Below, piece after piece: positions 1-64,000 of a stretch of DNA of 64,000 bases. Made by a program: the position numbers and the translations under genes. Origin of the DNA: an uncultured Ruegeria sp. (GTDB lineage: Bacteria > Pseudomonadota > Alphaproteobacteria > Rhodobacterales > Rhodobacteraceae); assembly GCF_947500045.1 (NCBI RefSeq), contig NZ_CANMQQ010000006.1, positions 1-64,000 of the forward strand, in the 5' to 3' direction. Under the pieces are notes generated by a model, which was given only the letters and a program-made list of their open reading frames with translations, was not told where the DNA came from and searched no databases. Numbering within the stretch: position 1 is the stretch's first letter; each line of letters begins with the position of its first letter.

Positions 1-8
1 GATGCCCA

Positions 9-50
9 CCGTCTCTCCGATGCGTCTCAACCGTCTCTCCGGCCCGTCTC
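9..50. repeat. Short imperfect direct repeat near window start
   Basis: The 11-base unit CCGTCTCTCCG occurs exactly at 9-19 and 31-41, with a shorter copy (CCGTCTC) at 44-50. The rest of 1-279 is AT-rich around 110-185 and holds no convincing gene. The unit could be the tail of a gene lying left of the window, or a decayed intergenic repeat; I cannot decide which. Confidence 0.35.
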
Positions 51-279
51 CAGCACCTCACCAGCGCCGGTGAAGGGCGTTCTAGGCCTAACACAACAAA
101 CGCGCAAGCAGAAAATTCAAGAAATACGAGAAAAATCTCATTTCCCTCATATATTGTTATTTTTCAACATCTTACTATATGTCACAGGAGACAAATAACC
201 TTCGCGGAGCACATAGACCACCAAAGCAAGGGGTTTGGAGACACTTGTTCACACGGTTACCCACAGACTCGGGCCTGGG

Positions 280-894
280 TCAGGTGGAATCTGCCTGCCG
301 CGCGCGCGCCAGAAGACTCGGAAGCCGCAGGCGCGTGGCGAGTAAACCCAAGATGATCGACAAATAGATCAGCGGTTCAATCTGAAAGCCTTTGGCCAGC
401 ATCACATAATGTAACGCGCCCAAAAGCGCTGCAGGATAGACCAGCTTATGAAGTTTGCGCCAGCGTGGGCCCCAGCGACGAACCGACCAGTTATTGGATG
501 TTACCGCAAGCGGTAGCAGCAACAGGAATGCGGCCATACCAACTGTAATATAGGGTCGCTTGACGATATCTGCCCATATCTCGCTGGGTATCTGGACATC
601 CAGCACCAACCATATCAACAGATGCAGCGCTACATATGAAAATGTCAGCACCCCAATTGCCCGGCGGAACTTCATCAGGTTGATACCGACAAAGCGCCGC
701 AAAGGAGATACCGCCAGGCCCAGAATCAAAAGCTGCAGGGCCAGCTCACCAAATTCATGTTCTAGCGCCTCAATCGGTTCCACTCCGAGGCCGCCAGTTA
801 TGCCCAAATAAAATAGCCACGGCGCAGGCAAGGCACCCAGCGAATAAATAGCCCACACAGGAATGCGGCGTAGAATTTGGTTCAGCTGCTGCAT
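280..894 (-). CDS. msrQ: MsrQ, haem-binding membrane subunit of the MsrPQ system
   Basis: This 204-residue polytopic membrane protein belongs to the ferric-reductase-like YedZ/MsrQ family. In characterised bacteria MsrQ passes electrons from the quinone pool or a cytoplasmic flavin reductase to periplasmic MsrP, which repairs oxidised methionine. About six hydrophobic segments are visible, with histidines in membrane context (LHLLIWLVLD near residue 91 and the KLHKLVYPAALLGALHYVM stretch near 150-165) that fit b-haem ligands. It follows msrP by 4 bases, so the two form an operon. Length is normal for the family and the call is firm. Confidence 0.93.
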   Translation of the reverse strand: MQQLNQILRRIPVWAIYSLGALPAPWLFYLGITGGLGVEPIEALEHEFGELALQLLILGLAVSPLRRFVGINLMKFRRAIGVLTFSYVALHLLIWLVLDVQIPSEIWADIVKRPYITVGMAAFLLLLPLAVTSNNWSVRRWGPRWRKLHKLVYPAALLGALHYVMLAKGFQIEPLIYLSIILGLLATRLRLPSLLARARQADST

Positions 895-898
895 GTCT

Positions 899-1801
899 TC
901 AGTAGTTTTTGGTCAAATCCATGCCTTCGTAAATGCTGGTGACCTCCTTCTCGTAGCCGTTGAACATCAGCGTGGGTTCGCGTTTGGCAAACAGGCCGCC
1001 TCCGATCCGTCGTTCAGAAGCCTGTGACCAGCGAGGGTGATCAACGTTGGGGTTCACGTTGCTGTAGAAACCGTACTCTCGCGGACCCGCCATGTTCCAG
1101 CTGGTTGGCGGCTGCGTGTCAGTCAATGTGATGCGTACGATCGACTTGATGGACTTGAAACCATATTTCCACGGCACGACCAGACGCAAAGGCGCACCAT
1201 TCTGGTTCGGGATCGCCTTGCCATAAATACCTGTGGCCATGATGGTAAGCGGATGCATTGCTTCATCTAATCGCAACCCCTCGCGGTAGGGCCAATCAAG
1301 CACCGGATATGCAACACCCGGCATCTCATCGGGGCGATAGGCCGTCTCAAAGGCCACATATTTCGCTTCGCCCTGAACCCCCGCCATATTGAGGAGATCA
1401 GCCAGCTCGAATCCGTTCCACGGAATCACCATCGACCATGCTTCAACACAGCGGAAACGATAGATACGTTCCTCGATCGTCATCTCAGAGAGGATATCGC
1501 TGAAATCATAGTCACCCGGCCGATCCACCAGCCCGTCTATCTTGACGCTCCAAGGCTCGGTTACCAACGTGCCCGCGTATTTTGCCGGGTCATCCTTGCG
1601 CGTGCCGAATTCGTAGTAGTTGTTGTAGGACGTGATTTCTTCCCAGGTATTCTGTTCAAGACCTTCCTGCGCACTTGCCGGCCGGGCCATTCCCGCAAGT
1701 CCGACACCCGCCAGACCGGCCATAACCTGCCGCCGATTCAGAAACGCCGCCTTAGGTGTAACGTCCGCCTGCGTCAGTTTGTTGGTCCAGCGATGCGCCA
1801 T
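899..1801 (-). CDS. msrP: MsrP, periplasmic molybdopterin methionine sulfoxide reductase
   Basis: Catalytic subunit of the MsrPQ envelope protein-repair system (YedY family, 300 residues). The N-terminus carries a Tat signal: [11 protein letters not shown] at residues 22-32 followed by a hydrophobic stretch and an AxA-type site (PASAQ), so the folded molybdenum protein is exported. The molybdenum-ligand cysteine is Cys118 in [10 protein letters not shown], and the sulfite-oxidase-fold core follows. The start lies about 130 bases downstream of the HxlR gene, which reads the same way. No operator was identified. Confidence 0.95.
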
Positions 1802-1933
1802 GTGGTTCTCCGTTAATCGTCAATCTCGGAACTGAGTTAATGTGCTGATAGCACAGAGCCAAGGAAACAGGCGTCACGATTGAGCGAACGGATTGTAACG
1901 TAAACCGAGCTTGCGTTGGCAAAGGACAAGCGT

Positions 1934-2473
1934 TCAACCGATTGTCAGGCCGACTACACGGTTTATTTCGCAACCCAGATTGACCGCTTGATAGGTCGGA
2001 AAAGGTAGCCGGGCCGAAATTTCGATATCGCGCCGAACCCAGTCCTGCGCCTCTAATTTCTTAAGTGAGGACGACAACGCGCGATCAGTGATCACCCGGA
2101 GGTCCGACCTAAGCCCTGAAAAGCGCCGAGGCTGGCGGGTCAACGCCAGAATAGGAACCGTCCAGCTACGGCGCAGTAGCTTCAATTCGGTATCATCCGG
2201 CACCATAGCCACGATTTCTGCCGCTACAGCTGCCGCCTGAACTCCGACTTTGGTCAAACGGAATTCAGGTCGCAGAGGGTGGCCGTGGCCCGGGTTCCGT
2301 TCAAGCAAGCCAAGGCTGACCAGATGCTCAAGACTTGCCGCAAATGCCGTCCGGCTTGCCCCCGTCGCGGCGAGCAATGGTGCCTGCCTGCCCGGAACCC
2401 CCTGGTGCAGCAGCGCAAGAATGTTCAGCGACCAGGCCCGAGAGGTAAGCTTGACAAGTAATTCAATGTCCAT
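1934..2473 (-). CDS. HxlR-like winged-helix transcriptional regulator
   Basis: The 179-residue protein resembles HxlR/MarR-type winged helix regulators. Residues about 1-75 contain one helix-turn-helix (SRAWSLNILALLHQG...GASRTAFAASLEHLVSLGLLERN). Residues about 100-165 repeat the same pattern (RRSWTVPILALTRQPRRFSGLRSDL...ITDRALSSSLKKLEAQDWVRRD), so it seems to contain two winged-helix units in one chain, whereas HxlR proteins are usually single units of about 100-120 residues. It is divergent from the VOC gene, and its start codon lies inside a perfect inverted repeat, which suggests autorepression. No conserved sensing cysteine typical of YodB/HypR is obvious; the effector is unknown. Confidence 0.8.
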   Translation of the reverse strand: MDIELLVKLTSRAWSLNILALLHQGVPGRQAPLLAATGASRTAFAASLEHLVSLGLLERNPGHGHPLRPEFRLTKVGVQAAAVAAEIVAMVPDDTELKLLRRSWTVPILALTRQPRRFSGLRSDLRVITDRALSSSLKKLEAQDWVRRDIEISARLPFPTYQAVNLGCEINRVVGLTIG

Positions 2474-2491
2474 AAAGTATAGTTACTTTAT
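2472..2491. promoter_or_regulatory. Perfect inverted repeat operator between HxlR gene and VOC gene
   Basis: ATAAAGTA - TAGT - TACTTTAT is a perfect 8-4-8 inverted repeat that covers the start codon of the HxlR-like gene and lies 22 bases before the VOC start codon. TACT/AGTA half-sites are typical of HxlR-family operators. The position would let the regulator control both divergent genes. Confidence 0.75.
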
Positions 2492-2513
2492 TTTAGGACA
2501 AAAGGAAAGTTCC

Positions 2514-2891
2514 ATGGCCCTCGTTTCCTTAGAAAACACCATCACTCTTGCCATTTCGGTCAAAGATCGCCACGCCAGCGCGCGCTGGTATACCGACAAG
2601 CTCGGGTTTGAATTGATCCATCACATCGACGAAGCTGGGTGGAGCGAGATGCTCACCAAAACCGAGGGCGTGACCCTTGGCTTAGGCGAACAGGCAAAGC
2701 CTGCACCGGGAAATACCGTCCCAGTCTTTGGTGTCTCTGACATTGCGAACGCACGCGGCGCGCTTGAGGGCGCTGGTGTTCGGTTCGATGGCCCGACTGA
2801 GACAGTCGAAGGGATGGTCAGCACCGCCACGTTTTACGACCTGGACGGCAATGCGCTGATGCTGGCACAAGATCTGACCGGACAGGCCTGA
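2514..2891 (+). CDS. VOC (glyoxalase/bleomycin resistance) family protein
   Basis: A 125-residue vicinal-oxygen-chelate protein with paired beta-alpha-beta-beta-beta units: N-terminal half ITLAISVKDRHASARWYTDKLGFEL and C-terminal half ending FYDLDGNALMLAQDL. It is a small metal-dependent lyase, isomerase, dioxygenase or binding protein; substrate is unknown. The ATG at 2514 was chosen because the VOC fold begins there and AAAGGAAAG lies 5-10 bases upstream; the open frame extends further upstream but runs through the operator. A bidirectional terminator follows. The HxlR-like regulator upstream suggests response to an electrophile or small aromatic compound (inference). Confidence 0.85.
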   Translation: MALVSLENTITLAISVKDRHASARWYTDKLGFELIHHIDEAGWSEMLTKTEGVTLGLGEQAKPAPGNTVPVFGVSDIANARGALEGAGVRFDGPTETVEGMVSTATFYDLDGNALMLAQDLTGQA

Positions 2892-2920
2892 CAGTTCAAA
2901 AGCCTATTTCACACGATCAC

Positions 2921-2953
2921 AGAAGAGCCCCACCACTTTGGCGGGGCTCTTCT
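2921..2953. terminator. Bidirectional terminator between VOC gene and clpB
   Basis: AGAAGAGCCCC at 2921-2931 pairs perfectly with GGGGCTCTTCT at 2943-2953 around a CACCACTTTGG-type loop, giving an 11-bp stem. The two genes converge here. Confidence 0.85.
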
Positions 2954-2964
2954 TTATTATGGCC

Positions 2965-5583
2965 TTAGTGCACGACCGCATCATCCGGACGTGGACGCTC
3001 GGATGTGCCCAGCCGATCCCCGATGATCAAACCTTCAGCACCGGCGGTTACCGGAATGGTCTCACCATCCTTGATCTCACCCGCCAGCAGCGCCTCGGCC
3101 AGCGGGTTCTGAAGCGCGCGTTGGATCACGCGTTTCAGCGGGCGGGCACCGAAGACCGGGTCGTATCCTTCGTTGGCCAGCCATTCCTTGGCGCCATCGT
3201 CCAGAACCAGCTCGATCTTGCGGGCGGCCAGACGTTTCTGCAAACGCGCCATCTGGATATCGACGATGCCATCCATGTCCTCGCGCTTGAGGCGGTCGAA
3301 GATGATCGTCTCGTCCAGACGGTTCAGGAACTCGGGCCGGAAATGCGCCCGGACCGCATCCATCACGTCGCGCCGCGCCTGCGCGCTGTCCGCGCCTTCG
3401 GGCAACTGGCTGAGCGCCTGAGACCCAAGGTTCGACGTCAGGATGATCAGCGTCTGCTTGAAGTCCACGGTGCGGCCCTGACCATCAGTCAGAACGCCAT
3501 CGTCCAGAACCTGTAACAGCACGTTGAACACATCCGGGTGCGCCTTTTCGACCTCGTCGAACAGCACCACCTGATAGGGCCTGCGCCGCACGGCTTCGGT
3601 CAGCACACCACCTTCGTCATAGCCGACATAGCCCGGAGGGGCACCGATCAGACGGGCGACCGCGTGTTTCTCCATGAACTCGGACATGTCGATTCGCACC
3701 ATCGCGTTGTCGTCGTCGAACAGGAAATTCGCCACGGCCTTGGTCAGTTCGGTCTTACCCACGCCGGTGGGCCCAAGGAACAGGAACGAACCCAGCGGGC
3801 GGCCTTCGTCATTCAGGCCCGCACGTGCACGGCGCACGGCGTTGGACACGGCGGTCACCGCTGCATCCTGACCAATGACGCGGGAATGCAGATCGTCTTC
3901 CATCCGCAGCAGTTTCTCACGCTCACCTTCCAGCATTTTTGAGGTCGGGATACCCGTCCAGCGCTCGACGACGCTGGCGATCTGTTCCGGGCGCACCGTT
4001 TCCTCGGCCATCATCTGGCTGCTTTCGGCATTTTCGGCCTCGGTCAGCTTTTTCTCAAGCTCAGGAATGACGCCATAGGACAGCTCACCCGCCTTGGCGA
4101 GGTTGCCTTCGCGTTTGGCGATCTCAAGATCAGCGCGCGCTTTGTCGAGTTGTTCTTTCAGATCGCGGGCACCCGCAAGCTTGTCGCGTTCGGCCTGCCA
4201 CTGGGCTGTCATTTCGGCGGATTGCTCCTGCAGGTCGGCCAGATCCTTTTGCAAGGTTTCCAAACGATCTTTGGAGGCGGCGTCGTCCTCAAGCTTCAGC
4301 GCCTCTTCCTCGATCTGCATTTGCAGGATCTGACGATCCAACTGATCGAGCTCTTCGGGCTTGGAGTCCACTTCCATCCGCAGACGCGACGCTGCCTCAT
4401 CGACCAGATCGATGGCTTTGTCGGGCAGGAACCGGTCGGTGATATAGCGATGCGACAGGGTCGCCGCCGACACCAGCGCCGAGTCTGAGATGCGCACACC
4501 GTGATGCAACTCGTACTTTTCTTTGATGCCGCGCAGGATGCTGATCGTGTCCTCTACGGTCGGCTCAGCCACGAGAACAGGCTGGAAACGGCGCGCAAGG
4601 GCCGCGTCTTTTTCGACGTATTTGCGATACTCATCCAGCGTGGTCGCACCGATACAATGCAACTCACCCCGGGCAAGCGCGGGCTTGATCAGGTTGGCGG
4701 CATCCATCGCACCGTCGGATTTACCGGCACCGACCAGCGTGTGCATCTCATCAATGAACAGGATGATTTCACCGGCGGCTTCGGTCACCTCGGTTAGAAC
4801 GGCCTTGAGGCGTTCTTCGAATTCACCTCGGTATTTCGCACCAGCGATCAGCGCCCCCATGTCGAGCGCAAGCAGCTTCTTGTCCTTCAGGGATTCCGGC
4901 ACGTCGCCGTTGATGATGCGCAGGGCCATGCCCTCGGCAATCGCGGTTTTACCCACGCCGGGTTCCCCGATCAGAACCGGGTTGTTCTTGGTGCGGCGAG
5001 ACAGAACCTGCATCGAGCGGCGGATTTCTTCATCCCGCCCGATGATCGGATCGATCTTGCCCTCAGCCGCAGCCTCGGTCAGATCGCGCGCGTATTTCTT
5101 GAGCGCGTCATAGCCTTCTTCCGCTGACGCGGTGTCGGCGGTGCGACCCTTGCGAATGTCATTGATCGCTTCGTTCAGCTTCTGGGCGGATACAGCTCCG
5201 GCATCCAATGCGTCCTTGGCTTTGGATTTCACCATGCACAGCGCCATCAGCACGCGTTCGACCGGCACAAAGCTGTCGCCTGCTTTGGTCGCAATCTTGG
5301 TGGCCTCGTCCAGAACCTTGGCGGTCTGGCCGTCCATGTAAATCTGGCTCGCGTCACCACTAACTTTAGGGATTTTCCCCATCGCGGCGTCCAGTGCTTC
5401 AACCACGCGGTTTGGCGCGCCACCGGCACGTGTGATCAGATTGCTCGCCAGCCCCTGATCGTCATCCATCAATGCTTTGAGTATATGTGTGGGCTCCAAC
5501 CTCTGGTGCCCCTCGCGCAGAGCAATTGTCTGTGCCGCCTGCACGAAACCCCGTGCCCGCTCGGTGAACTTGTTCAAGTCCAT
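2965..5583 (-). CDS. clpB: ClpB disaggregase
   Basis: Hsp104/ClpB AAA+ chaperone of 872 residues that, with DnaK, pulls proteins out of aggregates in the cytosol. The order is canonical: N-terminal Clp repeat domain (1-150), first AAA+ module with Walker A GEPGVGKT near residue 205, coiled-coil middle domain about 400-530, second AAA+ module with GPTGVGKT near 605, and the C-terminal D2-small domain ending in acidic and basic residues. ATG at 5583 has GGAGA 6-10 bases upstream. A heat-shock-like promoter lies about 80 bases before the start. Length and motifs are complete. Confidence 0.98.
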
Positions 5584-5659
5584 TGCATTCTCCTTTTCTT
5601 AAGCGCCCTATTGTGACGCGCCCGCTTGGCGGCACACGTCGGTTTGGGCCTCACATTCA

Positions 5660-5687
5660 ATTTGGGTAATATTCGTTCATATTCAAG
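5660..5687 (-). promoter_or_regulatory. Candidate RpoH (sigma-32) promoter of clpB
   Basis: Read on the minus strand, CTTGAA (5687-5682) is followed after 15 bases by CCCAAAT (5666-5660), close to the heat-shock consensus CTTGAA - N13-15 - CCCATNT. It sits about 77 bases upstream of the clpB start codon. Confidence 0.6.
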
Positions 5688-5788
5688 TCTGCGGTGTACA
5701 AAATCACGGACATATTCATCCCTTGAATTATCGTGAGAAATTGCCACAAACCAATGATACCGAAACTGTTTTCAGGTCCTACCCAGCG

Positions 5789-6373
5789 ATGATCGCACTA
5801 CAAGACTTACACACCTGCGTCACCGACCAGTGGTCACCCACGATCGGCGACCCAAGCCCGATGGGATGGGCCACCGTTGCCGCCTACGGGGCCACGGCCA
5901 TATTGTGTTTCAGGTCAGCGCACGTACCTGAAAGCCGTGTAGTAAAGCTGTTCTGGTTGGCGTTGGCGCTGCTGTTGTTGGCGTTGATGATCAATAAGCA
6001 ATTGGACCTACAATCGGCGCTGACCGCGACCGCCCGCTGTTTGTCGCAAATGCAAGGCTGGTACGAAGATCGTCGATCCGTGCAAATCGGCTTCATCCTT
6101 GTCGTGGCGTTCAGTGGCATTTGGATCGCACTTGTCAGCTTTTGGCTGCTGCGCAAACATCTGAGGCACATCGGAATGGCCTTGTTCGGTTTCGTCCTCC
6201 TGATCTGTTTCGTACTTATTCGTGCCGCCGGCTTTCACAGATTCGACGCGATGCTCAATGCGGAATTCCTGTTCATCCGCGTCAATTGGCTGCTGGAATT
6301 GACGGGCATCGCCCTGATCGCACTCAATGCGATTTTCGCATCACGACATCATCAGCCACGCGGAATGGAATAA
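5789..6373 (+). CDS. Multipass membrane protein of unknown function
   Basis: About 194 residues with four predicted membrane segments: GWATVAAYGATAILCF, LFWLALALLLLALMI, IGFILVVAFSGIWIALVSFWLL, MALFGFVLLICFVLI, and a fifth weaker one LLELTGIALIALNAIF near the C-terminus. Between segments two and three lies a soluble loop with one Cys (ATARCLSQMQGWYEDRR). I recall similar roseobacter proteins being mislabelled isopropylmalate isomerase; nothing here supports an enzyme. ATG at 5789 is preferred over an upstream TTG at 5723 that lacks a ribosome site. Its 3' end overlaps the convergent lipoprotein gene by 22 bases. Confidence 0.65.
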   Translation: MIALQDLHTCVTDQWSPTIGDPSPMGWATVAAYGATAILCFRSAHVPESRVVKLFWLALALLLLALMINKQLDLQSALTATARCLSQMQGWYEDRRSVQIGFILVVAFSGIWIALVSFWLLRKHLRHIGMALFGFVLLICFVLIRAAGFHRFDAMLNAEFLFIRVNWLLELTGIALIALNAIFASRHHQPRGME

Positions 6374-6672
6374 ACCGAATAGCCCCCGGTTTCCGCCACC
6401 TTTCGGGCATCATACATCTCGATCAGAGATTGCTCAGCGCCGCCACCTGTTGGACAAGACACGAGATCTGCGGTGTGATCCAAGAAATCGATGGTAAAAG
6501 CGGTTTCTCCGGTCAGTTGGCAATCATCATCCGTTGATCGGTACCCCCCCACCAGCCGAAGATCATCATTGGTGGGTTCCGGTGCCGCTCCGGATGCGGG
6601 TGGGTTGCTTTGTGAGGCATCCTCGCACCCGACCAGCACCAGCGCTGCTCCAATCGCCATAATCTTTTTCAT
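6352..6672 (-). CDS. Small lipoprotein
   Basis: About 106 residues starting MKKIMAIGAALVLVGCEDAS: a classic signal peptide with lipobox LVGC, so Cys15 is probably lipidated and the protein anchored in the envelope. A proline-rich linker (NPPASGAAPEPTND) leads into a domain with YRSTDDDCQLTGETAFTIDF and VSCPTGG; the two Cys could form a disulfide. ATG at 6672 has AGGAC just upstream; a longer frame to 6741 lacks such a site. Function unknown. Confidence 0.75.
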   Translation of the reverse strand: MKKIMAIGAALVLVGCEDASQSNPPASGAAPEPTNDDLRLVGGYRSTDDDCQLTGETAFTIDFLDHTADLVSCPTGGGAEQSLIEMYDARKVAETGGYSVYSIPRG

Positions 6673-6815
6673 CGTCCTGTCCCTTGTTTTGAATTGCTGC
6701 AGCTTAACACAACAGTGAAATGGATGCGTGAACTGCATCACTTGGGCATCTCACATGGACAGCCCCCCCTGAACCGGTTAGGACGCAGACGTTTGCCAAA
6801 ACAAAGGAGCGCCCT

Positions 6816-7520
6816 ATGTCCGATGACCGCCTGATCGTTGCCCTTGATGTTCCCAACGCCCTGCAGGGGCTGGCCATGGCCGAAGAGTTGGGGGAAGCAG
6901 TGTCGTTCTACAAGATCGGGCTGGGCATGTTGACTGGCGGCGGCTTGGCATTGGCGAATGAGCTGAAGCAGGAACACGGCAAGCGCATTTTTCTGGACAT
7001 GAAGCTGTTCGATATCGGCAATACGGTTGAGAACGCCGTGCGCGGGCTGGCGCAGTTCGATCTGGATTTCCTGACCGTGCATGGCGATCCGCACGTTGTA
7101 CGGGCTGCCAAAGAAGGCACTGCTGGTAAGGGCCTTAAAATTCTGGCGGTGACCATCCTGACATCATTGAACCGAGATGATCTGGATGCCAGCTTGCTGA
7201 AGGAAGGTGACATTCAGGAGCTCGTGGTTGAACGCGCAGCCATCGCACTAGAAGCCGGGGCCGACGGCGTCATCGCCAGCCCGCAAGAGGCTGCACTGAT
7301 CCGCTCCTTGCCTCAGGCCGAAGGTAAATTGATTGTCACCCCGGGCGTGCGCCCAACCGGATCTGCACTGGGCGACCAGAAGCGAGTCGCCACGCCTGCC
7401 AGCGCGATCGCAGACGGTGCTGATCATATTGTTGTCGGCCGTCCGATCTATCAAGCGGACAATCCAAGAGCGGCCGCAGAGGCGGTATTGAACGAGTTAA
7501 TTTCTTTGACACGACGTTAG
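6816..7520 (+). CDS. pyrF: Orotidine 5'-phosphate decarboxylase
   Basis: Converts OMP to UMP in de novo pyrimidine synthesis. The 234-residue TIM barrel has the family N-terminus LIVALDVPN, the catalytic Lys-Asp array FLDMKLFDIGNT at about residues 57-68, TVHGDP at 87-92 and the phosphate-binding C-terminal GVRPTGSALGDQKR ... IVVGRPIYQA. The start has AAAGGAG seven bases upstream. It appears monocistronic. Confidence 0.97.
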   Translation: MSDDRLIVALDVPNALQGLAMAEELGEAVSFYKIGLGMLTGGGLALANELKQEHGKRIFLDMKLFDIGNTVENAVRGLAQFDLDFLTVHGDPHVVRAAKEGTAGKGLKILAVTILTSLNRDDLDASLLKEGDIQELVVERAAIALEAGADGVIASPQEAALIRSLPQAEGKLIVTPGVRPTGSALGDQKRVATPASAIADGADHIVVGRPIYQADNPRAAAEAVLNELISLTRR

Positions 7521-7571
7521 CCGCTTGCCCGGAATCATCCTGATACGGCAACAGGAACGGCCCGCAACCGG

Positions 7572-7586
7572 TTGACCTTAGGTCAA
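7572..7586. repeat. Perfect 7-1-7 inverted repeat after pyrF
   Basis: TTGACCT - T - AGGTCAA is a perfect palindrome about 50 bases after the pyrF stop, followed by a weaker TTGGC...GCCAA arrangement at 7590-7607. It could be an operator for a transcript starting here, or simply a hairpin. Confidence 0.45.
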
Positions 7587-7716
7587 TTTTTGGCGCACCC
7601 GTGCCAAATCGCCCCTGTGCCCGAAAACACACATGAAAAACATCAGTTTCCGCACACTCGGCTTGTGGCTATCGAAATGGGCTGATTTGCGCGATTCTGT
7701 ATCCAAGACACTCCCC

Positions 7717-7780
7717 AACGGGCCATCTCTTCCTGAGGCCCGTTTCCTCCCCCCGCATGTGCGGGGGGCTTTCTTTTTTG
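7717..7780 (+). terminator. Tandem hairpins ending in a strong intrinsic terminator
   Basis: First hairpin: AACGGGCC (7717-7724) pairs with GGCCCGTT (7737-7744). Second: CCCCCCGCA (7749-7757) pairs with TGCGGGGGG (7760-7768), followed by CTTTCTTTTTT. The pair ends about 250 bases after the pyrF stop, so it may terminate pyrF or a separate small transcript from 7590 onward. Confidence 0.8.
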
Positions 7781-7793
7781 AGCAACTATTGCA

Positions 7794-8192
7794 TCATGCA
7801 ATTTCTGTCTCGGAAAGATAGTCCTTCAGGCGAGCCACAAAATTGGGAATGGCAAGCGGGTTGGCCAGGTAATCTCGGGGATGCATCAAACACCACCCCT
7901 GCCCCTCATCACCAAAGCGGATCAGTTGAACATCCTGTGCCGGACGCTGTGCAACAAAGAACCAGCTTTGGTCATACTGACGTGACCATACAAGATCGGT
8001 TTTAGACAGGTTCAACCCCACTTCCTCGACCGTTTCGCGCAACGCACAGTCAATCGGGGTCTCGCCCTTCTCTCGGCCTCCTCCGGGGAAGTCGAAATGC
8101 CCTGGAAACGGGATATCGACCTTTTCGTCGCGTAGTATTACAAGCAGCTCGTCCCCCAGAAACAAGGCAGTCTTGGCTCCGGTGAAATCCAT
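7794..8192 (-). CDS. NUDIX hydrolase
   Basis: A 132-residue NUDIX protein that hydrolyses a nucleoside-diphosphate-linked substrate. The NUDIX box is complete: GGGREKGETPIDCALRETVEEVGL at about residues 39-62 (G-x5-E-x7-RE-x2-EE-x-G). ATG at 8192 is chosen because AAGGGGA precedes it and the domain begins at once; a longer frame reaches into the dinB promoter. Divergent from dinB across 89 bases. A housekeeping (MutT-like) role is possible but the substrate cannot be told. Confidence 0.88.
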   Translation of the reverse strand: MDFTGAKTALFLGDELLVILRDEKVDIPFPGHFDFPGGGREKGETPIDCALRETVEEVGLNLSKTDLVWSRQYDQSWFFVAQRPAQDVQLIRFGDEGQGWCLMHPRDYLANPLAIPNFVARLKDYLSETEIA

Positions 8193-8281
8193 TGGTCCCC
8201 TTTTTATTCCGGCCCATCCGGGATAGATTCTAACGGATACGGAGGCTTCGCCAAGTCGCATCTTGCCCGAAAGAACCTGTA

Positions 8282-9535
8282 ATGCCTGCCATCTGTCGCG
8301 ACTGCCTGAAACAAGTAAAGCGTAACAAGCGCTGCACATATTGCGGCAGTCCGCGTGTGAAATCACACGCGGAGCTGTTTGAATTGACCATCGCCCACAT
8401 GGATTGCGATGCTTTCTACGCCTCGGTGGAAAAGCGCGACAATCCTCAACTGGCGGACAAACCGGTGATTATCGGAGGCGGAAAACGCGGTGTCGTATCA
8501 ACCGCCTGTTACGTCGCCCGCATTCGCGGTGTGCGTTCGGCGATGCCGATGTTCAAGGCGCTTCAGCTATGCCCGGAGGCAGTTGTGATCAAGCCGCGCA
8601 TGTCGGTCTATGCCAGCGTGTCGCGTGAAATTCGGGCTATGATGGACGAACTGACGCCAGATGTAGAACCCTTGTCGCTAGACGAGGCCTTCATGGACCT
8701 GTCAGGCACGGAACGGCTGCATGGTGCCCCGCCTGCAATAATGCTCGCGCGGCTGATCAAGCGAATGAAGGATGAATTGGGCCTGACAGGCTCGATCGGG
8801 CTGAGCCATAATAAGTTTCTGGCCAAAGTGGCTTCTGATCTCGACAAACCGCGTGGATTTTCGGTGATTGGCAAAGCCGAGACCGCAGAGTTTCTGCATG
8901 ATCAACCCGTGAGGCTGATCTGGGGGATCGGCCCGGCGGCTCAAGACTCGCTGGATCGCGCGGGGATTCGCACCTTTTCCGACCTCTTGCGCTGGGATCA
9001 GGAGGCGCTGACAGCGCGGTTCGGATCAATGGGCTACCGTTTGTGGCATCTGGCCCGAGGACAGGATAAACGGCGCGTGTCGGCCAACGCACCGATGAAG
9101 TCGATCAGCAACGAAACCACATTCTTCGAAGATACCGCCAGCATCGACATTCTGGACGGGCACATCTGGCGCATGTCCGAAAAGGTGGCCGATCGCGCCA
9201 AGGCCAGGGGGTTGGCAGGTCGGGTTGTGACACTGAAACTGAAACAGGCCAATCACAAGATCATCACCCGGCGCGTGTCTTTGCACGACGCGACGCAAAT
9301 CGCAGACAGAATCTATCGCACCGCACGCGGTCTGTTTGATCAGGTCGGGGACCAGGGTCCGTATCGCCTGCTCGGGTGCGGGCTGTCCGATCTGTGCGCA
9401 GAAGATCAGGCCGATATATCAGGCGACCTGCTGGACCCCGGTGCCACGCGCCGTTCACAGGCCGAGCGGGCCACAGATGATATCCGCCGCCGCTTTGGCG
9501 CTGATGCAATCGTGAAAGGACGGGCGTTGCGCTAG
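8282..9535 (+). CDS. dinB: DNA polymerase IV with N-terminal zinc-ribbon-like extension
   Basis: Y-family translesion polymerase of 417 residues. The catalytic core begins near residue 36 (IAHMDCDAFYASVEKRDNPQL), has the second acidic motif LSLDEAFMDLS near 127, helix-hairpin-helix segment LIWGIGPAAQDSLDRAGI near 214, and the little-finger domain to the end. In front is a 35-residue segment with CRDC...CTYCG (two CxxC pairs, Cys5, Cys8, Cys18, Cys21) absent from E. coli DinB; it probably binds zinc. No beta-clamp peptide was identified at the C-terminus. No alphaproteobacterial LexA box (GTTC-N7-GTTC or its complement) was found in the 89-base upstream gap. Confidence 0.95.
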   Translation: MPAICRDCLKQVKRNKRCTYCGSPRVKSHAELFELTIAHMDCDAFYASVEKRDNPQLADKPVIIGGGKRGVVSTACYVARIRGVRSAMPMFKALQLCPEAVVIKPRMSVYASVSREIRAMMDELTPDVEPLSLDEAFMDLSGTERLHGAPPAIMLARLIKRMKDELGLTGSIGLSHNKFLAKVASDLDKPRGFSVIGKAETAEFLHDQPVRLIWGIGPAAQDSLDRAGIRTFSDLLRWDQEALTARFGSMGYRLWHLARGQDKRRVSANAPMKSISNETTFFEDTASIDILDGHIWRMSEKVADRAKARGLAGRVVTLKLKQANHKIITRRVSLHDATQIADRIYRTARGLFDQVGDQGPYRLLGCGLSDLCAEDQADISGDLLDPGATRRSQAERATDDIRRRFGADAIVKGRALR

Positions 9536-9537
9536 GG

Positions 9538-10410
9538 CTATTCGGCGGCCAGCGACACCGGCTCGGACCCGACGGCAGTAATCTTGGCGGTAACCTGCCG
9601 CAAGACGTCCCGAAATGCCTCAAAATTCCCGTTCGGCTGGATCGTATCCTCATCCATATAGAGGGACCGATCGATCTCAATCTGGATCGCGTGTTGATGT
9701 CGGGTGGGCCGGCCATAGGTCTGGGCGACATAGGCCCCGGCGAAAGGCGCATTGCGGGCCACGTTCAAACCCGCATCTGTAAAGGCCGCTTCGACCTGAT
9801 CGACGATCACGCCTGAAGCAGCGGCACCGAAACGGTCACCCAGAACAATTTCAGGGCGCGTAGTGCCGGACCCTCCGGCCATCGCGACCGCCTCGTGCGG
9901 CATCGAGTGGCAGTCGATCAGGATCGCCTGCCCAAACATCTCGTGCGATTCGGTCAGCAGGGATTTCAGCCGCTGGTGATAAGGCCGCCAATAGGTGTCG
10001 ATCCGCAAACGCGCCTCGTCCATCGTCAGCTTTCCATTGTAGATCGCGCGCCCATTGGCGACGACACGGGGAATCACGCCCAGCCCCGAAACGACACGCG
10101 GATTGTGACCGTGACGGCGCGCGCCCTGAATCAAAGCCGGGTCCAGTTCATCCGAACTGCGATTGAGATCCAGATAGGCGCGCGGCATGGCCGCAGCAAG
10201 CAATGGCGCCCCAAATTCCGGGGCCGCATCGAAAAGCTGATCGACATAGGCATCTTCGGACGACCGAATCATCTTGCGGTTCAGCACGGACCGCTTCAAC
10301 AGGGACGCCGGATAGGTTCGGCCACTGTGCGGCGAGGCAAATACCACGCAGGACGTGCGGTCTGCGGGCATATCCAGAACATAGGCTGTATTGGGTCCGG
10401 CGTTGGGCAT
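9538..10410 (-). CDS. N-formylglutamate amidohydrolase family protein
   Basis: Zinc-dependent N-formylglutamate deformylase (FGase, HutG-like) family, about 290 residues. It has the family motifs VVFASPHSGRTYP near residue 22, EDAYVDQLF near 50, DLNRSSDELDP near 78 and AILIDCHSMPHEA near 158. In histidine breakdown such enzymes release glutamate and formate, but there are no hut genes nearby, so the real substrate could be another N-acyl amino acid. ATG at 10410 with GGAG seven bases upstream is chosen over ATG 10437. Tail-to-tail with dinB, 2 bases apart. Confidence 0.88.
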   Translation of the reverse strand: MPNAGPNTAYVLDMPADRTSCVVFASPHSGRTYPASLLKRSVLNRKMIRSSEDAYVDQLFDAAPEFGAPLLAAAMPRAYLDLNRSSDELDPALIQGARRHGHNPRVVSGLGVIPRVVANGRAIYNGKLTMDEARLRIDTYWRPYHQRLKSLLTESHEMFGQAILIDCHSMPHEAVAMAGGSGTTRPEIVLGDRFGAAASGVIVDQVEAAFTDAGLNVARNAPFAGAYVAQTYGRPTRHQHAIQIEIDRSLYMDEDTIQPNGNFEAFRDVLRQVTAKITAVGSEPVSLAAE

Positions 10411-10561
10411 GGTTTCTCCGTTGTTCGCATTGAACATAGACTGGAAAATAGTTCTGCCAAACCCCTTGATCCCCCCAACGACTCCTTTTATAGACCCCGC
10501 TACCGGCGCGGGGTTCCGCGCCCCATTTCGTTATGGGGTATAGGCCACGCGACGGTTTCAT

Positions 10562-10636
10562 GGGCGGTTAGCTCAGCGGTAGAGCACTTCGTTGACATCG
10601 AAGGGGTCACAAGTTCGATCCTTGTACCGCCCACCA
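10562..10636 (+). tRNA. tRNA-Val (GAC)
   Basis: Acceptor stem GGGCGGT (10562-10568) pairs with ACCGCCC (10626-10632). D arm GCTC AGCGGTA GAGC, anticodon stem CTTCG/CGAAG with loop TTGACAT (anticodon GAC), T arm with GTTCGATCC, discriminator A and encoded CCA at 10634-10636. Confidence 0.97.
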
Positions 10637-10727
10637 TGATTTCACTGTTCCGGTCTTCCGGGGCACCCGATTAACCCAGGCGCTGGCCACGTCCTTGATG
10701 AAGGCGCCGCAAACAGGAGACAGACCC

Positions 10728-10853
10728 ATGAAGGTCAAGAACTCGCTCCGCTCGCTCAAGAACCGGCACCGCGATTGCCGGGTTGTGCGTCGCAAAGGCC
10801 GCGTCTACGTGATCAACAAGACGCAGCGTCGGTTCAAAGCTCGCCAGGGCTAA
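10728..10853 (+). CDS. rpmJ: Ribosomal protein L36 (C-minus form)
   Basis: A 41-residue basic protein, [20 protein letters not shown]... ending RRFKARQG. It keeps only one Cys and lacks the four-ligand zinc ribbon, so it is the zinc-independent C-minus form of bL36 that is the normal version in this group. GGAG lies 9-12 bases upstream of ATG 10728. A strong terminator follows directly. Confidence 0.97.
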
Positions 10854-10871
10854 GAACTGAACATAGCTGAT

Positions 10872-10906
10872 AAAAAAAGCCGCGCCCTTTGGGTGCGGTT
10901 TTTTTG
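10872..10906 (+). terminator. Terminator after rpmJ
   Basis: CCGCGCCC - TTT - GGGTGCGG stem-loop flanked by A7 on the left and T7 on the right, so it works in either direction. Confidence 0.9.
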
Positions 10907-10989
10907 TTGTCCGATTGTACAGTTTTTGCCTGTGCTTACCTTTGCGCAGGGCTGAGAAAGTCTGATTTTGATAATTCGCGTTGTGATAG

Positions 10990-11011
10990 AACGTTCTCGT
11001 GTTAACGTTCT
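10990..11011. repeat. Direct repeat in the promoter region of the DUF2589-like set
   Basis: AACGTTCT occurs at 10990-10997 and 11004-11011, a 14-base period; the first copy forms the perfect palindrome AGAACGTTCT (10988-10997). It lies about 30 bases before the first gene of the set and is a candidate operator. Confidence 0.5.
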
Positions 11012-11038
11012 CCGGATTTTCGATGACGGGAGGTCAAC

Positions 11039-11425
11039 TTGGCCAACGGCGATCAGAACACGTTACTCGGTACAACTCTGACAGATATGGTTGCGGATAT
11101 CGGCAAAAGCGTTGCCCAGGCCGCCGAGCAGCTTAGCATGGATCAGCTGAAAGCACTGAAGAACTACCCCCAGGAACTGCGCGATCTGGGCATCCCTCCG
11201 GTCTTTTACCACATGCAGGATGTCGACGTGGAACTGAAGGTCGTCATGGAGATGAGCAGTTCCACCGAAGAAGGTCAACGCAGCAGGATTGCCACCTTTA
11301 TTTTTGGCCCAAAACTGACGCAGACAGACACGCTCGATTCCAAAAGTGCGTCCACGATGAGGATGCGTTTTGCGCCGGGGCCGGTAGATGAAAGCAGATC
11401 TTTGGATGGCAATGATGGCAACTAA
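11039..11425 (+). CDS. Small protein, DUF2589-like, first of three
   Basis: A 128-residue soluble protein of unknown function. The N-terminal helix pattern LLGTTLTDMVADIGKSVAQAAEQL and the following IPPVFYHMQDVDVELKVVMEMS line up with the third gene (LLNVPFAEMVQKLALSVAESQTEL and LPAFYAVQEAEIEVKMAISMT), so the two are paralogues. This layout resembles the DUF2589 family, which has a helix, then a beta strand with 'P-x-x-V-x-E-x-x-I/V-x-x-x-V/K'. The start is TTG at 11039, with GGGAGG six bases upstream. The C-terminal tail is shorter than in the third gene. It is read first in a three-gene unit with a 38-base overlap to the second gene. Confidence 0.65.
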   Translation: MANGDQNTLLGTTLTDMVADIGKSVAQAAEQLSMDQLKALKNYPQELRDLGIPPVFYHMQDVDVELKVVMEMSSSTEEGQRSRIATFIFGPKLTQTDTLDSKSASTMRMRFAPGPVDESRSLDGNDGN

Positions 11426-11936
11426 GAAAGTCAAAGCCGCCAAAAGAGCGCCGATAGATGTGCGCGTCACCGAGATGCCCGAGGCATTCACCACCCTGAT
11501 TCAGTCGCTTGAAAACCGCATGACGGCAATGGAGGCACGCGAAGTCGCGCTGCTGGAAACGATCAACGACCTGCGAGAGCGGATCGACGATCTGGAAGAA
11601 GGCGGCGGCGGCATGTTGATGGGCGCGGGTAACCCTGTGATGAACCCGATGGCCGAGGGCCGCGCGACAATGGAACCGGACGATCCTGACACACAGGTCG
11701 TCAACGCGCAGGAATTCTCGCAAGCCTTGGGTGAACAGATCCTCGCCGGGTCCGATGGCAACAGTGATTTCACCATCGACAATGTCAAGGTCGAAGCGGT
11801 TGTCGGGTTGGGCCAGGACGGCACCAAAGCCCAGATCGCGACAAATGCCCGAAAACAGGCGATCAGCCAGAACGCATCCAAGGTCACTTTCTCCGTCAGG
11901 AGGCGGACCGCCACGCAAATTATTGAGAAAGACTGA
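11388..11936 (+). CDS. Coiled-coil protein of the DUF2589-like set, unknown function
   Basis: Up to 182 residues. After a basic start (MATKKVKAAKRAPIDVRV) there is a coiled coil, TTLIQSLENRMTAMEAREVALLETINDLRERIDDLEEG, then a Gly/Met-rich linker (GGGGMLMGAGNPVMNPM) and a beta-rich C-terminal part with FTIDNVKVEAVVGLGQDGTKAQIATNARKQ. No signal peptide or membrane segment. The start is uncertain: ATG 11388 gives the longest form, ATGs at 11406, 11412 and 11415 would reduce the overlap with the first gene. I recognise no named family. The heptads suggest it oligomerises or binds the DUF2589-like neighbours (inference). Confidence 0.6.
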   Translation: MKADLWMAMMATKKVKAAKRAPIDVRVTEMPEAFTTLIQSLENRMTAMEAREVALLETINDLRERIDDLEEGGGGMLMGAGNPVMNPMAEGRATMEPDDPDTQVVNAQEFSQALGEQILAGSDGNSDFTIDNVKVEAVVGLGQDGTKAQIATNARKQAISQNASKVTFSVRRRTATQIIEKD

Positions 11937-11956
11937 ATTAACAGAGGAGTTTGGAA

Positions 11957-12523
11957 ATGAGTATTGGGCAGGAACTGCTAAACGTCCCGTTTGCGGAAAT
12001 GGTGCAAAAGCTTGCGCTTTCCGTTGCCGAGTCGCAGACCGAGTTGGATCGGCATTCCACAGATGTTGCCAAATACATGGCGGATCAAAAGATCCAGCTT
12101 CCGGACCTGTCCAATCCCGAGGGCCCACCAAAGGAATTCAGTCTGGTCTCCATGGGCTTTCTGCCTGCATTCTATGCGGTGCAGGAGGCCGAGATTGAGG
12201 TCAAAATGGCGATCTCAATGACCAAACAAAAAGAAACAGCGGGCAGCGCTTCGGTCAAAGGAGGTTGGGGCCCGGTCGCGGCGCAGGTCAATGCCAGCTA
12301 TTCTTCGCGCTATGCGTACAGCCAGGAAGGTGCAAGCAGGCTGACCATCAAACTGGCCCCGGCTGATCCTCCGGTCTTGCTGCAGAAATACATGGAAGCT
12401 GTCACACAGGTCATGCTGACCAAAGAACCGGTGTTGACCGACGACCCAGACCCTGAGCCGGCCCCCACACCTGTCCCGGACCCGTCTCCAACTGACACTG
12501 GAAAAAAACTGCGAAAGCGCTGA
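11957..12523 (+). CDS. DUF2589-like protein, third of the set
   Basis: About 188 residues. An N-terminal helical segment (residues 1-45) leads into the DUF2589-like core: FSLVSMGFLPAFYAVQEAEIEVKMAISMT, then a serine-rich region (AGSASVKGGWGPVAAQVNASYSSRYAYS) and a strand ending LTIKLAPADPP. The C-terminus is a proline/acidic tail (TDDPDPEPAPTPVPDPSPTD) ending in a basic KKLRKR. ATG 11957 is used because GAGGAG is 8 bases upstream. It is a fuller paralogue of the first gene. No transmembrane segment; function unknown. The next 195 bases to the iron-binding protein hold nothing I can name. Confidence 0.65.
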   Translation: MSIGQELLNVPFAEMVQKLALSVAESQTELDRHSTDVAKYMADQKIQLPDLSNPEGPPKEFSLVSMGFLPAFYAVQEAEIEVKMAISMTKQKETAGSASVKGGWGPVAAQVNASYSSRYAYSQEGASRLTIKLAPADPPVLLQKYMEAVTQVMLTKEPVLTDDPDPEPAPTPVPDPSPTDTGKKLRKR

Positions 12524-12718
12524 GCAGCATCTCTCAACCCTTCAGTTCTTAAGTCAACACGACCAGGTCAGTTAGTGACGGCGTGGTCGGGGTCGGCGAC
12601 ATGTTGGCGACAATTTGACCTACTAATTTTGTCGGAATTCCTTGCATCCCTCCGAGAATCGTTTAATTGACCATTTCAGTCGGGTTATTGCCCGCACCGA
12701 TTTTCAATGTTGGGACAC

Positions 12719-13738
12719 ATGATGCTGAAATCTTCTACCTGCGTTGCCGCCGCCCTGACGGCTTTGATCGCGACCTCTGCCGCTGCCGAGGGTGAACTGA
12801 ACCTCTATTCTTCGCGCCACTATGACACAGATGAGCGCCTGTATTCTGATTTCGAAGACGCCACCGGCATCTCCATCAACCGCATCGAAGGCAAAGCCGA
12901 CGAGTTGATTGCCCGGATGGAAGCCGAAGGCGCGAACTCGCCCGCGGATATCTTGCTGACCGTTGATACCTCACGTCTGGCTCGCGCCAAAAACGCGGGT
13001 ATCCTGCAAACGGTCGAAAGCGCGGTTCTGGAAGAACGTATCCCAGCCAACCTGCAGGACGAAGACAACCAGTGGTATGGCTTTTCACAGCGCGCACGGA
13101 TCATCTTCTTTGACAAGGCCGATGTGACCAATCCGCCCGCATCTTATCTGGATCTGGCCAAGCCAGAGTATAAAGGTCTGGTCTGCATCCGTTCGTCCAG
13201 CAACACCTATAACCAGACCCTGCTGGCCTCGATCATCACCAACCACGGCGCGGAAACCGCCAAGACCTGGGCTGAAGGCATGGTCGCCAACATGGCGCGT
13301 GAACCGCAAGGCGGCGACACCGACCAACTGCGCGGCATCGTGTCGGGTGAGTGCGAGATCGCTGTTTCGAACTCTTACTACTTTGCCCGCGCCATGCGCA
13401 AAGACGTCAAAGGCCTGAGTGCAGAAATCGACATGATCGGTGTGCAGTTCCCAGCTCAGGACGCTGAAGGCGCGCACATGAACCTTTCAGGCGCTGGTGT
13501 CGCGGCCAACGCGCCAAACAAAGAGAACGCCATCAAGTTCCTTGAGTATCTCGCGAGCGATCAGGCGCAGGTCTATTTCTCGAACGGGAACGATGAATTC
13601 CCTGCTGTCGAGGGTGTAGCGCTGGCCGAAAACGTGGCAGCCTTAGGTGAGTTCAAAGCAGACGCGGTGAACCTGTCAGAGGTCGCCAAGAACATCCCCG
13701 AAGCGCAGAAGGTCTTTAACGAGGTTGGCTGGAAATAA
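12719..13738 (+). CDS. Ferric-iron ABC transporter substrate-binding protein (orphan)
   Basis: Periplasmic binding protein of the FbpA/FutA class, about 339 residues. An N-terminal signal peptide (MMLKSSTCVAAALTALIATSAAAEG) is cleaved after AAA. The mature protein opens with LNLYSSRHYDTDERLYSDF, typical of Fe(3+)-binding proteins, and carries the iron-ligand tyrosine pair in AVSNSYYFARAM. No permease or ATPase gene follows; instead a strong terminator stands 27 bases after the stop. The partner genes must be elsewhere. ATG 12719 is preferred; 12707 and 12722 are alternatives. No clear iron-responsive box was recognised upstream. Confidence 0.9.
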   Translation: MMLKSSTCVAAALTALIATSAAAEGELNLYSSRHYDTDERLYSDFEDATGISINRIEGKADELIARMEAEGANSPADILLTVDTSRLARAKNAGILQTVESAVLEERIPANLQDEDNQWYGFSQRARIIFFDKADVTNPPASYLDLAKPEYKGLVCIRSSSNTYNQTLLASIITNHGAETAKTWAEGMVANMAREPQGGDTDQLRGIVSGECEIAVSNSYYFARAMRKDVKGLSAEIDMIGVQFPAQDAEGAHMNLSGAGVAANAPNKENAIKFLEYLASDQAQVYFSNGNDEFPAVEGVALAENVAALGEFKADAVNLSEVAKNIPEAQKVFNEVGWK

Positions 13739-13764
13739 GTCAGTCAAAAATCTGAGCAGCGAAG

Positions 13765-13795
13765 GGACGTAGATTTATCTGCGTCCTTTTTTTTT
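13765..13795 (+). terminator. Terminator after the iron-binding protein gene
   Basis: GGACGTAGA - TTTA - TCTGCGTCC stem (one G-T pair) followed by nine T. Confidence 0.92.
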
Positions 13796-13803
13796 GCACA
13801 TTT

Positions 13804-13848
13804 ATTATTTTAGATAAATAATCTCATATACGAAACTGATTCTCATAT
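13804..13848. promoter_or_regulatory. AT-rich operator-like region before the XRE/cupin regulator
   Basis: ATTATTT (13804-13810) and AAATAAT (13816-13822) form a perfect 7-5-7 inverted repeat, followed by the direct repeat TCTCATAT at 13822-13829 and 13841-13848, the second copy overlapping the start codon at 13847. This is a plausible autoregulatory site. No Shine-Dalgarno sequence is visible, so the message may be leaderless. Confidence 0.5.
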
Positions 13849-14410
13849 GTGGCCTATGTTCGATACCCTTTCAAACCGCCTCGCCAAACGTCTGAACGAA
13901 CTGCGTCAGGGACGCAGCTGGTCGCTGGAACAGCTGGCTGACCAAAGTGGCATTAGCCGCGCCACGCTGTCGCGCATGGAAAACGGTGATGTCAGCCCAA
14001 CCGCTGAAACTCTGGGCCGCCTATGCGCAGCCTACAGTTTGCCCATGTCGCGCCTGTTGATGATGGTCGAAGAGAGCTTCGATCCCAAGGTTCCGTTCGA
14101 AAAGCAGCCCGAATGGCACGATCCCGAAAACGGATTTACGCGCCGGTCGGTCTCTCCTCCGGCCACGGGGCTCAGCGGAGAAGTGATGGAAGGTCATTTG
14201 CCGCCCGGAACAACCATCACCTATGATACCCCGCCCAAACCCGGGCAAGAACATCATTTGATCGTCTTGGACGGTGGGCTGACACTGACGGTGGACGGGA
14301 CAGATCACGCACTAAGCGGCGGCGACTGCCTGCGCTATCACTTATCAGGGCCCACTCGGTTCGAGACGGGGCCAAAACGCGGCGCGCGCTACCTGCTGGT
14401 GCTTATATGA
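13847..14410 (+). CDS. XRE-family regulator with cupin domain
   Basis: A 187-residue transcription factor: helix-turn-helix at about residues 9-66 (RLNELRQGRSWSLEQLADQSGISRATLSRMENGDVSPTAETLGRLC), linker, and a C-terminal cupin of about 75 residues with PGQEHHLIVLDGGLTLTV and GGDCLRYHLSGP. Such proteins sense a small ligand and often control amine or amino-acid metabolism. It shares the ATGA overlap with the following GNAT gene, so the two are translated together. Start could be ATG 13847 or 13856. Confidence 0.88.
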   Translation: MWPMFDTLSNRLAKRLNELRQGRSWSLEQLADQSGISRATLSRMENGDVSPTAETLGRLCAAYSLPMSRLLMMVEESFDPKVPFEKQPEWHDPENGFTRRSVSPPATGLSGEVMEGHLPPGTTITYDTPPKPGQEHHLIVLDGGLTLTVDGTDHALSGGDCLRYHLSGPTRFETGPKRGARYLLVLI

Positions 14411-14925
14411 TCACACGTCTGTCCGAGAATTACTTCGATGACGCGCTGGAGGATCTTACCGATATTATGCACGGCTGCGTCCACACTGGTGCCAGTATCG
14501 GTTTCATCCTTCCCTTTTCACGTGACGACGCCCGCGCATATTGGCGAGATCAGGTGCGACCCGGGCTGCACGAGGGAACTCTGGATTTGTTCGTTGTATA
14601 TGGCGAGGGGCGCATTCAGGGTACGGTTCAGCTAATTCCGGCTGCGATGCCAAACCAACAGCATCGCGCTGATGTCGCCAAGTTGTTGATCCACCCCAAG
14701 GCACGCCGTCGCGGGCTGGGCCGCGCCCTGATGTCCGCACTCGAAGCGCGGGCATTAGATTTGGGGAAAACCCTACTGGTTCTTGATACCCGGAGCACTG
14801 ACCCGTCGCGCATTCTGTACCAGTCGATAGGATTCAAAATAGCAGGCGAAGTCCCAAACTTTTGCCGCAATCCGTTCGAGGACCGGTTGGAGCCCACAAC
14901 CTATATGTTCAGAGATTTGAGTTAA
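14407..14925 (+). CDS. GNAT-family N-acetyltransferase
   Basis: A 172-residue acetyl-CoA-dependent acetyltransferase. The acetyl-CoA loop is KLLIHPKARRRGLGRALMSALEARA at about residues 98-122, followed by the expected TLLVLDTRS strand and a YQSIGFK helix near 137. The gene overlaps the XRE/cupin gene by 4 bases, so regulator and enzyme probably act on the same compound. Substrate unknown. Confidence 0.9.
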   Translation: MITRLSENYFDDALEDLTDIMHGCVHTGASIGFILPFSRDDARAYWRDQVRPGLHEGTLDLFVVYGEGRIQGTVQLIPAAMPNQQHRADVAKLLIHPKARRRGLGRALMSALEARALDLGKTLLVLDTRSTDPSRILYQSIGFKIAGEVPNFCRNPFEDRLEPTTYMFRDLS

Positions 14926-15134
14926 CCACCGGTCGCGCAGACATTGGTTCTTAGTTCCCAAAGTATACCAGATTCGGCATTCCAAATTCACACTGCTTGC
15001 AAACAGTGCGGAATCCCTGCCAGCACGCGCGGTGCTGCAATGGCGCGGCCCTCTGTTCGGTGCGATGCAATCCTGCGCGCAGTGCCATCACGACATTGAA
15101 GTTGGTATCCGCGACAGGCTTATTTGATGTGGAA

Positions 15135-15155
15135 CCGGGGTCAGCGCGACCCCGG
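15135..15155. terminator. Perfect GC hairpin between GNAT gene and bolA
   Basis: CCGGGGTC - AGCGC - GACCCCGG is a perfect 8-bp stem but has no T-run on either side. It lies between convergent genes in an otherwise featureless stretch (14926-15210) and may aid termination or stabilise 3' ends. Confidence 0.4.
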
Positions 15156-15210
15156 CAGACACCGGCGCTATCGTTGTCACATTTCTCGGTGGCAGTTGCG
15201 GCGTACAGGT

Positions 15211-15483
15211 TTAGGCGTCGATATCCATCGCCAGCGCATGGATTCGCGGCACGATGTCACCCAATGCAGCATGAACAGCGCGATGCCGCGCTATTCGGGA
15301 CTGCCCTTCGAAAGCTGTTGCCCGTATACGGACATTGAAATGGCTCTCTCCACCTTCGCGGTATCCGGCATGCCCCCGATGGCTTTCACTGTCATCGACC
15401 ACTTCCAGCTCGCGGGGATCAAATGCCGATTGCAGGCAGTTACGGATTTCGTCGGTTATGTTCACTTTTATGCTGATCGGCAA
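15211..15483 (-). CDS. BolA family protein
   Basis: A 90-residue BolA-like protein. The core is ITDEIRNCLQSAFDPRELEVVDDSESH ... GYREGGESHFNVRIRATAFEGQSRIARHRAVHAALGDIVPRIHALAMDI, with the conserved GESHF and RHR. BolA proteins pair with monothiol glutaredoxins in Fe-S cluster trafficking and may bind DNA. The start is TTG 15483 behind a GAGGGGGG site; GTG 15465 would give a shorter form. It is divergent from the J-domain gene, 89 bases apart. Confidence 0.9.
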   Translation of the reverse strand: MPISIKVNITDEIRNCLQSAFDPRELEVVDDSESHRGHAGYREGGESHFNVRIRATAFEGQSRIARHRAVHAALGDIVPRIHALAMDIDA

Positions 15484-15572
15484 ATAAATTGCCGCCCCCC
15501 TCTTCTACTTTTCGCTACTTAGATTAAACTGCTGCCTCCGAGTCGAAAAGATGCGTTCGTGAGGTTCAGCAG

Positions 15573-16196
15573 ATGGTAAAGTCAGACCCCTTCGGATTCG
15601 ATATGTCCGTGTCCAGCGCCAAGCGGAAGAAGCCGCGTGGGCGCCGGGGCATGTCGGGTGCATCCGAGACCTCGGTGCGCATCTGCGACCATGAGGGTTG
15701 CGAAGAGGCAGGTAAGTTCCGCGCACCCAAAGCGCCGGATGTGCTGGATGATTTCTTCTGGTTCTGTCAACAGCATGTACGCGAATATAACCAGAAATGG
15801 AACTTCTTCGACGGCACCACCGAGGCCGAGTTGAACGCGCAACGCTCCAAGGACAAGGTCTGGGAGCGTGAGACAAAACCCATGGGCGATCCCGAGGCCC
15901 GCGCCTGGGCCCGTCTGGGCATTGAAGACCCCCATCAGGTTCTGGGTGAGAACGCCACCAAAAACCCCGGCCGCGCCAATTCTGGTGGACGCCGCCTGCC
16001 CCCCACCGAACGTCGCGCGATCGAAATTCTTGAGGCGCAGGACAGCTGGTCCAAGGCCGAGATTCGCAAGGCCTATAAGAAGCTGATCAAGGTGCTGCAC
16101 CCGGATATGAATGGCGGTGATCGGTCCCAGGAAGAGCAACTGCAAGAGGTCGTCTGGGCCTGGGATCAGATCAAGGACAGCCGAAGCTTCAAGTAA
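15573..16196 (+). CDS. DnaJ-like J-domain protein
   Basis: A 207-residue protein whose C-terminal 60 residues are a J domain: SWSKAEIRKAYKKLIKVLHPDMNGGDRSQEEQLQEVVWAWDQIKDS, with the HPD tripeptide near residue 175. The N-terminal part is basic, then has a CDHEGCEEAGKFRAPK segment and FWFCQQHVREYNQKWNFF, a Cys/His pattern that could bind a metal. It is a DnaK co-chaperone of the short type common in this family of bacteria. After the stop, 16197-16414 holds no gene I can support. Confidence 0.9.
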   Translation: MVKSDPFGFDMSVSSAKRKKPRGRRGMSGASETSVRICDHEGCEEAGKFRAPKAPDVLDDFFWFCQQHVREYNQKWNFFDGTTEAELNAQRSKDKVWERETKPMGDPEARAWARLGIEDPHQVLGENATKNPGRANSGGRRLPPTERRAIEILEAQDSWSKAEIRKAYKKLIKVLHPDMNGGDRSQEEQLQEVVWAWDQIKDSRSFK

Positions 16197-16414
16197 GTTC
16201 CAATTTGCTTACTATTCATACAAGTCGCTGGGCTTCCCAGACCTGAAAGTAGTGATCATGACCTGCCGTTCTGAAGCAACTGGTCTGACCTGAAACAGCA
16301 ATGCCAGTAGATTGTGCCCGATACGAAGAACTCGGGCCGTGCTCGCTCTGATTTTGCTGGGCATATAAAGGGCGTAGGAACCAGTCTCACAGGGCCGAAT
16401 GTGGTTCAACGCAA

Positions 16415-17092
16415 TCAGAAATCAAACCCGGTTTGAACAGGGGGTGTATAGGGCTCGATCAAAGACTCTCCGTCCGCCCCGCGCTTGATCGGCTTTACCG
16501 TATGGTAATCGAAGCGCCCCTCATAACCCGTCCCCATTGTCTGCTGGGCATCCTGAACGGTCGTAACCCCTGACAGCCAGTTTTCGATTTCGTCCGGAGT
16601 CAGAATAACAGGCATGCGGTTATGGATATGAGCGATCTGTGGGCTTGGTTTGCGCGTCAGGATCGTACAGGAGTGATTGCCGTCATGGGTGCGATAAAAC
16701 CCGGCAAAAAACATCGCCGGAGCATTGTGCTTGACCGAGATATAGACCGGGCAATCATGACCCTGATCTTTGGGCCATTCATAATATCCAACCGCAGGAA
16801 CAAGGCAACGACCGCGGTCCCAATACTCCTGCCAGAACCCGACATTTTCAATCTTGGAATTGATCACGGGTTTCGTGCTGCGCGGATCTTGGAGTTGCCA
16901 ACGCGCAGTGGTGAGCTCGGCGGCCTCACCATCCCAGCGGACCATGCCCACGCGGTTGGTGGGTGAGATGTTGTAGCCGCTCGACGGCAACGACTCCGGC
17001 AGATGGGGCGAGACTTTTCCGTAGAGAAAATGTTCGAGGATCGCCAACATCTCGCGCTGTGTCAGGTGACCGGCTGCAAACTTACCACACAT
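16415..17092 (-). CDS. SRAP-family protein (YedK/HMCES-like)
   Basis: A 225-residue SOS-response-associated peptidase family protein that covalently traps abasic sites in single-stranded DNA. The catalytic Cys is residue 2 (MCGKF), exposed after Met removal. Other conserved parts are YNISPTNRVGMVRW near 39, NSKIENVGFWQEYWDRGRCLVPAVGYYEW near 78-107 with the active-site Glu, and IHNRMPVILTPDE with the active-site His near 157. It stands alone; no LexA box was noticed upstream. Confidence 0.93.
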   Translation of the reverse strand: MCGKFAAGHLTQREMLAILEHFLYGKVSPHLPESLPSSGYNISPTNRVGMVRWDGEAAELTTARWQLQDPRSTKPVINSKIENVGFWQEYWDRGRCLVPAVGYYEWPKDQGHDCPVYISVKHNAPAMFFAGFYRTHDGNHSCTILTRKPSPQIAHIHNRMPVILTPDEIENWLSGVTTVQDAQQTMGTGYEGRFDYHTVKPIKRGADGESLIEPYTPPVQTGFDF

Positions 17093-17152
17093 GGGGGGAT
17101 GGTATGGGGCACTGAGGATCAGGGCAAGTGTGCGGCCTGCATCCCCTGCAAC

Positions 17153-17746
17153 TTATAGGTCCCGGATCCAGAACTGCAGTTGTTTCAGGCTTTCAGCTTC
17201 CTGTCCCACATCCTTCCAGGAGAACTGCGCGACGGCCCCGGGCAGAGGCGCATAACCTCGTGCGTGCCAAAACGCATCCAGCGGGCGGTAATCGTCGGGG
17301 CGCATCGGATGATCGGTTGGACGCTGAACGCTACAGAAGGCGCATTTGGTAAAGCCCAGTTTACGGGCATGTGCCTCACGGTGGTCGAAGAACCTGTGGC
17401 CCGCCCCCTGCCCGCGGTACTGCGGCAGCAGGACGGATTCAGCGCAGTAGAATATGTCGGAAAGCTCCAAGCCCGCTCCTTCGAAGGCCGCGGCAAAATC
17501 GTCGGCATGATCGATCAAGGGGGCGCCGGTTGAGGCGCCGACCAGCCTGTCGCCATCAAAGGCGCCGACGACGATGGCCTTGCCGCTGTCGCGATAGGTT
17601 TGCAGGTATGCCCGTTCGTAATCCAGATCGCCATCGTAGAGATAGGGCCAGACGCGAAACACTTCGATCCGCAGGCGCGCCACATCGTCCAAAGCAGCCC
17701 CAAGCGCCGCTCCGGTCAGGGGGCGGACATCTGTGATCTCAGCCAT
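17153..17746 (-). CDS. GNAT-family N-acetyltransferase
   Basis: About 197 residues. N-terminal IEVFRVWPYLYDGDLDYERAYL resembles GNATs of the YjhQ kind. The acetyl-CoA loop is ESVLLPQYRGQGAGHRFFDHREAHARKLG, and the end has a YRPLDAFWHARGY segment. ATG 17746 is chosen; a longer start at 17773 would lie inside the upstream gene. It overlaps the SnoaL-like gene by 8 bases. Substrate unknown. Confidence 0.85.
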   Translation of the reverse strand: MAEITDVRPLTGAALGAALDDVARLRIEVFRVWPYLYDGDLDYERAYLQTYRDSGKAIVVGAFDGDRLVGASTGAPLIDHADDFAAAFEGAGLELSDIFYCAESVLLPQYRGQGAGHRFFDHREAHARKLGFTKCAFCSVQRPTDHPMRPDDYRPLDAFWHARGYAPLPGAVAQFSWKDVGQEAESLKQLQFWIRDL

Positions 17747-18137
17747 TCGAGACCTGTTTGGTCCAATCGGCAAGGTTGTAGAATGTGGTCACGCGGGTGA
17801 TCTTGCCGTCCTTGAGATCGAAGAATGAACCAGCAGGCAGGCGATAAGTCTGGCCGTGGGCTTGCGGAAGGCCCTCGTCGGTTTCCAGATAGGTACCGTT
17901 GACGATAAACTCAGCCGCGGCGCGGGTACCGCCTTCGGCCTCGAAGATCACGATATCGGTTAGAATCTCACGGTAACACCGGTTCATGTGGGTGCAGAAG
18001 GCGGCGAATTTCTCTTTGCCTACGCGGATCTGGCCTTCGTTTACGTGATGGGCCACGTCGTCGGACAGGCAGGCCAGCATGCCATCCACATCGCCAGCGT
18101 TGAAGGCATCGAAATAAGTTTTCACGGTCGGGTTCAT
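17739..18137 (-). CDS. SnoaL/NTF2-like protein
   Basis: A 132-residue cone-shaped NTF2-fold protein (ketosteroid-isomerase-like): TVKTYFDAFNAGDVDGMLACLSDDVAHHVNEG at the N-terminus and PAGSFFDLKDGKITRVTTFYNLADW at the end. ATG 18137 has GAGGGAG five bases upstream, better than GTG 18143. It is followed at once by the GNAT gene and preceded by the phosphatase gene (3 bases), so it sits in the hisD cluster transcript. Function unknown. Confidence 0.85.
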   Translation of the reverse strand: MNPTVKTYFDAFNAGDVDGMLACLSDDVAHHVNEGQIRVGKEKFAAFCTHMNRCYREILTDIVIFEAEGGTRAAAEFIVNGTYLETDEGLPQAHGQTYRLPAGSFFDLKDGKITRVTTFYNLADWTKQVSNG

Positions 18138-18139
18138 GG

Positions 18140-18592
18140 TCACTCCCTCGGTTCACCCCAGCGGTCTTTCAGATGCGAGATGATCTGATCGCGGGTTTGT
18201 CGGTAGTGACGTAGCTTTTCCTCGCGGGTCTCGCCTAATCCGGTAGGGTCCATAATTGGCCAATAATCGACATCAAGGTGAAAAAACCGCGTCAGTTCCA
18301 GCGCCTTTCTTTGACTGGCAGGTGACAGGGCTACGATCAGGTCGAAAGAACTTAGGTCATCGCCCCATTCTTGCATCTCGTCAAACGAACGCGAGCGGTG
18401 GCGGGACAGTTCGACGTTGATTTCCTGACAGGCGGCGATGCAGAAACCATCAATCTCAAGATCATTATGCACACCGGCAGACTGCACGTAGGTACCAGTG
18501 CCATAGAATTTCTTCATGATGCCTTCGGCCATTGGGGACCGAACCGAGTTGTGGTCGCAACAGAACAGGATGGACTGCGGCAGAGGCTTCAC
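18140..18592 (-). CDS. Low-molecular-weight protein-tyrosine-phosphatase family protein
   Basis: A 150-residue LMW-PTP/arsenate-reductase fold protein. The signature C-x5-R is C12-DHNSV-R18 in ILFCCDHNSVRSPMAEG, and the general-acid aspartate is in WPIMDPTGLG near residue 115. It dephosphorylates tyrosine or arginine, or reduces arsenate; the hisD/UPF0262 context is a stable one in Rhodobacteraceae and gives no arsenic signal. It begins 4 bases after the UPF0262 stop. Confidence 0.9.
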   Translation of the reverse strand: MKPLPQSILFCCDHNSVRSPMAEGIMKKFYGTGTYVQSAGVHNDLEIDGFCIAACQEINVELSRHRSRSFDEMQEWGDDLSSFDLIVALSPASQRKALELTRFFHLDVDYWPIMDPTGLGETREEKLRHYRQTRDQIISHLKDRWGEPRE

Positions 18593-18595
18593 CCG

Positions 18596-19075
18596 TCAGC
18601 CTCCGAAATGCAGCACGCAAATCAGCGTGAACAGGCGGCGCGCGGTGTCAGTATCAATCTCGGCCTTACCCTCCAGCCGTTCCTGCAACACGCGGCTGCC
18701 TTCGTTGTGAATGCCGCGCCGCGCCATGTCGATGGTTTCGATTTGGCTGGGCGGCAGGTTTTTCACCGCGTTGAAATAGCTCTCGCAAATCTGGAAGTAG
18801 TCTTTGACAACCTGCCTGAAGGGACCAAGCGACAAGTGAAATTCCGCCGCTTTCTCGCTGGCTTCAGTTTCGATATCAAAAACTAGCCGCTTCTCACGGA
18901 TCGACAACTGCACATGGTACGGACCATCCAAGGTGGCCCGATCGTCACGCACAGGCAGCGTGAACGAATTTTCCTCGAGCAGATCATAGATGGCGACCTT
19001 GCGCTCCTGCTCGATCTCTGGGGTCGGCGGGGGCAGGTTTCGGTCGTCCAGTTCGATATGCGAGATACGGGTCAT
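18596..19075 (-). CDS. UPF0262 family protein
   Basis: About 159 residues beginning MTRISHIELDDRNLPPPTPEIEQERKVAI, the hallmark of UPF0262. The family occurs in alphaproteobacteria and has no known function. ATG 19075 gives the family N-terminus; GTG 19087 would add four residues. No signal or membrane segment. It sits between hisD and the phosphatase gene in the usual order. Confidence 0.9.
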   Translation of the reverse strand: MTRISHIELDDRNLPPPTPEIEQERKVAIYDLLEENSFTLPVRDDRATLDGPYHVQLSIREKRLVFDIETEASEKAAEFHLSLGPFRQVVKDYFQICESYFNAVKNLPPSQIETIDMARRGIHNEGSRVLQERLEGKAEIDTDTARRLFTLICVLHFGG

Positions 19076-19174
19076 CTTAATGGTCACATTCCTTCACGTC
19101 TGCACAGACCTATAACAACAGATTTCAATGGGCAACGCACAGAAATGCCATATGCAGCTGGCCTTTGTGTCGCA

Positions 19175-20476
19175 TCAGCCGTTCAACCGCTTCAAACGCG
19201 CCGTGACGGACAATCCATGCGCTTCAAGGCTTTCGGATTGCGCAAGCATTTCCGCGGCAGGGCCAATGGCGCGCAGAGCTTCGGGTGACATCTGGCTAAG
19301 CGTTGTGCGTTTGAGAAAGTCCATCACGCTGAGGCCTGATGAGAACCTGGCCGAACGCGCGGTGGGCAGCACGTGGTTGGGGCCACCGACATAATCGCCG
19401 ATGGCTTCGGGCGTGTATTGACCAAGGAAGATGGCACCCGCGTGGATGGTTTTCTGGCTGAGCCCCATCGGATCAGCAACGCAAAGTTCGAGATGTTCAG
19501 GGGCGATGCGGTTCGACAGGGCGGCGGCTTCGTCCAGATTGCGCACGACAATCACCGCGCCGAAGTCGCGCCAGCTGGTTCCGGCAATCGCGCGGCGTTC
19601 GAGTGTCTCAAGGCGCTTATCTACGGCTTGCGTAACCAACTGGCCAAATTCAGCATCATCAGTGATCAAAATCGACTGCGCGCTTTCGTCATGCTCGGCC
19701 TGGCTGAGTAGGTCTAATGCGATCCAGTCCGGTTCATTGTCCTTGTCAGCAATCACCAGAATCTCTGAAGGACCTGCAATCATGTCAATACCGACCTTGC
19801 CAAAGACGCGACGTTTAGCGGCGGCGACGAATGCATTGCCCGGCCCGGTGATCTTGTCGACCGGTGCGATTGTCTTAGTTCCATAGGCCAGCGCGGCGAT
19901 GGCCTGTGCGCCGCCAACGCGGTAGACCTCATCCACTCCAGAGAGCCACGCTGCCAACAGGACCAGCGGGTTCACCTCACCCTCCGGTGTCGGTACGGCG
20001 ATGGCCAACCGTTCCACTCCGGCCACCTTGGCCGGGATCGCGTTCATCAGTACCGAAGACGGGTAAGAGGCCAAGCCGCCCGGTACATAAAGCCCTGCAG
20101 CCGAGACCGCCGACCAGCGCCAGCCCAATGTGGCCCCGGCCTCATCGGTCCACTGATGATCATTGGGCATCTGCTTTTCGTGATAGGCGCGGATGCGCGC
20201 GGCCGCCAGTTCCAGCGCAGCGCGATCGTCGGGCGTAACCCGCGCGACGGCCTCGGCGATTTCTTCGGCAGTGAAAGCCATGGTCTCGGGCGTCAACTCC
20301 AGCCGGTCGAACTTGGCGGTCAGCTCAATCACCGCCGCATCGCCACGGGTGCGCACATCGTCGATGATCTGCACCACGACCGCATCCACATCTGGGCTGT
20401 CTTCGCGCTTGGCGGACAGCAGCGTCTGAAACGCAGGTTCGAAATCAGCGGAGGTCGTGTCGAGGAAAACGGGCAT
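19175..20476 (-). CDS. hisD: Histidinol dehydrogenase
   Basis: Catalyses the last two oxidations of histidine synthesis, L-histidinol to L-histidine with NAD. About 433 residues with YVPGGLASYPSSVLMNAIPAKVAGV near 120, the family signature IDMIAGPSEILVIADK, and the zinc/catalytic residues in LSQAEHDESAQ and IAPEHLEL. ATG 20476 with GGAG upstream is chosen; the frame extends to 20533 without a ribosome site. It lies in the conserved murA-DUF2948-hisD-UPF0262 block. Confidence 0.97.
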   Translation of the reverse strand: MPVFLDTTSADFEPAFQTLLSAKREDSPDVDAVVVQIIDDVRTRGDAAVIELTAKFDRLELTPETMAFTAEEIAEAVARVTPDDRAALELAAARIRAYHEKQMPNDHQWTDEAGATLGWRWSAVSAAGLYVPGGLASYPSSVLMNAIPAKVAGVERLAIAVPTPEGEVNPLVLLAAWLSGVDEVYRVGGAQAIAALAYGTKTIAPVDKITGPGNAFVAAAKRRVFGKVGIDMIAGPSEILVIADKDNEPDWIALDLLSQAEHDESAQSILITDDAEFGQLVTQAVDKRLETLERRAIAGTSWRDFGAVIVVRNLDEAAALSNRIAPEHLELCVADPMGLSQKTIHAGAIFLGQYTPEAIGDYVGGPNHVLPTARSARFSSGLSVMDFLKRTTLSQMSPEALRAIGPAAEMLAQSESLEAHGLSVTARLKRLNG

Positions 20477-20536
20477 ATAAGGGACTCCGGAAGCGTTGCA
20501 ACGGGTCTTATCGCCGGGGCCCGTCAGTCTCAACCC

Positions 20537-21058
20537 TTAGCCCAAGAGGTGCAGCGATTTGCGCATCGGGAATTGCGGGATGCCATGCCATTCGGTTGGA
20601 TCACCATCATCCAGCCAGCCCTGAGCGGAATAGAAACCATGTGCGGTTCTGGTCGCTAGCAAATAGGCTTCGGGACATTCTAGCCTGCGCAATTCATCCT
20701 CTAACCGGCACAACAGGGCAGAACCAACGCACTGCGCGGCATGATCGGGGTCGACATAGAGCAATGAGATTTCACCCTCTGAACGCAGGCCCCCAACGGC
20801 TGCAACCTCATCGCCTTGTGTGGCGACCCAAAGGGCCGCACCGGAGTCGATCCAGCCACGGATTGCAGCCGGGTCCTTGTTAGCGGTCCACAGGGCAAGC
20901 CTTTCAGAGTCGTCCAGATGATCCGCCCGACATAAATCGCGGATGGAACGGGTCAGAGTGCGGCTCATGCCAAACACGTCAAACACCGTCGCAGGGCGAA
21001 TATCCAAGCCTTCGGACGGTTTTGAGAACGCCTGTGCGATGCCGCGTTTGTTGTTCAC
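20537..21058 (-). CDS. GNAT-family N-acetyltransferase
   Basis: A 173-residue acetyltransferase with ISLLYVDPDHAAQCVGSALLCRLEDELRRL as the acetyl-CoA region and RTAHGFYSAQGW near 145. The usual R/Q-x-x-G-x-G/A loop reads AAQCVGSA, slightly divergent. It overlaps the DUF2948 gene by 4 bases (ATGA). Substrate unknown. Confidence 0.85.
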   Translation of the reverse strand: MNNKRGIAQAFSKPSEGLDIRPATVFDVFGMSRTLTRSIRDLCRADHLDDSERLALWTANKDPAAIRGWIDSGAALWVATQGDEVAAVGGLRSEGEISLLYVDPDHAAQCVGSALLCRLEDELRRLECPEAYLLATRTAHGFYSAQGWLDDGDPTEWHGIPQFPMRKSLHLLG

Positions 21059-21531
21059 TCGGGGTGGTGCGGTGCGTGGCCAGATGGCGCCTTGTAGGGG
21101 CGCGTCACGTCTTTGAGCGTGGCATCGATGGCCTCGACCGTCAGGCGGATCGCACCGTCCCCTGCCAACGTCAGCAAGATCTGACCCGCACCATCCTCAG
21201 CCGGTTCGAATTCGACAGCCAACAAGGACAAGATCATATCCTTGTCACTACGGTCGATGCCCTGACTGGCCACAGACAGAACCGAGCCGAACATCAAAAC
21301 AGCCTGCACCCGCTCAAATGCGCGGCCACGCCGGGCGGCAGCATCTTTGTCTTCCCAGCGAAAGCGATTCAGCAGCAGCGCAAAGCGGCGTTGACCGGGC
21401 TGCCATGTCATCTCGGTGACCGGGAAAATCGCATCCTGCGTCAAGGTCGCGATGACCTGCAGGTCATCCACATCCTCAGCCCCCAGGTTCAGCGGTGCCT
21501 CGCGGCCATCTTTGAAACTTGCGTCCGTCAT
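21055..21531 (-). CDS. DUF2948 family protein
   Basis: A 158-residue cytosolic protein of the DUF2948 family, found mainly in alphaproteobacteria next to murA and hisD. Visible features are [28 protein letters not shown] at the N-terminus and [12 protein letters not shown] near 50. No catalytic motif is known. It is coupled by 4-base overlaps to murA upstream and the GNAT gene downstream. Confidence 0.9.
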
Positions 21532-22796
21532 TCGCTCTTAATCCGTTCGATCTTTGCACCCACGCCTTCCAGCTTACGCACCACATGCTCATATCCGCGG
21601 TCAAGATGATAGACCCGGCTGACCGTCGTTTCACCTTCCGCCGCCAATCCCGCAAGGATCAGCGAGACTGAGGCCCGCAAATCCGTCGCCATCACACGTG
21701 CGCCTTTCAGCCGCTCGACCCCGGTAACCGTGGCCGTGCCGCCATGCACCTCGATATTCGCCCCCATGCGCACCAGTTCGGGTGCGTGCATAAAGCGATT
21801 CTCGAAAATACGCTCTTCAAGAACGGACACACCTTCAACGGTGCACATCAGCGCCATCATCTGCGCCTGCAGATCTGTCGGGAAACCGGGAAAAGGTTCA
21901 GTGACCACATCCACCGAGGTCACGCGCCCGTTCTTGCGGGCCACCTTCAGCCCCTTGTCAGTCTCCGTGACACTGATACCCGCAGCATCCAACTTGGCTG
22001 CGAAGCTTTCGACCAGCCGCATCCGGCCTCCCAGCAACTCGACCTCACCCCCGCAAATGGCCGGGGCCAGCATATAGGTGCCAAGTTCGATCCGATCGGT
22101 GACAACCTGATGGGTCGCGCCGTGCAGTCGGTCGACACCCTGAATTTCAATGGTTGAACTGCCTTCGCCCGAGATCTGTGCTCCCATCTTGCGCAGGCAC
22201 TCGACCAGATCGACAATCTCGGGTTCGCGCGCGGCGTTCTTCAGCACAGTCGTGCCCTTGGCCAGCGTGGCGGCCATGACGATGTTTTCGGTCGCACCAA
22301 CCGATGCAAAGCGCATCTCATGCACCGCACCTTTCAGGCCGCCCGAAGTCTTGGCGTGCAGGTACCCATCCTTCAGCTCGATCTCGGCGCCCAGCGCTTC
22401 CAACCCCTCAACGTGCAGATCCATCGGGCGCGCGCCAATGGCGCAGCCGCCGGGCAGCGAGACGACCGCCTGCCCAAACCGTGCCAACAAGGGCCCTAGC
22501 ACAAGGTTTGAGGCGCGCATCTTGCGCACAATATCATAATCCGCGACATGGCTGGTCAGGTTATGACTGGACATCGCGATCACTTGTCCATCCTGCAACG
22601 CCGACACTTCGGCCCCAAGCGATTGCAGCAGAGCTGTCATTGTCTTGATGTCGCTCAGCCGTGGCGCATTGGTCAGTGTCAGCGGTTCTTCGCTGAGCAA
22701 GGTCGCAGGCATCAGCGTCAGGCATGCATTTTTAGCCCCCGCAATCGGAATCTGCCCACTTAGCGGGCCATTGCCCGTCACCAGAATCGAATCCAT
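21528..22796 (-). CDS. murA: UDP-N-acetylglucosamine 1-carboxyvinyltransferase
   Basis: First committed step of peptidoglycan synthesis: adds enolpyruvate from PEP to UDP-GlcNAc. The 422-residue protein has the N-terminal [16 protein letters not shown] with the catalytic Lys22, the PEP-binding Cys118 in [15 protein letters not shown] (Cys form, hence expected fosfomycin target), and [18 protein letters not shown] near the end. A 51-residue basic protein gene lies 7 bases upstream. Confidence 0.97.
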
Positions 22797-22802
22797 CTGC
22801 TC

Positions 22803-22958
22803 TTATCCCTCGTCCTTGCCGGCCTTGCCCCCGGATGTCGCTCGTGCTTTGGCCTGCGCCTTACGCCGCGCCATGTTCGCTTTTAAGGCCGCTTTCAAGC
22901 GATCTTCTCGCGTTTCCCCGGATTTGCCGTGTTTTTTTGGTGAATTTTTATCTGCCAT
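22803..22958 (-). CDS. Small basic protein upstream of murA
   Basis: A 51-residue, lysine/arginine-rich protein: MADKNSPKKHGKSGETREDR then LKAALKANMARRKAQAKARAT and a Gly/Lys tail. It ends 7 bases before murA. The amphipathic helix LKAALKANMARRKAQAKARA and overall charge suggest RNA or DNA binding, but no family is recognised. The ribosome site (AGAGAAAG) is weak. Small genes of this kind are seen in Rhodobacteraceae, so I think it is real. Confidence 0.75.
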   Translation of the reverse strand: MADKNSPKKHGKSGETREDRLKAALKANMARRKAQAKARATSGGKAGKDEG

Positions 22959-23041
22959 TGTCTTTCTCTACAGCAGTGGAAAAAAACCGTCCAGACACCC
23001 TTGCGCCGCGTTTCGTTTGGGTCTAATCACCCGCCCACAGC

Positions 23042-23116
<75 letters not shown>

Positions 23117-23176
23117 TCCAAACATATGTAATTCCTACTTAAAGCTAATCGGTGCTGTATGCCGGATGCTTTAGGA

Positions 23177-24214
23177 TCACACAAGCTGATCGGACTCTGC
23201 CCGCGCAGCCTCGGTCAAATTGGCAAGGGCACGCTGTTCCGACATGGGTAATGCGGTATGGCGCGGTGGGAATGCCCGAGGGACACCCGCGCCAAATTCG
23301 AGCCAATTTGAGTTCTTCGGCAACGCAAGAAAGCGCGACAGGCGGGACAGTTCAGTCTTTGGGTCGGCCACGACCGCTTCATAGCGCATGACCAACCTGC
23401 GTTCGTTCGGGATATCCCTGAACTGTTCAAGGCCACTTTTGGTCAGGGCTGACCAGCAGGCGGCGGCGTCTGCGATAGAGGGCTTGGTGTTGAGGATGCG
23501 TGCCATCGGCAATGCCCTCCCCGAGAGTTTTTCCGCCATGGCGATCCACCCGGCGCTGCCGATTTGTGTGCCGGGTTTGAATACATCGATGCCAAAGCGG
23601 GATGCGAGTTTCCAGAACCAGATCACAAACCGGGCCGGTTTGTAGTTCTGCATCGACAGGCTGACATCGCGCCCGTCACGCAAGAGGACGACAAATCTTG
23701 CCTCAGGAAACGCATGGGCGAGCGCAGAAGTTGCAAGCAATGTGCCTCCGGACCGTTCAACCCAGAATTTTCGACCCGTTTTTTCGCCAAGATTGTTGAT
23801 TACGGCCCTCATGTGATCAGCCCGATTCTGCCTTGGCAAATCAGGAACTATGTCGGCCAGATCATCAAAAACCGCATCCGGATCCTCAAAGAGATGTGGC
23901 AGTGTGACTGCAAGGATAGGTGGGCAGTTGAACGGGTCAAATCGGCGCTCATCTACCGTATGATAAAGAAACTCACCCGGGGCCGTCTTCGGGTTGGCCA
24001 ATTGACGCATAAGTGCCGTGGGTTCGGAAAGCTGCTTCCAAAAGGCCTGCCCGCTGATCCCGCCCGGCAGCAACGCGCGCGCGCCTTGAGTCGCAATAAG
24101 TTCGGACAGGCTGAGCACATCCGGATGCTGGCGCAATATGGTGGACATCATGGTCGAACCGCTGCGCGAGGCATTGATTAGGAACGCTCCGTTCATCAAG
24201 ATTCTGGCCGCCAT
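23177..24214 (-). CDS. Sulfotransferase family protein
   Basis: About 345 residues with the two PAPS-binding motifs of sulfotransferases: the 5'-phosphosulfate loop FLINASRSGSTMMSTIL near residue 10 and the 3'-phosphate motif ARFVVLLRDGRDVSLSM near 180. It would transfer sulfate to a hydroxyl or amine of a lipid, sugar or small molecule. It is the last gene of the five-gene operon. Start is uncertain: ATG 24214 (19-base overlap with the upstream gene) or ATG 24196, which makes a TGATG junction. In this operon it probably finishes the product of the synthase and dehydrogenase (inference). Confidence 0.85.
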   Translation of the reverse strand: MAARILMNGAFLINASRSGSTMMSTILRQHPDVLSLSELIATQGARALLPGGISGQAFWKQLSEPTALMRQLANPKTAPGEFLYHTVDERRFDPFNCPPILAVTLPHLFEDPDAVFDDLADIVPDLPRQNRADHMRAVINNLGEKTGRKFWVERSGGTLLATSALAHAFPEARFVVLLRDGRDVSLSMQNYKPARFVIWFWKLASRFGIDVFKPGTQIGSAGWIAMAEKLSGRALPMARILNTKPSIADAAACWSALTKSGLEQFRDIPNERRLVMRYEAVVADPKTELSRLSRFLALPKNSNWLEFGAGVPRAFPPRHTALPMSEQRALANLTEAARAESDQLV

Positions 24215-25458
24215 TTGTTTTCTACCCGCCGAAGCTTGCGATGTGGGTCGGGGCTTAGCTGGGCGACTCTCGCCGATACCACAATGCCTTCGCATCGCGC
24301 GTGGAGCACTCGCTCCAATGCCGCTTTAGGTTTTTGCACTATCTCGGGCTCAAAGTGGTCGGGCAGGATAAGTTCGATCCGGTTTTCTGCGACACGCAGA
24401 ATTCGGAAATCATCGATACTCCGATCAGCATCCAAAACTGCGTTCCGCAGGACATCGGGGGTGAAATAGATCGGCTCTCCGCCCGTATTGAAAATAAAAA
24501 CATCATCCATCCGACCTACGATTTCAGTGACCGCCTGCAAGGGAGAACCGCATGGGCAAGGCCCAGGCCTAAGGCGCAACAGATCATTCATCCGATAACG
24601 TGCCATGATCTGATATCGACGCTGAAAGCAGGACACGATTGGGTTCACCAACCCATCTCCGGCAGGTTCGAATTCAAATTTTACAGCGTCTTCAGCTAGA
24701 TGAATGTTCCCATGTGAGCAGCTGACACCAAACAGCCCCTCGGTGGCCATGTAAATCTGCCCAAGTTGAACCGCAAATTTTGCCTCAATCACGTGACGGT
24801 CCCCCGGATCAAGCGTTTCTGCACCCGCGTATACGATCCGGGGTCTAATCCCGATATCCGCCTCGGCCAAGGCGCGCAGAACGCGCGGTGGGCCAACCAG
24901 ACAGGTCGGATCAAACGCGGCAAGCCGCTTGGACCAGTGTTCCATTCCCTCAGTCAGATCAAAAAAGGTCAATTTCAATCGATTGGCGCGCGCCGCCGTA
25001 TCATAGAGCGCGGATGACTGCGGAAGGATCACCGCCACGCGCTCGGCCTGAAACGGAAACCGGGGCAGCGCCTTGGCCAGTATGGTTCCCAGCCAGCGCA
25101 GCCTTTCCTGCGGGGTGATCATATATAGCGCGCGGTTGCCGCTGGTGCCTGTGCTGGCGCCAACACTGATCTCGCCGTGGGCTTGGGTCGTTTCAAAACA
25201 CCGCCAGCCGGTTGAAGCGGAAACATCGCCCAGATTGAACGCGCCAAAATCAGCCATCTGAATTGTCTTGTCGATGATTGGCAGGGCTTCAAGCCTTGCT
25301 TCGGCAGAGGCATAGTAACGTACCTTTGGCACGTCATGTTCCAGCCAGCGTTGAACAGCTTTATCCTGCCAGCGCATGAAAGCCGCACGCGAAAGGCCTT
25401 TGCGTGTGTGGTACCGCGTGGCAGCAAATGACCGCGCAATATGCCACAGGTCAGTCAT
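24196..25458 (-). CDS. Adenylate-forming enzyme (F390 synthetase/PaaK-like)
   Basis: About 420 residues resembling coenzyme F390 synthetase and phenylacetate-CoA ligase. The ATP loop is ISVGASTGTSGNRALYMITP near residue 103; further motifs are YAGAETLDPGDRHVIE, QIYMATEGLFGVSCSHGNIHL with the conserved T-E, and RYRMNDLLRLRPGPCPCGSPLQ followed by VGRMDDVFIF. It would activate a carboxylate as acyl-AMP and pass it to CoA or another acceptor. ATG 25458 overlaps the preceding gene by 8 bases. Coenzyme F420 chemistry is not expected in this organism, so the family name should not be read as function. Confidence 0.85.
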   Translation of the reverse strand: MTDLWHIARSFAATRYHTRKGLSRAAFMRWQDKAVQRWLEHDVPKVRYYASAEARLEALPIIDKTIQMADFGAFNLGDVSASTGWRCFETTQAHGEISVGASTGTSGNRALYMITPQERLRWLGTILAKALPRFPFQAERVAVILPQSSALYDTAARANRLKLTFFDLTEGMEHWSKRLAAFDPTCLVGPPRVLRALAEADIGIRPRIVYAGAETLDPGDRHVIEAKFAVQLGQIYMATEGLFGVSCSHGNIHLAEDAVKFEFEPAGDGLVNPIVSCFQRRYQIMARYRMNDLLRLRPGPCPCGSPLQAVTEIVGRMDDVFIFNTGGEPIYFTPDVLRNAVLDADRSIDDFRILRVAENRIELILPDHFEPEIVQKPKAALERVLHARCEGIVVSARVAQLSPDPHRKLRRVENKWRPES

Positions 25459-26278
25459 TGGACAGTTGCTCAAGATCAAAGGGTGTCAGCGCGGGATCGT
25501 GGCAAAGCAAAGCCATACCGCCAGCGCGCTGGAATTCTGCCACTTTGCGGCTGGAGCGCAAAGCATCGCGCTTATTCTTTGAGACGATCCGCCCTAATAG
25601 TGGGAGCTGTCGAGGCATTGCCAAAGCCGCCTGTACCCACTGGACATCGCAGGCGTAAAGCAGAACAGGATCAAGCTGCGGGAAACAAAGCCCAAAATGC
25701 CCTTCGGCATGGCCAGGCAGATCGACTGCGATAACCGATCCGTCCTCAAACAGATCGCGCCCGATGCCCAACGTCAAAGGTGCCCGCGCAATGGGCGACC
25801 CAGCGATATCAACTACTCGATGCAACAGATCATGTGGCAGAAGTTCGGGAAAGATGCCGTGACGCAGGTTTGTAAATCCGCCCCTGTTAAGGATGGTCGT
25901 CAGAGTAGAAAGGTCCGTGATAATCTCTGCCTGCGGAAAGCGGCGCAAAGCCGAAACATGATCAGCATGGAAGTGGGTGATAATAATCTTGCTTACATCC
26001 GAGGTCGCAAAACCGAGCTGGTTCAAGGCAACCTCAGTCTGACCATCCTGCGCAAGCACGGGACCGAAGGCGGCAGCATAAGCGCGCAAACCAAAGCTGC
26101 GCGTCCCTTCGAAGATATCCTTGCTATAGCCCGTATCAATCAGAACCGGGCCATGCTGGGGGTGCACCAATATGCCATATCGCACCCGCAGCCCAAGCGT
26201 AGTGCGCCAGCGCCCGTCAGGCTGCACGGCACGCTCGGGCGCAGAGATAAACGCGCTGTTGGCAAAGTGCAGTTTCAC
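25451..26278 (-). CDS. Metallo-beta-lactamase-fold hydrolase
   Basis: A 275-residue MBL-fold protein with VLIDTGYSKDIF near residue 45, the metal motif ITHFHADHVSAL (HxHxDH) near 100, the third histidine in VDLPGHAEGHFGL near 184 and LLYACDVQW near 199. AHL-lactonase-like proteins share this layout, but so do many other hydrolases. It overlaps the epimerase gene by 4 bases upstream and the adenylate-forming gene by 8 bases downstream, so it acts in the same pathway, perhaps hydrolysing an ester, thioester or lactone intermediate. Confidence 0.88.
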   Translation of the reverse strand: MKLHFANSAFISAPERAVQPDGRWRTTLGLRVRYGILVHPQHGPVLIDTGYSKDIFEGTRSFGLRAYAAAFGPVLAQDGQTEVALNQLGFATSDVSKIIITHFHADHVSALRRFPQAEIITDLSTLTTILNRGGFTNLRHGIFPELLPHDLLHRVVDIAGSPIARAPLTLGIGRDLFEDGSVIAVDLPGHAEGHFGLCFPQLDPVLLYACDVQWVQAALAMPRQLPLLGRIVSKNKRDALRSSRKVAEFQRAGGMALLCHDPALTPFDLEQLSND

Positions 26279-27264
26279 ATCATACCCTCAGCGCTAGTTC
26301 TAAACACATCCTCAAGCCCTTCATCAAAAAGAATTTTCGGCTGCCATTGCAAAACTCTGGCGGCTTTTTCGATATTGAGGCTTTGTTCAAATGCCAAAAG
26401 CGCAAGCGCATAGGCCGTTATCTTTGGCTCACCTGTATCAGGAAGCAGGGTGTTTAGTCGTTCAAGTAGTCGCGCAGATGCAAGCGCGGGTTTGATTGGC
26501 AGTGGCCGCCATCTTGGCTGAATGCCCGCACGCGTGCACGCTAATTCTATGATCTGTCTGATGGGCAAAACTTCACCACCGGAAATATTAAACACCTCAC
26601 CTTCCGCCTCAGGACCCGCAATCAAGGCCGCAAACACAGCCTCACAGACATCAGAAACATGCGTCAGGTCGATTTTGGCCCGCCCACCCCGAAACAAAGG
26701 CAGAGGATGCGCCTGCGCCGCTTTCAAAAGTCTGGGCAACAAAGCCGTATCGCCGGGGCCGTAAATCCCGCGAGGGCGCAGGCTGATGGGACCAATCGAT
26801 GGCTCATTCAGCACGATACGCTCGGCCTCTGCCTTGGTGCGCGCATAGTTATTGAACGGCACAGGCAATTGGCAACTTTCCCTGACATCCAACTGATCTT
26901 GTGGTGCGAAATAGACCGAGGGCGAGGAGATATTCACGAAACGACGCACCCGCACCCGTCGGGCAAGTGCCACGATGTTGCGAGTGGCGTCCACATTCGC
27001 TGAGCGGAACGCTAGCAGCGGACCCGAAGGTGCAGAGAGAGCCGCGGCATGAACAACAGCGTCTAGCGCGCCAAACAGCGAGGGTTCCAAAGGTGTAGAC
27101 AGATCGGCAGGCCGAACCTCGAACCCCTGCTCAGCCAATTCCGCACAACGATGCACCGAGCGACCGGTGGCAACTACAGCAAACCCCCGGTCCCGCAGAA
27201 CGCAGCACACCTTGCCACCCAGAAATCCAGTTGCCCCAGTTACCAGCACCCGCACGGCGTTCAC
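26275..27264 (-). CDS. NAD(P)-dependent epimerase/3-beta-HSD-like dehydrogenase
   Basis: A 329-residue extended short-chain dehydrogenase: Rossmann motif VLVTGATGFLGGKV at residue 6, active-site NISSPSVYF and Y-x3-K as YARTKAEAE near 139-143, and RPRGIYGPGD near 160. It resembles 3-beta-hydroxysteroid dehydrogenase and OleD-type reductases that act on 2-alkyl-3-keto acids. Placed directly after a KASIII-like condensing enzyme (4-base overlap), reduction of a beta-keto product is the simplest reading. Confidence 0.88.
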   Translation of the reverse strand: MNAVRVLVTGATGFLGGKVCCVLRDRGFAVVATGRSVHRCAELAEQGFEVRPADLSTPLEPSLFGALDAVVHAAALSAPSGPLLAFRSANVDATRNIVALARRVRVRRFVNISSPSVYFAPQDQLDVRESCQLPVPFNNYARTKAEAERIVLNEPSIGPISLRPRGIYGPGDTALLPRLLKAAQAHPLPLFRGGRAKIDLTHVSDVCEAVFAALIAGPEAEGEVFNISGGEVLPIRQIIELACTRAGIQPRWRPLPIKPALASARLLERLNTLLPDTGEPKITAYALALLAFEQSLNIEKAARVLQWQPKILFDEGLEDVFRTSAEGMM

Positions 27265-28262
27265 ATCCGCAAGGCCAGACCCGAGAATGAAACACCCGCT
27301 GAGGTCCCCAGCATCAGCAAGCGGGTTCCCGGTTCTGCCCGCCCCTCTCGACGCGCGTGGTCCAGCGCTGTCGGAATCGAAGCTGCAATCTGATTACCAA
27401 TATTTGCCACCAGATTAACGATCTTTCCGGCACCAAACCCGGTTTGACGCACCATATGTGTCAGAGCATGCGGGCTGGCCTGATGGGGGACGACAAGATC
27501 AACATCATCCTTTCTCCAACCCGCCTTCTCCAACAACTCATCCACGAAATCAGGGAAATGCTTTATTGTCAGCTTGAACAGATCAGCACCATTCATCTGA
27601 AACAAGGTGTTGCGGGCGAACTCATCAGGATTTTCATGATAGTCAAACCGCGTCCCTCCAGCTGCGATCTGGCATGCTTCGTATTTGGATGGATAACTGC
27701 GCATCAGGCACGCTTGGATACCTTCCTCGTGTCCGCTTGCGCCTCCGATAATTGCAGCGGCGGCTCCGTCTCCAAACAACGCGGCGACTTCGGGCTGCTT
27801 TTCCCAGGGCAGGCCACGTGACGCGATCTCGGACGATACGATCAAAGCATGGCGGCAAACGCCCGCGGCGACCTGCCTGCTGGCAACCTCGAATGCGCTG
27901 ATGAAACTGGTGCAGGTGCTGTTAACATCAAAGGCCGCAGCCTTGCCATCAGCTATCCCAAGCTCTCGCATCACAAGCGGTGCAGTAGAGGGCAGTGTTT
28001 GGAAAGGAACCCCGCTGGCGGAAATAACAAGGTCGATATCATCCCCTGTCAATCCGGCCTGATCCAGTGCACGCCTCGCAGCACCGACCGCCATTTCGAT
28101 CTGATCCATGCCCTGAGCAAAGTGGCGAAATTCAACGCCGGTCTCATGTGCAAGATACCCGCGCTCCAGACCCTCTCTGTCATCAAGGGATTCTGAGGCC
28201 ACCGGCGCACCCGGAAGATAATGACCCGTACCGCGTATTGAGACCTGGATGGTATTGCTCAA
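27261..28262 (-). CDS. 3-oxoacyl-ACP synthase III-like condensing enzyme
   Basis: A 333-residue thiolase-fold ketosynthase III. The catalytic triad is intact: Cys117 in FDVNSTCTSFISAF, His260 in VVPHQASPHAL and Asn290 in NIGNQIAASIP. It would join an acyl thioester to a malonyl-type or second acyl unit. TTG 28262 is preferred because GGAG lies 7 bases upstream; GTG 28289 would add nine residues but has no ribosome site. It heads the five-gene operon, so it is not the housekeeping fabH, which normally lies by plsX. Confidence 0.88.
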   Translation of the reverse strand: MSNTIQVSIRGTGHYLPGAPVASESLDDREGLERGYLAHETGVEFRHFAQGMDQIEMAVGAARRALDQAGLTGDDIDLVISASGVPFQTLPSTAPLVMRELGIADGKAAAFDVNSTCTSFISAFEVASRQVAAGVCRHALIVSSEIASRGLPWEKQPEVAALFGDGAAAAIIGGASGHEEGIQACLMRSYPSKYEACQIAAGGTRFDYHENPDEFARNTLFQMNGADLFKLTIKHFPDFVDELLEKAGWRKDDVDLVVPHQASPHALTHMVRQTGFGAGKIVNLVANIGNQIAASIPTALDHARREGRAEPGTRLLMLGTSAGVSFSGLALRM

Positions 28263-28442
28263 GTGCTTACTCCGATCCAAAATATGCACTCGGAGATAAG
28301 TGTGTTATCAGCTGACGGCAAGGTGGGGATTCCTTACCCCATTGGCAGAGTGCCATGTACAAGATTGATTATGCTTGATATTCGTGCTCGACCGATACCT
28401 TCACCGTGCTTCACTAGACCGGTATCGCGGCTTGAAAGGATG

Positions 28443-28469
28443 CCGGGCGGCCGCATTGCAACCGCCCGG
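28443..28469 (-). terminator. Hairpin after the BCCT transporter gene
   Basis: CCGGGCGG (28443-28450) pairs with CCGCCCGG (28462-28469). It lies 11 bases after the BCCT stop codon and has only a weak T-run on the minus strand, so it may be a processing or partial termination site. Confidence 0.55.
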
Positions 28470-28480
28470 AAAATGCTTGT

Positions 28481-30295
28481 TTACTCGGCCGGTGCAGCGT
28501 GCTTTTGCCGCAAACCGTCGCGATACAGTGCTTTGGCAAGCGCCACGCACATCAGGCCCATGACCACCGTAAAGGGCAACGCACCGATGATCATCGCATT
28601 TCGCAACGCATCCATCGGGTTGTTCTCACCTGCCGCGAGGATCAAGGCCCCGATTACAGCTGTAAGGATCATACCCCAGATGATCTTGTGCTTGTTGCCG
28701 ATGTTCTGATCACCGCCCGACATGATGGTATTCATCACCAGAATGCCCGAGTCTGCCGATGTGACCAGAAATGTCATGATCAGCACCACACACATCACGG
28801 TGATACCAGACAGCAGGCCGCCCGAGATCATCTCTTGCAGAGTAACGAATAACTTGGCGGTATTCGATGCGCCAACGATGGCACCTTCGGCAGTTCCGTT
28901 CAGTTCAAGGTCAATCGCGGTGCCACCCAGAATGGTCATCCAGGCAAAGCAGACCAACGCCGGTGCGAATACGCAACCGATGATGAACTCACGGACCGAG
29001 CGCCCCTTTGAGATGCGCGCCAGAAACAGGCCCACGAAGGGAGAGAACGCGATCCACCAGGCCCAGTAGAACGTGGTCCACCCTGCTTGCCAGCCAAACT
29101 GGCGACCCGGATCACCTGCAGCGTATGCCGAGGCAAGAACGCTTTCCGGCAATGCTGCTGCGTCGCCTTCCAGCCCTGATCTGAACCCGTCGAACGAACC
29201 CCATGGGTTGGTCGCACCGGCGTAAAGAGCGTCGGCGAACGGCGCGGCTTCACTTGGCAGGGCCGCGTCAAACGCTGCTGCTGATTGCGGGTTGAATGCA
29301 CCAAAGCTGAGCGAGACGAAGTGCAAGATGTAGTCAACAAACGCCGTTGCATAGGTGGTCATCGCAAACAGGAATGACCCAAAGACGACGAAGACCAGCA
29401 ACAGGACCAGCGATAGCACCAGGTTCAAGTTCGACAGATACTTAACACCACGACCAACACCCGAGACAGCCGAAACGATCGACAATCCCATGATGACAAT
29501 CAGACCTGCCAGCAATCCAACGGTGCTGGGGGTTGGGACATCACCACTTAGGTCCATGATCCACTGCATGCCAGTGATGGCATAAAGACCGTCGATGAAC
29601 TGCGATATACCAAAGCCGATTGTCACCGATACGCCCAGAATTGTCGCAACAACACCCAGAACGTCGACGACATGACCAAGAAAGCCATTCATCAGCTTGC
29701 CAAACAACGGTGTCAGCGCAGTACGGATCGTCAGCGGCATGTTACGCGTGTAGGCGTAGTAAGCCAGCGACAAACCGGTCACCACATAGATCGCCCAGGC
29801 ATGGAAACCATAGTGCAGGAACGTATAGCGATACCCTGATTGCAACGCGTCTTCGGTATTGCCAATGACCTCACCCGCAATCACGACCGGATTTGACCCC
29901 CACAAACCCAGAGGCTCGGCGGTGGCAAATACCATCAACCCAACGCCCAAACCGGCGCCGAACATCATCGAAAACCAAGAAAAGTCTGAGAACTCGGGCT
30001 TTTCCCCTTCTGTGCCCATAAGACGTTTACCAGTTTGCGGCAGCGCGGCCACAACAAACAGGAAGAAGGCAAAGAAGCCGACGATGATGATGTAGAAGGC
30101 GTTGAAGTCTTCCAGCAGACGCGAGTTCAGGCTTCCCAAAACACCGTTAGCGTTTGCTGGCCAGACCAGTGCCCATATCACAAGTGCAACCATGATTGAC
30201 TTGCTGAGCAAGGCAATCTCGACGCTGTGACCTTCATAGAACCCACCCGTAGATCGCTTGATCTCCAGATCGGTAAAAGGATCCTTCATAGACAT
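28481..30295 (-). CDS. BCCT-family betaine/choline/carnitine-type transporter
   Basis: About 604 residues and twelve membrane segments. The BCCT signature is visible in GWTTFYWAWWIAFSPFVGLFLARISKGRSVREFI near residue 355, and the glycine-rich MMFGAGLGVGLMVFATAEPL lies near 120. Unlike many BCCTs it carries an insert of about 60 residues (AFNPQSAAAFDAALPSEAAPFADALYAGATNPWGSFDGFRSG...) before the signature. ATG 30295 has GGGAGGAA upstream. It transports a quaternary ammonium or sulfonium compound with Na+ or H+. It is 77 bases after the Ldh gene and probably brings in the substrate of the operon. Confidence 0.93.
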   Translation of the reverse strand: MSMKDPFTDLEIKRSTGGFYEGHSVEIALLSKSIMVALVIWALVWPANANGVLGSLNSRLLEDFNAFYIIIVGFFAFFLFVVAALPQTGKRLMGTEGEKPEFSDFSWFSMMFGAGLGVGLMVFATAEPLGLWGSNPVVIAGEVIGNTEDALQSGYRYTFLHYGFHAWAIYVVTGLSLAYYAYTRNMPLTIRTALTPLFGKLMNGFLGHVVDVLGVVATILGVSVTIGFGISQFIDGLYAITGMQWIMDLSGDVPTPSTVGLLAGLIVIMGLSIVSAVSGVGRGVKYLSNLNLVLSLVLLLVFVVFGSFLFAMTTYATAFVDYILHFVSLSFGAFNPQSAAAFDAALPSEAAPFADALYAGATNPWGSFDGFRSGLEGDAAALPESVLASAYAAGDPGRQFGWQAGWTTFYWAWWIAFSPFVGLFLARISKGRSVREFIIGCVFAPALVCFAWMTILGGTAIDLELNGTAEGAIVGASNTAKLFVTLQEMISGGLLSGITVMCVVLIMTFLVTSADSGILVMNTIMSGGDQNIGNKHKIIWGMILTAVIGALILAAGENNPMDALRNAMIIGALPFTVVMGLMCVALAKALYRDGLRQKHAAPAE

Positions 30296-30371
30296 GTGTT
30301 TCCTCCCTGTTCGCACGTGTCCCGATTTCCAGGCATTATTTTCTTGCGCCCCGGAATTGCGCCACAAGGCC

Positions 30372-31382
30372 CTAAGTTATCAGGGCCTCGATCTTGGTCA
30401 GCGTCGCCACGTTCACGGCGACGCCTTCAGAATTTGCAGCCAATCGCTTTGCCCGGCGACCGTCACCGGGTAAGTGTGTGCCCTCCTGAACCCGGATCGC
30501 TTCGACGAGATCGACGATTCCCGTCGAAAACGCGTCATCAGACGTTGCCGAAGCATCGATCGCGATAAAAAATTGGCCTGTTTTCGGAGGGCCGCCCGCC
30601 GTGCCGGAAAAAGGTGACGCGTGAATCCCCAGCGTCGCGCCGGTCAGCGCGGCGGCCAGAACTTCGGTCAGCAATGCCACACCTACGCCCTTGTAGCCAC
30701 CTGATGGTGCCATCGAGCCCTTCAGCCCGACATTCGGATCGGTTGTTGGATTTCCTTCCGCGTCCAGCGCCCAGCCAACCGGGATCGGCTTACCCTCGCG
30801 CGCGTGTTTCATAACCTCGCTTTTCGCGATGGTGCTGGCGCTTTGATCAATTAGAAGGGCGGGCTGCCCATCTGTACCCGGAGCAGCGATTGAGAACGGA
30901 TTGGTTCCCACAACCGGCTTGGAACCACCAGAAGGTGCAATCGAGGCCGGAGCATTGGTAAAGCCCAGACCAACCAGCCCGGCCTGTGCCAGTCGATAAG
31001 TATGGTAACCAAGAACACCACAGTTATAGCTGTTCCGGATCGCCAGTGCGGCGATCCCCTGCGCGCGGGCGGCAGGTATCAAAGCCTCGAACCCGGCATC
31101 TATCGCCGCATGCGCAAAACCTGTGGCCGCGTCGACAGTCACGACGCCGGGGCGCGGTTGCGCCAGAACCGGCTTTGCTTGCCCGTCCACTTTGCCGCAT
31201 TGGACATGCTCGCAATAGATCGGGATATAGGCCAGGCCATGGCTGGCAACTCCATCGGCCTCGGTCGCCGCTGTCGCGATCGCCAAGGGACGCGCGTTTT
31301 CTTCGCGTGTGCCTGCGGCCACCAGCGCCCGAAAGGACAGGTCTTCGATTTCAGCAAGCGAGAGGGTACGGGTTTCGATCAT
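30372..31382 (-). CDS. Ldh2-family NAD(P)-dependent dehydrogenase/reductase
   Basis: A 336-residue member of the malate/L-lactate dehydrogenase family, whose relatives include ureidoglycolate dehydrogenase, 2,3-diketogulonate reductase and the cyclic-imine reductases for delta-1-pyrroline- and piperideine-2-carboxylate. Features are ATEADGVASHGLAYIPIYCEHVQCGKV near residue 38, AIRNSYNCGVLGYHTYRLAQAGLVGLGFTNAPASIAPSGG near 112-150 and KGSMAPSGGYKGVGVALLTEVL near 222. In an operon with a betaine transporter, an imine- or keto-acid-reducing role is attractive but unproven. Confidence 0.88.
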   Translation of the reverse strand: MIETRTLSLAEIEDLSFRALVAAGTREENARPLAIATAATEADGVASHGLAYIPIYCEHVQCGKVDGQAKPVLAQPRPGVVTVDAATGFAHAAIDAGFEALIPAARAQGIAALAIRNSYNCGVLGYHTYRLAQAGLVGLGFTNAPASIAPSGGSKPVVGTNPFSIAAPGTDGQPALLIDQSASTIAKSEVMKHAREGKPIPVGWALDAEGNPTTDPNVGLKGSMAPSGGYKGVGVALLTEVLAAALTGATLGIHASPFSGTAGGPPKTGQFFIAIDASATSDDAFSTGIVDLVEAIRVQEGTHLPGDGRRAKRLAANSEGVAVNVATLTKIEALIT

Positions 31383-31394
31383 ATTGGTCTTCTT

Positions 31395-32024
31395 TCAGTC
31401 ATTGTCGGAAAGCCCGGCCCCTGCGCCAAGCAAGCGGGATGCTTCTGTCGCGGGGGCGTAGGTACGATGGGCAAATTGGTTGAGTATCTTCCACGCAGCC
31501 GGATCAGGCGTTGCACGGGTTTGCAGCGAACACGGATCAGTCAGGCCATCGCCCAACGCGACCTCGACATGGTCCGCAAAAGCCGGACATTCATTTCTCA
31601 GTGCCAGCCGCACCCCATCAGTCGCAGCGGAAAAATCTCCGGATGTGACGGTGATGACCGCTTGCAGACTGCGCGCGGCGTTGGCGGCGAATGGCAGCAG
31701 CAGCATTGGCACGGCAACCTCTCTGATGCGAATTGGACCGGATCGCAGAAAGTCGGAACAATCCGAAAGCATCGCCCCGGCCATCAACGGGCACAGGTCT
31801 TTGTTGCCGGTCCAATCGCTTTGCAATCCCGCTGGTAGGTGATCTTCCATTGAAGCCGCAAACCCATGCTCCAGCACACGTGACAGGACCACCGCGCCAT
31901 CAAGACCCTGGGTACAAAGCCAGCGCGTCGCCTTCGCGGTGTCTTCTGCAACTCCCCAAGTATAGCCTGCGCCACGCGCTGCGCGTTTGGCGGTGGCTTC
32001 AACCTCATTAAGAGAGAAACTCAT
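31395..32024 (-). CDS. DUF3726-like protein
   Basis: About 209 residues, beginning MSFSLNEVEATAKRAARGAGYTWGVAEDTAKATRWLC, which I recall as the DUF3726 start. It contains AVPMLLLPFAANAARSLQAVITVTSGDF near residue 105 and several Cys but no catalytic signature. Function unknown. The ATG overlaps the stop of the 561-residue gene as ATGA, so they are translated together. Confidence 0.75.
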   Translation of the reverse strand: MSFSLNEVEATAKRAARGAGYTWGVAEDTAKATRWLCTQGLDGAVVLSRVLEHGFAASMEDHLPAGLQSDWTGNKDLCPLMAGAMLSDCSDFLRSGPIRIREVAVPMLLLPFAANAARSLQAVITVTSGDFSAATDGVRLALRNECPAFADHVEVALGDGLTDPCSLQTRATPDPAAWKILNQFAHRTYAPATEASRLLGAGAGLSDND

Positions 32025-33706
32025 TGCGCCATCTCCGGGTACACCCACAGATCAGCGTTTTCTGAACTCAGCTCTTCCGGATAGGGGGCACCTGCATACA
32101 TACAAATACGCACCCAGCGGTCCGAGCGGGGATCAAAATGCGTCGCCCCAAAGAACGAAAGCTTGGCACGCAGCATATCGATGGGCAGGACGTCGGCACC
32201 AATCGTATTGTCACGGATTTCGCCATAAGGTGCGTGACGGCTCATCTGTGCGCGGCGCACTGTATGGCGATGTTCCGGATAACGCTGCAGGAATTCGGCG
32301 ACGGACGTATCATCCGGCCAATCCGAAAGCGCCTTGAAAGCCAGCGCTGCATCACGCGCTGGGGCAAGCGGCTGCTCATAGTCCGCGACCGGCTCGTCAA
32401 ATCGTTCGCCCAGCCGGGGCTCAAGCTTTTCTTCCGATACATACCAAACGCGCGCGCAATGCTCGGGCGAGGCCCACTCAAGATCGAACGCCCAGTCAAA
32501 GCCTGTGCGGATCAAGTCACGCACATTTTCGACCGACATTGCACCATCGATCGTGAAGGCTTGGCTATTGCCATCAGCCATACAACTGACCAGCCCATCC
32601 ACCAGTGCGCCATAGGGTTCCAGGATCAGCGATGCCAATAGTTCCTGTCCCTCTTCGCTAAGCGCGGTCTGAGACCAAAGGACCAATTGGTTCCAAGGCT
32701 GATTTCCCCCCAAATCGGCATGATCAAGATGTTCTGAGATCGCATTCAGGTCGGCGTTCAGCGCTGCAAGCTTTTCAATCTGGATCGGATGCGCAGATTG
32801 CCACCAAGAGATCGACAATCTGCTGCGTTCAAACACCGAATGGAAATGCGCGATTTCCGCCTCAGTAGCAGTTTCAATCGATCGGACCCGCGCGATCGCT
32901 TCTTCACGCACCATGATCCAGTTGTTGAACAGAACGGGATGATTGACGATGAACGGCGCCATTCCCAACCCGGTCGAATTACCAATCCCTAGCCAGCGCG
33001 CAATCTGCGGATCCAACCGCGCGGTCTGTTCTCTGCCTTTGGATGTTGCCATGTGTTGAACGAGATCGCGTACAAAATTCCGGGTCAGGTAAACCGACAA
33101 CATCTCGGCCTGAAACGGGCCACTCACCTCGGGTCGGTCGGCGATCTTCTCGCGGTCCGCCGCACCGAACTTGCCCGATCCGTAGACTGCGGTCGTCCGC
33201 ATCAAATACCCAACCTGATAAATCTGTTCGAGATCAGGCTGCTGACCAGCGGCCAGCCGGTCGACGACATGATTCCACAACCGGACCGAGCGGTTGGCAC
33301 GCGACAGTGACAGTTCGCTTTCGCTAATCCGCCCAGCCTCTTGCAGCGGTACGTTCTGTGACAAGCGTTGGATGTCTTCTGCGGTCGGAACACCATCGAA
33401 CAATGTGAATGTGGCATCCCAGGCCTCGGCGATCACCCGGTCCGAGCGCTGCTCGGGTGGCAGATCATGGGCAAATGCAATCAGAGAATAAGTGCGGTCG
33501 GGTCCTTTCGCAGAATAGACCGCGTGACCCACGCCCTTATCATCAATGTCAAAAACCGGACGGGAAAAGACCCATTGCTCCGAGGCCATTCGGCGCGTGA
33601 GCTGGCGCATAAAGCTTAGGCGACATTGGTGCAGCGATCCCAATCGCGACAGGCGCATCACTGTCGCGGGATCGCGGCGTTCGATGACTGGATGCGCGCT
33701 GTTCAT
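32021..33706 (-). CDS. Unrecognised 561-residue protein of the catabolic operon
   Basis: I do not recognise the family. The protein is soluble, rich in Trp, His and acidic residues, and without signal peptide, membrane segment, Rossmann or P-loop motif. Stretches that look conserved are RLGSLHQCRLSFMRQLTRRMASE near residue 20, QVGYLMRTTAVYGSGKFGAADREKI near 164, IGNSTGLGMAPFIVNHPVLFNNWI near 238 and DWAFDLEWASPEHCARVWYVSEEK near 412. Four-base overlaps on both sides tie it to the dipeptidase and DUF3726 genes. It is the largest protein of the operon and a good candidate for its key enzyme. Confidence 0.8.
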   Translation of the reverse strand: MNSAHPVIERRDPATVMRLSRLGSLHQCRLSFMRQLTRRMASEQWVFSRPVFDIDDKGVGHAVYSAKGPDRTYSLIAFAHDLPPEQRSDRVIAEAWDATFTLFDGVPTAEDIQRLSQNVPLQEAGRISESELSLSRANRSVRLWNHVVDRLAAGQQPDLEQIYQVGYLMRTTAVYGSGKFGAADREKIADRPEVSGPFQAEMLSVYLTRNFVRDLVQHMATSKGREQTARLDPQIARWLGIGNSTGLGMAPFIVNHPVLFNNWIMVREEAIARVRSIETATEAEIAHFHSVFERSRLSISWWQSAHPIQIEKLAALNADLNAISEHLDHADLGGNQPWNQLVLWSQTALSEEGQELLASLILEPYGALVDGLVSCMADGNSQAFTIDGAMSVENVRDLIRTGFDWAFDLEWASPEHCARVWYVSEEKLEPRLGERFDEPVADYEQPLAPARDAALAFKALSDWPDDTSVAEFLQRYPEHRHTVRRAQMSRHAPYGEIRDNTIGADVLPIDMLRAKLSFFGATHFDPRSDRWVRICMYAGAPYPEELSSENADLWVYPEMAQ

Positions 33707-34680
33707 GGCTGTTGAGGTCCAAAACTATCGGCAAAGAAACGATACCAGTTGCGCCCCATGATTCCTGCGACTTCCTCAGCATTCATGCCAACAGCGCGCA
33801 ATCCTTGCTCGATATTGCCAAAATCCCGATTGTCGCGGAACCAGTGCGGCATTAGCGGAAATCCTGCAGCCGAGGCTGAACCTTCGCCATAGTCGATCTC
33901 TTTCGTCCAGCGCCCGACGCGCATCCATTCAACCACGCTGTCGGGTTGATCCTGGCACAGATCAGTGCCAATCCCCAGGTTCTGCACCCCATATTTGTCG
34001 GCAGTGCGCGCGATCATCTCGCAGAAGCTGTCCAGGGTGCATTCGGACTTGTCCTTCAAGTGATGAGGATAGACTGAAAAGCCCAGCATTCCACCTTTCT
34101 CGGTCACCGCTTTGATCACCTCATCCCGCTTGTTGCGCAACGCAGGCGACCATTCATGCGGGTTGGCATGAGTGATGGCGATGGGACGCTCGGACAATTC
34201 AGCGGCCTCGATGGTCGAGCGGTCGGCCGAATGGCTCATGTCGACGACAAGCCCTACACGGTTCATTTCCTTGATGACTTGCTTGCCCATGCGGGTGATG
34301 CCAGTGTCTTCAGCCTCGTAACACCCCGTCGCAAGCAGCGACTGGTTGTTATAGGTCAGCTGCATAAACCGCGCGCCCAGATCGTGTAGGATTTCAACCA
34401 ACCCGATATCATCTTCGATGGGGGATGGGTTCTGAAACCCAAAGAACACAGCCGTCCGCCCGGTATCACGAGCAATGTCGATATCGCTGGCCCATCGGCC
34501 TTTCATGATGAGGTCCGGGTACTGCTCGAACCAGCGGTTCCATTTCTCGAAGTTCAGAACAGTTTCGCGGAAAGTCTCATGATAGGCGATGGTGACGTGG
34601 ATCGCGTCCACGCCGCCCTCGCGCAGTTGTCGGAAAATCTTTTCTGACCAGTTGGCATATTGCAGGCCATCAATCAGCAT
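33703..34680 (-). CDS. Membrane-dipeptidase-family (renal dipeptidase) hydrolase
   Basis: A 325-residue amidohydrolase-fold protein of the renal/membrane dipeptidase family. It starts MLIDGLQYANWS rather than with the usual D-x-H-x-D/N metal motif, so the first pair of zinc ligands seems altered. Later motifs are present: FGFQNPSPIEDDIGLVEILHDLGARFMQLTYNNQSLLATGCYE, GLVVDMSHSADRSTIEAAELSERPIAITHANPHEW with both His, and NLGIGTDLCQD. It is cytosolic, without signal peptide. In this operon it more likely opens or deacylates a catabolic intermediate than a dipeptide (inference). It overlaps the ALDH gene by one base. Confidence 0.85.
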   Translation of the reverse strand: MLIDGLQYANWSEKIFRQLREGGVDAIHVTIAYHETFRETVLNFEKWNRWFEQYPDLIMKGRWASDIDIARDTGRTAVFFGFQNPSPIEDDIGLVEILHDLGARFMQLTYNNQSLLATGCYEAEDTGITRMGKQVIKEMNRVGLVVDMSHSADRSTIEAAELSERPIAITHANPHEWSPALRNKRDEVIKAVTEKGGMLGFSVYPHHLKDKSECTLDSFCEMIARTADKYGVQNLGIGTDLCQDQPDSVVEWMRVGRWTKEIDYGEGSASAAGFPLMPHWFRDNRDFGNIEQGLRAVGMNAEEVAGIMGRNWYRFFADSFGPQQP

Positions 34681-36122
34681 CAGACCGGGCCTGCGCTGAT
34701 ATAGGCCGTCTTGACGGTGGTATAGAATTCGGCTGCCGCCTTACCCTGTTCTCGTGGCCCGTAGGAACTATCACCCCGCCCGCCGAAGGGCACATGGTAA
34801 TCCGTGCCAGCGGTGGGCAGGTTGACTGTCACAACACCCGTACGCGCATTGCGGCGGAAATGCGTGGCACGAGCCAGCGATTTGGTGACAATCCCCGAGG
34901 TCAGGCCAAAATTGGTGTCATTGACGACGCTCAGCGCCTCGTCATAGCTGCCGACCTTTATGACACTGGTCAGCGGGGCAAACATTTCCTCGCGGTTGAT
35001 CGCCATGTCATTTTTAGTGTTCAGGAACACACCCGGCGACATGTAGAAGCCATCATGCGGCATATCGAGACGCTGGCCACCACAGGCCAGTTCTGCGCCT
35101 TCGGATTTACCCAGATCGACATAGGCGAGGTTCTCGCTCAGCTGCTGTTGGCTGACCACAGGGCCCATTTGAACGCCTGCTTCCAGCGCATGGCCGACCT
35201 TCATTGCCTGTGCGCCTGCCACCAGTTTCTCGACAAATGCATCGTGGATGCCCGCATGAACCACGAGCCGAGACGAAGCGGTACACTTCTGGCCAGTTCC
35301 GCCAAACGCGCCGCCCAAAGCAAGCGAAACCGCAAGATCGAGATCAGCATCGTCCATCACGGCCAACGCGTTTTTTGACCCCATCTCCATCTGCACTTTG
35401 GTCAGGTTTTGGATGGCCGCAGACGCGATACCCTTGCCAACGGGAACCGAGCCGGTGAAAGAGATCGCGTTGACTTTGGGGCTTTCGACCAGGCGTTGAC
35501 CGATGGACCGGCCAGAACCCATGACAAGGCTGAACAGACCCTTGGGAATGTCCTGACGTTCGATAATTTCTGTCAGAGCCACGGCAGAGGCCGGGGTGAT
35601 GTTGGCGGGTTTCCAAACTACGGCATTGCCATAGCACAGCGCTGGCGCGATCTTCCACGACGCTGTCGCAGTCGGGAAATTCCACGGACTGATGATGGCA
35701 ACCACACCTACGGCCTCACGGCGGACGTCCACCTCGACATCGGGGCGCACGGAATCGGCATTCTCGCCGATCTGGCGCAGGCATTCAGCCGCGTAGTAGG
35801 TAAAGAACTGACCGGCGCGGTAAACTTCGCCCTTGCCTTCGGCCAATGGCTTGCCCTCTTCCCGGCTGAGAAGTGTGCCCAACTCTTCTGCGCGGGCCAT
35901 CAACTCATTGCCGATGGCGTTCAGCACGTTCTGCTTGCGCTCTAACCCGTAGGCGGCCCACTCCGATTGCGCCACACGCGCCTGATCCAGCGTCGCCTCA
36001 AGCTGATCAGTGCTGGCTTGCGCGAACATGCCAACCAGATCGCTCAGATCCGAAGGATTGCGGTTTTCAGTTTCGCTTTCGCCTGCCAGCCATTCGCCAG
36101 CGATCAGGTTCAGTTTGGTCAC
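34680..36122 (-). CDS. Aldehyde dehydrogenase
   Basis: A 480-residue NAD(P)-dependent ALDH with complete active site: SPWNFPTATASWKIAPAL near residue 148, catalytic Glu in QMEMGSKNAL near 252 and Cys in GGTGQKCTASSRLVVH near 286. It resembles 2-oxoglutarate semialdehyde and succinate semialdehyde dehydrogenases. As first gene of the LysR-controlled operon it probably oxidises the final semialdehyde on the way to central metabolism. Confidence 0.93.
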   Translation of the reverse strand: MTKLNLIAGEWLAGESETENRNPSDLSDLVGMFAQASTDQLEATLDQARVAQSEWAAYGLERKQNVLNAIGNELMARAEELGTLLSREEGKPLAEGKGEVYRAGQFFTYYAAECLRQIGENADSVRPDVEVDVRREAVGVVAIISPWNFPTATASWKIAPALCYGNAVVWKPANITPASAVALTEIIERQDIPKGLFSLVMGSGRSIGQRLVESPKVNAISFTGSVPVGKGIASAAIQNLTKVQMEMGSKNALAVMDDADLDLAVSLALGGAFGGTGQKCTASSRLVVHAGIHDAFVEKLVAGAQAMKVGHALEAGVQMGPVVSQQQLSENLAYVDLGKSEGAELACGGQRLDMPHDGFYMSPGVFLNTKNDMAINREEMFAPLTSVIKVGSYDEALSVVNDTNFGLTSGIVTKSLARATHFRRNARTGVVTVNLPTAGTDYHVPFGGRGDSSYGPREQGKAAAEFYTTVKTAYISAGPV

Positions 36123-36205
36123 AATGCGCCCCAGAGTCAGAATTCGTTTGTCACAGGATGGATTTTTTGGATCGCATCAGTCAAACTCAAATAACTTAAA
36201 TAAAT

Positions 36206-36220
36206 TTCAAGGATATTGAA
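36206..36220. promoter_or_regulatory. LysR-type operator between ALDH operon and its regulator
   Basis: TTCAA - GGATA - TTGAA is a 5-5-5 inverted repeat that fits the LysR box T-N11-A. It overlaps the AAGGA ribosome site of the regulator gene (TTG 36223) and lies about 85 bases before the ALDH start. Confidence 0.65.
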
Positions 36221-36222
36221 GT

Positions 36223-37095
36223 TTGGCTATCAAGATCGAAATGCTGCGCTGCTTTTGCACGGTGGCGCAGACCGGTAATCTGATCGAAGCTGCCGACCGA
36301 CTGGGTCGTACGCAATCCGCCGTCTCGATGACGCTGAAACAGCTCGAAGACCATTTGGGCAAGAAGCTGTTCGAAGGCGAGCGCAAGAACCGGCTTTCGC
36401 CATTGGGCGAGCAGGTGTTCGACATCGGCCTTAGGCAAGTGCGGCAATACGATCAGACAGTTCTGAATATTGAAGCTGCGGCACAGGCCGAACAGGGGCT
36501 GATCCGAATCGTCTCGGTCCCTTCGGTGGGTGCGTTGCTCTTTCCCCCGCTGCTGGCTCACATGACGCGTGAGTTCCCAGGCTTGAAGATCGAGCTGCGC
36601 GACACCGATACACAACAGGTGCTCGATGCCCTCGCCCAGGACCAGGCTGATATCGGCATCGCATCAGGGTATCATCCGTTAAATGGTGTCCGCGCCATTC
36701 CTCTGCTTGAGGATTCGTTTGGTCTGGTCGCTGCATCGGATCATCCCCTGATCACCCGGACAGAACCTCTGACCATCGCTGACGTGCCGACGGCGCCCTT
36801 TGTTCGAAATACGCTTTGCGACCTGATCCGGACAGCGGCTTTCCTGACTGCGGTCAAAAGTGCTGAGATCACAATTCACAACACGCACTCTCTGATCAAT
36901 CTGGTGCGCACTGGTGATTGGATCACCGTACTGCCGCAAACAGTGGCTGAGTTCTTGCCGGAGGCTGTCTCATTCCGCCCAATCGCGGACCTGCACGACA
37001 AAAGGCAGGTCTATTTGTATGTCCGTGACCGTTCACAGTTTCAAGATCTGACCGAACAATGCAGCGACTTTATTCTGTCGTGCGATTTCAGCTAG
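36223..37095 (+). CDS. LysR-family regulator of the catabolic operon
   Basis: A 290-residue LysR-type regulator. The helix-turn-helix is at residues 5-65 (MLRCFCTVAQTGNLIEAADRLGRTQSAVSMTLKQLEDHLGKKLFEGERKNRLSPLG), and a periplasmic-binding-fold sensor domain follows from residue 90. The start is TTG 36223, in keeping with weak autoregulated translation; ATG 36241 would cut the first helix. Its divergence from the ALDH-to-BCCT operon with a shared operator makes it the likely activator. Confidence 0.9.
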   Translation: MAIKIEMLRCFCTVAQTGNLIEAADRLGRTQSAVSMTLKQLEDHLGKKLFEGERKNRLSPLGEQVFDIGLRQVRQYDQTVLNIEAAAQAEQGLIRIVSVPSVGALLFPPLLAHMTREFPGLKIELRDTDTQQVLDALAQDQADIGIASGYHPLNGVRAIPLLEDSFGLVAASDHPLITRTEPLTIADVPTAPFVRNTLCDLIRTAAFLTAVKSAEITIHNTHSLINLVRTGDWITVLPQTVAEFLPEAVSFRPIADLHDKRQVYLYVRDRSQFQDLTEQCSDFILSCDFS

Positions 37096-37113
37096 CATTA
37101 CGGCTTTCTAAAC

Positions 37114-37359
37114 TCAGCCACCCCTGAGGCGTTGCATCAGATAGACCTCGGCGCCTTCAGGGATCGGCTCGGATAACCCGGTCGCAATGATGCGCCCGTC
37201 TACGGCGACCGACACGCCAGCGTCAATTGGGGCCTGCAACCGGGGATGAAGGCGCACCAGCTCTTTCAACAGCTCCCCGGTTGTCGCGGCGTCGACTTCG
37301 ATCACCTGTAGGCCTCCGGTCAACGACCGGAGGCTGGACCAAAGGTGAACCTCGATCAT
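37114..37359 (-). CDS. MoaD/ThiS-like sulfur carrier protein
   Basis: An 81-residue ubiquitin-fold protein: VHLWSSLRSLTGGLQVIEVDAATTGELLKEL at the start and a C-terminal ...EVYLMQRLRGG with the diglycine that is thiocarboxylated in MoaD and ThiS. It overlaps the molybdenum-subunit gene by 4 bases, so it seems dedicated to this hydroxylase, perhaps for cofactor supply or sulfuration. It could still serve another sulfur transfer. Confidence 0.85.
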   Translation of the reverse strand: MIEVHLWSSLRSLTGGLQVIEVDAATTGELLKELVRLHPRLQAPIDAGVSVAVDGRIIATGLSEPIPEGAEVYLMQRLRGG

Positions 37360-39608
37360 TTGTCCTTCAGCGCTGCCAGAATACGGGGTGGTGACATCGG
37401 CAGTTGCCGCAAGCGTACGCCCGCGGCGTTGGACACCGCGTTTGCAATGGCTGCAAGGGGCGGCACGATGCCTGTTTCACCGACACCGCGTACACCAAAC
37501 GGGTGGCCGGGGTTGGGCACTTCGACGATCACCGTGTCGATCATTGGTAGGTCGCTGGCGACCGGAATGCGGTAATCGAGGAAGATCGAATTCTGCAAAC
37601 GGCCATCTTCGCCATATATGTATTCCTCGTTCAGTGCCCAGCCGATGCCTTGTGCAGCACCACCTTGAAACTGGCCTTCCACATAGGCCGGATGGATGGC
37701 CTTTCCCGCGTCCTGAATAACGGTATAGCGCATGATGCTGGTTTTGCCGGTTTCCGGATCAACCTCGGCATCGACGATATGGGTACCAAAGGATACGCCC
37801 GCACCCTCGGGTGTCGCTTCGAAATGGCCCGAGATCGGACCACCGGTTGCACCCATATCGGCAGTGATATCGGCCAGAGCCAGCGGATCGAAATCGCCCG
37901 CATTGGGGCCCGAAGGCACAGCACAGCCGTTTTCCCATTTCACCGCATCGACCGGAATACCCCACTTGGCCGCCGCACGTTCGCACAGGCGCTCAACCGC
38001 ATGATTTGCCGCCTTGATCGTCGCAAGACCCGAGGCATACGTGACACGGCTACCATGGCTTACGTCGTTGTACCCCAGCGTTGCCGTGTCGGCGACGGTG
38101 ACGCGGATGTTCTCGTAGGGAATCCCCAGCACTTCGGCTGCCATCAGAGCCATTGACGCGCGTGAGCCACCGATATCCGGCGTGCCAACCATAACCTGTG
38201 CCGAGCCGTCCTCGGACAAGGCCAGCGATACAGACGTCTCGCCCCCATGGTTGAACCAGAAACCGCAGGAAATCCCGCGCCCCTGCCCCGGCTTCAGCGG
38301 GGTCGAATAATGCGGATGCGCCTTGGCAGCCTCAAGGGTTTCGACAAGGCCGATACGCTCATAGGTCGGGCCATAGCTCGCTTTGGAGCCCTCAGCCGCC
38401 GCGTTCTTCAGGCGCACATCAACAGGGTCAAGACCCAGTTGGTTGCACAGCTCGTCCAAAACAGATTCAACTGCAAATGCCCCCATCGGAGCGCCGGGCG
38501 CGCGATAGGCGGCTTGCTTGGGACGATTGGCCATCACGTCGTACCCCACCTGCCGCACATTGGTCAGATCATAGGGCGCAAAGGCGCACATGGCCGTCAG
38601 ATCGCCGGGCGCGCCGGGGAACGCACCACCTTGCAGGCGAAAGATCCCTTCGGCGGCGGTAATGGTGCCGTCTTTCTTCATCCCGATCTTGATGTCCATC
38701 GACGCGGAAGAGGTTGGCCCGGTTGACCGGAATACCTCGGACCGGGCCATCACCAGCTTGACCGGGCGATTGGCCTTGCGGCTAAGCGCCAGCGCCACCG
38801 GCTCAATGAACACAGTGGTCTTGCCGCCAAAACCCCCACCTATTTCAGAAGCGGTCACGCGCAATTGCGCAGTTTCGATACCCAGCAAAGTGGCACAGTA
38901 TTTCTGAGCGTACCAATGACCCTGAGTTGTGCACCAAAGCTCTCCCTTGCCATCCATACCAAGCGAAGCAAGACAGGCATGAGGTTCGATATAGCCCTGA
39001 TGGGTCGCCTCAGTCACAAAGCTGTCTTCGATGACCAGATCGGCCTCAGCAAATCCGGCCTCAACATCTCCATGGCCGCTTTCGTGATAGCGCACCACGT
39101 TGGGGTGCATCCCTTCGGGCACAGAATAATCCGCAGCACCTTCACGGATGACGGGTGCGTCAGAAGCCATCGCTTTGTCCACATCGGTGACGTGGGGCAA
39201 AACCTCGTATTCGATCTCGATCAGCTTGAGCGCATCGCGTGCTGCCAAGGCTGATGTGGCCGCCACAGCAGCAATCGCATGCCCGTCATAGAGAGCCTTT
39301 TCGCCCGCCATGACGTTTTCCAGCACGTTCCAGAATTCGCCTTCAAGCCCCGGTTTGAACGGGACATCGGCGAAATCAGCACGCGTGACAATGGCTTTGA
39401 CGTCCTTCAACGCCTCAGCCTTCGAGGCATCGATCCTGACGATCCGCGCATGCGCGTGAGGCGAACGCAGAATCGCGCCGTACAACATACCGGGGGCCGA
39501 AACATCCGCGCCAAACTTGGCGCGACCTGTGACCTTGTCCAGACCGTCGGGGCGATCTGGGCGCGTGCCGACGAATGTGAAGTCAGATTTGCGATCGTCC
39601 AGAGCCAT
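37356..39608 (-). CDS. Molybdenum hydroxylase large subunit (xanthine dehydrogenase/CoxL family)
   Basis: A 750-residue molybdopterin-binding subunit. It has the N-terminal RPDGLDKVTGRAKFGADV, SEIGGGFGGKTTVFIEPVALALS near residue 255, the AYRAPGAPMGAFAVE segment near 365 and the catalytic glutamate in GVRGVGETGIVPPL near 718. The CO dehydrogenase signature loop with S-selanyl-Cys (AYRCSFR) is absent: AYRAPGAP is seen instead, so CO oxidation is not expected. It forms a four-gene operon FAD - Fe-S - Mo - MoaD-like. Substrate is unknown; an aromatic, aldehyde or N-heterocycle is likely. Confidence 0.93.
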   Translation of the reverse strand: MALDDRKSDFTFVGTRPDRPDGLDKVTGRAKFGADVSAPGMLYGAILRSPHAHARIVRIDASKAEALKDVKAIVTRADFADVPFKPGLEGEFWNVLENVMAGEKALYDGHAIAAVAATSALAARDALKLIEIEYEVLPHVTDVDKAMASDAPVIREGAADYSVPEGMHPNVVRYHESGHGDVEAGFAEADLVIEDSFVTEATHQGYIEPHACLASLGMDGKGELWCTTQGHWYAQKYCATLLGIETAQLRVTASEIGGGFGGKTTVFIEPVALALSRKANRPVKLVMARSEVFRSTGPTSSASMDIKIGMKKDGTITAAEGIFRLQGGAFPGAPGDLTAMCAFAPYDLTNVRQVGYDVMANRPKQAAYRAPGAPMGAFAVESVLDELCNQLGLDPVDVRLKNAAAEGSKASYGPTYERIGLVETLEAAKAHPHYSTPLKPGQGRGISCGFWFNHGGETSVSLALSEDGSAQVMVGTPDIGGSRASMALMAAEVLGIPYENIRVTVADTATLGYNDVSHGSRVTYASGLATIKAANHAVERLCERAAAKWGIPVDAVKWENGCAVPSGPNAGDFDPLALADITADMGATGGPISGHFEATPEGAGVSFGTHIVDAEVDPETGKTSIMRYTVIQDAGKAIHPAYVEGQFQGGAAQGIGWALNEEYIYGEDGRLQNSIFLDYRIPVASDLPMIDTVIVEVPNPGHPFGVRGVGETGIVPPLAAIANAVSNAAGVRLRQLPMSPPRILAALKDK

Positions 39609-40087
39609 TACGAAGCCTCCCGCATTTCAGCCGCAGTATCCAATACGGCGCGAATGATCTTGTCATAACCGGTGCAGCGGCAAAGGTTGCCTGCCAGCCA
39701 ATACCGGGTCTCTTCTTCCGTGGGATCGGGATTCTTTTCCAGCAGCGACTTGGCCGCAACCAGAATGCCCGGAGTGCAGATACCGCATTGCAGGGCGGCA
39801 TATTCGATCATCTTCTTCTGCAGCGGGTGCAGAACGTCGCCATTCGCAATGCCTTCGACGGTTTCGATCTGCTTTCCCTCGGCCTCGACACCCAGCATGA
39901 GGCACGAACACACCAGGCGACCGTCGACGCTGACCGAGCACGCACCGCAATCGCCGGTGCCGCAGCCCTCTTTCGAACCGGTCAGATTCAACTTGTCGCG
40001 CAGACAATCCAACAGGGTTTCGCGTGGGTCACAAAGGTATTCAACCGCGTCTCCGTTCACGGTGGTAGATACGTGGAGCTTACTCAT
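39608..40087 (-). CDS. Molybdenum hydroxylase [2Fe-2S] subunit
   Basis: A 159-residue iron-sulfur subunit with the plant-type cluster KEGCGTGDCGACSV...CSC near residues 40-62 and the second cluster QCGICTPG...NLCRCTGYDKI near 99-140. It links the molybdenum and FAD subunits in electron transfer. It touches the large-subunit gene (1-base overlap) and overlaps the FAD gene by 4 bases. No Tat signal, so the enzyme is cytosolic. Confidence 0.95.
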   Translation of the reverse strand: MSKLHVSTTVNGDAVEYLCDPRETLLDCLRDKLNLTGSKEGCGTGDCGACSVSVDGRLVCSCLMLGVEAEGKQIETVEGIANGDVLHPLQKKMIEYAALQCGICTPGILVAAKSLLEKNPDPTEEETRYWLAGNLCRCTGYDKIIRAVLDTAAEMREAS

Positions 40088-40950
40088 AGATCTTCTCCCT
40101 TCGCGCGGGCATAGGCGATTTTCGCGGCGCGCTTGGCTAATACGCCAGCGACCTCGGTGCGGAACGCGATGGTGCCGCGTTTGTCATCGATCGGGTTGCA
40201 GGCAGCAGAGGCAGCAGCGGCAAGTGCGTCAAGCGCGGCGTCATCCAGCGTGGTGCCGATAATCGCGTGGGCACAGTCTTCAACCAGCAGGACGGTCGGG
40301 GCTACGGCACCCAGCGAGACGCGAGCCTCGGCGATGGTATCGCCATCCAGCCGCAGGTTCACGCCGACACCGACTACTGCGATATCCATCTCGGTCCGTG
40401 GAATAAAACGCAGGTAAGCGTCACCGCCGTTGTCTCCGCGCGCAGGGATATTGACGGCCGAGATAAGATCACCTTTGGCCAGCGAAGTTCTACCGGGGCC
40501 AGTCGGGATGTCTTCAACCGCCACCTCACGGTCCCCATCCGGCCCGGTCACGGTGACCGTGACCCCCGCCGCAACCATCGCAGGCACCGAATCCGCCGCC
40601 GGAGAGCCGTTGCACAGATTGCCGGTCAGTGTCGCGCGTCCCTGCACCTGAGTCGATCCGATCAGGTCCATCGCTTCGACCACGCCGGGCCAGTCGCGGC
40701 CAAGCTCCGGGTGTTCGCTCATCTCGGCACCGGTGGTAGCGACGCCCAGCGTCCAGCTGCCATCGGCATTACGGGCGATGTCGCTGACACCGCCGATCTT
40801 TTTAACGTCGATCAGCGTATCGGGCGTCACCAGATCCGAGCGCAGTTGCACCAGCACATCGGTGCCGCCTGCCAGAAACCGGGTGATGCCCGTCGCATTT
40901 GCGGCCAGAGCCGACGCCTCGGCAAAACTGGCGGGGCTGTGATAGTCCAT
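40084..40950 (-). CDS. Molybdenum hydroxylase FAD-binding subunit
   Basis: A 288-residue CoxM-type flavoprotein: MDYHSPASFAEASALAANATGITRFLAGGTDVLVQLRSDLV, with the pyrophosphate-binding LAGGTDV near residue 27, and GRATLTGNLCNGSPAADSVPAMVA near 104. ATG 40950 with GAGG seven bases upstream is used. It is the first gene of the operon; 40951-41079 before it contains no clear operator. Confidence 0.93.
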   Translation of the reverse strand: MDYHSPASFAEASALAANATGITRFLAGGTDVLVQLRSDLVTPDTLIDVKKIGGVSDIARNADGSWTLGVATTGAEMSEHPELGRDWPGVVEAMDLIGSTQVQGRATLTGNLCNGSPAADSVPAMVAAGVTVTVTGPDGDREVAVEDIPTGPGRTSLAKGDLISAVNIPARGDNGGDAYLRFIPRTEMDIAVVGVGVNLRLDGDTIAEARVSLGAVAPTVLLVEDCAHAIIGTTLDDAALDALAAAASAACNPIDDKRGTIAFRTEVAGVLAKRAAKIAYARAKGEDL

Positions 40951-41079
40951 GAAAATACCTCGCACCTGTTGATCAGGGTAGACTGGGGTTCGCCGGGGAC
41001 GTTAGTGCAGCAAATCGGTGGCGTCCATGGCTGGAACGACCAATTTTTGTGATTCAAAATGTCGTTTTTTCGTGATGGA

Positions 41080-44000
41080 TCACAGATCGATCTCGATCAC
41101 CCCGTCTGGCTCTGCCGCGCGGCTTTGGCAGAGGATGATCGCACCTTCGCGTTGTTTGTTGGACAGCACGAAATCGCGATGTTCGATCTCACCGGAAATC
41201 ACCCCGCACTTGCAAACCCCGCAAATCCCGTCCGAGCATTTCACATCCACATGAAAGCCCGCCTCGTTCAACACCTGCGCGGCATCCTTGTCTGCGGGAA
41301 CAATCAGGTCACGGCCTGATTTCGTCAGCTTCAGAGTGAACGGGTGGTTTTCGTATTCTGGTTGTTCGGGGACCGAGAAATATTCCAGATGCCGCGCCTC
41401 TTCCGGGAAACCCTGCTGCTCAGCCGCCTGTATGACGCCATCCATAAAACGGTCGGGGCCGCAGGTGTAGACGTGCCAACCATCCTGATATCCGCCCAGA
41501 ACCACTGCTAGATCGGCCCGCGTGCCTTCATCGGAGAAATGATAATGCACGTGATCGGCCCAAGGCATGGCGGCGAGATCGTCCAAGTATCCGGCCCCGG
41601 CACGCGTGCTGGCAGAATAATGCAGTTCGAACGGCTTGCCCAAGCCATGCAGCCGGTGGGCAAAGGCGATCATCGGCGTGATGCCGATACCGCCGCCCAT
41701 CAGGAAGGTTTTAGTCGCGGTCTCATCCAGTTCGAAATGGTTGATCGGCTTCGAGATAAAAACCTTGCGCCCTTCGTTGAAGATGCGATGCAACAAGGCT
41801 GAACCACCGCGCCCCTCATCCTCGCGCAAAACACCGATCTGATAAGTGCCCCGGTCAGACGGATCACCTGACATCGAGTACTGCCGCAGGAATTCGGGCG
41901 AAACCAAAACGTCCAGATGCGCCCCGGCCGTCCATTCGGGCAGCGGTGCGCCGTCGAGGGTCGAGAATTCATACTTGGTGACATCCGTGGTCATCTGGTC
42001 GACCTTGGTCAGTTCCACCCGCATCACCGGGGCGTCCCCGGCAACCTGATAGCGGTGAATGACCGACATGTCGCCCGCCGCCTTACGCGTCTTGTAATCT
42101 TCGGCTGTGACCATCGCCTCATAGGCGGCAATTCCAGCTTCGCGGTCCATAATGAACGGATAAGGCCACGGATGCGGGGCAAGCGGGGCGGGATAAACGG
42201 CGAGCGTCTGATCCTCGTATTTTAGATCGAGGTCTTTTTGCAGATCCCGCCGGTTCAATGGATGCTGCGACGGGCGATAGGCCCCGTCGGGCTCCAGCTC
42301 GATATCCCACCACCATTTCTTGGTGTCATTCAGACCGCCATTACCCACGACATCATCCAGCTTCGCCAAGGCCGGCGCGGCTTGGGGAATATTCATCGCA
42401 GCCCAGCGGAAGGGGCGTTCCTTGAAAAGACCTTCCAGATTCCAGGGGCAGGTCTTCATGCATCGTCCACACATCGCGCCACCGGGCGTGGTGATACGGT
42501 AGGTGGCGCATTTCTGGCTGTCGGATTTCCATATCTCATAACCGTTGAACATCAGCTTCGGTCCGGCGGTGATCGCGCCTGAGGGACATTCGCGGGCACA
42601 TTTGTTGCACGACCCGCAGAAGGTCTGCAGGCCGAAATCAATGGGCTTGTCATGCGCCATAGGCATATCGGTGGTCACCGCGCCCGATTTCAGGCGCGGG
42701 CCGAGATAGGGGTTCAGGATGACCTCTCCGATCCGGCTGACCTCTCCTAATCCCGAAAGCAGCAGAAGCGGCGGTTGCAGCACCTCGCCGTCCATCACCG
42801 TATGCGCTTTGGCCTTGTAGCCGAGATTGCGGATTTGCTGTGCGATCACGCCACCCAGTAGCGAGAACCTCAGGTAGGCGCGCATGGATTGGCTAACCGC
42901 GATCCAGTCATCGCCACTGGACCCTTCCATCGTTTCATAGCCCTGATCGATGATCATACTGATGGCCTGATCATGAGGCGGCACAATCTCTTCCCCGGTG
43001 GCGTCGTGAGAATACCAACTCCATTCCGGGCATCGACTAAGGCCAACGGCGTCGGCCCCAAGGAAGTAAGTGGCGGCCTTAATATTCGCGGCATTCCGAT
43101 CGGCATCCGAGGGCCGCTCGACCTCGGCGCTATCGCCGTCCTGTAGCAAAACGAAGGCACCCAGCGCGCGGCGTTGGGCAAAGCTTGGGGCGGATTTGCG
43201 CACGTAGTGCCCGCCTTTGGTCGCATCCTGCAGCGATTTTCCCATGTCGCCAAACTGGGCCCGCGCAAACATGTCCGCACGTTTGGGCACGCGGGCGACA
43301 TTATCCTCGTCGATATAGGTGGTCGGGCTGTCGACCCGTTTAAGCTTCTCGAACGGATGCGCCCCGTCGACATAGCGTCGCTTGGCATAGGCATCCCGGT
43401 TCAACGCGTTCTTGGCAAAGCCAGCCCCCAGCCACCATGCGGGGCCTTGGGTGCGTAACCACGGCTGTTCGGCGATGGGCCGCAAGGGTCTGTCATGCGC
43501 GATTTCCATCTCGGTGGTTACCGCAGCCAGGCCAAACCGCTTACCCAGCCAAGGCACCACAACTGCACCGTCCTCGACTGAGGCCAGACCCGCCGCGACC
43601 GCGAGCTTGCCCAGATCAACCTCGGACGACATCGCCGTGTGTGCACGCGCGTCGAAGCCCAAAAGGCGGATATAGTTTGCGATCACCACCGCATTCTCGG
43701 TGGCCAGCAGGCAGGCCCGGTGATCCTGCGCATCCATGATCCAATCCGCTCCCGGCTCTGACGGGTTCGGATCGCGGTTGAACTCGTAAAGGAACACAAT
43801 CGCGTGGCGATGGCTGCCAATAGGCCTGGGCGCGGCTTCCATGCTTTCTTTCAGGTCCGCCATGATAACATCGATGCCCGAGGCCAGCGTCTTGGTTTGC
43901 CGCGTCCTGAGCGCATTTGCGAGCCGGTCGATATCCGGGTTCCGCCGAGGCTCCGCCAGCATCGCATCCGATGGCAGCGGCCCGCAGCCCATCATTGATG

Positions 44001-44292
44001 CGTCGTTGAAATAGCCGAACGCTTTCAGATGGTTGGCGCGATCCACGGGGTCGGCAGGAATCTCCGAGAGGACCGGGTTCACAAACCCATCCCGGATCGC
44101 ATCCAACATCGCTTGAAACTCACCCATCGCATTCACGATGCTTTCAGGATGCTCCGACCGGTGGAAGCTGAGTGCACGCATCGGCGTGACCTGCGCCAGA
44201 TCGGGGGTCCGATCCTGCCGCGCCAGCCGCTCCAGCGGGTACGACCCCATGTGAACCGGTCGGCTCTTGTCCGAGAAAAAGCGGATCCCCAT
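41080..44292 (-). CDS. Self-sufficient reductive dehalogenase fused to a ferredoxin reductase module
   Basis: A 1070-residue cytosolic protein matching the BhbA/NpRdhA class of catabolic reductive dehalogenases. Residues about 1-550 form the cobalamin-binding domain, which contains an internal duplication (about 197-267 against 470-548). Two [4Fe-4S] motifs follow: CGSCNKCARECPSGA near 558 and C...CGRCMKTCPWN near 594-615. Then comes an FMN/NAD reductase module (about 745-985, QYSM and GGGIGITPMIAFAH) and a C-terminal plant-type [2Fe-2S] ferredoxin (CSDGICGVCKCG...C). No Tat signal and no RdhB anchor, unlike respiratory enzymes. ATG 44292 has AAGAGG six bases upstream. It should remove halogen from an aromatic using NAD(P)H. 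The divergent LysR gene is the likely regulator. Confidence 0.92.
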   Translation of the reverse strand: MGIRFFSDKSRPVHMGSYPLERLARQDRTPDLAQVTPMRALSFHRSEHPESIVNAMGEFQAMLDAIRDGFVNPVLSEIPADPVDRANHLKAFGYFNDASMMGCGPLPSDAMLAEPRRNPDIDRLANALRTRQTKTLASGIDVIMADLKESMEAAPRPIGSHRHAIVFLYEFNRDPNPSEPGADWIMDAQDHRACLLATENAVVIANYIRLLGFDARAHTAMSSEVDLGKLAVAAGLASVEDGAVVVPWLGKRFGLAAVTTEMEIAHDRPLRPIAEQPWLRTQGPAWWLGAGFAKNALNRDAYAKRRYVDGAHPFEKLKRVDSPTTYIDEDNVARVPKRADMFARAQFGDMGKSLQDATKGGHYVRKSAPSFAQRRALGAFVLLQDGDSAEVERPSDADRNAANIKAATYFLGADAVGLSRCPEWSWYSHDATGEEIVPPHDQAISMIIDQGYETMEGSSGDDWIAVSQSMRAYLRFSLLGGVIAQQIRNLGYKAKAHTVMDGEVLQPPLLLLSGLGEVSRIGEVILNPYLGPRLKSGAVTTDMPMAHDKPIDFGLQTFCGSCNKCARECPSGAITAGPKLMFNGYEIWKSDSQKCATYRITTPGGAMCGRCMKTCPWNLEGLFKERPFRWAAMNIPQAAPALAKLDDVVGNGGLNDTKKWWWDIELEPDGAYRPSQHPLNRRDLQKDLDLKYEDQTLAVYPAPLAPHPWPYPFIMDREAGIAAYEAMVTAEDYKTRKAAGDMSVIHRYQVAGDAPVMRVELTKVDQMTTDVTKYEFSTLDGAPLPEWTAGAHLDVLVSPEFLRQYSMSGDPSDRGTYQIGVLREDEGRGGSALLHRIFNEGRKVFISKPINHFELDETATKTFLMGGGIGITPMIAFAHRLHGLGKPFELHYSASTRAGAGYLDDLAAMPWADHVHYHFSDEGTRADLAVVLGGYQDGWHVYTCGPDRFMDGVIQAAEQQGFPEEARHLEYFSVPEQPEYENHPFTLKLTKSGRDLIVPADKDAAQVLNEAGFHVDVKCSDGICGVCKCGVISGEIEHRDFVLSNKQREGAIILCQSRAAEPDGVIEIDL

Positions 44293-44345
44293 CGCGCACC
44301 TCTTGCTTGCTGTATTCCCCCTACTCTGGCATGGACACCAAAACC

Positions 44346-44355
44346 ATTCATGAAT
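44346..44355. promoter_or_regulatory. Palindrome between rdhA-like gene and LysR gene
   Basis: ATTCATGAAT is a perfect 10-base palindrome in the 76-base divergent gap, 14 bases before the LysR start codon. An ATGA-N4-TCAT repeat overlaps it. It is the best candidate operator here. Confidence 0.5.
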
Positions 44356-44368
44356 AATCATAGATAGT

Positions 44369-45271
44369 ATGAGTAAAATCGATTTCACCGAACTGGATGG
44401 CAAGGTTCTACGGGTATTCTTGACGATACTCGAGGAAAGCTCGGTCTCGAAAGCCGCCGACCGTCTGGGGGTTACGCAATCGGCCATCAGCCATACGCTG
44501 GGCAAGTTGCGGCAGGTGCTGGGTGATCCGCTGTTTGTCCGATCCGGTCAGGGACTGACCCCGACTGAGCGCGCGCTGTCACTGAAAGAGCCTGTACAAC
44601 AGGTGTTGGATAACATGCGCGCCCTGACCGAGGGCCGCCCGTTTAACCCACTGTCCGAACAAATGGACATCCAGATCGCCACCAACGACATGCCGCGTGA
44701 GCTAATATTTCCCTTTCTTCTGCGGACGACGCGCAACGAGGGCGTCCGATTGCAGCTTGAATTCATTCCTTCCGGCGTTCCCGACCCGGACTTGCTGCGC
44801 AGCGGTCGATGTCAGTTGATGCTAACTCCGTTGCCTCCGGATGGACCGGATATCTTTCAGAAACGCCTGATCACCAGCCCTCTGATGGTGTTCTACGATG
44901 CCACGCATCGCGATCCACCCAAGGACTGGCAGACCTATTGCAACTGCGACCATGTCGAGGTGCGCTTTGCCGATGGGCGCAACGCGCGTGCCGTGATGCG
45001 GGGCGTGGACCAAAGCCAGATCAGACCGCCCGTCGTTACCCTGCCCCATTTCAACGCCATCCCGCCCTTTGTGAAAGGCAGCGACTTGATCTCGACCGAT
45101 ACGGAATTGATGAAACGCGGACCGCTGGCCGCGCTGGACTGCGCGCCGCTGCCGTTCAAATGCGAGCCGGTGTCGATCTACATGGTCTGGCATCAACGAT
45201 CAGCCAACGATCCAGCACATCGTTGGTTGCGAGATCGGATCGAGGCCATTGCCGCAACGCTTCAGAACTGA
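44369..45271 (+). CDS. LysR-family regulator divergent from the dehalogenase
   Basis: A 300-residue LysR-type regulator of the NodD/PcpR-like group. The helix-turn-helix is FTELDGKVLRVFLTILEESSVSKAADRLGVTQSAISHTLGKLRQVLGDPLFVRSGQGLTPTERA at residues 6-70, and the sensor domain starts near 92. Regulators of this group often respond to aromatic or chlorinated phenols, which agrees with control of the adjacent dehalogenase (inference). Its 3' end overlaps the convergent LysR gene by 10 bases. Confidence 0.9.
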   Translation: MSKIDFTELDGKVLRVFLTILEESSVSKAADRLGVTQSAISHTLGKLRQVLGDPLFVRSGQGLTPTERALSLKEPVQQVLDNMRALTEGRPFNPLSEQMDIQIATNDMPRELIFPFLLRTTRNEGVRLQLEFIPSGVPDPDLLRSGRCQLMLTPLPPDGPDIFQKRLITSPLMVFYDATHRDPPKDWQTYCNCDHVEVRFADGRNARAVMRGVDQSQIRPPVVTLPHFNAIPPFVKGSDLISTDTELMKRGPLAALDCAPLPFKCEPVSIYMVWHQRSANDPAHRWLRDRIEAIAATLQN

Positions 45272-46113
45272 GACAGCAGCCAATCGCGCATCTGTTGCAC
45301 CAGCTCGGGTTGGCGTGGCTTCTGTGGGGTGACGATGAAAAAACTGAGATCATCAACCAGCACCTCAGATAGCGGCTGCATCAACCGGCCCGAGGCCAGT
45401 TCAGCCGACACAAGCGGCGCATTGGCCAGCGCAAAACCCTGCCCCGAAATAGCGGCGTCAATCGCCAGACTGGTCTGACTGAAACTCATCATCCGTGGCC
45501 GTCCCTGGACCCCGACGCGTTCCAGAAACAGAGGCCACAGCCCGTGTGAATCGCTAAGTAGAACGTGCTGCATCAAATCGTCAGGACCAGAGATTTGCGA
45601 TGCCAGTTCCGGGCTGCCAACAACAACGAACTCGGTCGAGAAAAGTGGTGTGGCTTTTAATCCCCGTGCAACTGGTGACCGGGTTTGACGCACTGCGATG
45701 TCGATCCCGTCCGACTGGAAATCAGCCAGTCGTTCACGCGCGTCGACCTGAACCGAGATATCGGGAAAGCGGGACACAAAATCGTTCAGGCGGGGCACTA
45801 GCCATTTTGAGGCAAAGCTGGGCGTGACCGAGATCGTGATCTGCCGCTGATCGGACAGTTCATCGACGGCTTCCTCGATCAAATGAAACGCCCGGCGCAG
45901 AGGCGCGTGGAACCGGCGTCCGGCTTCGGTCAAGCGCAACCCACGCGGAAGCCGTTCGAACAGTGCAATCCCCAGTCGCGCCTCAAGCCCGCGCACCTGT
46001 TGTGCAACCGCCCCCTGAGTGACGCCAATTTCTTCGGCGGCCAGACGAAAGTTCAAGTGACGCGCCGAGGCTTCGAAGGCGCGCATCGCGTTGAGAGGTG
46101 GAAGAGCAGACAT
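45262..46113 (-). CDS. GcvA-like LysR-family regulator
   Basis: A 283-residue regulator beginning LPPLNAMRAFEASARHLNFRLAAEEIGVTQGAVAQQVRGLEARLGIALFERLPRGLRLTEAG, the GcvA-type helix-turn-helix. The sensor domain begins near residue 92 (ITISVTPSFASKWLVPRL). It is divergent from the SDR gene, 103 bases away, so the SDR is its probable target. Confidence 0.9.
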   Translation of the reverse strand: MSALPPLNAMRAFEASARHLNFRLAAEEIGVTQGAVAQQVRGLEARLGIALFERLPRGLRLTEAGRRFHAPLRRAFHLIEEAVDELSDQRQITISVTPSFASKWLVPRLNDFVSRFPDISVQVDARERLADFQSDGIDIAVRQTRSPVARGLKATPLFSTEFVVVGSPELASQISGPDDLMQHVLLSDSHGLWPLFLERVGVQGRPRMMSFSQTSLAIDAAISGQGFALANAPLVSAELASGRLMQPLSEVLVDDLSFFIVTPQKPRQPELVQQMRDWLLSQF

Positions 46114-46122
46114 CCCCTGACT

Positions 46123-46135
46123 GTAGATTTTCTAC
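46123..46135. promoter_or_regulatory. Inverted repeat between GcvA-like gene and SDR gene
   Basis: GTAGA - TTT - TCTAC is a perfect 5-3-5 repeat, 10 bases from the regulator start. It fits a LysR half-site arrangement only loosely. Confidence 0.4.
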
Positions 46136-46216
46136 TGCCATTGTGCAACAGAACTGATTAGTCAAACTGGCATTGTTCCTCCATCTTCAAGCAGTACAAC
46201 GCAAAGGAGCGTGAAG

Positions 46217-46918
46217 ATGGAAAAAGTAGCTTTGATCACCGCAGGCGGCAGCGGTATGGGCGCGGATTCGGCCCGCAGGCTGGCAGCAGATGGGTTCAAG
46301 GTTGGCATCCTGTCCTCGTCCGGCAAGGGTGAGGCACTAGCTAAAGAATTCGGTGGTGTGGGCGTGACCGGATCAAACCAGTCCACCGACGATCTGCAAA
46401 AGCTGATCGATGCGGCCATGAATCATTGGGGTCGCGTTGACGTGCTGGTCAATTCCGCAGGCCATGGCCCCCGCGCTGACGTGCTGGATCTGAGCGATGA
46501 GGATTGGCACACCGGCATGGATGTTTATTTCATGAATGCCGTACGCCCCACCCGACTGGTGACGCCGATCATGCAGGAACAAGGCGGCGGGTCGATCATT
46601 AATATCTCGACCTTTGCGGCGTTCGAGCCTGATCCGGTTTTTCCGACTTCGGGCGTATTCCGCGCCGGGCTTGCGGCGTTCACCAAGCTTTACTCGGACA
46701 AATACGCCGCCGAGAACATTCGCATGAACAACGTCTTGCCCGGCTTCATCGACAGCCTGCCTGAAAAGGAAGAGTTTCGCGCGCGCATCCCGCTAGGCCG
46801 TTATGGGCGCAGCTATGATGAAATCGCCTCGGTCGTGGCAATGCTCGCCTCAGAGGGTGGCGGATATATCACCGGGCAGAACATCCGTGTCGATGGTGGC
46901 ATCACACGTTCTGTCTAA
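46217..46918 (+). CDS. Atypical short-chain dehydrogenase/reductase family protein
   Basis: A 233-residue SDR-fold protein. It keeps the cofactor motif LITAGGSGMGADSAR, NSAG near residue 80, IINIST near 126 and the C-terminal ITGQNIRVDGG. The catalytic Y-x3-K is missing: the helix reads FPTSGVFRAGLAAFTK, with Ser and Arg where Tyr and Lys should be. I have seen this FPTSGVFRAGL form in related proteins, so it is a conserved variant, not a sequencing error. ATG 46217 has AAAGGAG seven bases upstream. Reaction unknown; it might bind a ligand or use other acid-base residues. Confidence 0.88.
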   Translation: MEKVALITAGGSGMGADSARRLAADGFKVGILSSSGKGEALAKEFGGVGVTGSNQSTDDLQKLIDAAMNHWGRVDVLVNSAGHGPRADVLDLSDEDWHTGMDVYFMNAVRPTRLVTPIMQEQGGGSIINISTFAAFEPDPVFPTSGVFRAGLAAFTKLYSDKYAAENIRMNNVLPGFIDSLPEKEEFRARIPLGRYGRSYDEIASVVAMLASEGGGYITGQNIRVDGGITRSV

Positions 46919-46920
46919 GG

Positions 46921-48192
46921 TCAGAAGCGTGCCTTAACAAAATGCGTCAGCGCCGCGCCGGTTTCAAAGAATGCGCGGCGCAGGCCGGTCCAGTTTTCAC
47001 TATACTCCGACACTGGCGGTACCGGCAGCAGGGACGGATCGTCATTCAGCAGGCTTTCGGCCATCAAGCGTCCGAATACGGTACCCGGCCCGATCCCACG
47101 CCCCGAGAACCCATGCGCGGCCAGCGCATTCGGGCCAATCTGAGTGATCTTTGGAATGTGGTCCGAGGTCATGGCTATCCGCCCGTGCCAACCCTGGGTC
47201 AAAGGCTGATCTGCCAGTTGCGGATAAAGCGCTGCCAGTTTCCGTCTGACCCAAGCTTTGTGGGCGAAGCTTCCAGCACTACTCAGATCGCCCATTCCGC
47301 CGATAATGAACCGCCCGGCCTCATCCAACCTGAAGGACGTCATGATCAGGCCCGTATCCCAGCACCCCTCGCCTTTGGGTAATATGCTGGCCCGCAGGTT
47401 ATGCGACAACGGCGCAGTAGCGTATTGAAAATAGTAGACTGGAACGTAGTCGGGCACAGTGTCTGCCATGCCCTGATGATAGGCGTTGGTTGCCTGAATG
47501 ACCGATTTCGCGCGCACGGTTGCACCATTTCCACGCAAAACCCACATTTCCGCTTCTTGCTGCAGGGATTCAATCGGGCTCTGAGTGTATATCTGCGCAC
47601 CTGCATCTTGGGCCGCGCGAGCCAGGCCCACCGCATAGGCCTGTGGCTGGATCGTGCCCGCGCGGGGATCAAACAAAGCGCCATGGATGGCGAGACTGCC
47701 GGTGCGCTGGCGCGACGTATCAGCGTCAAGCAGTTTGACCGGCACGCCGGAGGTGCTGAGCTGTGTATGACGTGTACGCAGGTCACCAAAGCCCTTGGCC
47801 GAATGGGCACAATGCAAGGTGCCATGCCTCACGGGCTCGCAGTCAATCTTATGCGTATCGATCAGGTCAAAGACCTCTGAAGGGGCGATGGCCAGCAGAT
47901 CGATCAACCGATCACCTGCCACTTGCCCAAGATGCGCCCGGATTTGATCGGGTGGCAACCAAAGCCCTGCATTGACCAGTCCGACATTCCGCCCCGATCC
48001 GCCGTGACCGATCTGATGCGCTTCGAGCAAGCAAACCGAAGCGCCTGATTTTGCGGCCATCAAAGCAGCGGAACACCCGGTATATCCGCCACCGATCACC
48101 GCAAGATCAACGGCTATGTCACCGGAAAGCCTTTGCGTGTCGACCCGTTCGCGACAGGTTTGCCGCCATAACGATTGATCATAGTCGCGCAT
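46921..48192 (-). CDS. FAD-dependent oxidoreductase (D-amino-acid-oxidase/PuuB-like)
   Basis: About 423 residues. The FAD-binding motif is VDLAVIGGGYTGCSAALMAAKSGASVCLLEA near residue 28, followed by GHGGSGRNVGLVNAGLW, typical of gamma-glutamylputrescine oxidase and related amine oxidases, and HGFSGRGIGPGTVFGRLMAE near 362. It should oxidise a secondary amine or amino acid. ATG 48192 has GAGG eight bases upstream. It lies 41 bases after the acyltransferase gene and probably belongs to the same transcript. Confidence 0.9.
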   Translation of the reverse strand: MRDYDQSLWRQTCRERVDTQRLSGDIAVDLAVIGGGYTGCSAALMAAKSGASVCLLEAHQIGHGGSGRNVGLVNAGLWLPPDQIRAHLGQVAGDRLIDLLAIAPSEVFDLIDTHKIDCEPVRHGTLHCAHSAKGFGDLRTRHTQLSTSGVPVKLLDADTSRQRTGSLAIHGALFDPRAGTIQPQAYAVGLARAAQDAGAQIYTQSPIESLQQEAEMWVLRGNGATVRAKSVIQATNAYHQGMADTVPDYVPVYYFQYATAPLSHNLRASILPKGEGCWDTGLIMTSFRLDEAGRFIIGGMGDLSSAGSFAHKAWVRRKLAALYPQLADQPLTQGWHGRIAMTSDHIPKITQIGPNALAAHGFSGRGIGPGTVFGRLMAESLLNDDPSLLPVPPVSEYSENWTGLRRAFFETGAALTHFVKARF

Positions 48193-48233
48193 GCCCAACC
48201 CTCGTCAGAATATTGCCGATCATCGGGCCGGAC

Positions 48234-49268
48234 CTAGCCGGTTGCAAGAGCGCGCTGGTCGGCCCGCCCCATTGCGATCAAGAACGCATCCGTGTCTTGC
48301 AAGGTCTGGAACGAAGCCTTGTTCGCCATGCCCCGCCAGTTCCCCAATGTCAGCGATTGCGCCACCGCGCCTCCCAGCGTTGCACCTGGGCCGGTAACGA
48401 TGAACAGGTCGGGCGCAAATTCACGTGCAGCCGTTTGGATGGCGTATGTGAAATCATAGGTCTCGGTCACCTGATGTCCAAGTGTATACGCCCACAGTGC
48501 CCTCGTATCCGTGGCCCCGGGCCACCAGATCTTGCCACGCCCGTCAATCATCGGCTGCCTGGGCTGTTCAAAGAGATCAGGCCCGAGTTGCTCCCGGCCC
48601 TCCGCTGCTACTGGGGCCTGCAACGCGGTGTGAAACGCAGCGTGATTGGCGAGCCGCAACGGGAACCGATCCTGCAGAGCGGGATGGTTGGATTCAAACG
48701 CCTTTAACCCGGCCTCATTACCAGCAAGCACCAGCATCCCGCCCAGATCGATCGACAGTGAAAGAGTATGTCCTTTCATTGCGTTGATCCGCGTCACATC
48801 GTTCAGCAACACAGACTTGCGCGCCGGATCGTTCGCCCAATCTTCGTCAACGAAAGGATATACCAGTTGCCCGCCAATCAGATGCTCTTGCATCAGGGTG
48901 CCCATCGTGTTGACCACGCGAAAGCCGTTCTCAGGGGTCAACGCCCCGGCAACCGCCAATGCGATATACCACCCCATCGAGTTTCCGGTGACCGCGACCA
49001 CCTCGATATCCCCGGCCAGCGCCTGTGCATCTGCCAATGACGCCGCATATATAAGGGGTGAAGCCACGTCGCCGCCCGAATATTTCCCAACGCTATAGCG
49101 ACCGGCCCCATCCAGCGCTGTAAGCGTCTCTTGTCCCGTTTCTGCTCGGATAGCGTCAAAACGGTGGAACAGATCCATTCGATCAGGGTGGTGCCGATGC
49201 AGATAGCCCAACTCAGGCTTGTTGTAGGTGCCCCTACCTGGACAGATGACAACAGCCGTGCGGGTCAT
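48234..49268 (-). CDS. FabD-like acyltransferase
   Basis: A 344-residue protein with the malonyl/acyl-CoA:ACP transacylase fold. The nucleophile is Ser97 in VTGNSMGWYIALAVAGAL (GxSxG), and the partner histidine is His213 in ANHAAFHTAL. The N-terminus VVICPGRGTYNKPELGYL is the family 'PGQG' motif in altered form. It is coupled to the E1 gene by an ATGA overlap. The housekeeping fabD normally lies by fabG, so this copy is specialised. It may move a branched or other acyl group made by the E1 enzyme onto a carrier (inference). Confidence 0.82.
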   Translation of the reverse strand: MTRTAVVICPGRGTYNKPELGYLHRHHPDRMDLFHRFDAIRAETGQETLTALDGAGRYSVGKYSGGDVASPLIYAASLADAQALAGDIEVVAVTGNSMGWYIALAVAGALTPENGFRVVNTMGTLMQEHLIGGQLVYPFVDEDWANDPARKSVLLNDVTRINAMKGHTLSLSIDLGGMLVLAGNEAGLKAFESNHPALQDRFPLRLANHAAFHTALQAPVAAEGREQLGPDLFEQPRQPMIDGRGKIWWPGATDTRALWAYTLGHQVTETYDFTYAIQTAAREFAPDLFIVTGPGATLGGAVAQSLTLGNWRGMANKASFQTLQDTDAFLIAMGRADQRALATG

Positions 49269-51457
49269 GATTTACCTCCGGTCAAAGCCAATGCGGCGGA
49301 GACAATTCCGTCCTTGGTAGGAAGAGAGGCCGCATAGGCCGGGCCGGTCGCAATAAAGCAATCCTCGGCCACAACACGAGCGGTTGGGATAGAGGGACTT
49401 TCTTCGACGAAGAAAGTCATCAGCGCCTCAGATTGGCTGCCGGTACGTCGACATTCATCAACGATCAAAATGTGTTTGCACATTTTGGTGGCCTCGCGCA
49501 GCGCATCGGTCGGTAACGGCGCCAACCAGCGAATGTCGATGATCCGGGTTTTCAAACCTGCCGCTTCAAGTTCCGGCAAGGCCTGTCGTGATAGGTAGTG
49601 CCCGTTGCCATAGGTCACAATTGCCAGATCAGTTCCCCGACCATGTATGCCAATTTCGCCCAGCGCGATCTTCTGATCGGGAGACGGATAAGTGGTCATC
49701 CATTCCCCATCCTGCGCCCCATGCAAATCACGCATCGGGTAGAGCGCGATCGGTTCGAGAAATACAACCACGCGCTGCTCCTCTCGCGCCAGTCGCACGC
49801 ATTCACGTAGCATCTGCGCCGCGTCCGCCCCGGTCGAGGGGCACGCGATGATCACACCCGGAATATCCCGCAAAACAGCTAAAGAGTTGTCATTGTGGAA
49901 ATGTCCACCAAACCCTTTCTGATATCCCAAACCAGCGATCCGCAGCACCATTGGGTTGGTGAACTGCCCGTTTGAAAAGAACGGCAACGTGGCAGCCTCG
50001 CCCCTTATCTGGTCCTCGGCATTGTGCAGATAGGCCAGAAACTGGATTTCGGGGATCGGGACGAACCCGTTATGGCCCATGCCGATGGCAAGACCCAGAA
50101 TGGATTGCTCATCCAGCAAGGTGTCGATCACCCTGTCCGGGCCAAAGCGCTGCTGCAGCTTCTGCGTCACGCCATAAACACCGCCCTTGCGGCCCACGTC
50201 CTCACCCATGCAGATGACTTCGCTATGCTCCAGCATCAGATCGGTCAGCGCCCAGTTGATCAGGCGGCTCATGGGTTGTCGTTCAACCATCGCGCGCATA
50301 TCCCCGCCAAAGGCTTTCGCGCGCACCTCGGCGCTTGGGCCATTGGTCGGCTTGCAGGGGCGCTTTGGTGGGATCAGGCTCGCCATAACCTCGGACGCAT
50401 CGACCAAATGCGGACGGCTGGCGGCCTCTGTGGCTACGCGATCCGTTCTGGCGCAGGTGTCGCGATAGATATCCAGCGCCTGATCCGGCAACAGCACACC
50501 GGCCTGGTCAAGCAAGCGCACAGTATGCAGCAACGGATCGTTGGCTTCATCTGCCTCGACTTCGGATTTCGGCAGATAGGTAGTCGGCACATCCGCTCCG
50601 GCATGGCCATAAAGACGAACGGTTTTTAGGTGCAGGAAGGCCGGTTTCCGGCGCCTGCGGACATAGTCGGCGGCCTCACTAGCAACCGCATAAGTCTCAT
50701 AAACGTCCAGCCCATTGGCCTGAAAATACTTGATCCCCGGACGATGCTCCATCGACGCCTGGATCCAGCCCTTGGGTGTTTTGACCGAAATACCAATTCC
50801 ATTGTCTTCACACACGAACAACAGCGGCAACGGCGTCGACTGCACGCTGGTCCAACCAGCCGTGTTGATCGCACCCTGAGCCGTGGAGTGATTGGCCGAC
50901 GCATCCCCAAACGAGCACATCGCAATCCCGTCTTCCGGTAACACACAATGCTCGGGCGCATGTCGACGCGCAGCACCAAGCGCATAGGCTGCACCGACCG
51001 CTTTCGGCAAATGGCTTGCAATGGTTGAGGTTTGAGGTGGGATCATCAGCGCCTTTGATCCCAACACCTTATGCCGCCCGCCCGAAGTGGGGTCCTCACG
51101 CGAACACGCGAAACTAAGCAGCATGTCCCAAGCGATCTGCTGCCCTGGCACCTGTTCAGACCGCGAGATCTGAAAGGCCGCGTCCCGATAATGGAGGAAC
51201 GCAATATCGGTTGGCCGCAGCGCATGTGCGACGGCAGCCATCCCTTCATGCCCGGACGAGCCGATGGTGTAGAACCCCTGCCCAGCCTTCTGCATCGCCC
51301 GGCTGGTTCGATCCAGCGCTCGGCTGAGAACCTGTGATCGAAACAACGAAACGGCATCCGTGTCACTCAACCCTTCACACGGCGGCGCGCCGTCGGGATA
51401 ATCGCGATCTGCGACACGGGTCAGAAAATTCTCATGTACGATCTGGGCGCGGTCCAT
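49265..51457 (-). CDS. Fused alpha-beta E1 2-oxoacid dehydrogenase (TPP-dependent)
   Basis: A 730-residue protein joining E1-alpha (about 1-350) and E1-beta (about 385-730) of branched-chain 2-oxoacid dehydrogenase type. The TPP motif is MCSFGDASANHSTAQGAINTA near residue 180 and the alpha part begins with GQGFYTIGSSGHEGMAAVA. The beta part has ICMGEDVGRKGGVYGVTQKLQQRFG near 418 and LDEQSILGLAIGMGHNG near 449. No E2 or E3 gene is nearby; the next gene is an acyltransferase with a 4-base overlap. It decarboxylates a 2-oxoacid; the acyl acceptor is unknown. Confidence 0.9.
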   Translation of the reverse strand: MDRAQIVHENFLTRVADRDYPDGAPPCEGLSDTDAVSLFRSQVLSRALDRTSRAMQKAGQGFYTIGSSGHEGMAAVAHALRPTDIAFLHYRDAAFQISRSEQVPGQQIAWDMLLSFACSREDPTSGGRHKVLGSKALMIPPQTSTIASHLPKAVGAAYALGAARRHAPEHCVLPEDGIAMCSFGDASANHSTAQGAINTAGWTSVQSTPLPLLFVCEDNGIGISVKTPKGWIQASMEHRPGIKYFQANGLDVYETYAVASEAADYVRRRRKPAFLHLKTVRLYGHAGADVPTTYLPKSEVEADEANDPLLHTVRLLDQAGVLLPDQALDIYRDTCARTDRVATEAASRPHLVDASEVMASLIPPKRPCKPTNGPSAEVRAKAFGGDMRAMVERQPMSRLINWALTDLMLEHSEVICMGEDVGRKGGVYGVTQKLQQRFGPDRVIDTLLDEQSILGLAIGMGHNGFVPIPEIQFLAYLHNAEDQIRGEAATLPFFSNGQFTNPMVLRIAGLGYQKGFGGHFHNDNSLAVLRDIPGVIIACPSTGADAAQMLRECVRLAREEQRVVVFLEPIALYPMRDLHGAQDGEWMTTYPSPDQKIALGEIGIHGRGTDLAIVTYGNGHYLSRQALPELEAAGLKTRIIDIRWLAPLPTDALREATKMCKHILIVDECRRTGSQSEALMTFFVEESPSIPTARVVAEDCFIATGPAYAASLPTKDGIVSAALALTGGKS

Positions 51458-51590
51458 GGCTCTCGCTTTTGTCTGGTCTGTGTCATCGGTCTTGGCCGAC
51501 CGCGGCGCGGGCGCTGCCCGCTTGCTGATTTGTCCCGCGCTCCTGTGTGAATTTCAAGGTCACGGATAGTGTTAGTGTGTTCTTGCAGTC

Positions 51591-51604
51591 ATCGCTCTGG
51601 CGAT
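51591..51604. promoter_or_regulatory. Inverted repeat upstream of LysR gene
   Basis: ATCGC - TCTG - GCGAT is a perfect 5-4-5 repeat in the divergent gap between the E1 operon and the LysR gene, a candidate operator for both. Confidence 0.4.
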
Positions 51605-51652
51605 AGGAAAAAACCAGTGCTATTGCGTTGATAAGGTATGAGGATAAGTCAT

Positions 51653-52552
51653 ATGATTGCGCCCCGACGATTTTTACCTTCCATCTCCTCTCTGCTTGCG
51701 CTTGAAGCTGTGGACCGGCTGGGTAGCGCCTCGGCCGCGGCCGCTGAACTATCCTTGACGCAAAGCGCGATCAGTCGCCAGTTGAAGACGATGGAAGACC
51801 AACTGGGGGTTCAACTTATCGAACGCAGCCAGATGCGGTTGCACCTGACACCTGCCGCTAAAGACTATGTGCAAACCGCAAGGTCTGCAGTGCAAGAGCT
51901 CGCACAGGCAGCATTGAAACTCAAAGCAAACCCGGCGGGCGGATCGCTTAACCTGTCGATCCTACCCGCATTCGGAATGCACTGGCTCGCACCCCGACTG
52001 CAAGATTTTGCCCGACGTCATCCAGAGGTCACGGTCAATCTGGGCACCCGACTTAAACCGTTTGATTTCGCGTCCGAGCCATTTGATGCCGCCATTCATT
52101 TCGGGCAGCAAGACTGGGCTGGTGTTCACTATTTGCCCATAATGCGGGAAGAGGTCTTGCCCGTCTGCGCCCCGGTGTCTACCGCCGCCAATTTTGGTAG
52201 TTTGGATACCCTGCACTCCGCGCCGCTTTTGCATCTGGATTCCAGGCCAGATGCCTGGGAGCGCTGGTTTGAGATGCAGGGTCAAAGGGTTACGGGCCTG
52301 CAGGGGATGCTATTCGACCAATTCTCGACCATGATTCAGGCCACGATTCACGGGTTGGGTGTGGCTTTGCTGCCGTCATATCTGGTGCAGGACGATCTGC
52401 GCGCCGGGCGGCTTGTTCAGGCATGGCACGGGCCAGGCGTGAGTCTTGGCAGCTATTATCTAGTCTGGCCGAATGACCGTACCACGCCCGAACCGCTGCG
52501 ATCCTTCCGGAGTTGGATCGATAGCCAGTTAAAGACGGGAGCTAGCCTTTAG
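51653..52552 (+). CDS. GcvA-like LysR-family regulator divergent from the E1 operon
   Basis: About 299 residues. It begins MIAPRRFLPSISSLLALEAV, with the helix-turn-helix GSASAAAAELSLTQSAISRQLKTMEDQLGVQLIERSQMRLHLTPAA and a sensor domain from residue 90. ATG 51653 is preferred because GAGG lies eight bases upstream; ATG 51638 has a poorly placed site. It is 195 bases from the divergent E1 gene and probably controls the E1 - acyltransferase - oxidase operon. Confidence 0.88.
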   Translation: MIAPRRFLPSISSLLALEAVDRLGSASAAAAELSLTQSAISRQLKTMEDQLGVQLIERSQMRLHLTPAAKDYVQTARSAVQELAQAALKLKANPAGGSLNLSILPAFGMHWLAPRLQDFARRHPEVTVNLGTRLKPFDFASEPFDAAIHFGQQDWAGVHYLPIMREEVLPVCAPVSTAANFGSLDTLHSAPLLHLDSRPDAWERWFEMQGQRVTGLQGMLFDQFSTMIQATIHGLGVALLPSYLVQDDLRAGRLVQAWHGPGVSLGSYYLVWPNDRTTPEPLRSFRSWIDSQLKTGASL

Positions 52553-52559
52553 CGCCACC

Positions 52560-53312
52560 TCAGAACTTTCCGTTGTCATTTTTCCATTCACTGCGCGGCG
52601 CGATGGACTCAATCGTGTCCCAATGTTCGACGATCTTGCCATCAGACACTCGGAACAAGTCATAGAAAGAGGTGTGGTTCCCCTCAAGCTCGCCTTCGCA
52701 AACCGTCAAAACAAAATCGCCTTCCGCCAAGACACGATGGAGACGCTGATAATTCACATCGCCTGCATCGGATATCGCGGCCCGCAACTCTGTGAGGTCG
52801 TCAGAGAAACGTGGGCTATGCTCTACAAAGGCGGCTGGATCTATACAGGCATCAATCTGACTTTGGTCCCCGGCAATCAACGCTGTTTCGACGAACGCAC
52901 GGACGAAAACCCGGTTTTCTTCGGTCTTCTCAACATCCCGAACCCCTGCAGTGCCGTCCACCATGCTATGCCCTGAGCCATTCGGCCCCAGACGTTTTTG
53001 AATATTGTCCCAATGCTCGACCGCCTGACCGTCTTCGAACCGGAATACTTCAAAGCCGATATTGCGGCGCGCGAAATCATACTCCGTGTGGGCAAATACG
53101 AATGCACCATCCTCAAACGCGCGTACGATGTTTACACGCGGCGAGGTCTCGGACAGCCGCTTGAACAAAGCCGCAAGCCCATCGCTGCCTTCGTGGGTTT
53201 GCGGATTATGTTGAATGTACCGAGCTTCGTTCACAACCGATACTGGGCCCGGATCGCCAGTCTCAATACTTTTGAGCAACGCACATATGCGATCCTTGTT
53301 GGACGTATCCAT
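52560..53312 (-). CDS. Protein with two SnoaL/NTF2-like domains
   Basis: A 250-residue protein made of two NTF2-fold halves. The first is about 1-120 (ending FEVFRFEDGQAVEHWDNIQ) and the second about 125-245 (ending YDLFRVSDGKIVEHWDTIES). The matching 'FR...DGK/Q-x-VEHWD-x-I' ends show a tandem duplication. ATG 53312 has GGGAGGAAA upstream. Tail-to-tail with the LysR gene, 7 bases apart. Substrate and role unknown. Confidence 0.85.
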   Translation of the reverse strand: MDTSNKDRICALLKSIETGDPGPVSVVNEARYIQHNPQTHEGSDGLAALFKRLSETSPRVNIVRAFEDGAFVFAHTEYDFARRNIGFEVFRFEDGQAVEHWDNIQKRLGPNGSGHSMVDGTAGVRDVEKTEENRVFVRAFVETALIAGDQSQIDACIDPAAFVEHSPRFSDDLTELRAAISDAGDVNYQRLHRVLAEGDFVLTVCEGELEGNHTSFYDLFRVSDGKIVEHWDTIESIAPRSEWKNDNGKF

Positions 53313-53474
53313 GCTGGGTTTCCTCCCGGTCTGATATTCCCGGTGATCACAGTGGCAGGCAAAAGGTACCGCATCAATGCCGGTCTGTGACAATTCCTGC
53401 GCGGCCTACGGCCTTGCGTCCTGCGGACAGCGAGGAGGGTCAGGAATGTCGACGACGGGCGGGAGTGCTTGGTG

Positions 53475-54632
53475 TCAGACGTCCAACGAGCGGGCGATGA
53501 GTTCCTTCATAACCTCATTGGTCCCGCCATAGATCATCTGAACCCGTGCGTCCGCATAGAGCCGCGCAATTGGGTACTCCGTCATGAACCCATATCCACC
53601 AAAAAGCTGCAGACATTCGTGCATGACTTCGTTCTGCACTTCTGATCCCCAGTACTTGACCATCGAGGCGGTCGCCGCATCCAGCTCACCGGCTTCCAGC
53701 TTGCCGATGCAGTCATTGACGAAACTGCGCAGCACCTCGGCCTTGGTCTTGCACTCGGCCAGTTTGAAACGCGTATTCTGAAAATCCATCACCCGCTGAC
53801 CGAAGGCTTTGCGCTCTTGCACATATTTCACCGTTTCGGAAATGGCGAAATCAATCGCGCCCAGCGCCATGATCCCAATGGTTAAACGTTCCCACGGCAG
53901 CTGCTTCATCAATTGATAGAACCCCTGCCCCTCTTCCGAGCCCAACAGATTGGTCATCGGCACCTTGACGTCCTCAAAGAACAATTCAGCCGTATCGTTC
54001 CCCTTCATCCCAAGTTTCTTGAGGTTCCGTCCTCTCCGAAATCCCTCGGCCCCTTCAGTTTCAATAGCGATCAAAGAAACGCCCTTCGCACCCAGGGACT
54101 TGTCGGTTTTGGCCGCAACAATGACCAGATCGGCGGATTGCCCGTTGGTGATAAATATCTTGGAACCATTGAGCCGATAGGAATTCCCGTCCTTCTCAGC
54201 CGTCGTTTTCACCGCCTGCACATCCGATCCGGTGCCCGGCTCGGTCATGGCCAGCGCACTGATCATTTCACCCGAGGCCAGTTTCGGCAGCCATTTCTGT
54301 TTCTGATCCTCGCTGCCATAGGTGTTTATATAGTGGGTCACGATCGACTGGATTCCATAGCCCCAGCCTGCATCACCGCGGGCGGTCTGCTCATACAAGG
54401 TGACGGAATCAAACCCCATCCCACCGCCTACGCCGCCATATTCCTCGGCAATGGAACCAGCCATCAGACCCGTCTGGCCCGCCTGCAGCCAGAACGCGCG
54501 ATCAACTGCCCCATTCTCGGCCCATTTTTCCGTGTTGGGCACCAACGCATCATCCAGGAACCGGCCCGCCATTTCGGCAAACATCCGGTGTTCGTCAGTG
54601 ACCCAAGCGGCGGTGCTGGTAAAAAGCGACAT
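53475..54632 (-). CDS. Acyl-CoA dehydrogenase
   Basis: A 385-residue flavoprotein oxidising an acyl-CoA at the alpha-beta position. FAD-binding segments are ALAMTEPGTGSDVQAVKTTAEKDG near residue 125 and FITNGQSADLVIVAAKT near 155; the end has LFGGYGFMTEYPIARLYADARVQMIYGGTNEVMKELIARSL with the catalytic glutamate position NEV. ATG 54632 with GGAGAG upstream is used although the frame is open to 55091. The long-chain-type active site arrangement suggests fatty or branched substrates. No other beta-oxidation gene is adjacent. Confidence 0.95.
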   Translation of the reverse strand: MSLFTSTAAWVTDEHRMFAEMAGRFLDDALVPNTEKWAENGAVDRAFWLQAGQTGLMAGSIAEEYGGVGGGMGFDSVTLYEQTARGDAGWGYGIQSIVTHYINTYGSEDQKQKWLPKLASGEMISALAMTEPGTGSDVQAVKTTAEKDGNSYRLNGSKIFITNGQSADLVIVAAKTDKSLGAKGVSLIAIETEGAEGFRRGRNLKKLGMKGNDTAELFFEDVKVPMTNLLGSEEGQGFYQLMKQLPWERLTIGIMALGAIDFAISETVKYVQERKAFGQRVMDFQNTRFKLAECKTKAEVLRSFVNDCIGKLEAGELDAATASMVKYWGSEVQNEVMHECLQLFGGYGFMTEYPIARLYADARVQMIYGGTNEVMKELIARSLDV

Positions 54633-54839
54633 CAATAGGCTCTCCAGATCAAGTGTTTGCCCAAGGCTACTCGGGTGTGTGATTCCTTCCAATCCGTGTG
54701 ACGTTGCGTCCAGCAAGAACGCTACGCAACGTCTTTGGCGCAAAAGCCGCTCGTGATCACATCTGCGTTCCCACGCCTGACAGACCGCACAATAGTTGGC
54801 CATATTGGGCAAGCCCCGACAGCCCCAGGAGACAGCACA

Positions 54840-55472
54840 ATGCCCCGCGCCTTTTCTGAACTGACATTTACGCCTACAGTTCGCGCCCATCAGGAACGGA
54901 TGGGATCTGCCGCTACTTATGCGAAATTTCTCAACTCCGGACCACAGCAAGGCCACCAAATAGGCCCGACAGAAGAGGCGTTCATTCAGGCCCGTGACGG
55001 GTTCTATCAAGCTACGGTGTCTGAAACGGGCTGGCCCTATGTGCAGTTCCGTGGCGGGCCAATCGGATTTTTGAAAGTGCTGGATTCGCAAACAATCGGT
55101 TATGCGGATTTATCGGGAAACAAGCAGTATATTTCGCGCGGGAATCTGGATGGGAATGACCGCGTGGCCTTGATCCTGATGGATTATGCGAACCAGCGCC
55201 GCCTTAAGATCCTTGGGCGTATGGAATTTTCGGAAGGTCCCGAGGCGGCGGCTGATCTCTATGTTGAAGGCGCCGAGACCGAAGCCGAGCGCGCAGCGAT
55301 CATCAAGGTTGAAGCGCTCGACTGGAACTGCCCGCGCCACATTACGCCACGCTTTACCGAAGCCGAGCTTCGGCCGCACCTGAACGATCTGGGCCAGCAA
55401 CTGGCGGTGCTACAGGCAGAAAACCAGCGGCTGCAACGTGAATTGACCGAACTCAAAGCTTCAGGCAGATAG
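54840..55472 (+). CDS. PPOX-class flavin-binding protein
   Basis: A 210-residue pyridoxamine-phosphate-oxidase-fold protein: [72 protein letters not shown] covers the FMN-binding barrel. The C-terminus ([26 protein letters not shown]) is a coiled coil. ATG 54840 has AGGAGA seven bases upstream. It probably binds FMN or F420-like flavin; substrate unknown. It is 98 bases before the CopA promoter. Confidence 0.88.
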
Positions 55473-55522
55473 AAAAGCTGCAAGTTTGGGTGCGACGGGC
55501 GCGCGCAGGTGTCAGCTGCACC

Positions 55523-55553
55523 TTGACCCTCCTGTCACTGGAACCTTTATATC
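55523..55553 (+). promoter_or_regulatory. CueR-type copper promoter of copA-cueR
   Basis: -35 TTGACC (55523-55528) and -10 TATATC (55548-55553) are separated by exactly 19 bases, the long spacer that MerR-family activators require. The spacer holds ACCCTCC...GGAACCT, a partial match to the CueR dyad ACCTTCC...GGAAGGT. The start codon of copA is 32 bases further. Confidence 0.8.
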
Positions 55554-55584
55554 TAAGGCGAACATCATTGTCAGGGCGCCTCGG

Positions 55585-58059
55585 ATGGCCGATTCACTGC
55601 ACTCACAGATCAAGATAACAGGTATGAGCTGCGCCTCGTGCGTTGGCCGGGTTGAAGGCGCATTGCGGGCCGCACCGGGCGTGCGTGCTGCCGTGGTCAA
55701 CTTCGCGACCGAAACCGCAGATGTCACCTATGACAAATCGATTTCCGAAGTTCTGGATGCGCTCAAAACAGCAGGATATCCGGCAGCAACACAACAGACC
55801 CGTCTAGACATCGACGGTATGAGCTGCGCCTCGTGCGTATCCCGGATTGAACGCGCCCTGAGGGCCGCACCGGGTGTGGTTGACGCAGCGGTCAATCTTG
55901 CCACCAACAACGCCACTGTAACCTATGCCGACAGCGCAACCGAACCGGCAACGTTGGCCAAAACACTAACTGAAGCGGGGTATCCGACGCGCCCGACGGA
56001 TACCGGCACGGCGGATCGCGATGACAAGGCCAAAGAACTTGCTGGTTTGCGCCGCACAACTATGACCGCTGCCGCACTGGCCTTGCCGGTTTTCGTACTA
56101 GAAATGGGCGGGCACATGATCCCAGCATTTCACCATTGGGTGCATGCGACCATTGGCTTGCATACAAGCCATCTGATCCAGTTCGCCCTAACCTCTGCGT
56201 TGCTTCTCGGCCCGGGACGCGTGTTCTATGCCAAGGGCATTCCATCGCTGTTGCGTGGTGCGCCCGATATGAATGCACTGGTCGCATTAGGAACAGGCGC
56301 GGCGTATCTGTATTCGGTCCTCGCAACTTTTGCGCCGCAGGTGCTGCCGCAAGGCACTGCAAATGTCTATTTCGAGGCTGCAGCGGTCATCGTTGTGCTG
56401 ATCTTGCTGGGCCGCCTGATGGAATCCCGTGCTAAGGGACGAACCGGGGCCGCGATCCGCAAACTGGTTGGGCTGCAGCCCAAAACCGCGCGGGTCGAGC
56501 GGGGTGGGGCCACTCTTGACCGGCCCATCGCTGAGATCGTGGTTGGGGATATCGTACAAATCCGTCCGGGTGAACGTGTGCCCGTGGACGGCGCGGTTTT
56601 GGATGGAACCTCGTATATCGACGAAAGCATGATCACGGGTGAGCCCGTACCCGTTGGCAAAGCAAAGGGCGATCCGGTTGTTGGCGGAACGGTAAATGGC
56701 ACCGGAGCGCTGCGCATTCGCGCAACCCATGTGGGTGCCGATACTGTGTTGGCGCAGGTCATCGGAATGGTCGAACAGGCGCAGGGCGCAAAGCTACCCA
56801 TCCAGGGTTTGGTGGATCGGATCACCTACTATTTTGTGCCCGCCGTTATTGGAGTGGCGTTGCTGACGGTCGCCGCGTGGCTGATCTTTGGCCCGGCTCC
56901 GGCATTGCCGCTGGCGCTGGTGGCCGGGGTATCGGTGCTGATCATCGCCTGCCCCTGTGCGATGGGTTTGGCCACGCCAACTTCGATCATGGTGGGGACG
57001 GGTCGCGCGGCCGAGCTTGGCGTGTTGTTCCGTAAAGGGGATGCGCTGCAGCTTTTGCAGCAGGCACAAGTGGTCGCGTTGGATAAGACAGGCACACTGA
57101 CCCTTGGCCGCCCGGAACTGGAAAACGTCATAACAACAAATGGCTTTGGTCGCGCAGAAGTTCTGCGCTTGGCTGCCGCTGCCGAGGCACGCTCGGAACA
57201 CCCTATCGCCACAGCAATCACACGCGCAGGGCCCGATAATTTGCCCGATGTGGAAGAATTTGAATCTCTGACAGGGCTTGGCCTGCGTGCACAAATCGAA
57301 GGCTGTTCGGTACTGATTGGTGCTGACCGGCTGATGGAGCAACACAACCTTGACCTCGGCGACCTGCGGCTTGAGGCTCAGAAACGTGCCGCAGAAGGCG
57401 CAACGCCGATTTATGTGGCGATTGACGGGCAAGCCGCTGCGGCCTTGACGGTTTCGGACCCAATCAAGCCGGGCACGCCCGAAGCGTTGGCACGTCTGCA
57501 CCAGATGGGTCTGACTCTGGCCATGATCACGGGCGACAACGCACAAACAGCACAAGCATTGGCTGACAAGCTGGGCATTGATCACGTCACTGCCGAGGTG
57601 CTGCCAGATGGCAAGGTTGATGCAATCGAAGGGTTGCAGCACCAGTTTGGAACGCTTGCTTTTGTCGGTGATGGTATCAACGATGCGCCTGCGCTGGCGA
57701 CGGCAGATATAAGTGTGGCGATTGGAACCGGTACGGATGTGGCCATCGAAACGGCAGATGTGGTTTTGATGTCGGGCGATCTGCGCGGGGTTGCGAATGC
57801 GGTCGAAATCAGCCGACGCACAATGCGCAACATCCGGCAGAATCTTGGCTGGGCCTTTGGGTACAACACGCTTCTAATCCCAGTTGCAGCCGGGGTGTTG
57901 TACCCCTTGGGCGGTCATTTGCTTTCACCCGCGCTGGCGGCCGGAGCCATGGCCCTGTCCAGTGTCTTTGTCGTCTCGAACGCCCTGAGGCTTCGGCGCA
58001 TCCGGACCAACTTGCCTGAGATTGGTCGAAAACCACCCCATAAGGAGGCCATCGCATGA
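55585..58059 (+). CDS. copA: Cu+-exporting P1B-type ATPase
   Basis: An 824-residue copper pump of the inner membrane. Two N-terminal heavy-metal domains with GMSCASC (residues 13-19 and about 77-83) lead to eight membrane segments. The ion-binding site is [13 protein letters not shown] near 455, the phosphorylation site [11 protein letters not shown] near 498 and the hinge [10 protein letters not shown] near 697. ATG 55585 begins the first metal-binding domain. It overlaps cueR by 4 bases. It detoxifies cytosolic Cu+. Confidence 0.97.
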
Positions 58060-58445
58060 ATATTGGTGAGGTCTCAACCCATACGGGTCTGCCCGTCAAA
58101 ACCATCCGCTACTACGAAGATATCGACCTGATCAAACCGCTGCGTGATGATAACGGATATCGCCGGTTTCGGGATCAGGACATTCACAAGCTGAAATTTT
58201 TGGGGCGCGCCCGCGCATTGGGGTTCACCATCGAGGATTGCCGCACACTGCTGGCCCTATACGAGGATGAGACGCGCGCCAGCTCTGATGTAAAACGCGT
58301 CGCGCGGGACCATTTGGTGCAGATCGATGCCAAGATCGCTGACCTCCGAGGCATGCGTGACACACTCAGCCATCTGGTCGAGGCTTGTGCCGGAGATGAC
58401 CGCCCGGATTGCCCGATCCTCAAAGACCTTGGCGGCAAACCCTAA
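58056..58445 (+). CDS. cueR: CueR, copper-responsive MerR regulator
   Basis: A 129-residue MerR-family activator with winged helix [38 protein letters not shown] and dimerisation helix. The metal loop near the C-terminus is C-AGDDRPD-C, the C-x7-C spacing of Cu+/Ag+ sensors. Its 4-base overlap with copA means the regulator is made with the pump, and both should be induced from the 19-bp-spacer promoter. Confidence 0.96.
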
Positions 58446-58546
58446 CGCAGGGTTGCCCTTTGGCCCAAGCTTTGCTTTGTCTCTGCTAAACATCACGACC
58501 TGCTGCGCCGCTGAGGCCAAGGACGGATAACAGAGAGGATCATCAC

Positions 58547-59419
58547 ATGGCAAAAGTTGCATTCCTTGGCCTTGGCGTTATGGGTTACCCGATGGCAGGG
58601 CACCTTCAAGCTGCAGGCCACGACGTCACCGTCTACAACCGCACTGCATCCAAGGCCGAGGCATGGGTTGCCCAACATGGCGGAGCCATGGCGCTCACGC
58701 CGCGCGAAGCCGCGGAAGGGGCAGATTTCGTGATGGCTTGTGTCGGCAATGACGACGATCTGCGTATGGTATGCACGGGCGAGGATGGGGCCTTTCAAGG
58801 AATGGCCAAGAACACGGTCTTTGTGGACCACACCACCGTATCTGCCAAGGTAACCCGCGAGTTGTACGAGGCCGGCAAGGCGCAGGGTATCGCTTTTGTG
58901 GATGCCCCGATCTCGGGCGGTCAGGCCGGTGCGGAAAATGGTGTGTTATCAATCATGTGCGGCGGCGACCAAGCGGCTTATGATGCGACCGAACCGGTGA
59001 TGCAGGTCTATTCGAAGATCTGTCGCCGCATTGGTGAAAGCGGTGCGGGTCAAATGACCAAAATGTGCAACCAGATTGCCATCGCCGGGCTGGTGCAGGG
59101 CCTCAGCGAAGCGCTGCACTTTGCCGAAAAAGCCGGGCTGGATGGCCGCGCGGTCGTCGAGGTAATCAGCCAGGGTGCAGCGGGCAGCTGGCAGATGGCA
59201 AACCGGTATGAGACCATGCTGGACGACCATTTCGAACACGGCTTCGCCGTTGACTGGATGCGCAAGGATTTGGGTATCTGTCTGGACACCGCCAATGAGA
59301 CCGGAGCCTCGCTGCCGATTACCGCCTTGGTCGATCAGTTCTACAAGGATGTGCAGAAACTGGGTGGAGGTCGGTGGGATACCTCTTCGCTGTTCAAACG
59401 GCTGCGGGCATTAGACTGA
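58547..59419 (+). CDS. 3-hydroxyisobutyrate dehydrogenase-like beta-hydroxyacid dehydrogenase
   Basis: A 290-residue NAD(P)-dependent dehydrogenase. The Rossmann motif is VAFLGLGVMGYPMAGHLQAAGHDVTVYNRT, the substrate-binding segment DAPISGGQAGAENGVLSIMCGG near residue 121 and the catalytic Lys is in GQMTKMCNQIAIAG near 170. It is of the glyoxylate/succinic semialdehyde reductase or 3-hydroxyisobutyrate dehydrogenase type; the sequence does not tell which. It probably stands in its own transcript. Confidence 0.9.
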   Translation: MAKVAFLGLGVMGYPMAGHLQAAGHDVTVYNRTASKAEAWVAQHGGAMALTPREAAEGADFVMACVGNDDDLRMVCTGEDGAFQGMAKNTVFVDHTTVSAKVTRELYEAGKAQGIAFVDAPISGGQAGAENGVLSIMCGGDQAAYDATEPVMQVYSKICRRIGESGAGQMTKMCNQIAIAGLVQGLSEALHFAEKAGLDGRAVVEVISQGAAGSWQMANRYETMLDDHFEHGFAVDWMRKDLGICLDTANETGASLPITALVDQFYKDVQKLGGGRWDTSSLFKRLRALD

Positions 59420-59425
59420 CGAAAA

Positions 59426-59492
59426 GGGGGCTGTCTGCCCCCCATCGCGCCAAAGCGCGATTCCCCCCGAAGGTATTTTGGGCCAGATGAAG
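59426..59492. repeat. Double hairpin, probable Rhodobacteraceae intergenic repeat
   Basis: GGGGGC-TGTCT-GCCCCC (59426-59442) is followed by ATCGCGC-CAAA-GCGCGAT (59444-59461), then a tract TCCCCCCGAAGGTATTTTGG and GCCAGATGAAGA. From memory, similar 'GGAGGTATTTTTGG...CAGATGAAGA' pieces recur between genes of many Rhodobacteraceae. It could also terminate the dehydrogenase gene. Confidence 0.55.
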
Positions 59493-59524
59493 AGGATCAC
59501 CGTGGCAATTGCAAGAGGCATCGC

Positions 59525-62500
59525 ATGGGAGAAATAAACGCTTTCTGGGCGGGTCGCCTGCGTGAACATTGGGGACTGGAGGCCCGTCTGACGCGGCTGG
59601 ATGGTGAATATGACCTCAACTTTCTGGTGGAGGCCACCAACGGGCAGGATTATGTGCTCAAGGTGATGCGGCCAGGGTGCGATGCGGGATTGGTCGATAT
59701 GCAGATCAAGGCGCTGGAGCATCTTAACTCAGCGGCACCGGGCTTGCCCTTTCCCGCCGTTCTTCCTGATATGAACGGAGGTCTGCTGCCGGAGATCATC
59801 GACACGCAGGGGCAGTCGCGGCTGGTTTGGCTGCTAGAACGGCTACCCGGGAAATGTTATGCCCACAGCGCGCCCAAGACGGAAGATCTGATCCTGAAGC
59901 TGGGTCGCGTACTTGGCGCGACGGGCCGGGCGTTTGAGGGCTTCACTCATGAGGGTCTGCATCGCGCAGAATTCAAATGGGACCTGACACAGGCCGGGTG
60001 GATCGTCGATCAACTGGGGGCAATTTCCGATCCAGAACGGCGTGCACGACTGCAGCAGGTAGCATCAGAATTCGAAGTCATTCACGATCAGCTGAATACC
60101 CTGCCGAAGCAGGCCATCCACAATGATGCCAATGACTACAATATCCTTGTCGAAGGCACGTTAGGCGAACGCCGCAGCATCTCGGGCCTGATCGATCTTG
60201 GTGACATGTGCGCCGCACCCCGTGTGTGCGATTTGGCAATTGCCGGTGCCTATGTCGTTCTGGATCATCCCAAACCTGAGCGCGCATTGGCTGCGTTGGT
60301 GCGCGGGTATCATGCTGCCAACCGTTTGCGCCCGGATGAGATCGACCTGATTTGGCCCCTGCTACAAATGCGGCTGGCGGTATCGGTTGTGAACTCGACG
60401 TTGATGGCAGCAGAAAACCCGGACGATCCATATGTCACGATCAGTCAGGCCCCGGCGTGGCGATTATTGGAGGACGGGTCGATCAATGGCGCGCTTATGC
60501 CCGCCCGTCTGCGCGCAGCCTGTGGCCTGCCTGTGGTGGACGGTGCCGAGCGTATCCACGCTTATCTGTCCAATCATCGTGGGCATTTTGCTCCAATGTT
60601 TGAACAGGATCTGCGCGACGTTCCGATGGGTTCACTATCGGTGGAAAACTCAACCTGGCCACAGAACCCGTTCCACATGCCGCTTGATGAGGCCGCACGG
60701 GTGGGTGAGGAATTCGGAGAAGGACTCTGGCTTGGTTATTACAGCGAACCCCGTCTGATCTATGCCGAGTCAGGGTTTCGCAAGGGCCCCTGGAAAGCGT
60801 CCGACCGGCGTACGGTGCATCTGGCTGTGGATGTATTTGCCCCCGCCGGGACGGTGCTGCACGCGCCACTTAGCGGACGGGTCGAAGCGGTTGAGAACAG
60901 AGATGATCACCTCGATTACGGCGGGGTTGTGATCCTGCATCACGAAACGCCCGAAGGTGACGCATTCTATACGCTCTATGGCCATCTGGACCCCGAGGTC
61001 AGCGAACGTTTGAAACCCGGTGATCCAGTGGCACAGGGGGCTGCCTTTGCCCGATTGGGAGACGCCAGTCAGAACGGCGGCTGGGCGCCGCATGTGCATT
61101 TCCAACTGGCGATGACAACCGACGGGATGCAGGCCGACTGGCCCGGTGTTGCAGATCCAGATGAGTTGGAGCTGTGGCATGCAGTCTGCCCCAACCCTGC
61201 AGCTTTGTTAAACTTGCCGGATGAAAAGGTTTTTTACCAACCGACTGACAAGCAGGCGATCCTGAATGGGCGCCACGATCACTTTGGCGGCAATCTCAGC
61301 CTGACCTATGACGACCCGGTCATGCTGATGCGCGGATGGAAACATCACCTGTTCGACGAGTGGGGGCGGCCCTATCTGGATGCGTATAATAACGTACCGC
61401 ATGTGGGCCATGCACACCCGCGTATTCAGGCGGTTGCAGCGGATCAACTGAAGCGGATGAATTCGAATACGCGGTACCTGCATCCCGCACAGACCGCCTT
61501 TGCCGATAAGATCTTATCGAAACTACCGGATCATCTTGAGGTTTGTTTCTTCGTCAACTCGGGGACCGAAGCCAATGAGTTGGCCCTGCGTCTGGCGCGC
61601 GCCCATACCGGCGCGAATGGGATTGTGACGCCGGATCACGGTTATCACGGCAACACCAATGCAGCGGTCGCGATCTCAGCCTACAAGTTCAACAAACCCG
61701 GCGGGGTCGGACAGGCCGATTGGGTGGAACTGGTTGAAGTCGCAGATGATTATCGTGGTTCGTTTCGGCGCGACGATCCAGACCGAGCCCAGAAATTTGC
61801 AGATCTGGTTGATCCGGCAATTGCGGCGTTGCAGGCGAAAGGCCACGGGCTTGCGGGCTTTATCGCGGAAACCTTCCCTTCGGTCGGAGGGCAAATTATC
61901 CCACCACAAGATTATCTGCCTGCGGTCTATGAAAAAATTCGTGCCGCCGGTGGGGTCTGCATTGCCGATGAAGTTCAGACCGGCCTTGGGCGTCTGGGCG
62001 ACTATTACTTCGGCTTCGAACATCAGGGCGCGCTGCCCGATATCGTGGTTATGGGGAAACCCATTGGCAACGGTCATCCGCTGGGCGTGCTTGTGACAAC
62101 CAAGGCGATTGCTGAAAGCTTCGATAACGGGATCGAGTTTTTTTCGACCTTCGGCGGCTCCACCTTGTCCTGTCGGCTAGGGAAAGAGGTGCTGGACATT
62201 GTCGATGACGAAGGCCTGCAAGAGAACGCCCGTTCCATGGGGGGGCGCTTGATGGATGGGCTTAGACAGATCGAAGCCGGCTTCGCCTGCGTTGGCGATG
62301 TGCGCGGTATGGGCCTATTTCTCGGCGTAGAGCTGATTAACCCGGACGGATCGGAAAGCAGTGAGATTTGCAGCTACGTCAAAAACCGGATGCGTGATCA
62401 CCGCATCCTGATCGGCAGCGAGGGACCGAAAGACAATATCCTGAAAATCCGACCACCGCTGACGATCGACGCGGACGACGTAGATATGATCCTTTGGACG

Positions 62501-62590
62501 CTGCGCGATGTGCTTGAAGAGGTTGGAGGCTATAAACCACCCCCCGCGTGTGACCATGATCACCATCATGCGGGCTGCGGCTGCTGCTAA
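59525..62590 (+). CDS. Three-domain fusion: APH-like kinase, M23 peptidase, class III aminotransferase/phospho-lyase
   Basis: A 1021-residue protein. Residues about 1-330 are an aminoglycoside-phosphotransferase-like kinase with H199-N-D-A-N-D-Y-N (HxDxxxxN) and LIDLGDM near 222. Residues about 420-560 are an M23/LytM-type domain with zinc ligands H432 and D436 (HLAVD) and H523/H525 (HVHFQ). Residues about 580-1010 are a class III PLP enzyme, NSGTEANELALRLARAHTG and PLP-Lys845 in VVMGKPIGNGHPLG. The tail CDHDHHHAGCGCC looks metal-binding. The kinase plus phospho-lyase pairing recalls human HYKK with PHYKPL/ETNPPL, so phosphorylation and then elimination of an amino-alcohol is likely (inference). 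No signal peptide, so the M23 domain is cytosolic and may not be a peptidase. Confidence 0.9.
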   Translation: MGEINAFWAGRLREHWGLEARLTRLDGEYDLNFLVEATNGQDYVLKVMRPGCDAGLVDMQIKALEHLNSAAPGLPFPAVLPDMNGGLLPEIIDTQGQSRLVWLLERLPGKCYAHSAPKTEDLILKLGRVLGATGRAFEGFTHEGLHRAEFKWDLTQAGWIVDQLGAISDPERRARLQQVASEFEVIHDQLNTLPKQAIHNDANDYNILVEGTLGERRSISGLIDLGDMCAAPRVCDLAIAGAYVVLDHPKPERALAALVRGYHAANRLRPDEIDLIWPLLQMRLAVSVVNSTLMAAENPDDPYVTISQAPAWRLLEDGSINGALMPARLRAACGLPVVDGAERIHAYLSNHRGHFAPMFEQDLRDVPMGSLSVENSTWPQNPFHMPLDEAARVGEEFGEGLWLGYYSEPRLIYAESGFRKGPWKASDRRTVHLAVDVFAPAGTVLHAPLSGRVEAVENRDDHLDYGGVVILHHETPEGDAFYTLYGHLDPEVSERLKPGDPVAQGAAFARLGDASQNGGWAPHVHFQLAMTTDGMQADWPGVADPDELELWHAVCPNPAALLNLPDEKVFYQPTDKQAILNGRHDHFGGNLSLTYDDPVMLMRGWKHHLFDEWGRPYLDAYNNVPHVGHAHPRIQAVAADQLKRMNSNTRYLHPAQTAFADKILSKLPDHLEVCFFVNSGTEANELALRLARAHTGANGIVTPDHGYHGNTNAAVAISAYKFNKPGGVGQADWVELVEVADDYRGSFRRDDPDRAQKFADLVDPAIAALQAKGHGLAGFIAETFPSVGGQIIPPQDYLPAVYEKIRAAGGVCIADEVQTGLGRLGDYYFGFEHQGALPDIVVMGKPIGNGHPLGVLVTTKAIAESFDNGIEFFSTFGGSTLSCRLGKEVLDIVDDEGLQENARSMGGRLMDGLRQIEAGFACVGDVRGMGLFLGVELINPDGSESSEICSYVKNRMRDHRILIGSEGPKDNILKIRPPLTIDADDVDMILWTLRDVLEEVGGYKPPPACDHDHHHAGCGCC

Positions 62591-62599
62591 AAAAACAAA

Positions 62600-62624
62600 A
62601 CCCCGGCGAAATTGCCGGGGTCTT
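62600..62624. terminator. Bidirectional terminator
   Basis: CCCCGGC (62601-62607) pairs with GCCGGGG (62614-62620). The T-run is best on the minus strand (GGTTTTGTTTTTTTAG), so it mainly ends the convergent hemP-linked gene. Confidence 0.8.
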
Positions 62625-62635
62625 GCTACCACCGA

Positions 62636-63112
62636 TCAGTGGAGCACCGAAATTGGGGGTTGGTGCCCGGTCGTCGGCATCGGTATGGCTGCGGTCATGC
62701 GGCGCAGTGCCAGACCCAGTTCTTCGGACAATGAGGCCAGAGCTGGTGCAAAATCGGGCCGTACGATCAGTGAGGCCATCATCATTGCGTCTTCGCGCGC
62801 ACCTTCGGAAGCGGCTGCAATCATCTGGGCAAAACAGTTCTCATCCGCCCCCAGACACACACATCCTAGCCCGTGACGCACCAGAGGCCGACGGCCATGA
62901 TGCGCACAAAGTGAGCAGAGCCGATCCAGCGCCAGCATCGTGGCGCGCCCTTGATCTGCACCCAGCGCAATATTGAAATCACTTGCTGCATTGGTGCGGC
63001 CCTCGGCCCCGTCACCCCAAAGACGCAGATACATCACTGCACCGGCCTCAATGGGGCTCATGTCAGACAGGCGGCCAACGGCGGCCCCGCCACGCGATGA
63101 AGGTGTGTTCAT
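62636..63112 (-). CDS. Protein of unknown function coupled to hemP
   Basis: A 158-residue soluble protein I cannot assign. It has CSLCAHHGRRPLVRHGLGCVCLGADENCFAQMIAAA near residues 66-101, a Cys/His-rich block (five Cys, three His) that could bind iron, haem or zinc. The N-terminus is helical (SPIEAGAVMYLRLW). The ATG overlaps the hemP stop as ATGA, so it is translated with hemP and probably serves haem or iron handling (inference). Confidence 0.75.
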   Translation of the reverse strand: MNTPSSRGGAAVGRLSDMSPIEAGAVMYLRLWGDGAEGRTNAASDFNIALGADQGRATMLALDRLCSLCAHHGRRPLVRHGLGCVCLGADENCFAQMIAAASEGAREDAMMMASLIVRPDFAPALASLSEELGLALRRMTAAIPMPTTGHQPPISVLH

Positions 63113-63276
63113 TTTGTCAGGATCAGTTTGCCTGCGCGGGTGATGCGCAACGTATACAGCTGATCGCCCAGCTCGATATGGGCCAGATTACCGCCATTAG
63201 TGAGGTCTTCGGCCTTGTGAGCCGGAAGCATCGAAACAGCATAGCTTTGGGTCGAGGAAGGGGTTTGCATGTTCAT
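63109..63276 (-). CDS. hemP: Hemin uptake protein HemP
   Basis: A 55-residue protein of the HemP/HmuP family. The C-terminal signature is IELGDQLYTLRITRAGKLILTK. In several bacteria HmuP assists transcription of haem-uptake genes or interacts with haem transport. ATG 63276 has GGAGA eight bases upstream; a longer frame lacks this site. No haem receptor gene is in the window. Confidence 0.92.
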   Translation of the reverse strand: MNMQTPSSTQSYAVSMLPAHKAEDLTNGGNLAHIELGDQLYTLRITRAGKLILTK

Positions 63277-63374
63277 CGGGACATCTCCAGAGCGTCTTTG
63301 GCACATGGCCTTATCTGCGTTTGTTTCGCTTGATCTGGCTGACCCACATTTGGGTTGGCTATCTGTTCACAAAC

Positions 63375-63387
63375 TTAATCTGATTAA
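63375..63387. promoter_or_regulatory. Perfect inverted repeat upstream of hemP
   Basis: TTAATC - T - GATTAA (6-1-6) lies about 100 bases before the hemP start, next to a minus-strand TTGACA that could be a -35 element. It is a candidate site for an iron regulator (RirA, Irr or Fur), but it does not match a consensus I can vouch for. Confidence 0.45.
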
Positions 63388-63499
63388 AATAGTAAGGTTT
63401 GTCAAGCTTCGGTTTTGCAATCATCTTCTGGTATCACTATTGCGCGACCGCGCGCCGCGAATTAGGCATTGAATACAGACAATAAAGGCAGAATCGCAG

Positions 63500-64000
63500 A
63501 TGACGGCAGTTGTAGTTTTTGATCTGGATGGCACTCTGGTGGACAGCCTCGCCGACATCGCAGCTGCAGCGAACCGCATGTTGTGCGACCAAGGCCATCC
63601 CACCCTGCCCAAAGAGACAATCGGCGGATTCGTGGGAAACGGCCTGCCCAAACTGGTCGAGCGCGTGATGATCCATTGCGGAATGGACACGGTGCGCCAC
63701 GCGGAACTAACACAGCTTACATTGACACATTACAATGCAGGCGCGTGTGATCAGACGACAGTTTATCCTGGAGTGCTCGAGGCGTTGGATGAACTTCAAG
63801 GAATGGGTTGTGCGCTTGGCGTCTGCACCAACAAACCCGAGGCTCCGGCCCGGCATGTGCTGGGCGAACTGAAACTATTGCCTTATTTCGATACCGTGTA
63901 CGGCGGCGATACATTGGACACTCGTAAGCCAGATCCGGCGCATCTGTACGCCAGCTTCAAGGCATTGCCAGTCGTTGGACCGCAGATTTTCGTCGGTGAT
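63500..64000 (+). CDS. gph: Phosphoglycolate phosphatase-like HAD hydrolase (partial)
   Basis: The gene runs off the right edge, so only the first 167 codons are seen. It is a HAD-superfamily phosphatase with motif I AVVVFDLDGTLVDSLADIA (nucleophile Asp), cap segment, motif II GVCTNKP near residue 113 and motif III lysine in DTRKPDP near 141. Gph removes 2-phosphoglycolate, made by Rubisco or by repair of 3'-phosphoglycolate DNA ends. ATG 63500 begins 5 residues before motif I; AAAGGCAG is upstream. Confidence 0.9.
   Translation, partial: MTAVVVFDLDGTLVDSLADIAAAANRMLCDQGHPTLPKETIGGFVGNGLPKLVERVMIHCGMDTVRHAELTQLTLTHYNAGACDQTTVYPGVLEALDELQGMGCALGVCTNKPEAPARHVLGELKLLPYFDTVYGGDTLDTRKPDPAHLYASFKALPVVGPQIFVGD

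Follow-up and report, generated by a model that had tools for sequence, protein, structure and literature searches.

A conserved four-gene biosynthetic core with a replaceable sulfotransferase tail in an uncultured Ruegeria sp.

What is made by an operon that joins a condensing enzyme, a reductase, a hydrolase, an adenylate-forming enzyme and a sulfotransferase, and do these five genes belong together as a unit? The question arises from a minus-strand run of five ORFs at 23177–28262 of contig NZ_CANMQQ010000006.1 of an uncultured Ruegeria sp. (GCF_947500045.1). The window, meaning the whole stretch of DNA that was analysed, is 64,000 nucleotides long. The features of the locus are as follows.

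27261..28262, minus strand: KAS, FabH-clade condensing enzyme; triad C117/H260/N290; start TTG 28262 (GTG 28289 also possible)
26275..27264, minus strand: SDR, extended NAD(P)-dependent reductase; GATGFLG, S113, Y140, K144; best NCBIfam model OleD, below cut-off
25451..26278, minus strand: MBL-fold hydrolase, lactonase type; presumed metal ligands H102, H104, D106, H107, H190, D211, H260
24196..25458, minus strand: F390/PaaK-like adenylate-forming enzyme, relative of TIGR02304; STGTSG, ATE, D292, GR-DD, K408
23177..24196, minus strand: sulfotransferase (ST), tail gene; PF13469; start ATG 24196 (likely) or 24214; motifs SRSGST and LLRDGRDVSLSM
23042..23116, plus strand: tRNA-Thr, 3' end toward the operon; outside the pathway
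28263..28480, minus strand: intergenic region 5' of KAS, presumed promoter site

Operon and its surroundings

Reading of the ORFs agrees with the original prediction of five genes in this order with overlaps of 4, 4, 8 and 1–19 bases. KAS and SDR overlap by 4 bases, SDR and MBL by 4, and MBL and the F390-like gene by 8. The F390-like gene and ST overlap by 19 bases if the latter starts at ATG 24214, or by 1 base (TGATG) if it starts at ATG 24196, which is the likelier start because the N-termini of several homologues favour it. Overlaps of this kind suggest that the operon proteins would be made in fixed ratio. A consensus scan of 28263..28480 found no sigma-70-like site.

Contiguous homology to Ruegeria ends at 23116–23127 in all 29 of the other Ruegeria loci read, and on this comparison the 3' end of tRNA-Thr appears as the edge of a region that is variable in the genus. 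A second copy of the tRNA-Thr 3' end was sought within the window and not found, which gives no support to placement of the operon on an integrative element ending at this tRNA, though the site is variable. A defence island was also considered and rejected, PADLOC matching none of the five operon proteins at E 1e-5.

A four-gene core and its tails

Genes of related loci were mapped by tblastn. The scan of genome contigs covered the best 80 of 589 relatives and so samples the closest ones. After removal of five duplicate loci (L124, L125, L128, L132 and L133), matches to KAS, SDR, MBL and the F390-like enzyme are clustered in 104 of the 112 distinct loci examined, with L129 and L136 counted as full-core despite weak or displaced SDR matches. 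Of the remaining eight, three run into the end of a contig (L044, L081 and L082), and in five the F390-like gene is not part of an operon of this kind (L035, L037, L135, L137 and L138). Loci L001–L022, which have short flanks, are outside the neighbourhood counts. The hosts are mostly Alphaproteobacteria, which dominate the sample (23 closely related rows are from the Mesorhizobium clade), and also include Beta- and Gammaproteobacteria, Bacilli and Fusobacteria, from at least three phyla.

The predicted biosynthetic operon of overlapping genes is upheld by conservation of its order: KAS-SDR-MBL-F390 recurs on plasmids and chromosomes of many Pseudomonadota, although this conservation concerns the four core genes only. 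Two Bacillota have the same order with an ATP-grasp gene inserted, and in Fusobacterium the four genes are together in a different order. In 8 of 102 loci the MBL gene is encoded on the strand opposite to F390. These 102 loci, used for alignments and trees, are the 104 full-core loci minus L027, whose genes are broken, and L066, which lies at the end of a contig, and in all of them the catalytic residues of the four core enzymes are invariant. The distance matrices of the core proteins correlate at Pearson 0.78–0.90, uncorrected for shared ancestry. Among the 37 Ruegeria genomes searched, five have the core, four with an operonic ST and one with a Rieske/ATP-grasp/GNAT-like tail. R. haliotis (L040) is a culturable carrier of the ST operon. 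Of 5426 complete E. coli genomes, 672 contain core-region DNA at 80% query coverage or more, a count of DNA rather than of intact genes.

The conserved unit is therefore this four-gene core with a replaceable tail. The original view of the five-gene set as the unit does not hold, since four genes recur and ST belongs to a set of five tail types that were recognised, the others being glycosyltransferase (GT), DUF3419, Rieske/ATP-grasp/GNAT-like and PAP2/hydroxylase/desaturase. Across the 104 loci the ST, GT, DUF3419 and PAP2/hydroxylase/desaturase tails never co-occur, and ST never shares a locus with the Rieske/ATP-grasp/GNAT-like set. This exclusion is not strict at the level of whole genomes, as in genome G281 an unlinked ST coexists with a Rieske/ATP-grasp/GNAT-like tail. 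Seven full-core loci have no recognised tail: L066 at a contig end, that of Fuscovulum, where an ST is unlinked, and five others. On the core tree the tail changes at least 19 times when 'none' is treated as a state, against a mean of 36.5 after shuffling. The minimum falls to 13 once the 'none' rows are dropped, and to 11 when the two rows with weak GT matches, L126 (39%) and L129 (26%), are also left out. The tails are thus inherited, yet swapped.

The ST subfamily is present in 7 of 394 genomes of the family, five of which carry the core. Three of these five had entered the ST profile as core-adjacent and were left out of the fair count. In this held-out comparison the core is found in 2 of 4 ST carriers and in 10 of 387 non-carriers (p 0.005). 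The ST is unlinked from the core in both held-out carriers that have it, and the carriers G374 and G183 have no core match. ST therefore has some association with the core beyond mere adjacency. As to the supply of PAPS, ApsK is above cut-off in this genome and in 19 of 19 others searched (20/20).

Enzymes, proposed pathway and alternatives

The condensing enzyme belongs to the KASIII family (Pfam PF08541/PF08545), and the Cys117/His260/Asn290 triad, predicted to be intact, is so here and is shared by all of the aligned homologues (102 of 102). On the FabH model TIGR00747 it reaches 199.8 bits, below the cut-off of 292.1. The concern that it might be a redundant fabH is removed by a separate fabH on another contig of the same genome, which scores 412.8 bits and is above that cut-off. 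The column that holds the catalytic Glu in OleA and PpyS (PMC4578411), of which we take F87 to be the FabH equivalent, contains Ile in 58 and Leu in 44 of the 102 sequences and Glu in none, and an OleA-type synthase is rejected on this ground. Two general FabH models give 225 and 200 bits, against 119 for PRK09258, presumably the OleA-like model.

MxnB is the closest PDB entry to KAS both by sequence and by structure. CorB is second by structure, while in the sequence ranking the FabH 4ryb falls between the two. As in the chain-fusing synthases of the MxnB/CorB type, KAS has the Cys-His-Asn triad with a hydrophobic residue replacing Glu, a combination that cannot separate these from FabH, as FabH has both. 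A Pro at the position of FabH R151, the same as in MxnB and CorB, is found in 94 of 102 KAS. Identity is 33–34% to MxnB and up to 31% to FabH, the TM-scores to the two are alike, and of 39 family-conserved residues 31 are common to MxnB and 29 to FabH. KAS is just a little nearer to MxnB than to FabH by these measures, so that ordinary malonyl-type elongation is possible.

Resemblance of SDR to OleD, as originally described, stands in so far as OleD is its best NCBIfam model, but the scores of 172.4 and 127.5 bits are far below the cut-off of 580; the E. coli homologue has 151.7 and 146.2 bits on two OleD models. Assignment of the third protein to the MBL fold is supported by PF00753 and by its first 20 structural ranks, all of which are lactonases, at about 14–21% identity. 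Its best model is an AHL lactonase (60.8 bits, cut-off 390), and the HXHXDH motif and the distal H, D and H ligands are kept in 102 of 102 homologues. The adenylate-forming enzyme is, as expected, F390-synthetase/PaaK-like, its best models being PaaK-like ones and TIGR02304 ('F390 synthetase-related'), on which it scores 240.5 bits, just below the cut-off of 251.9. Its E. coli homologue, in the same kind of core, reaches 748.5 bits. A profile of the enzyme matches phenylacetate-CoA ligases and AjiA1. Expression data from Acinetobacter name a coenzyme F390 synthetase, in passages of the source that do not mention such an operon (PMC5501837).

ST is a PAPS sulfotransferase as first proposed, with 68.5 bits on PF13469 (cut-off 27), a P-loop-like motif SRSGST and a 3' motif RDGRDVSLSM/LLRDGRDVSLSM, which we take to be PAPS sites. 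Its profile is nearer to protein-tyrosine sulfotransferases (2e-10) than to any lipid or polyketide sulfotransferase, matching the CurM ST at 1.4e-6 and the polyketide-synthase ST 4gox at 5.8e-5.

The reading preferred here, with a probability of about one in two, is that the core builds a hydrophobic scaffold with at least one hydroxyl and that the tail adds a polar group, in this case PAPS-dependent sulfate, to give an anionic sulfated lipid-like product. We infer the substrates, the order of the steps and the lipid nature of the product as follows. KAS would join two thioester-bound acyl units, probably bound to a carrier protein rather than to CoA, and SDR would convert the resulting beta-ketone to a beta-hydroxyl. 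The MBL hydrolase would then open a lactone or cleave a thioester to release a free acid. That acid, or a feeder acid, would be adenylated by the F390/PaaK-like enzyme for ester, amide or thioester formation, and ST would sulfate the hydroxyl. Other tails (GT, BtaA-like DUF3419 and Rieske/ATP-grasp/GNAT-like) may decorate the same kind of scaffold.

An Ole-like route would begin with head-to-head condensation and reduction, after which the adenylating enzyme would form a beta-lactone; lactone opening or decarboxylation would then give an olefin or beta-lactone, with ST as an addition. All four kinds of activity occur in the core, OleD is the best NCBIfam model for SDR, and MBL folds like lactonases. 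The route is nonetheless unlikely, given the absence of the OleA/PpyS Glu from all 102 KAS, the better scores of KAS on general FabH models, the distance of SDR from the OleD cut-off and the match of the adenylating enzyme to F390/PaaK models. In addition, a hydrocarbon offers no obvious place for head-group tails.

The product might instead be a diffusible signal, a pyrone- or lactone-like compound made by KAS and tuned or degraded by the MBL lactonase, with varying tails. MxnB is reported to fuse two acyl chains and to make an alpha-pyrone (PMC5724707), and PpyS to make photopyrone signals (PMC4578411). The nearness of MBL to lactonases fits this, as does a TetR gene upstream of KAS in some loci. 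Such a signal is decidedly unlikely, however, as a Pfam scan of ten window neighbours found no LuxR-type regulator, the adenylating enzyme, whose step MxnB and PpyS as described do not need, keeps its catalytic residues throughout, and the hydroxylase, desaturase and PAP2 tails indicate lipids.

In ordinary elongation the PaaK-like enzyme would activate an acid and KAS would extend it by malonyl units, giving a small aryl or alkyl metabolite decorated by the tail rather than a membrane lipid. KAS belongs to the FabH clade and has a hydrophobic residue where OleA has Glu, the adenylating enzyme's profile has the ligase and AjiA1 matches given above, and the GT tail examined resembles macrolide-type glycosyltransferases. 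Set against this are the tails of E. coli and Burkholderia, which are lipid-type enzymes (fatty-acid hydroxylase, desaturase and PAP2), and the lack of a PKS or carrier-protein family in the ten neighbours scanned with Pfam, small ORFs being outside that scan; the probability is low. A CurM/OLS-type mechanism, in which sulfation of a beta-hydroxyacyl thioester is followed by hydrolase-triggered decarboxylative elimination to an alkene, could use the beta-hydroxyl from SDR, the MBL hydrolase and an ST whose profile reaches CurM and 4gox, but has only a slim chance even for the ST variant, as MBL has a lactonase-like fold and is kept in the 95 of 104 full-core loci where no ST adjoins the core, and protein-tyrosine STs score better.

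Beyond the sulfated product, it is tentatively proposed, at odds short of even, that the core defines an undescribed and widespread class of bacterial lipids. One four-enzyme core would make a scaffold that is hydroxylated and may consist of two fused chains. By exchange of the tail gene, bacteria ranging from marine Ruegeria to Fusobacterium would swap the head group among sulfate, sugar, homoserine/betaine-like and amino-acid-like forms, or would hydroxylate or desaturate the chain. About 1/8 of complete E. coli genomes contain core-region DNA. The four-gene core is widespread and apparently uncharacterised. No published description of it or of a matching pathway was found among the papers listed in searches of the open-licence literature (without bioRxiv), and among these the claim that no described pathway has such content is borne out; unlisted or subscription papers may hold one. 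If the proposal is true, a whole class of bacterial lipids or lipid-like products has so far been nameless despite the 672 E. coli genomes with core DNA, and TIGR02304, a name without a stated function (aden_form_hyp), would gain a role. Tail swapping offers a ready experimental handle, in which the core is kept constant, the tail exchanged or removed, and the head group read by mass spectrometry.

Comparison with known systems

The oleABCD pathway and the core are alike in that both condense, reduce, activate and hydrolyse. In the Ole pathway OleB is an alpha/beta hydrolase. The original prediction set the operon apart from oleABCD by its MBL hydrolase and its additional ST, and these differences stand; the likeness itself is weakened, because KAS has Ile or Leu for the OleA Glu, SDR scores so far under the cut-off for OleD, and hydrolysis falls to an enzyme of the metal-dependent lactonase type. 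The PaaK/F390-type adenylating enzyme and the replaceable tails differ as well.

MxnB and CorB, of myxopyronin and corallopyronin synthesis, share with KAS the triad, the hydrophobic residue and the Pro, but identity to MxnB is low, the partner genes differ, and there is no PKS among the ten scanned window neighbours. PpyS and PqsD are, like KAS, stand-alone KASIII-fold enzymes with small acyl-derived products. However, catalysis by PpyS needs Glu105 (PMC4578411), which is absent from KAS, and PqsD is at rank 34 and lower in the KAS structure list. Within the TIGR02304 family, the E. coli member comes from the same core and scores far higher than the sub-cut-off window protein. AhlX, AiiA, AttM and 4-pyridoxolactonase share the fold and metal ligands of MBL and occupy its first structural ranks, whereas MBL is far under the cut-offs of the lactonase models listed for it and sits in a biosynthetic core. 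The ST domains of CurM/OLS are detectable by profile, while the ST of this operon stands alone and is replaced by other tails elsewhere.

The four-gene core and its accompanying genes

Comparative genomics points to a system in which a conserved core of four genes is accompanied by variable tail genes, the window carrying one version of it. As the original prediction had it, five overlapping minus-strand genes are found by ORF reading:

23177-28262, minus strand: operon of KASIII-like synthase (KAS), extended reductase (SDR), MBL-fold hydrolase (MBL), F390/PaaK-like adenylate-forming enzyme (F390-like) and sulfotransferase (ST)

The overlaps are in order 4, 4, 8 and then 1 or 19 bases, the last depending on the ST start. 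The N-termini of several homologues agree with a start at 24196, where the ST and the F390-like stop have one base in common (TGATG). Matches were obtained for all five proteins, and the predicted family assignments hold for each (5/5).

A scan of relatives' contigs supplied the best 80 of 589 relatives, and 112 distinct loci from relatives' contigs, plasmids, E. coli, sampled genomes and the window were mapped by tblastn. All four core genes were matched in 104 of these (77 from relatives' contigs, 15 from plasmids or E. coli, 11 from sampled genomes, and the window), a sample in which Alphaproteobacteria and near-identical Mesorhizobium-like copies are over-represented. Conservation of gene order in related genomes, expected for the whole operon, applies to KAS-SDR-MBL-F390, which recurs, but not to the ST, which adjoins only 9/104 full-core loci.

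Tails at the 104 full-core loci, with families assigned from one representative per tail
At least two of GNAT-like, Rieske and ATP-grasp: 64 (2 also with DUF3419)
DUF3419: 12
ST: 9
Glycosyltransferase (GT): 9
PAP2/hydroxylase/desaturase: 3
ATP-grasp only: 2
None recognised: 7

No two of ST, GT, DUF3419 and the PAP2 set occur together at any of the 104 loci, and the ST is found with the GNAT-like/Rieske/ATP-grasp set at none of them. The name GNAT-like is the public annotation of the protein at locus L023 (9269-10366), the only member tested, which had no match in Pfam or NCBIfam; this tail protein was mapped in 71 loci, a count that includes duplicates.

Distribution and evolution of core and tail

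Strong matches to the F390-like family were found in 5/37 genomes of the genus sample, with weak matches in 2 more, and in the family sample in 18/394 genomes at E 1e-30. Fifteen of these 18 genes sit with other core genes, the SDR being displaced or weak in two cases (G125 and G408). Among plasmids, the F390-like protein matched 60 records, 26 of them over 80% of the query, and 16 regions were opened. The annotated KAS-SDR-MBL-F390 order is seen in Shinella, Rhizobium, Roseateles, Ketogulonicigenium, Paracoccus, Pseudomonas sp. FeN3W and Paraburkholderia, and with an inserted ATP-grasp gene in Paenibacillus and Pontibacillus. Fusobacterium (L034) has the four genes arranged as SDR-MBL-F390-KAS. 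Two Pseudomonas megaplasmids without the full core carry F390-like genes (L035 6902-8200, L037 6109-8233); an ATP-grasp match lies near these. The E. coli core has narI on one side and a tRNA-Tyr pair on the other, and is itself followed by PAP2, fatty-acid hydroxylase and desaturase genes. This islet (L031 6234-13115) has a weakly OlsE-like hydroxylase, and its plasmid copy (L027) is decayed. Megablast with the core and a little upstream flank matched 672/5426 complete E. coli genomes at 80% coverage of that query, a count of DNA rather than of intact genes.

A profile of nine core-adjacent STs found the ST in 7/394 family genomes at E 1e-30, 5 of them with the core. Three genomes (the window's own, G118 and G148) were set aside because core adjacency had put their STs into the profile. 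The core is then present in 2/4 ST carriers versus 10/387 non-carriers (one-sided Fisher p 0.005; the p of 7.8e-7 with the three genomes counted is biased). In one of these carriers (G281) about 18 kb separate the ST from the KAS, whose core has the GNAT-like/Rieske/ATP-grasp tail; in the other (G425) ST and core are on different contigs, the core being without an adjacent tail. The profile scored lowest on the two carriers without a core, G374 and G183 (264.6 and 158.2 bits). Among 20 hand-picked genomes, the ST was found in 6/6 known to have it and 0/14 others, one of which (G011) has the core with another tail. ApsK, for PAPS, is over its cut-off in 20/20.

Distance matrices of the core proteins correlate at 0.78-0.90, with no control for shared ancestry. 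A FastTree phylogeny from the concatenated core (102 rows, 1349 columns) requires at least 19 changes among the six tail states, the theoretical minimum being 5; shuffled labels gave a mean of 36.5, with 0/200 shuffles as low as 19. At least 13 changes remain without the rows lacking a recognised tail, and at least 11 when two weak GT rows are also removed. The ST state alone takes 3 changes and occupies two places: Ruegeria (the window, L040, L120, L121), where it is operonic, and Paracoccus/Ketogulonicigenium (L026, L036, L038, L122, L123), where it is divergent and adjoins a TetR gene. ST identity between the groups is 36-43%, and the F390-like proteins of three aligned members of the second group are 30-31% identical to the window's.

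The tRNA-Thr site

23042-23116: tRNA-Thr, adjoining the operon
28481-30367 and 30372-31382, upstream of the operon: BCCT transporter and malate/L-lactate-type dehydrogenase

Ten neighbours in the window were compared with Pfam: histidinol dehydrogenase, a GNAT protein, DUF2948, an EPSP-synthase-family protein (read as murA), BCCT, Ldh_2, DUF3726, a peptidase, a LysR regulator and one without a match. The upstream dehydrogenase has L-sulfolactate dehydrogenase as its best NCBIfam model (178 bits, cut-off 500). In Paracoccus sp. MA (L036), too, the ST has a BCCT gene nearby, with 31% identity to the window's BCCT gene; this may be coincidence.

The murA/tRNA-Thr stretch is present in 54/54 Ruegeria genomes searched, and contiguous homology stops at 23116-23127 in 29/29 other loci from the best 30 of these. 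In G014 (L145) the sequence 3' of the tRNA matches window 30385-31799, and in G003, G010 and G013 the ST operon and the murA/tRNA-Thr locus are on different contigs. Together these results fit gain and loss on the 3' side of the tRNA-Thr, a variable site in Ruegeria (L144-L172). The rest of the window showed no further copy of the tRNA end. In several Ruegeria genomes, short copies of its 3' end about 4-44 kb off on the same contig (e.g. G464, G466, G467, G457 and G005), resemble traces such as integrative elements leave.

Core enzymes and the possible product

The tails resemble enzymes acting on hydroxyls or lipids. The ST and GT would transfer to OH, DUF3419 is the family of BtaA, which attaches a homoserine group to the OH of a lipid, and PAP2, hydroxylase and desaturase are lipid-type enzymes. 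A hydroxyl-bearing scaffold from the core would fit all of these enzymes, and the SDR would make its hydroxyl. This reading is least certain as to where the adenylating and MBL steps belong.

The predicted KAS triad, C117/H260/N290, is intact and invariant in 102/102 aligned rows. Also invariant throughout are S113, Y140 and K144 of the SDR; H102, H104, D106, H107, H190, D211 and H260 of the MBL; and S102, G104-G107, E240, D292, D319 and K408 of the F390-like enzyme, presumably with the catalytic roles known for these families. AlphaFold models were compared with the PDB by Foldseek. For the MBL model (pLDDT 96.2) ranks 1-20 are all lactonases, including AhlX, 4-pyridoxolactonase and AiiA. The KAS model (pLDDT 92.2) has MxnB (two chains) and CorB at ranks 1-3, followed by FabH proteins whose TM-scores are similar; ranking by sequence gives MxnB, FabH 4ryb, CorB. 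A third KASIII-like gene in the window's genome (G000:C1:355182-356012) scores 156.7 bits on the fabH model.

FabH W32, R36 and R151, which have roles in CoA binding, have Y36, E40 and P157 as their counterparts in the window's KAS, and among the 102 KAS there is wide variation at the W32 and R36 columns. The column of the OleA/PpyS glutamate holds Ile or Leu in 102/102. MxnB and CorB are described as having Val at this position and as belonging to the FabH clade (PMC4578411). MxnB is reported to fuse two acyl chains and to show 12-fold faster turnover with carrier-protein substrates than with NAC thioesters (PMC5724707). At the FabH R151 column, 94/102 KAS have Pro, as do MxnB and CorB.
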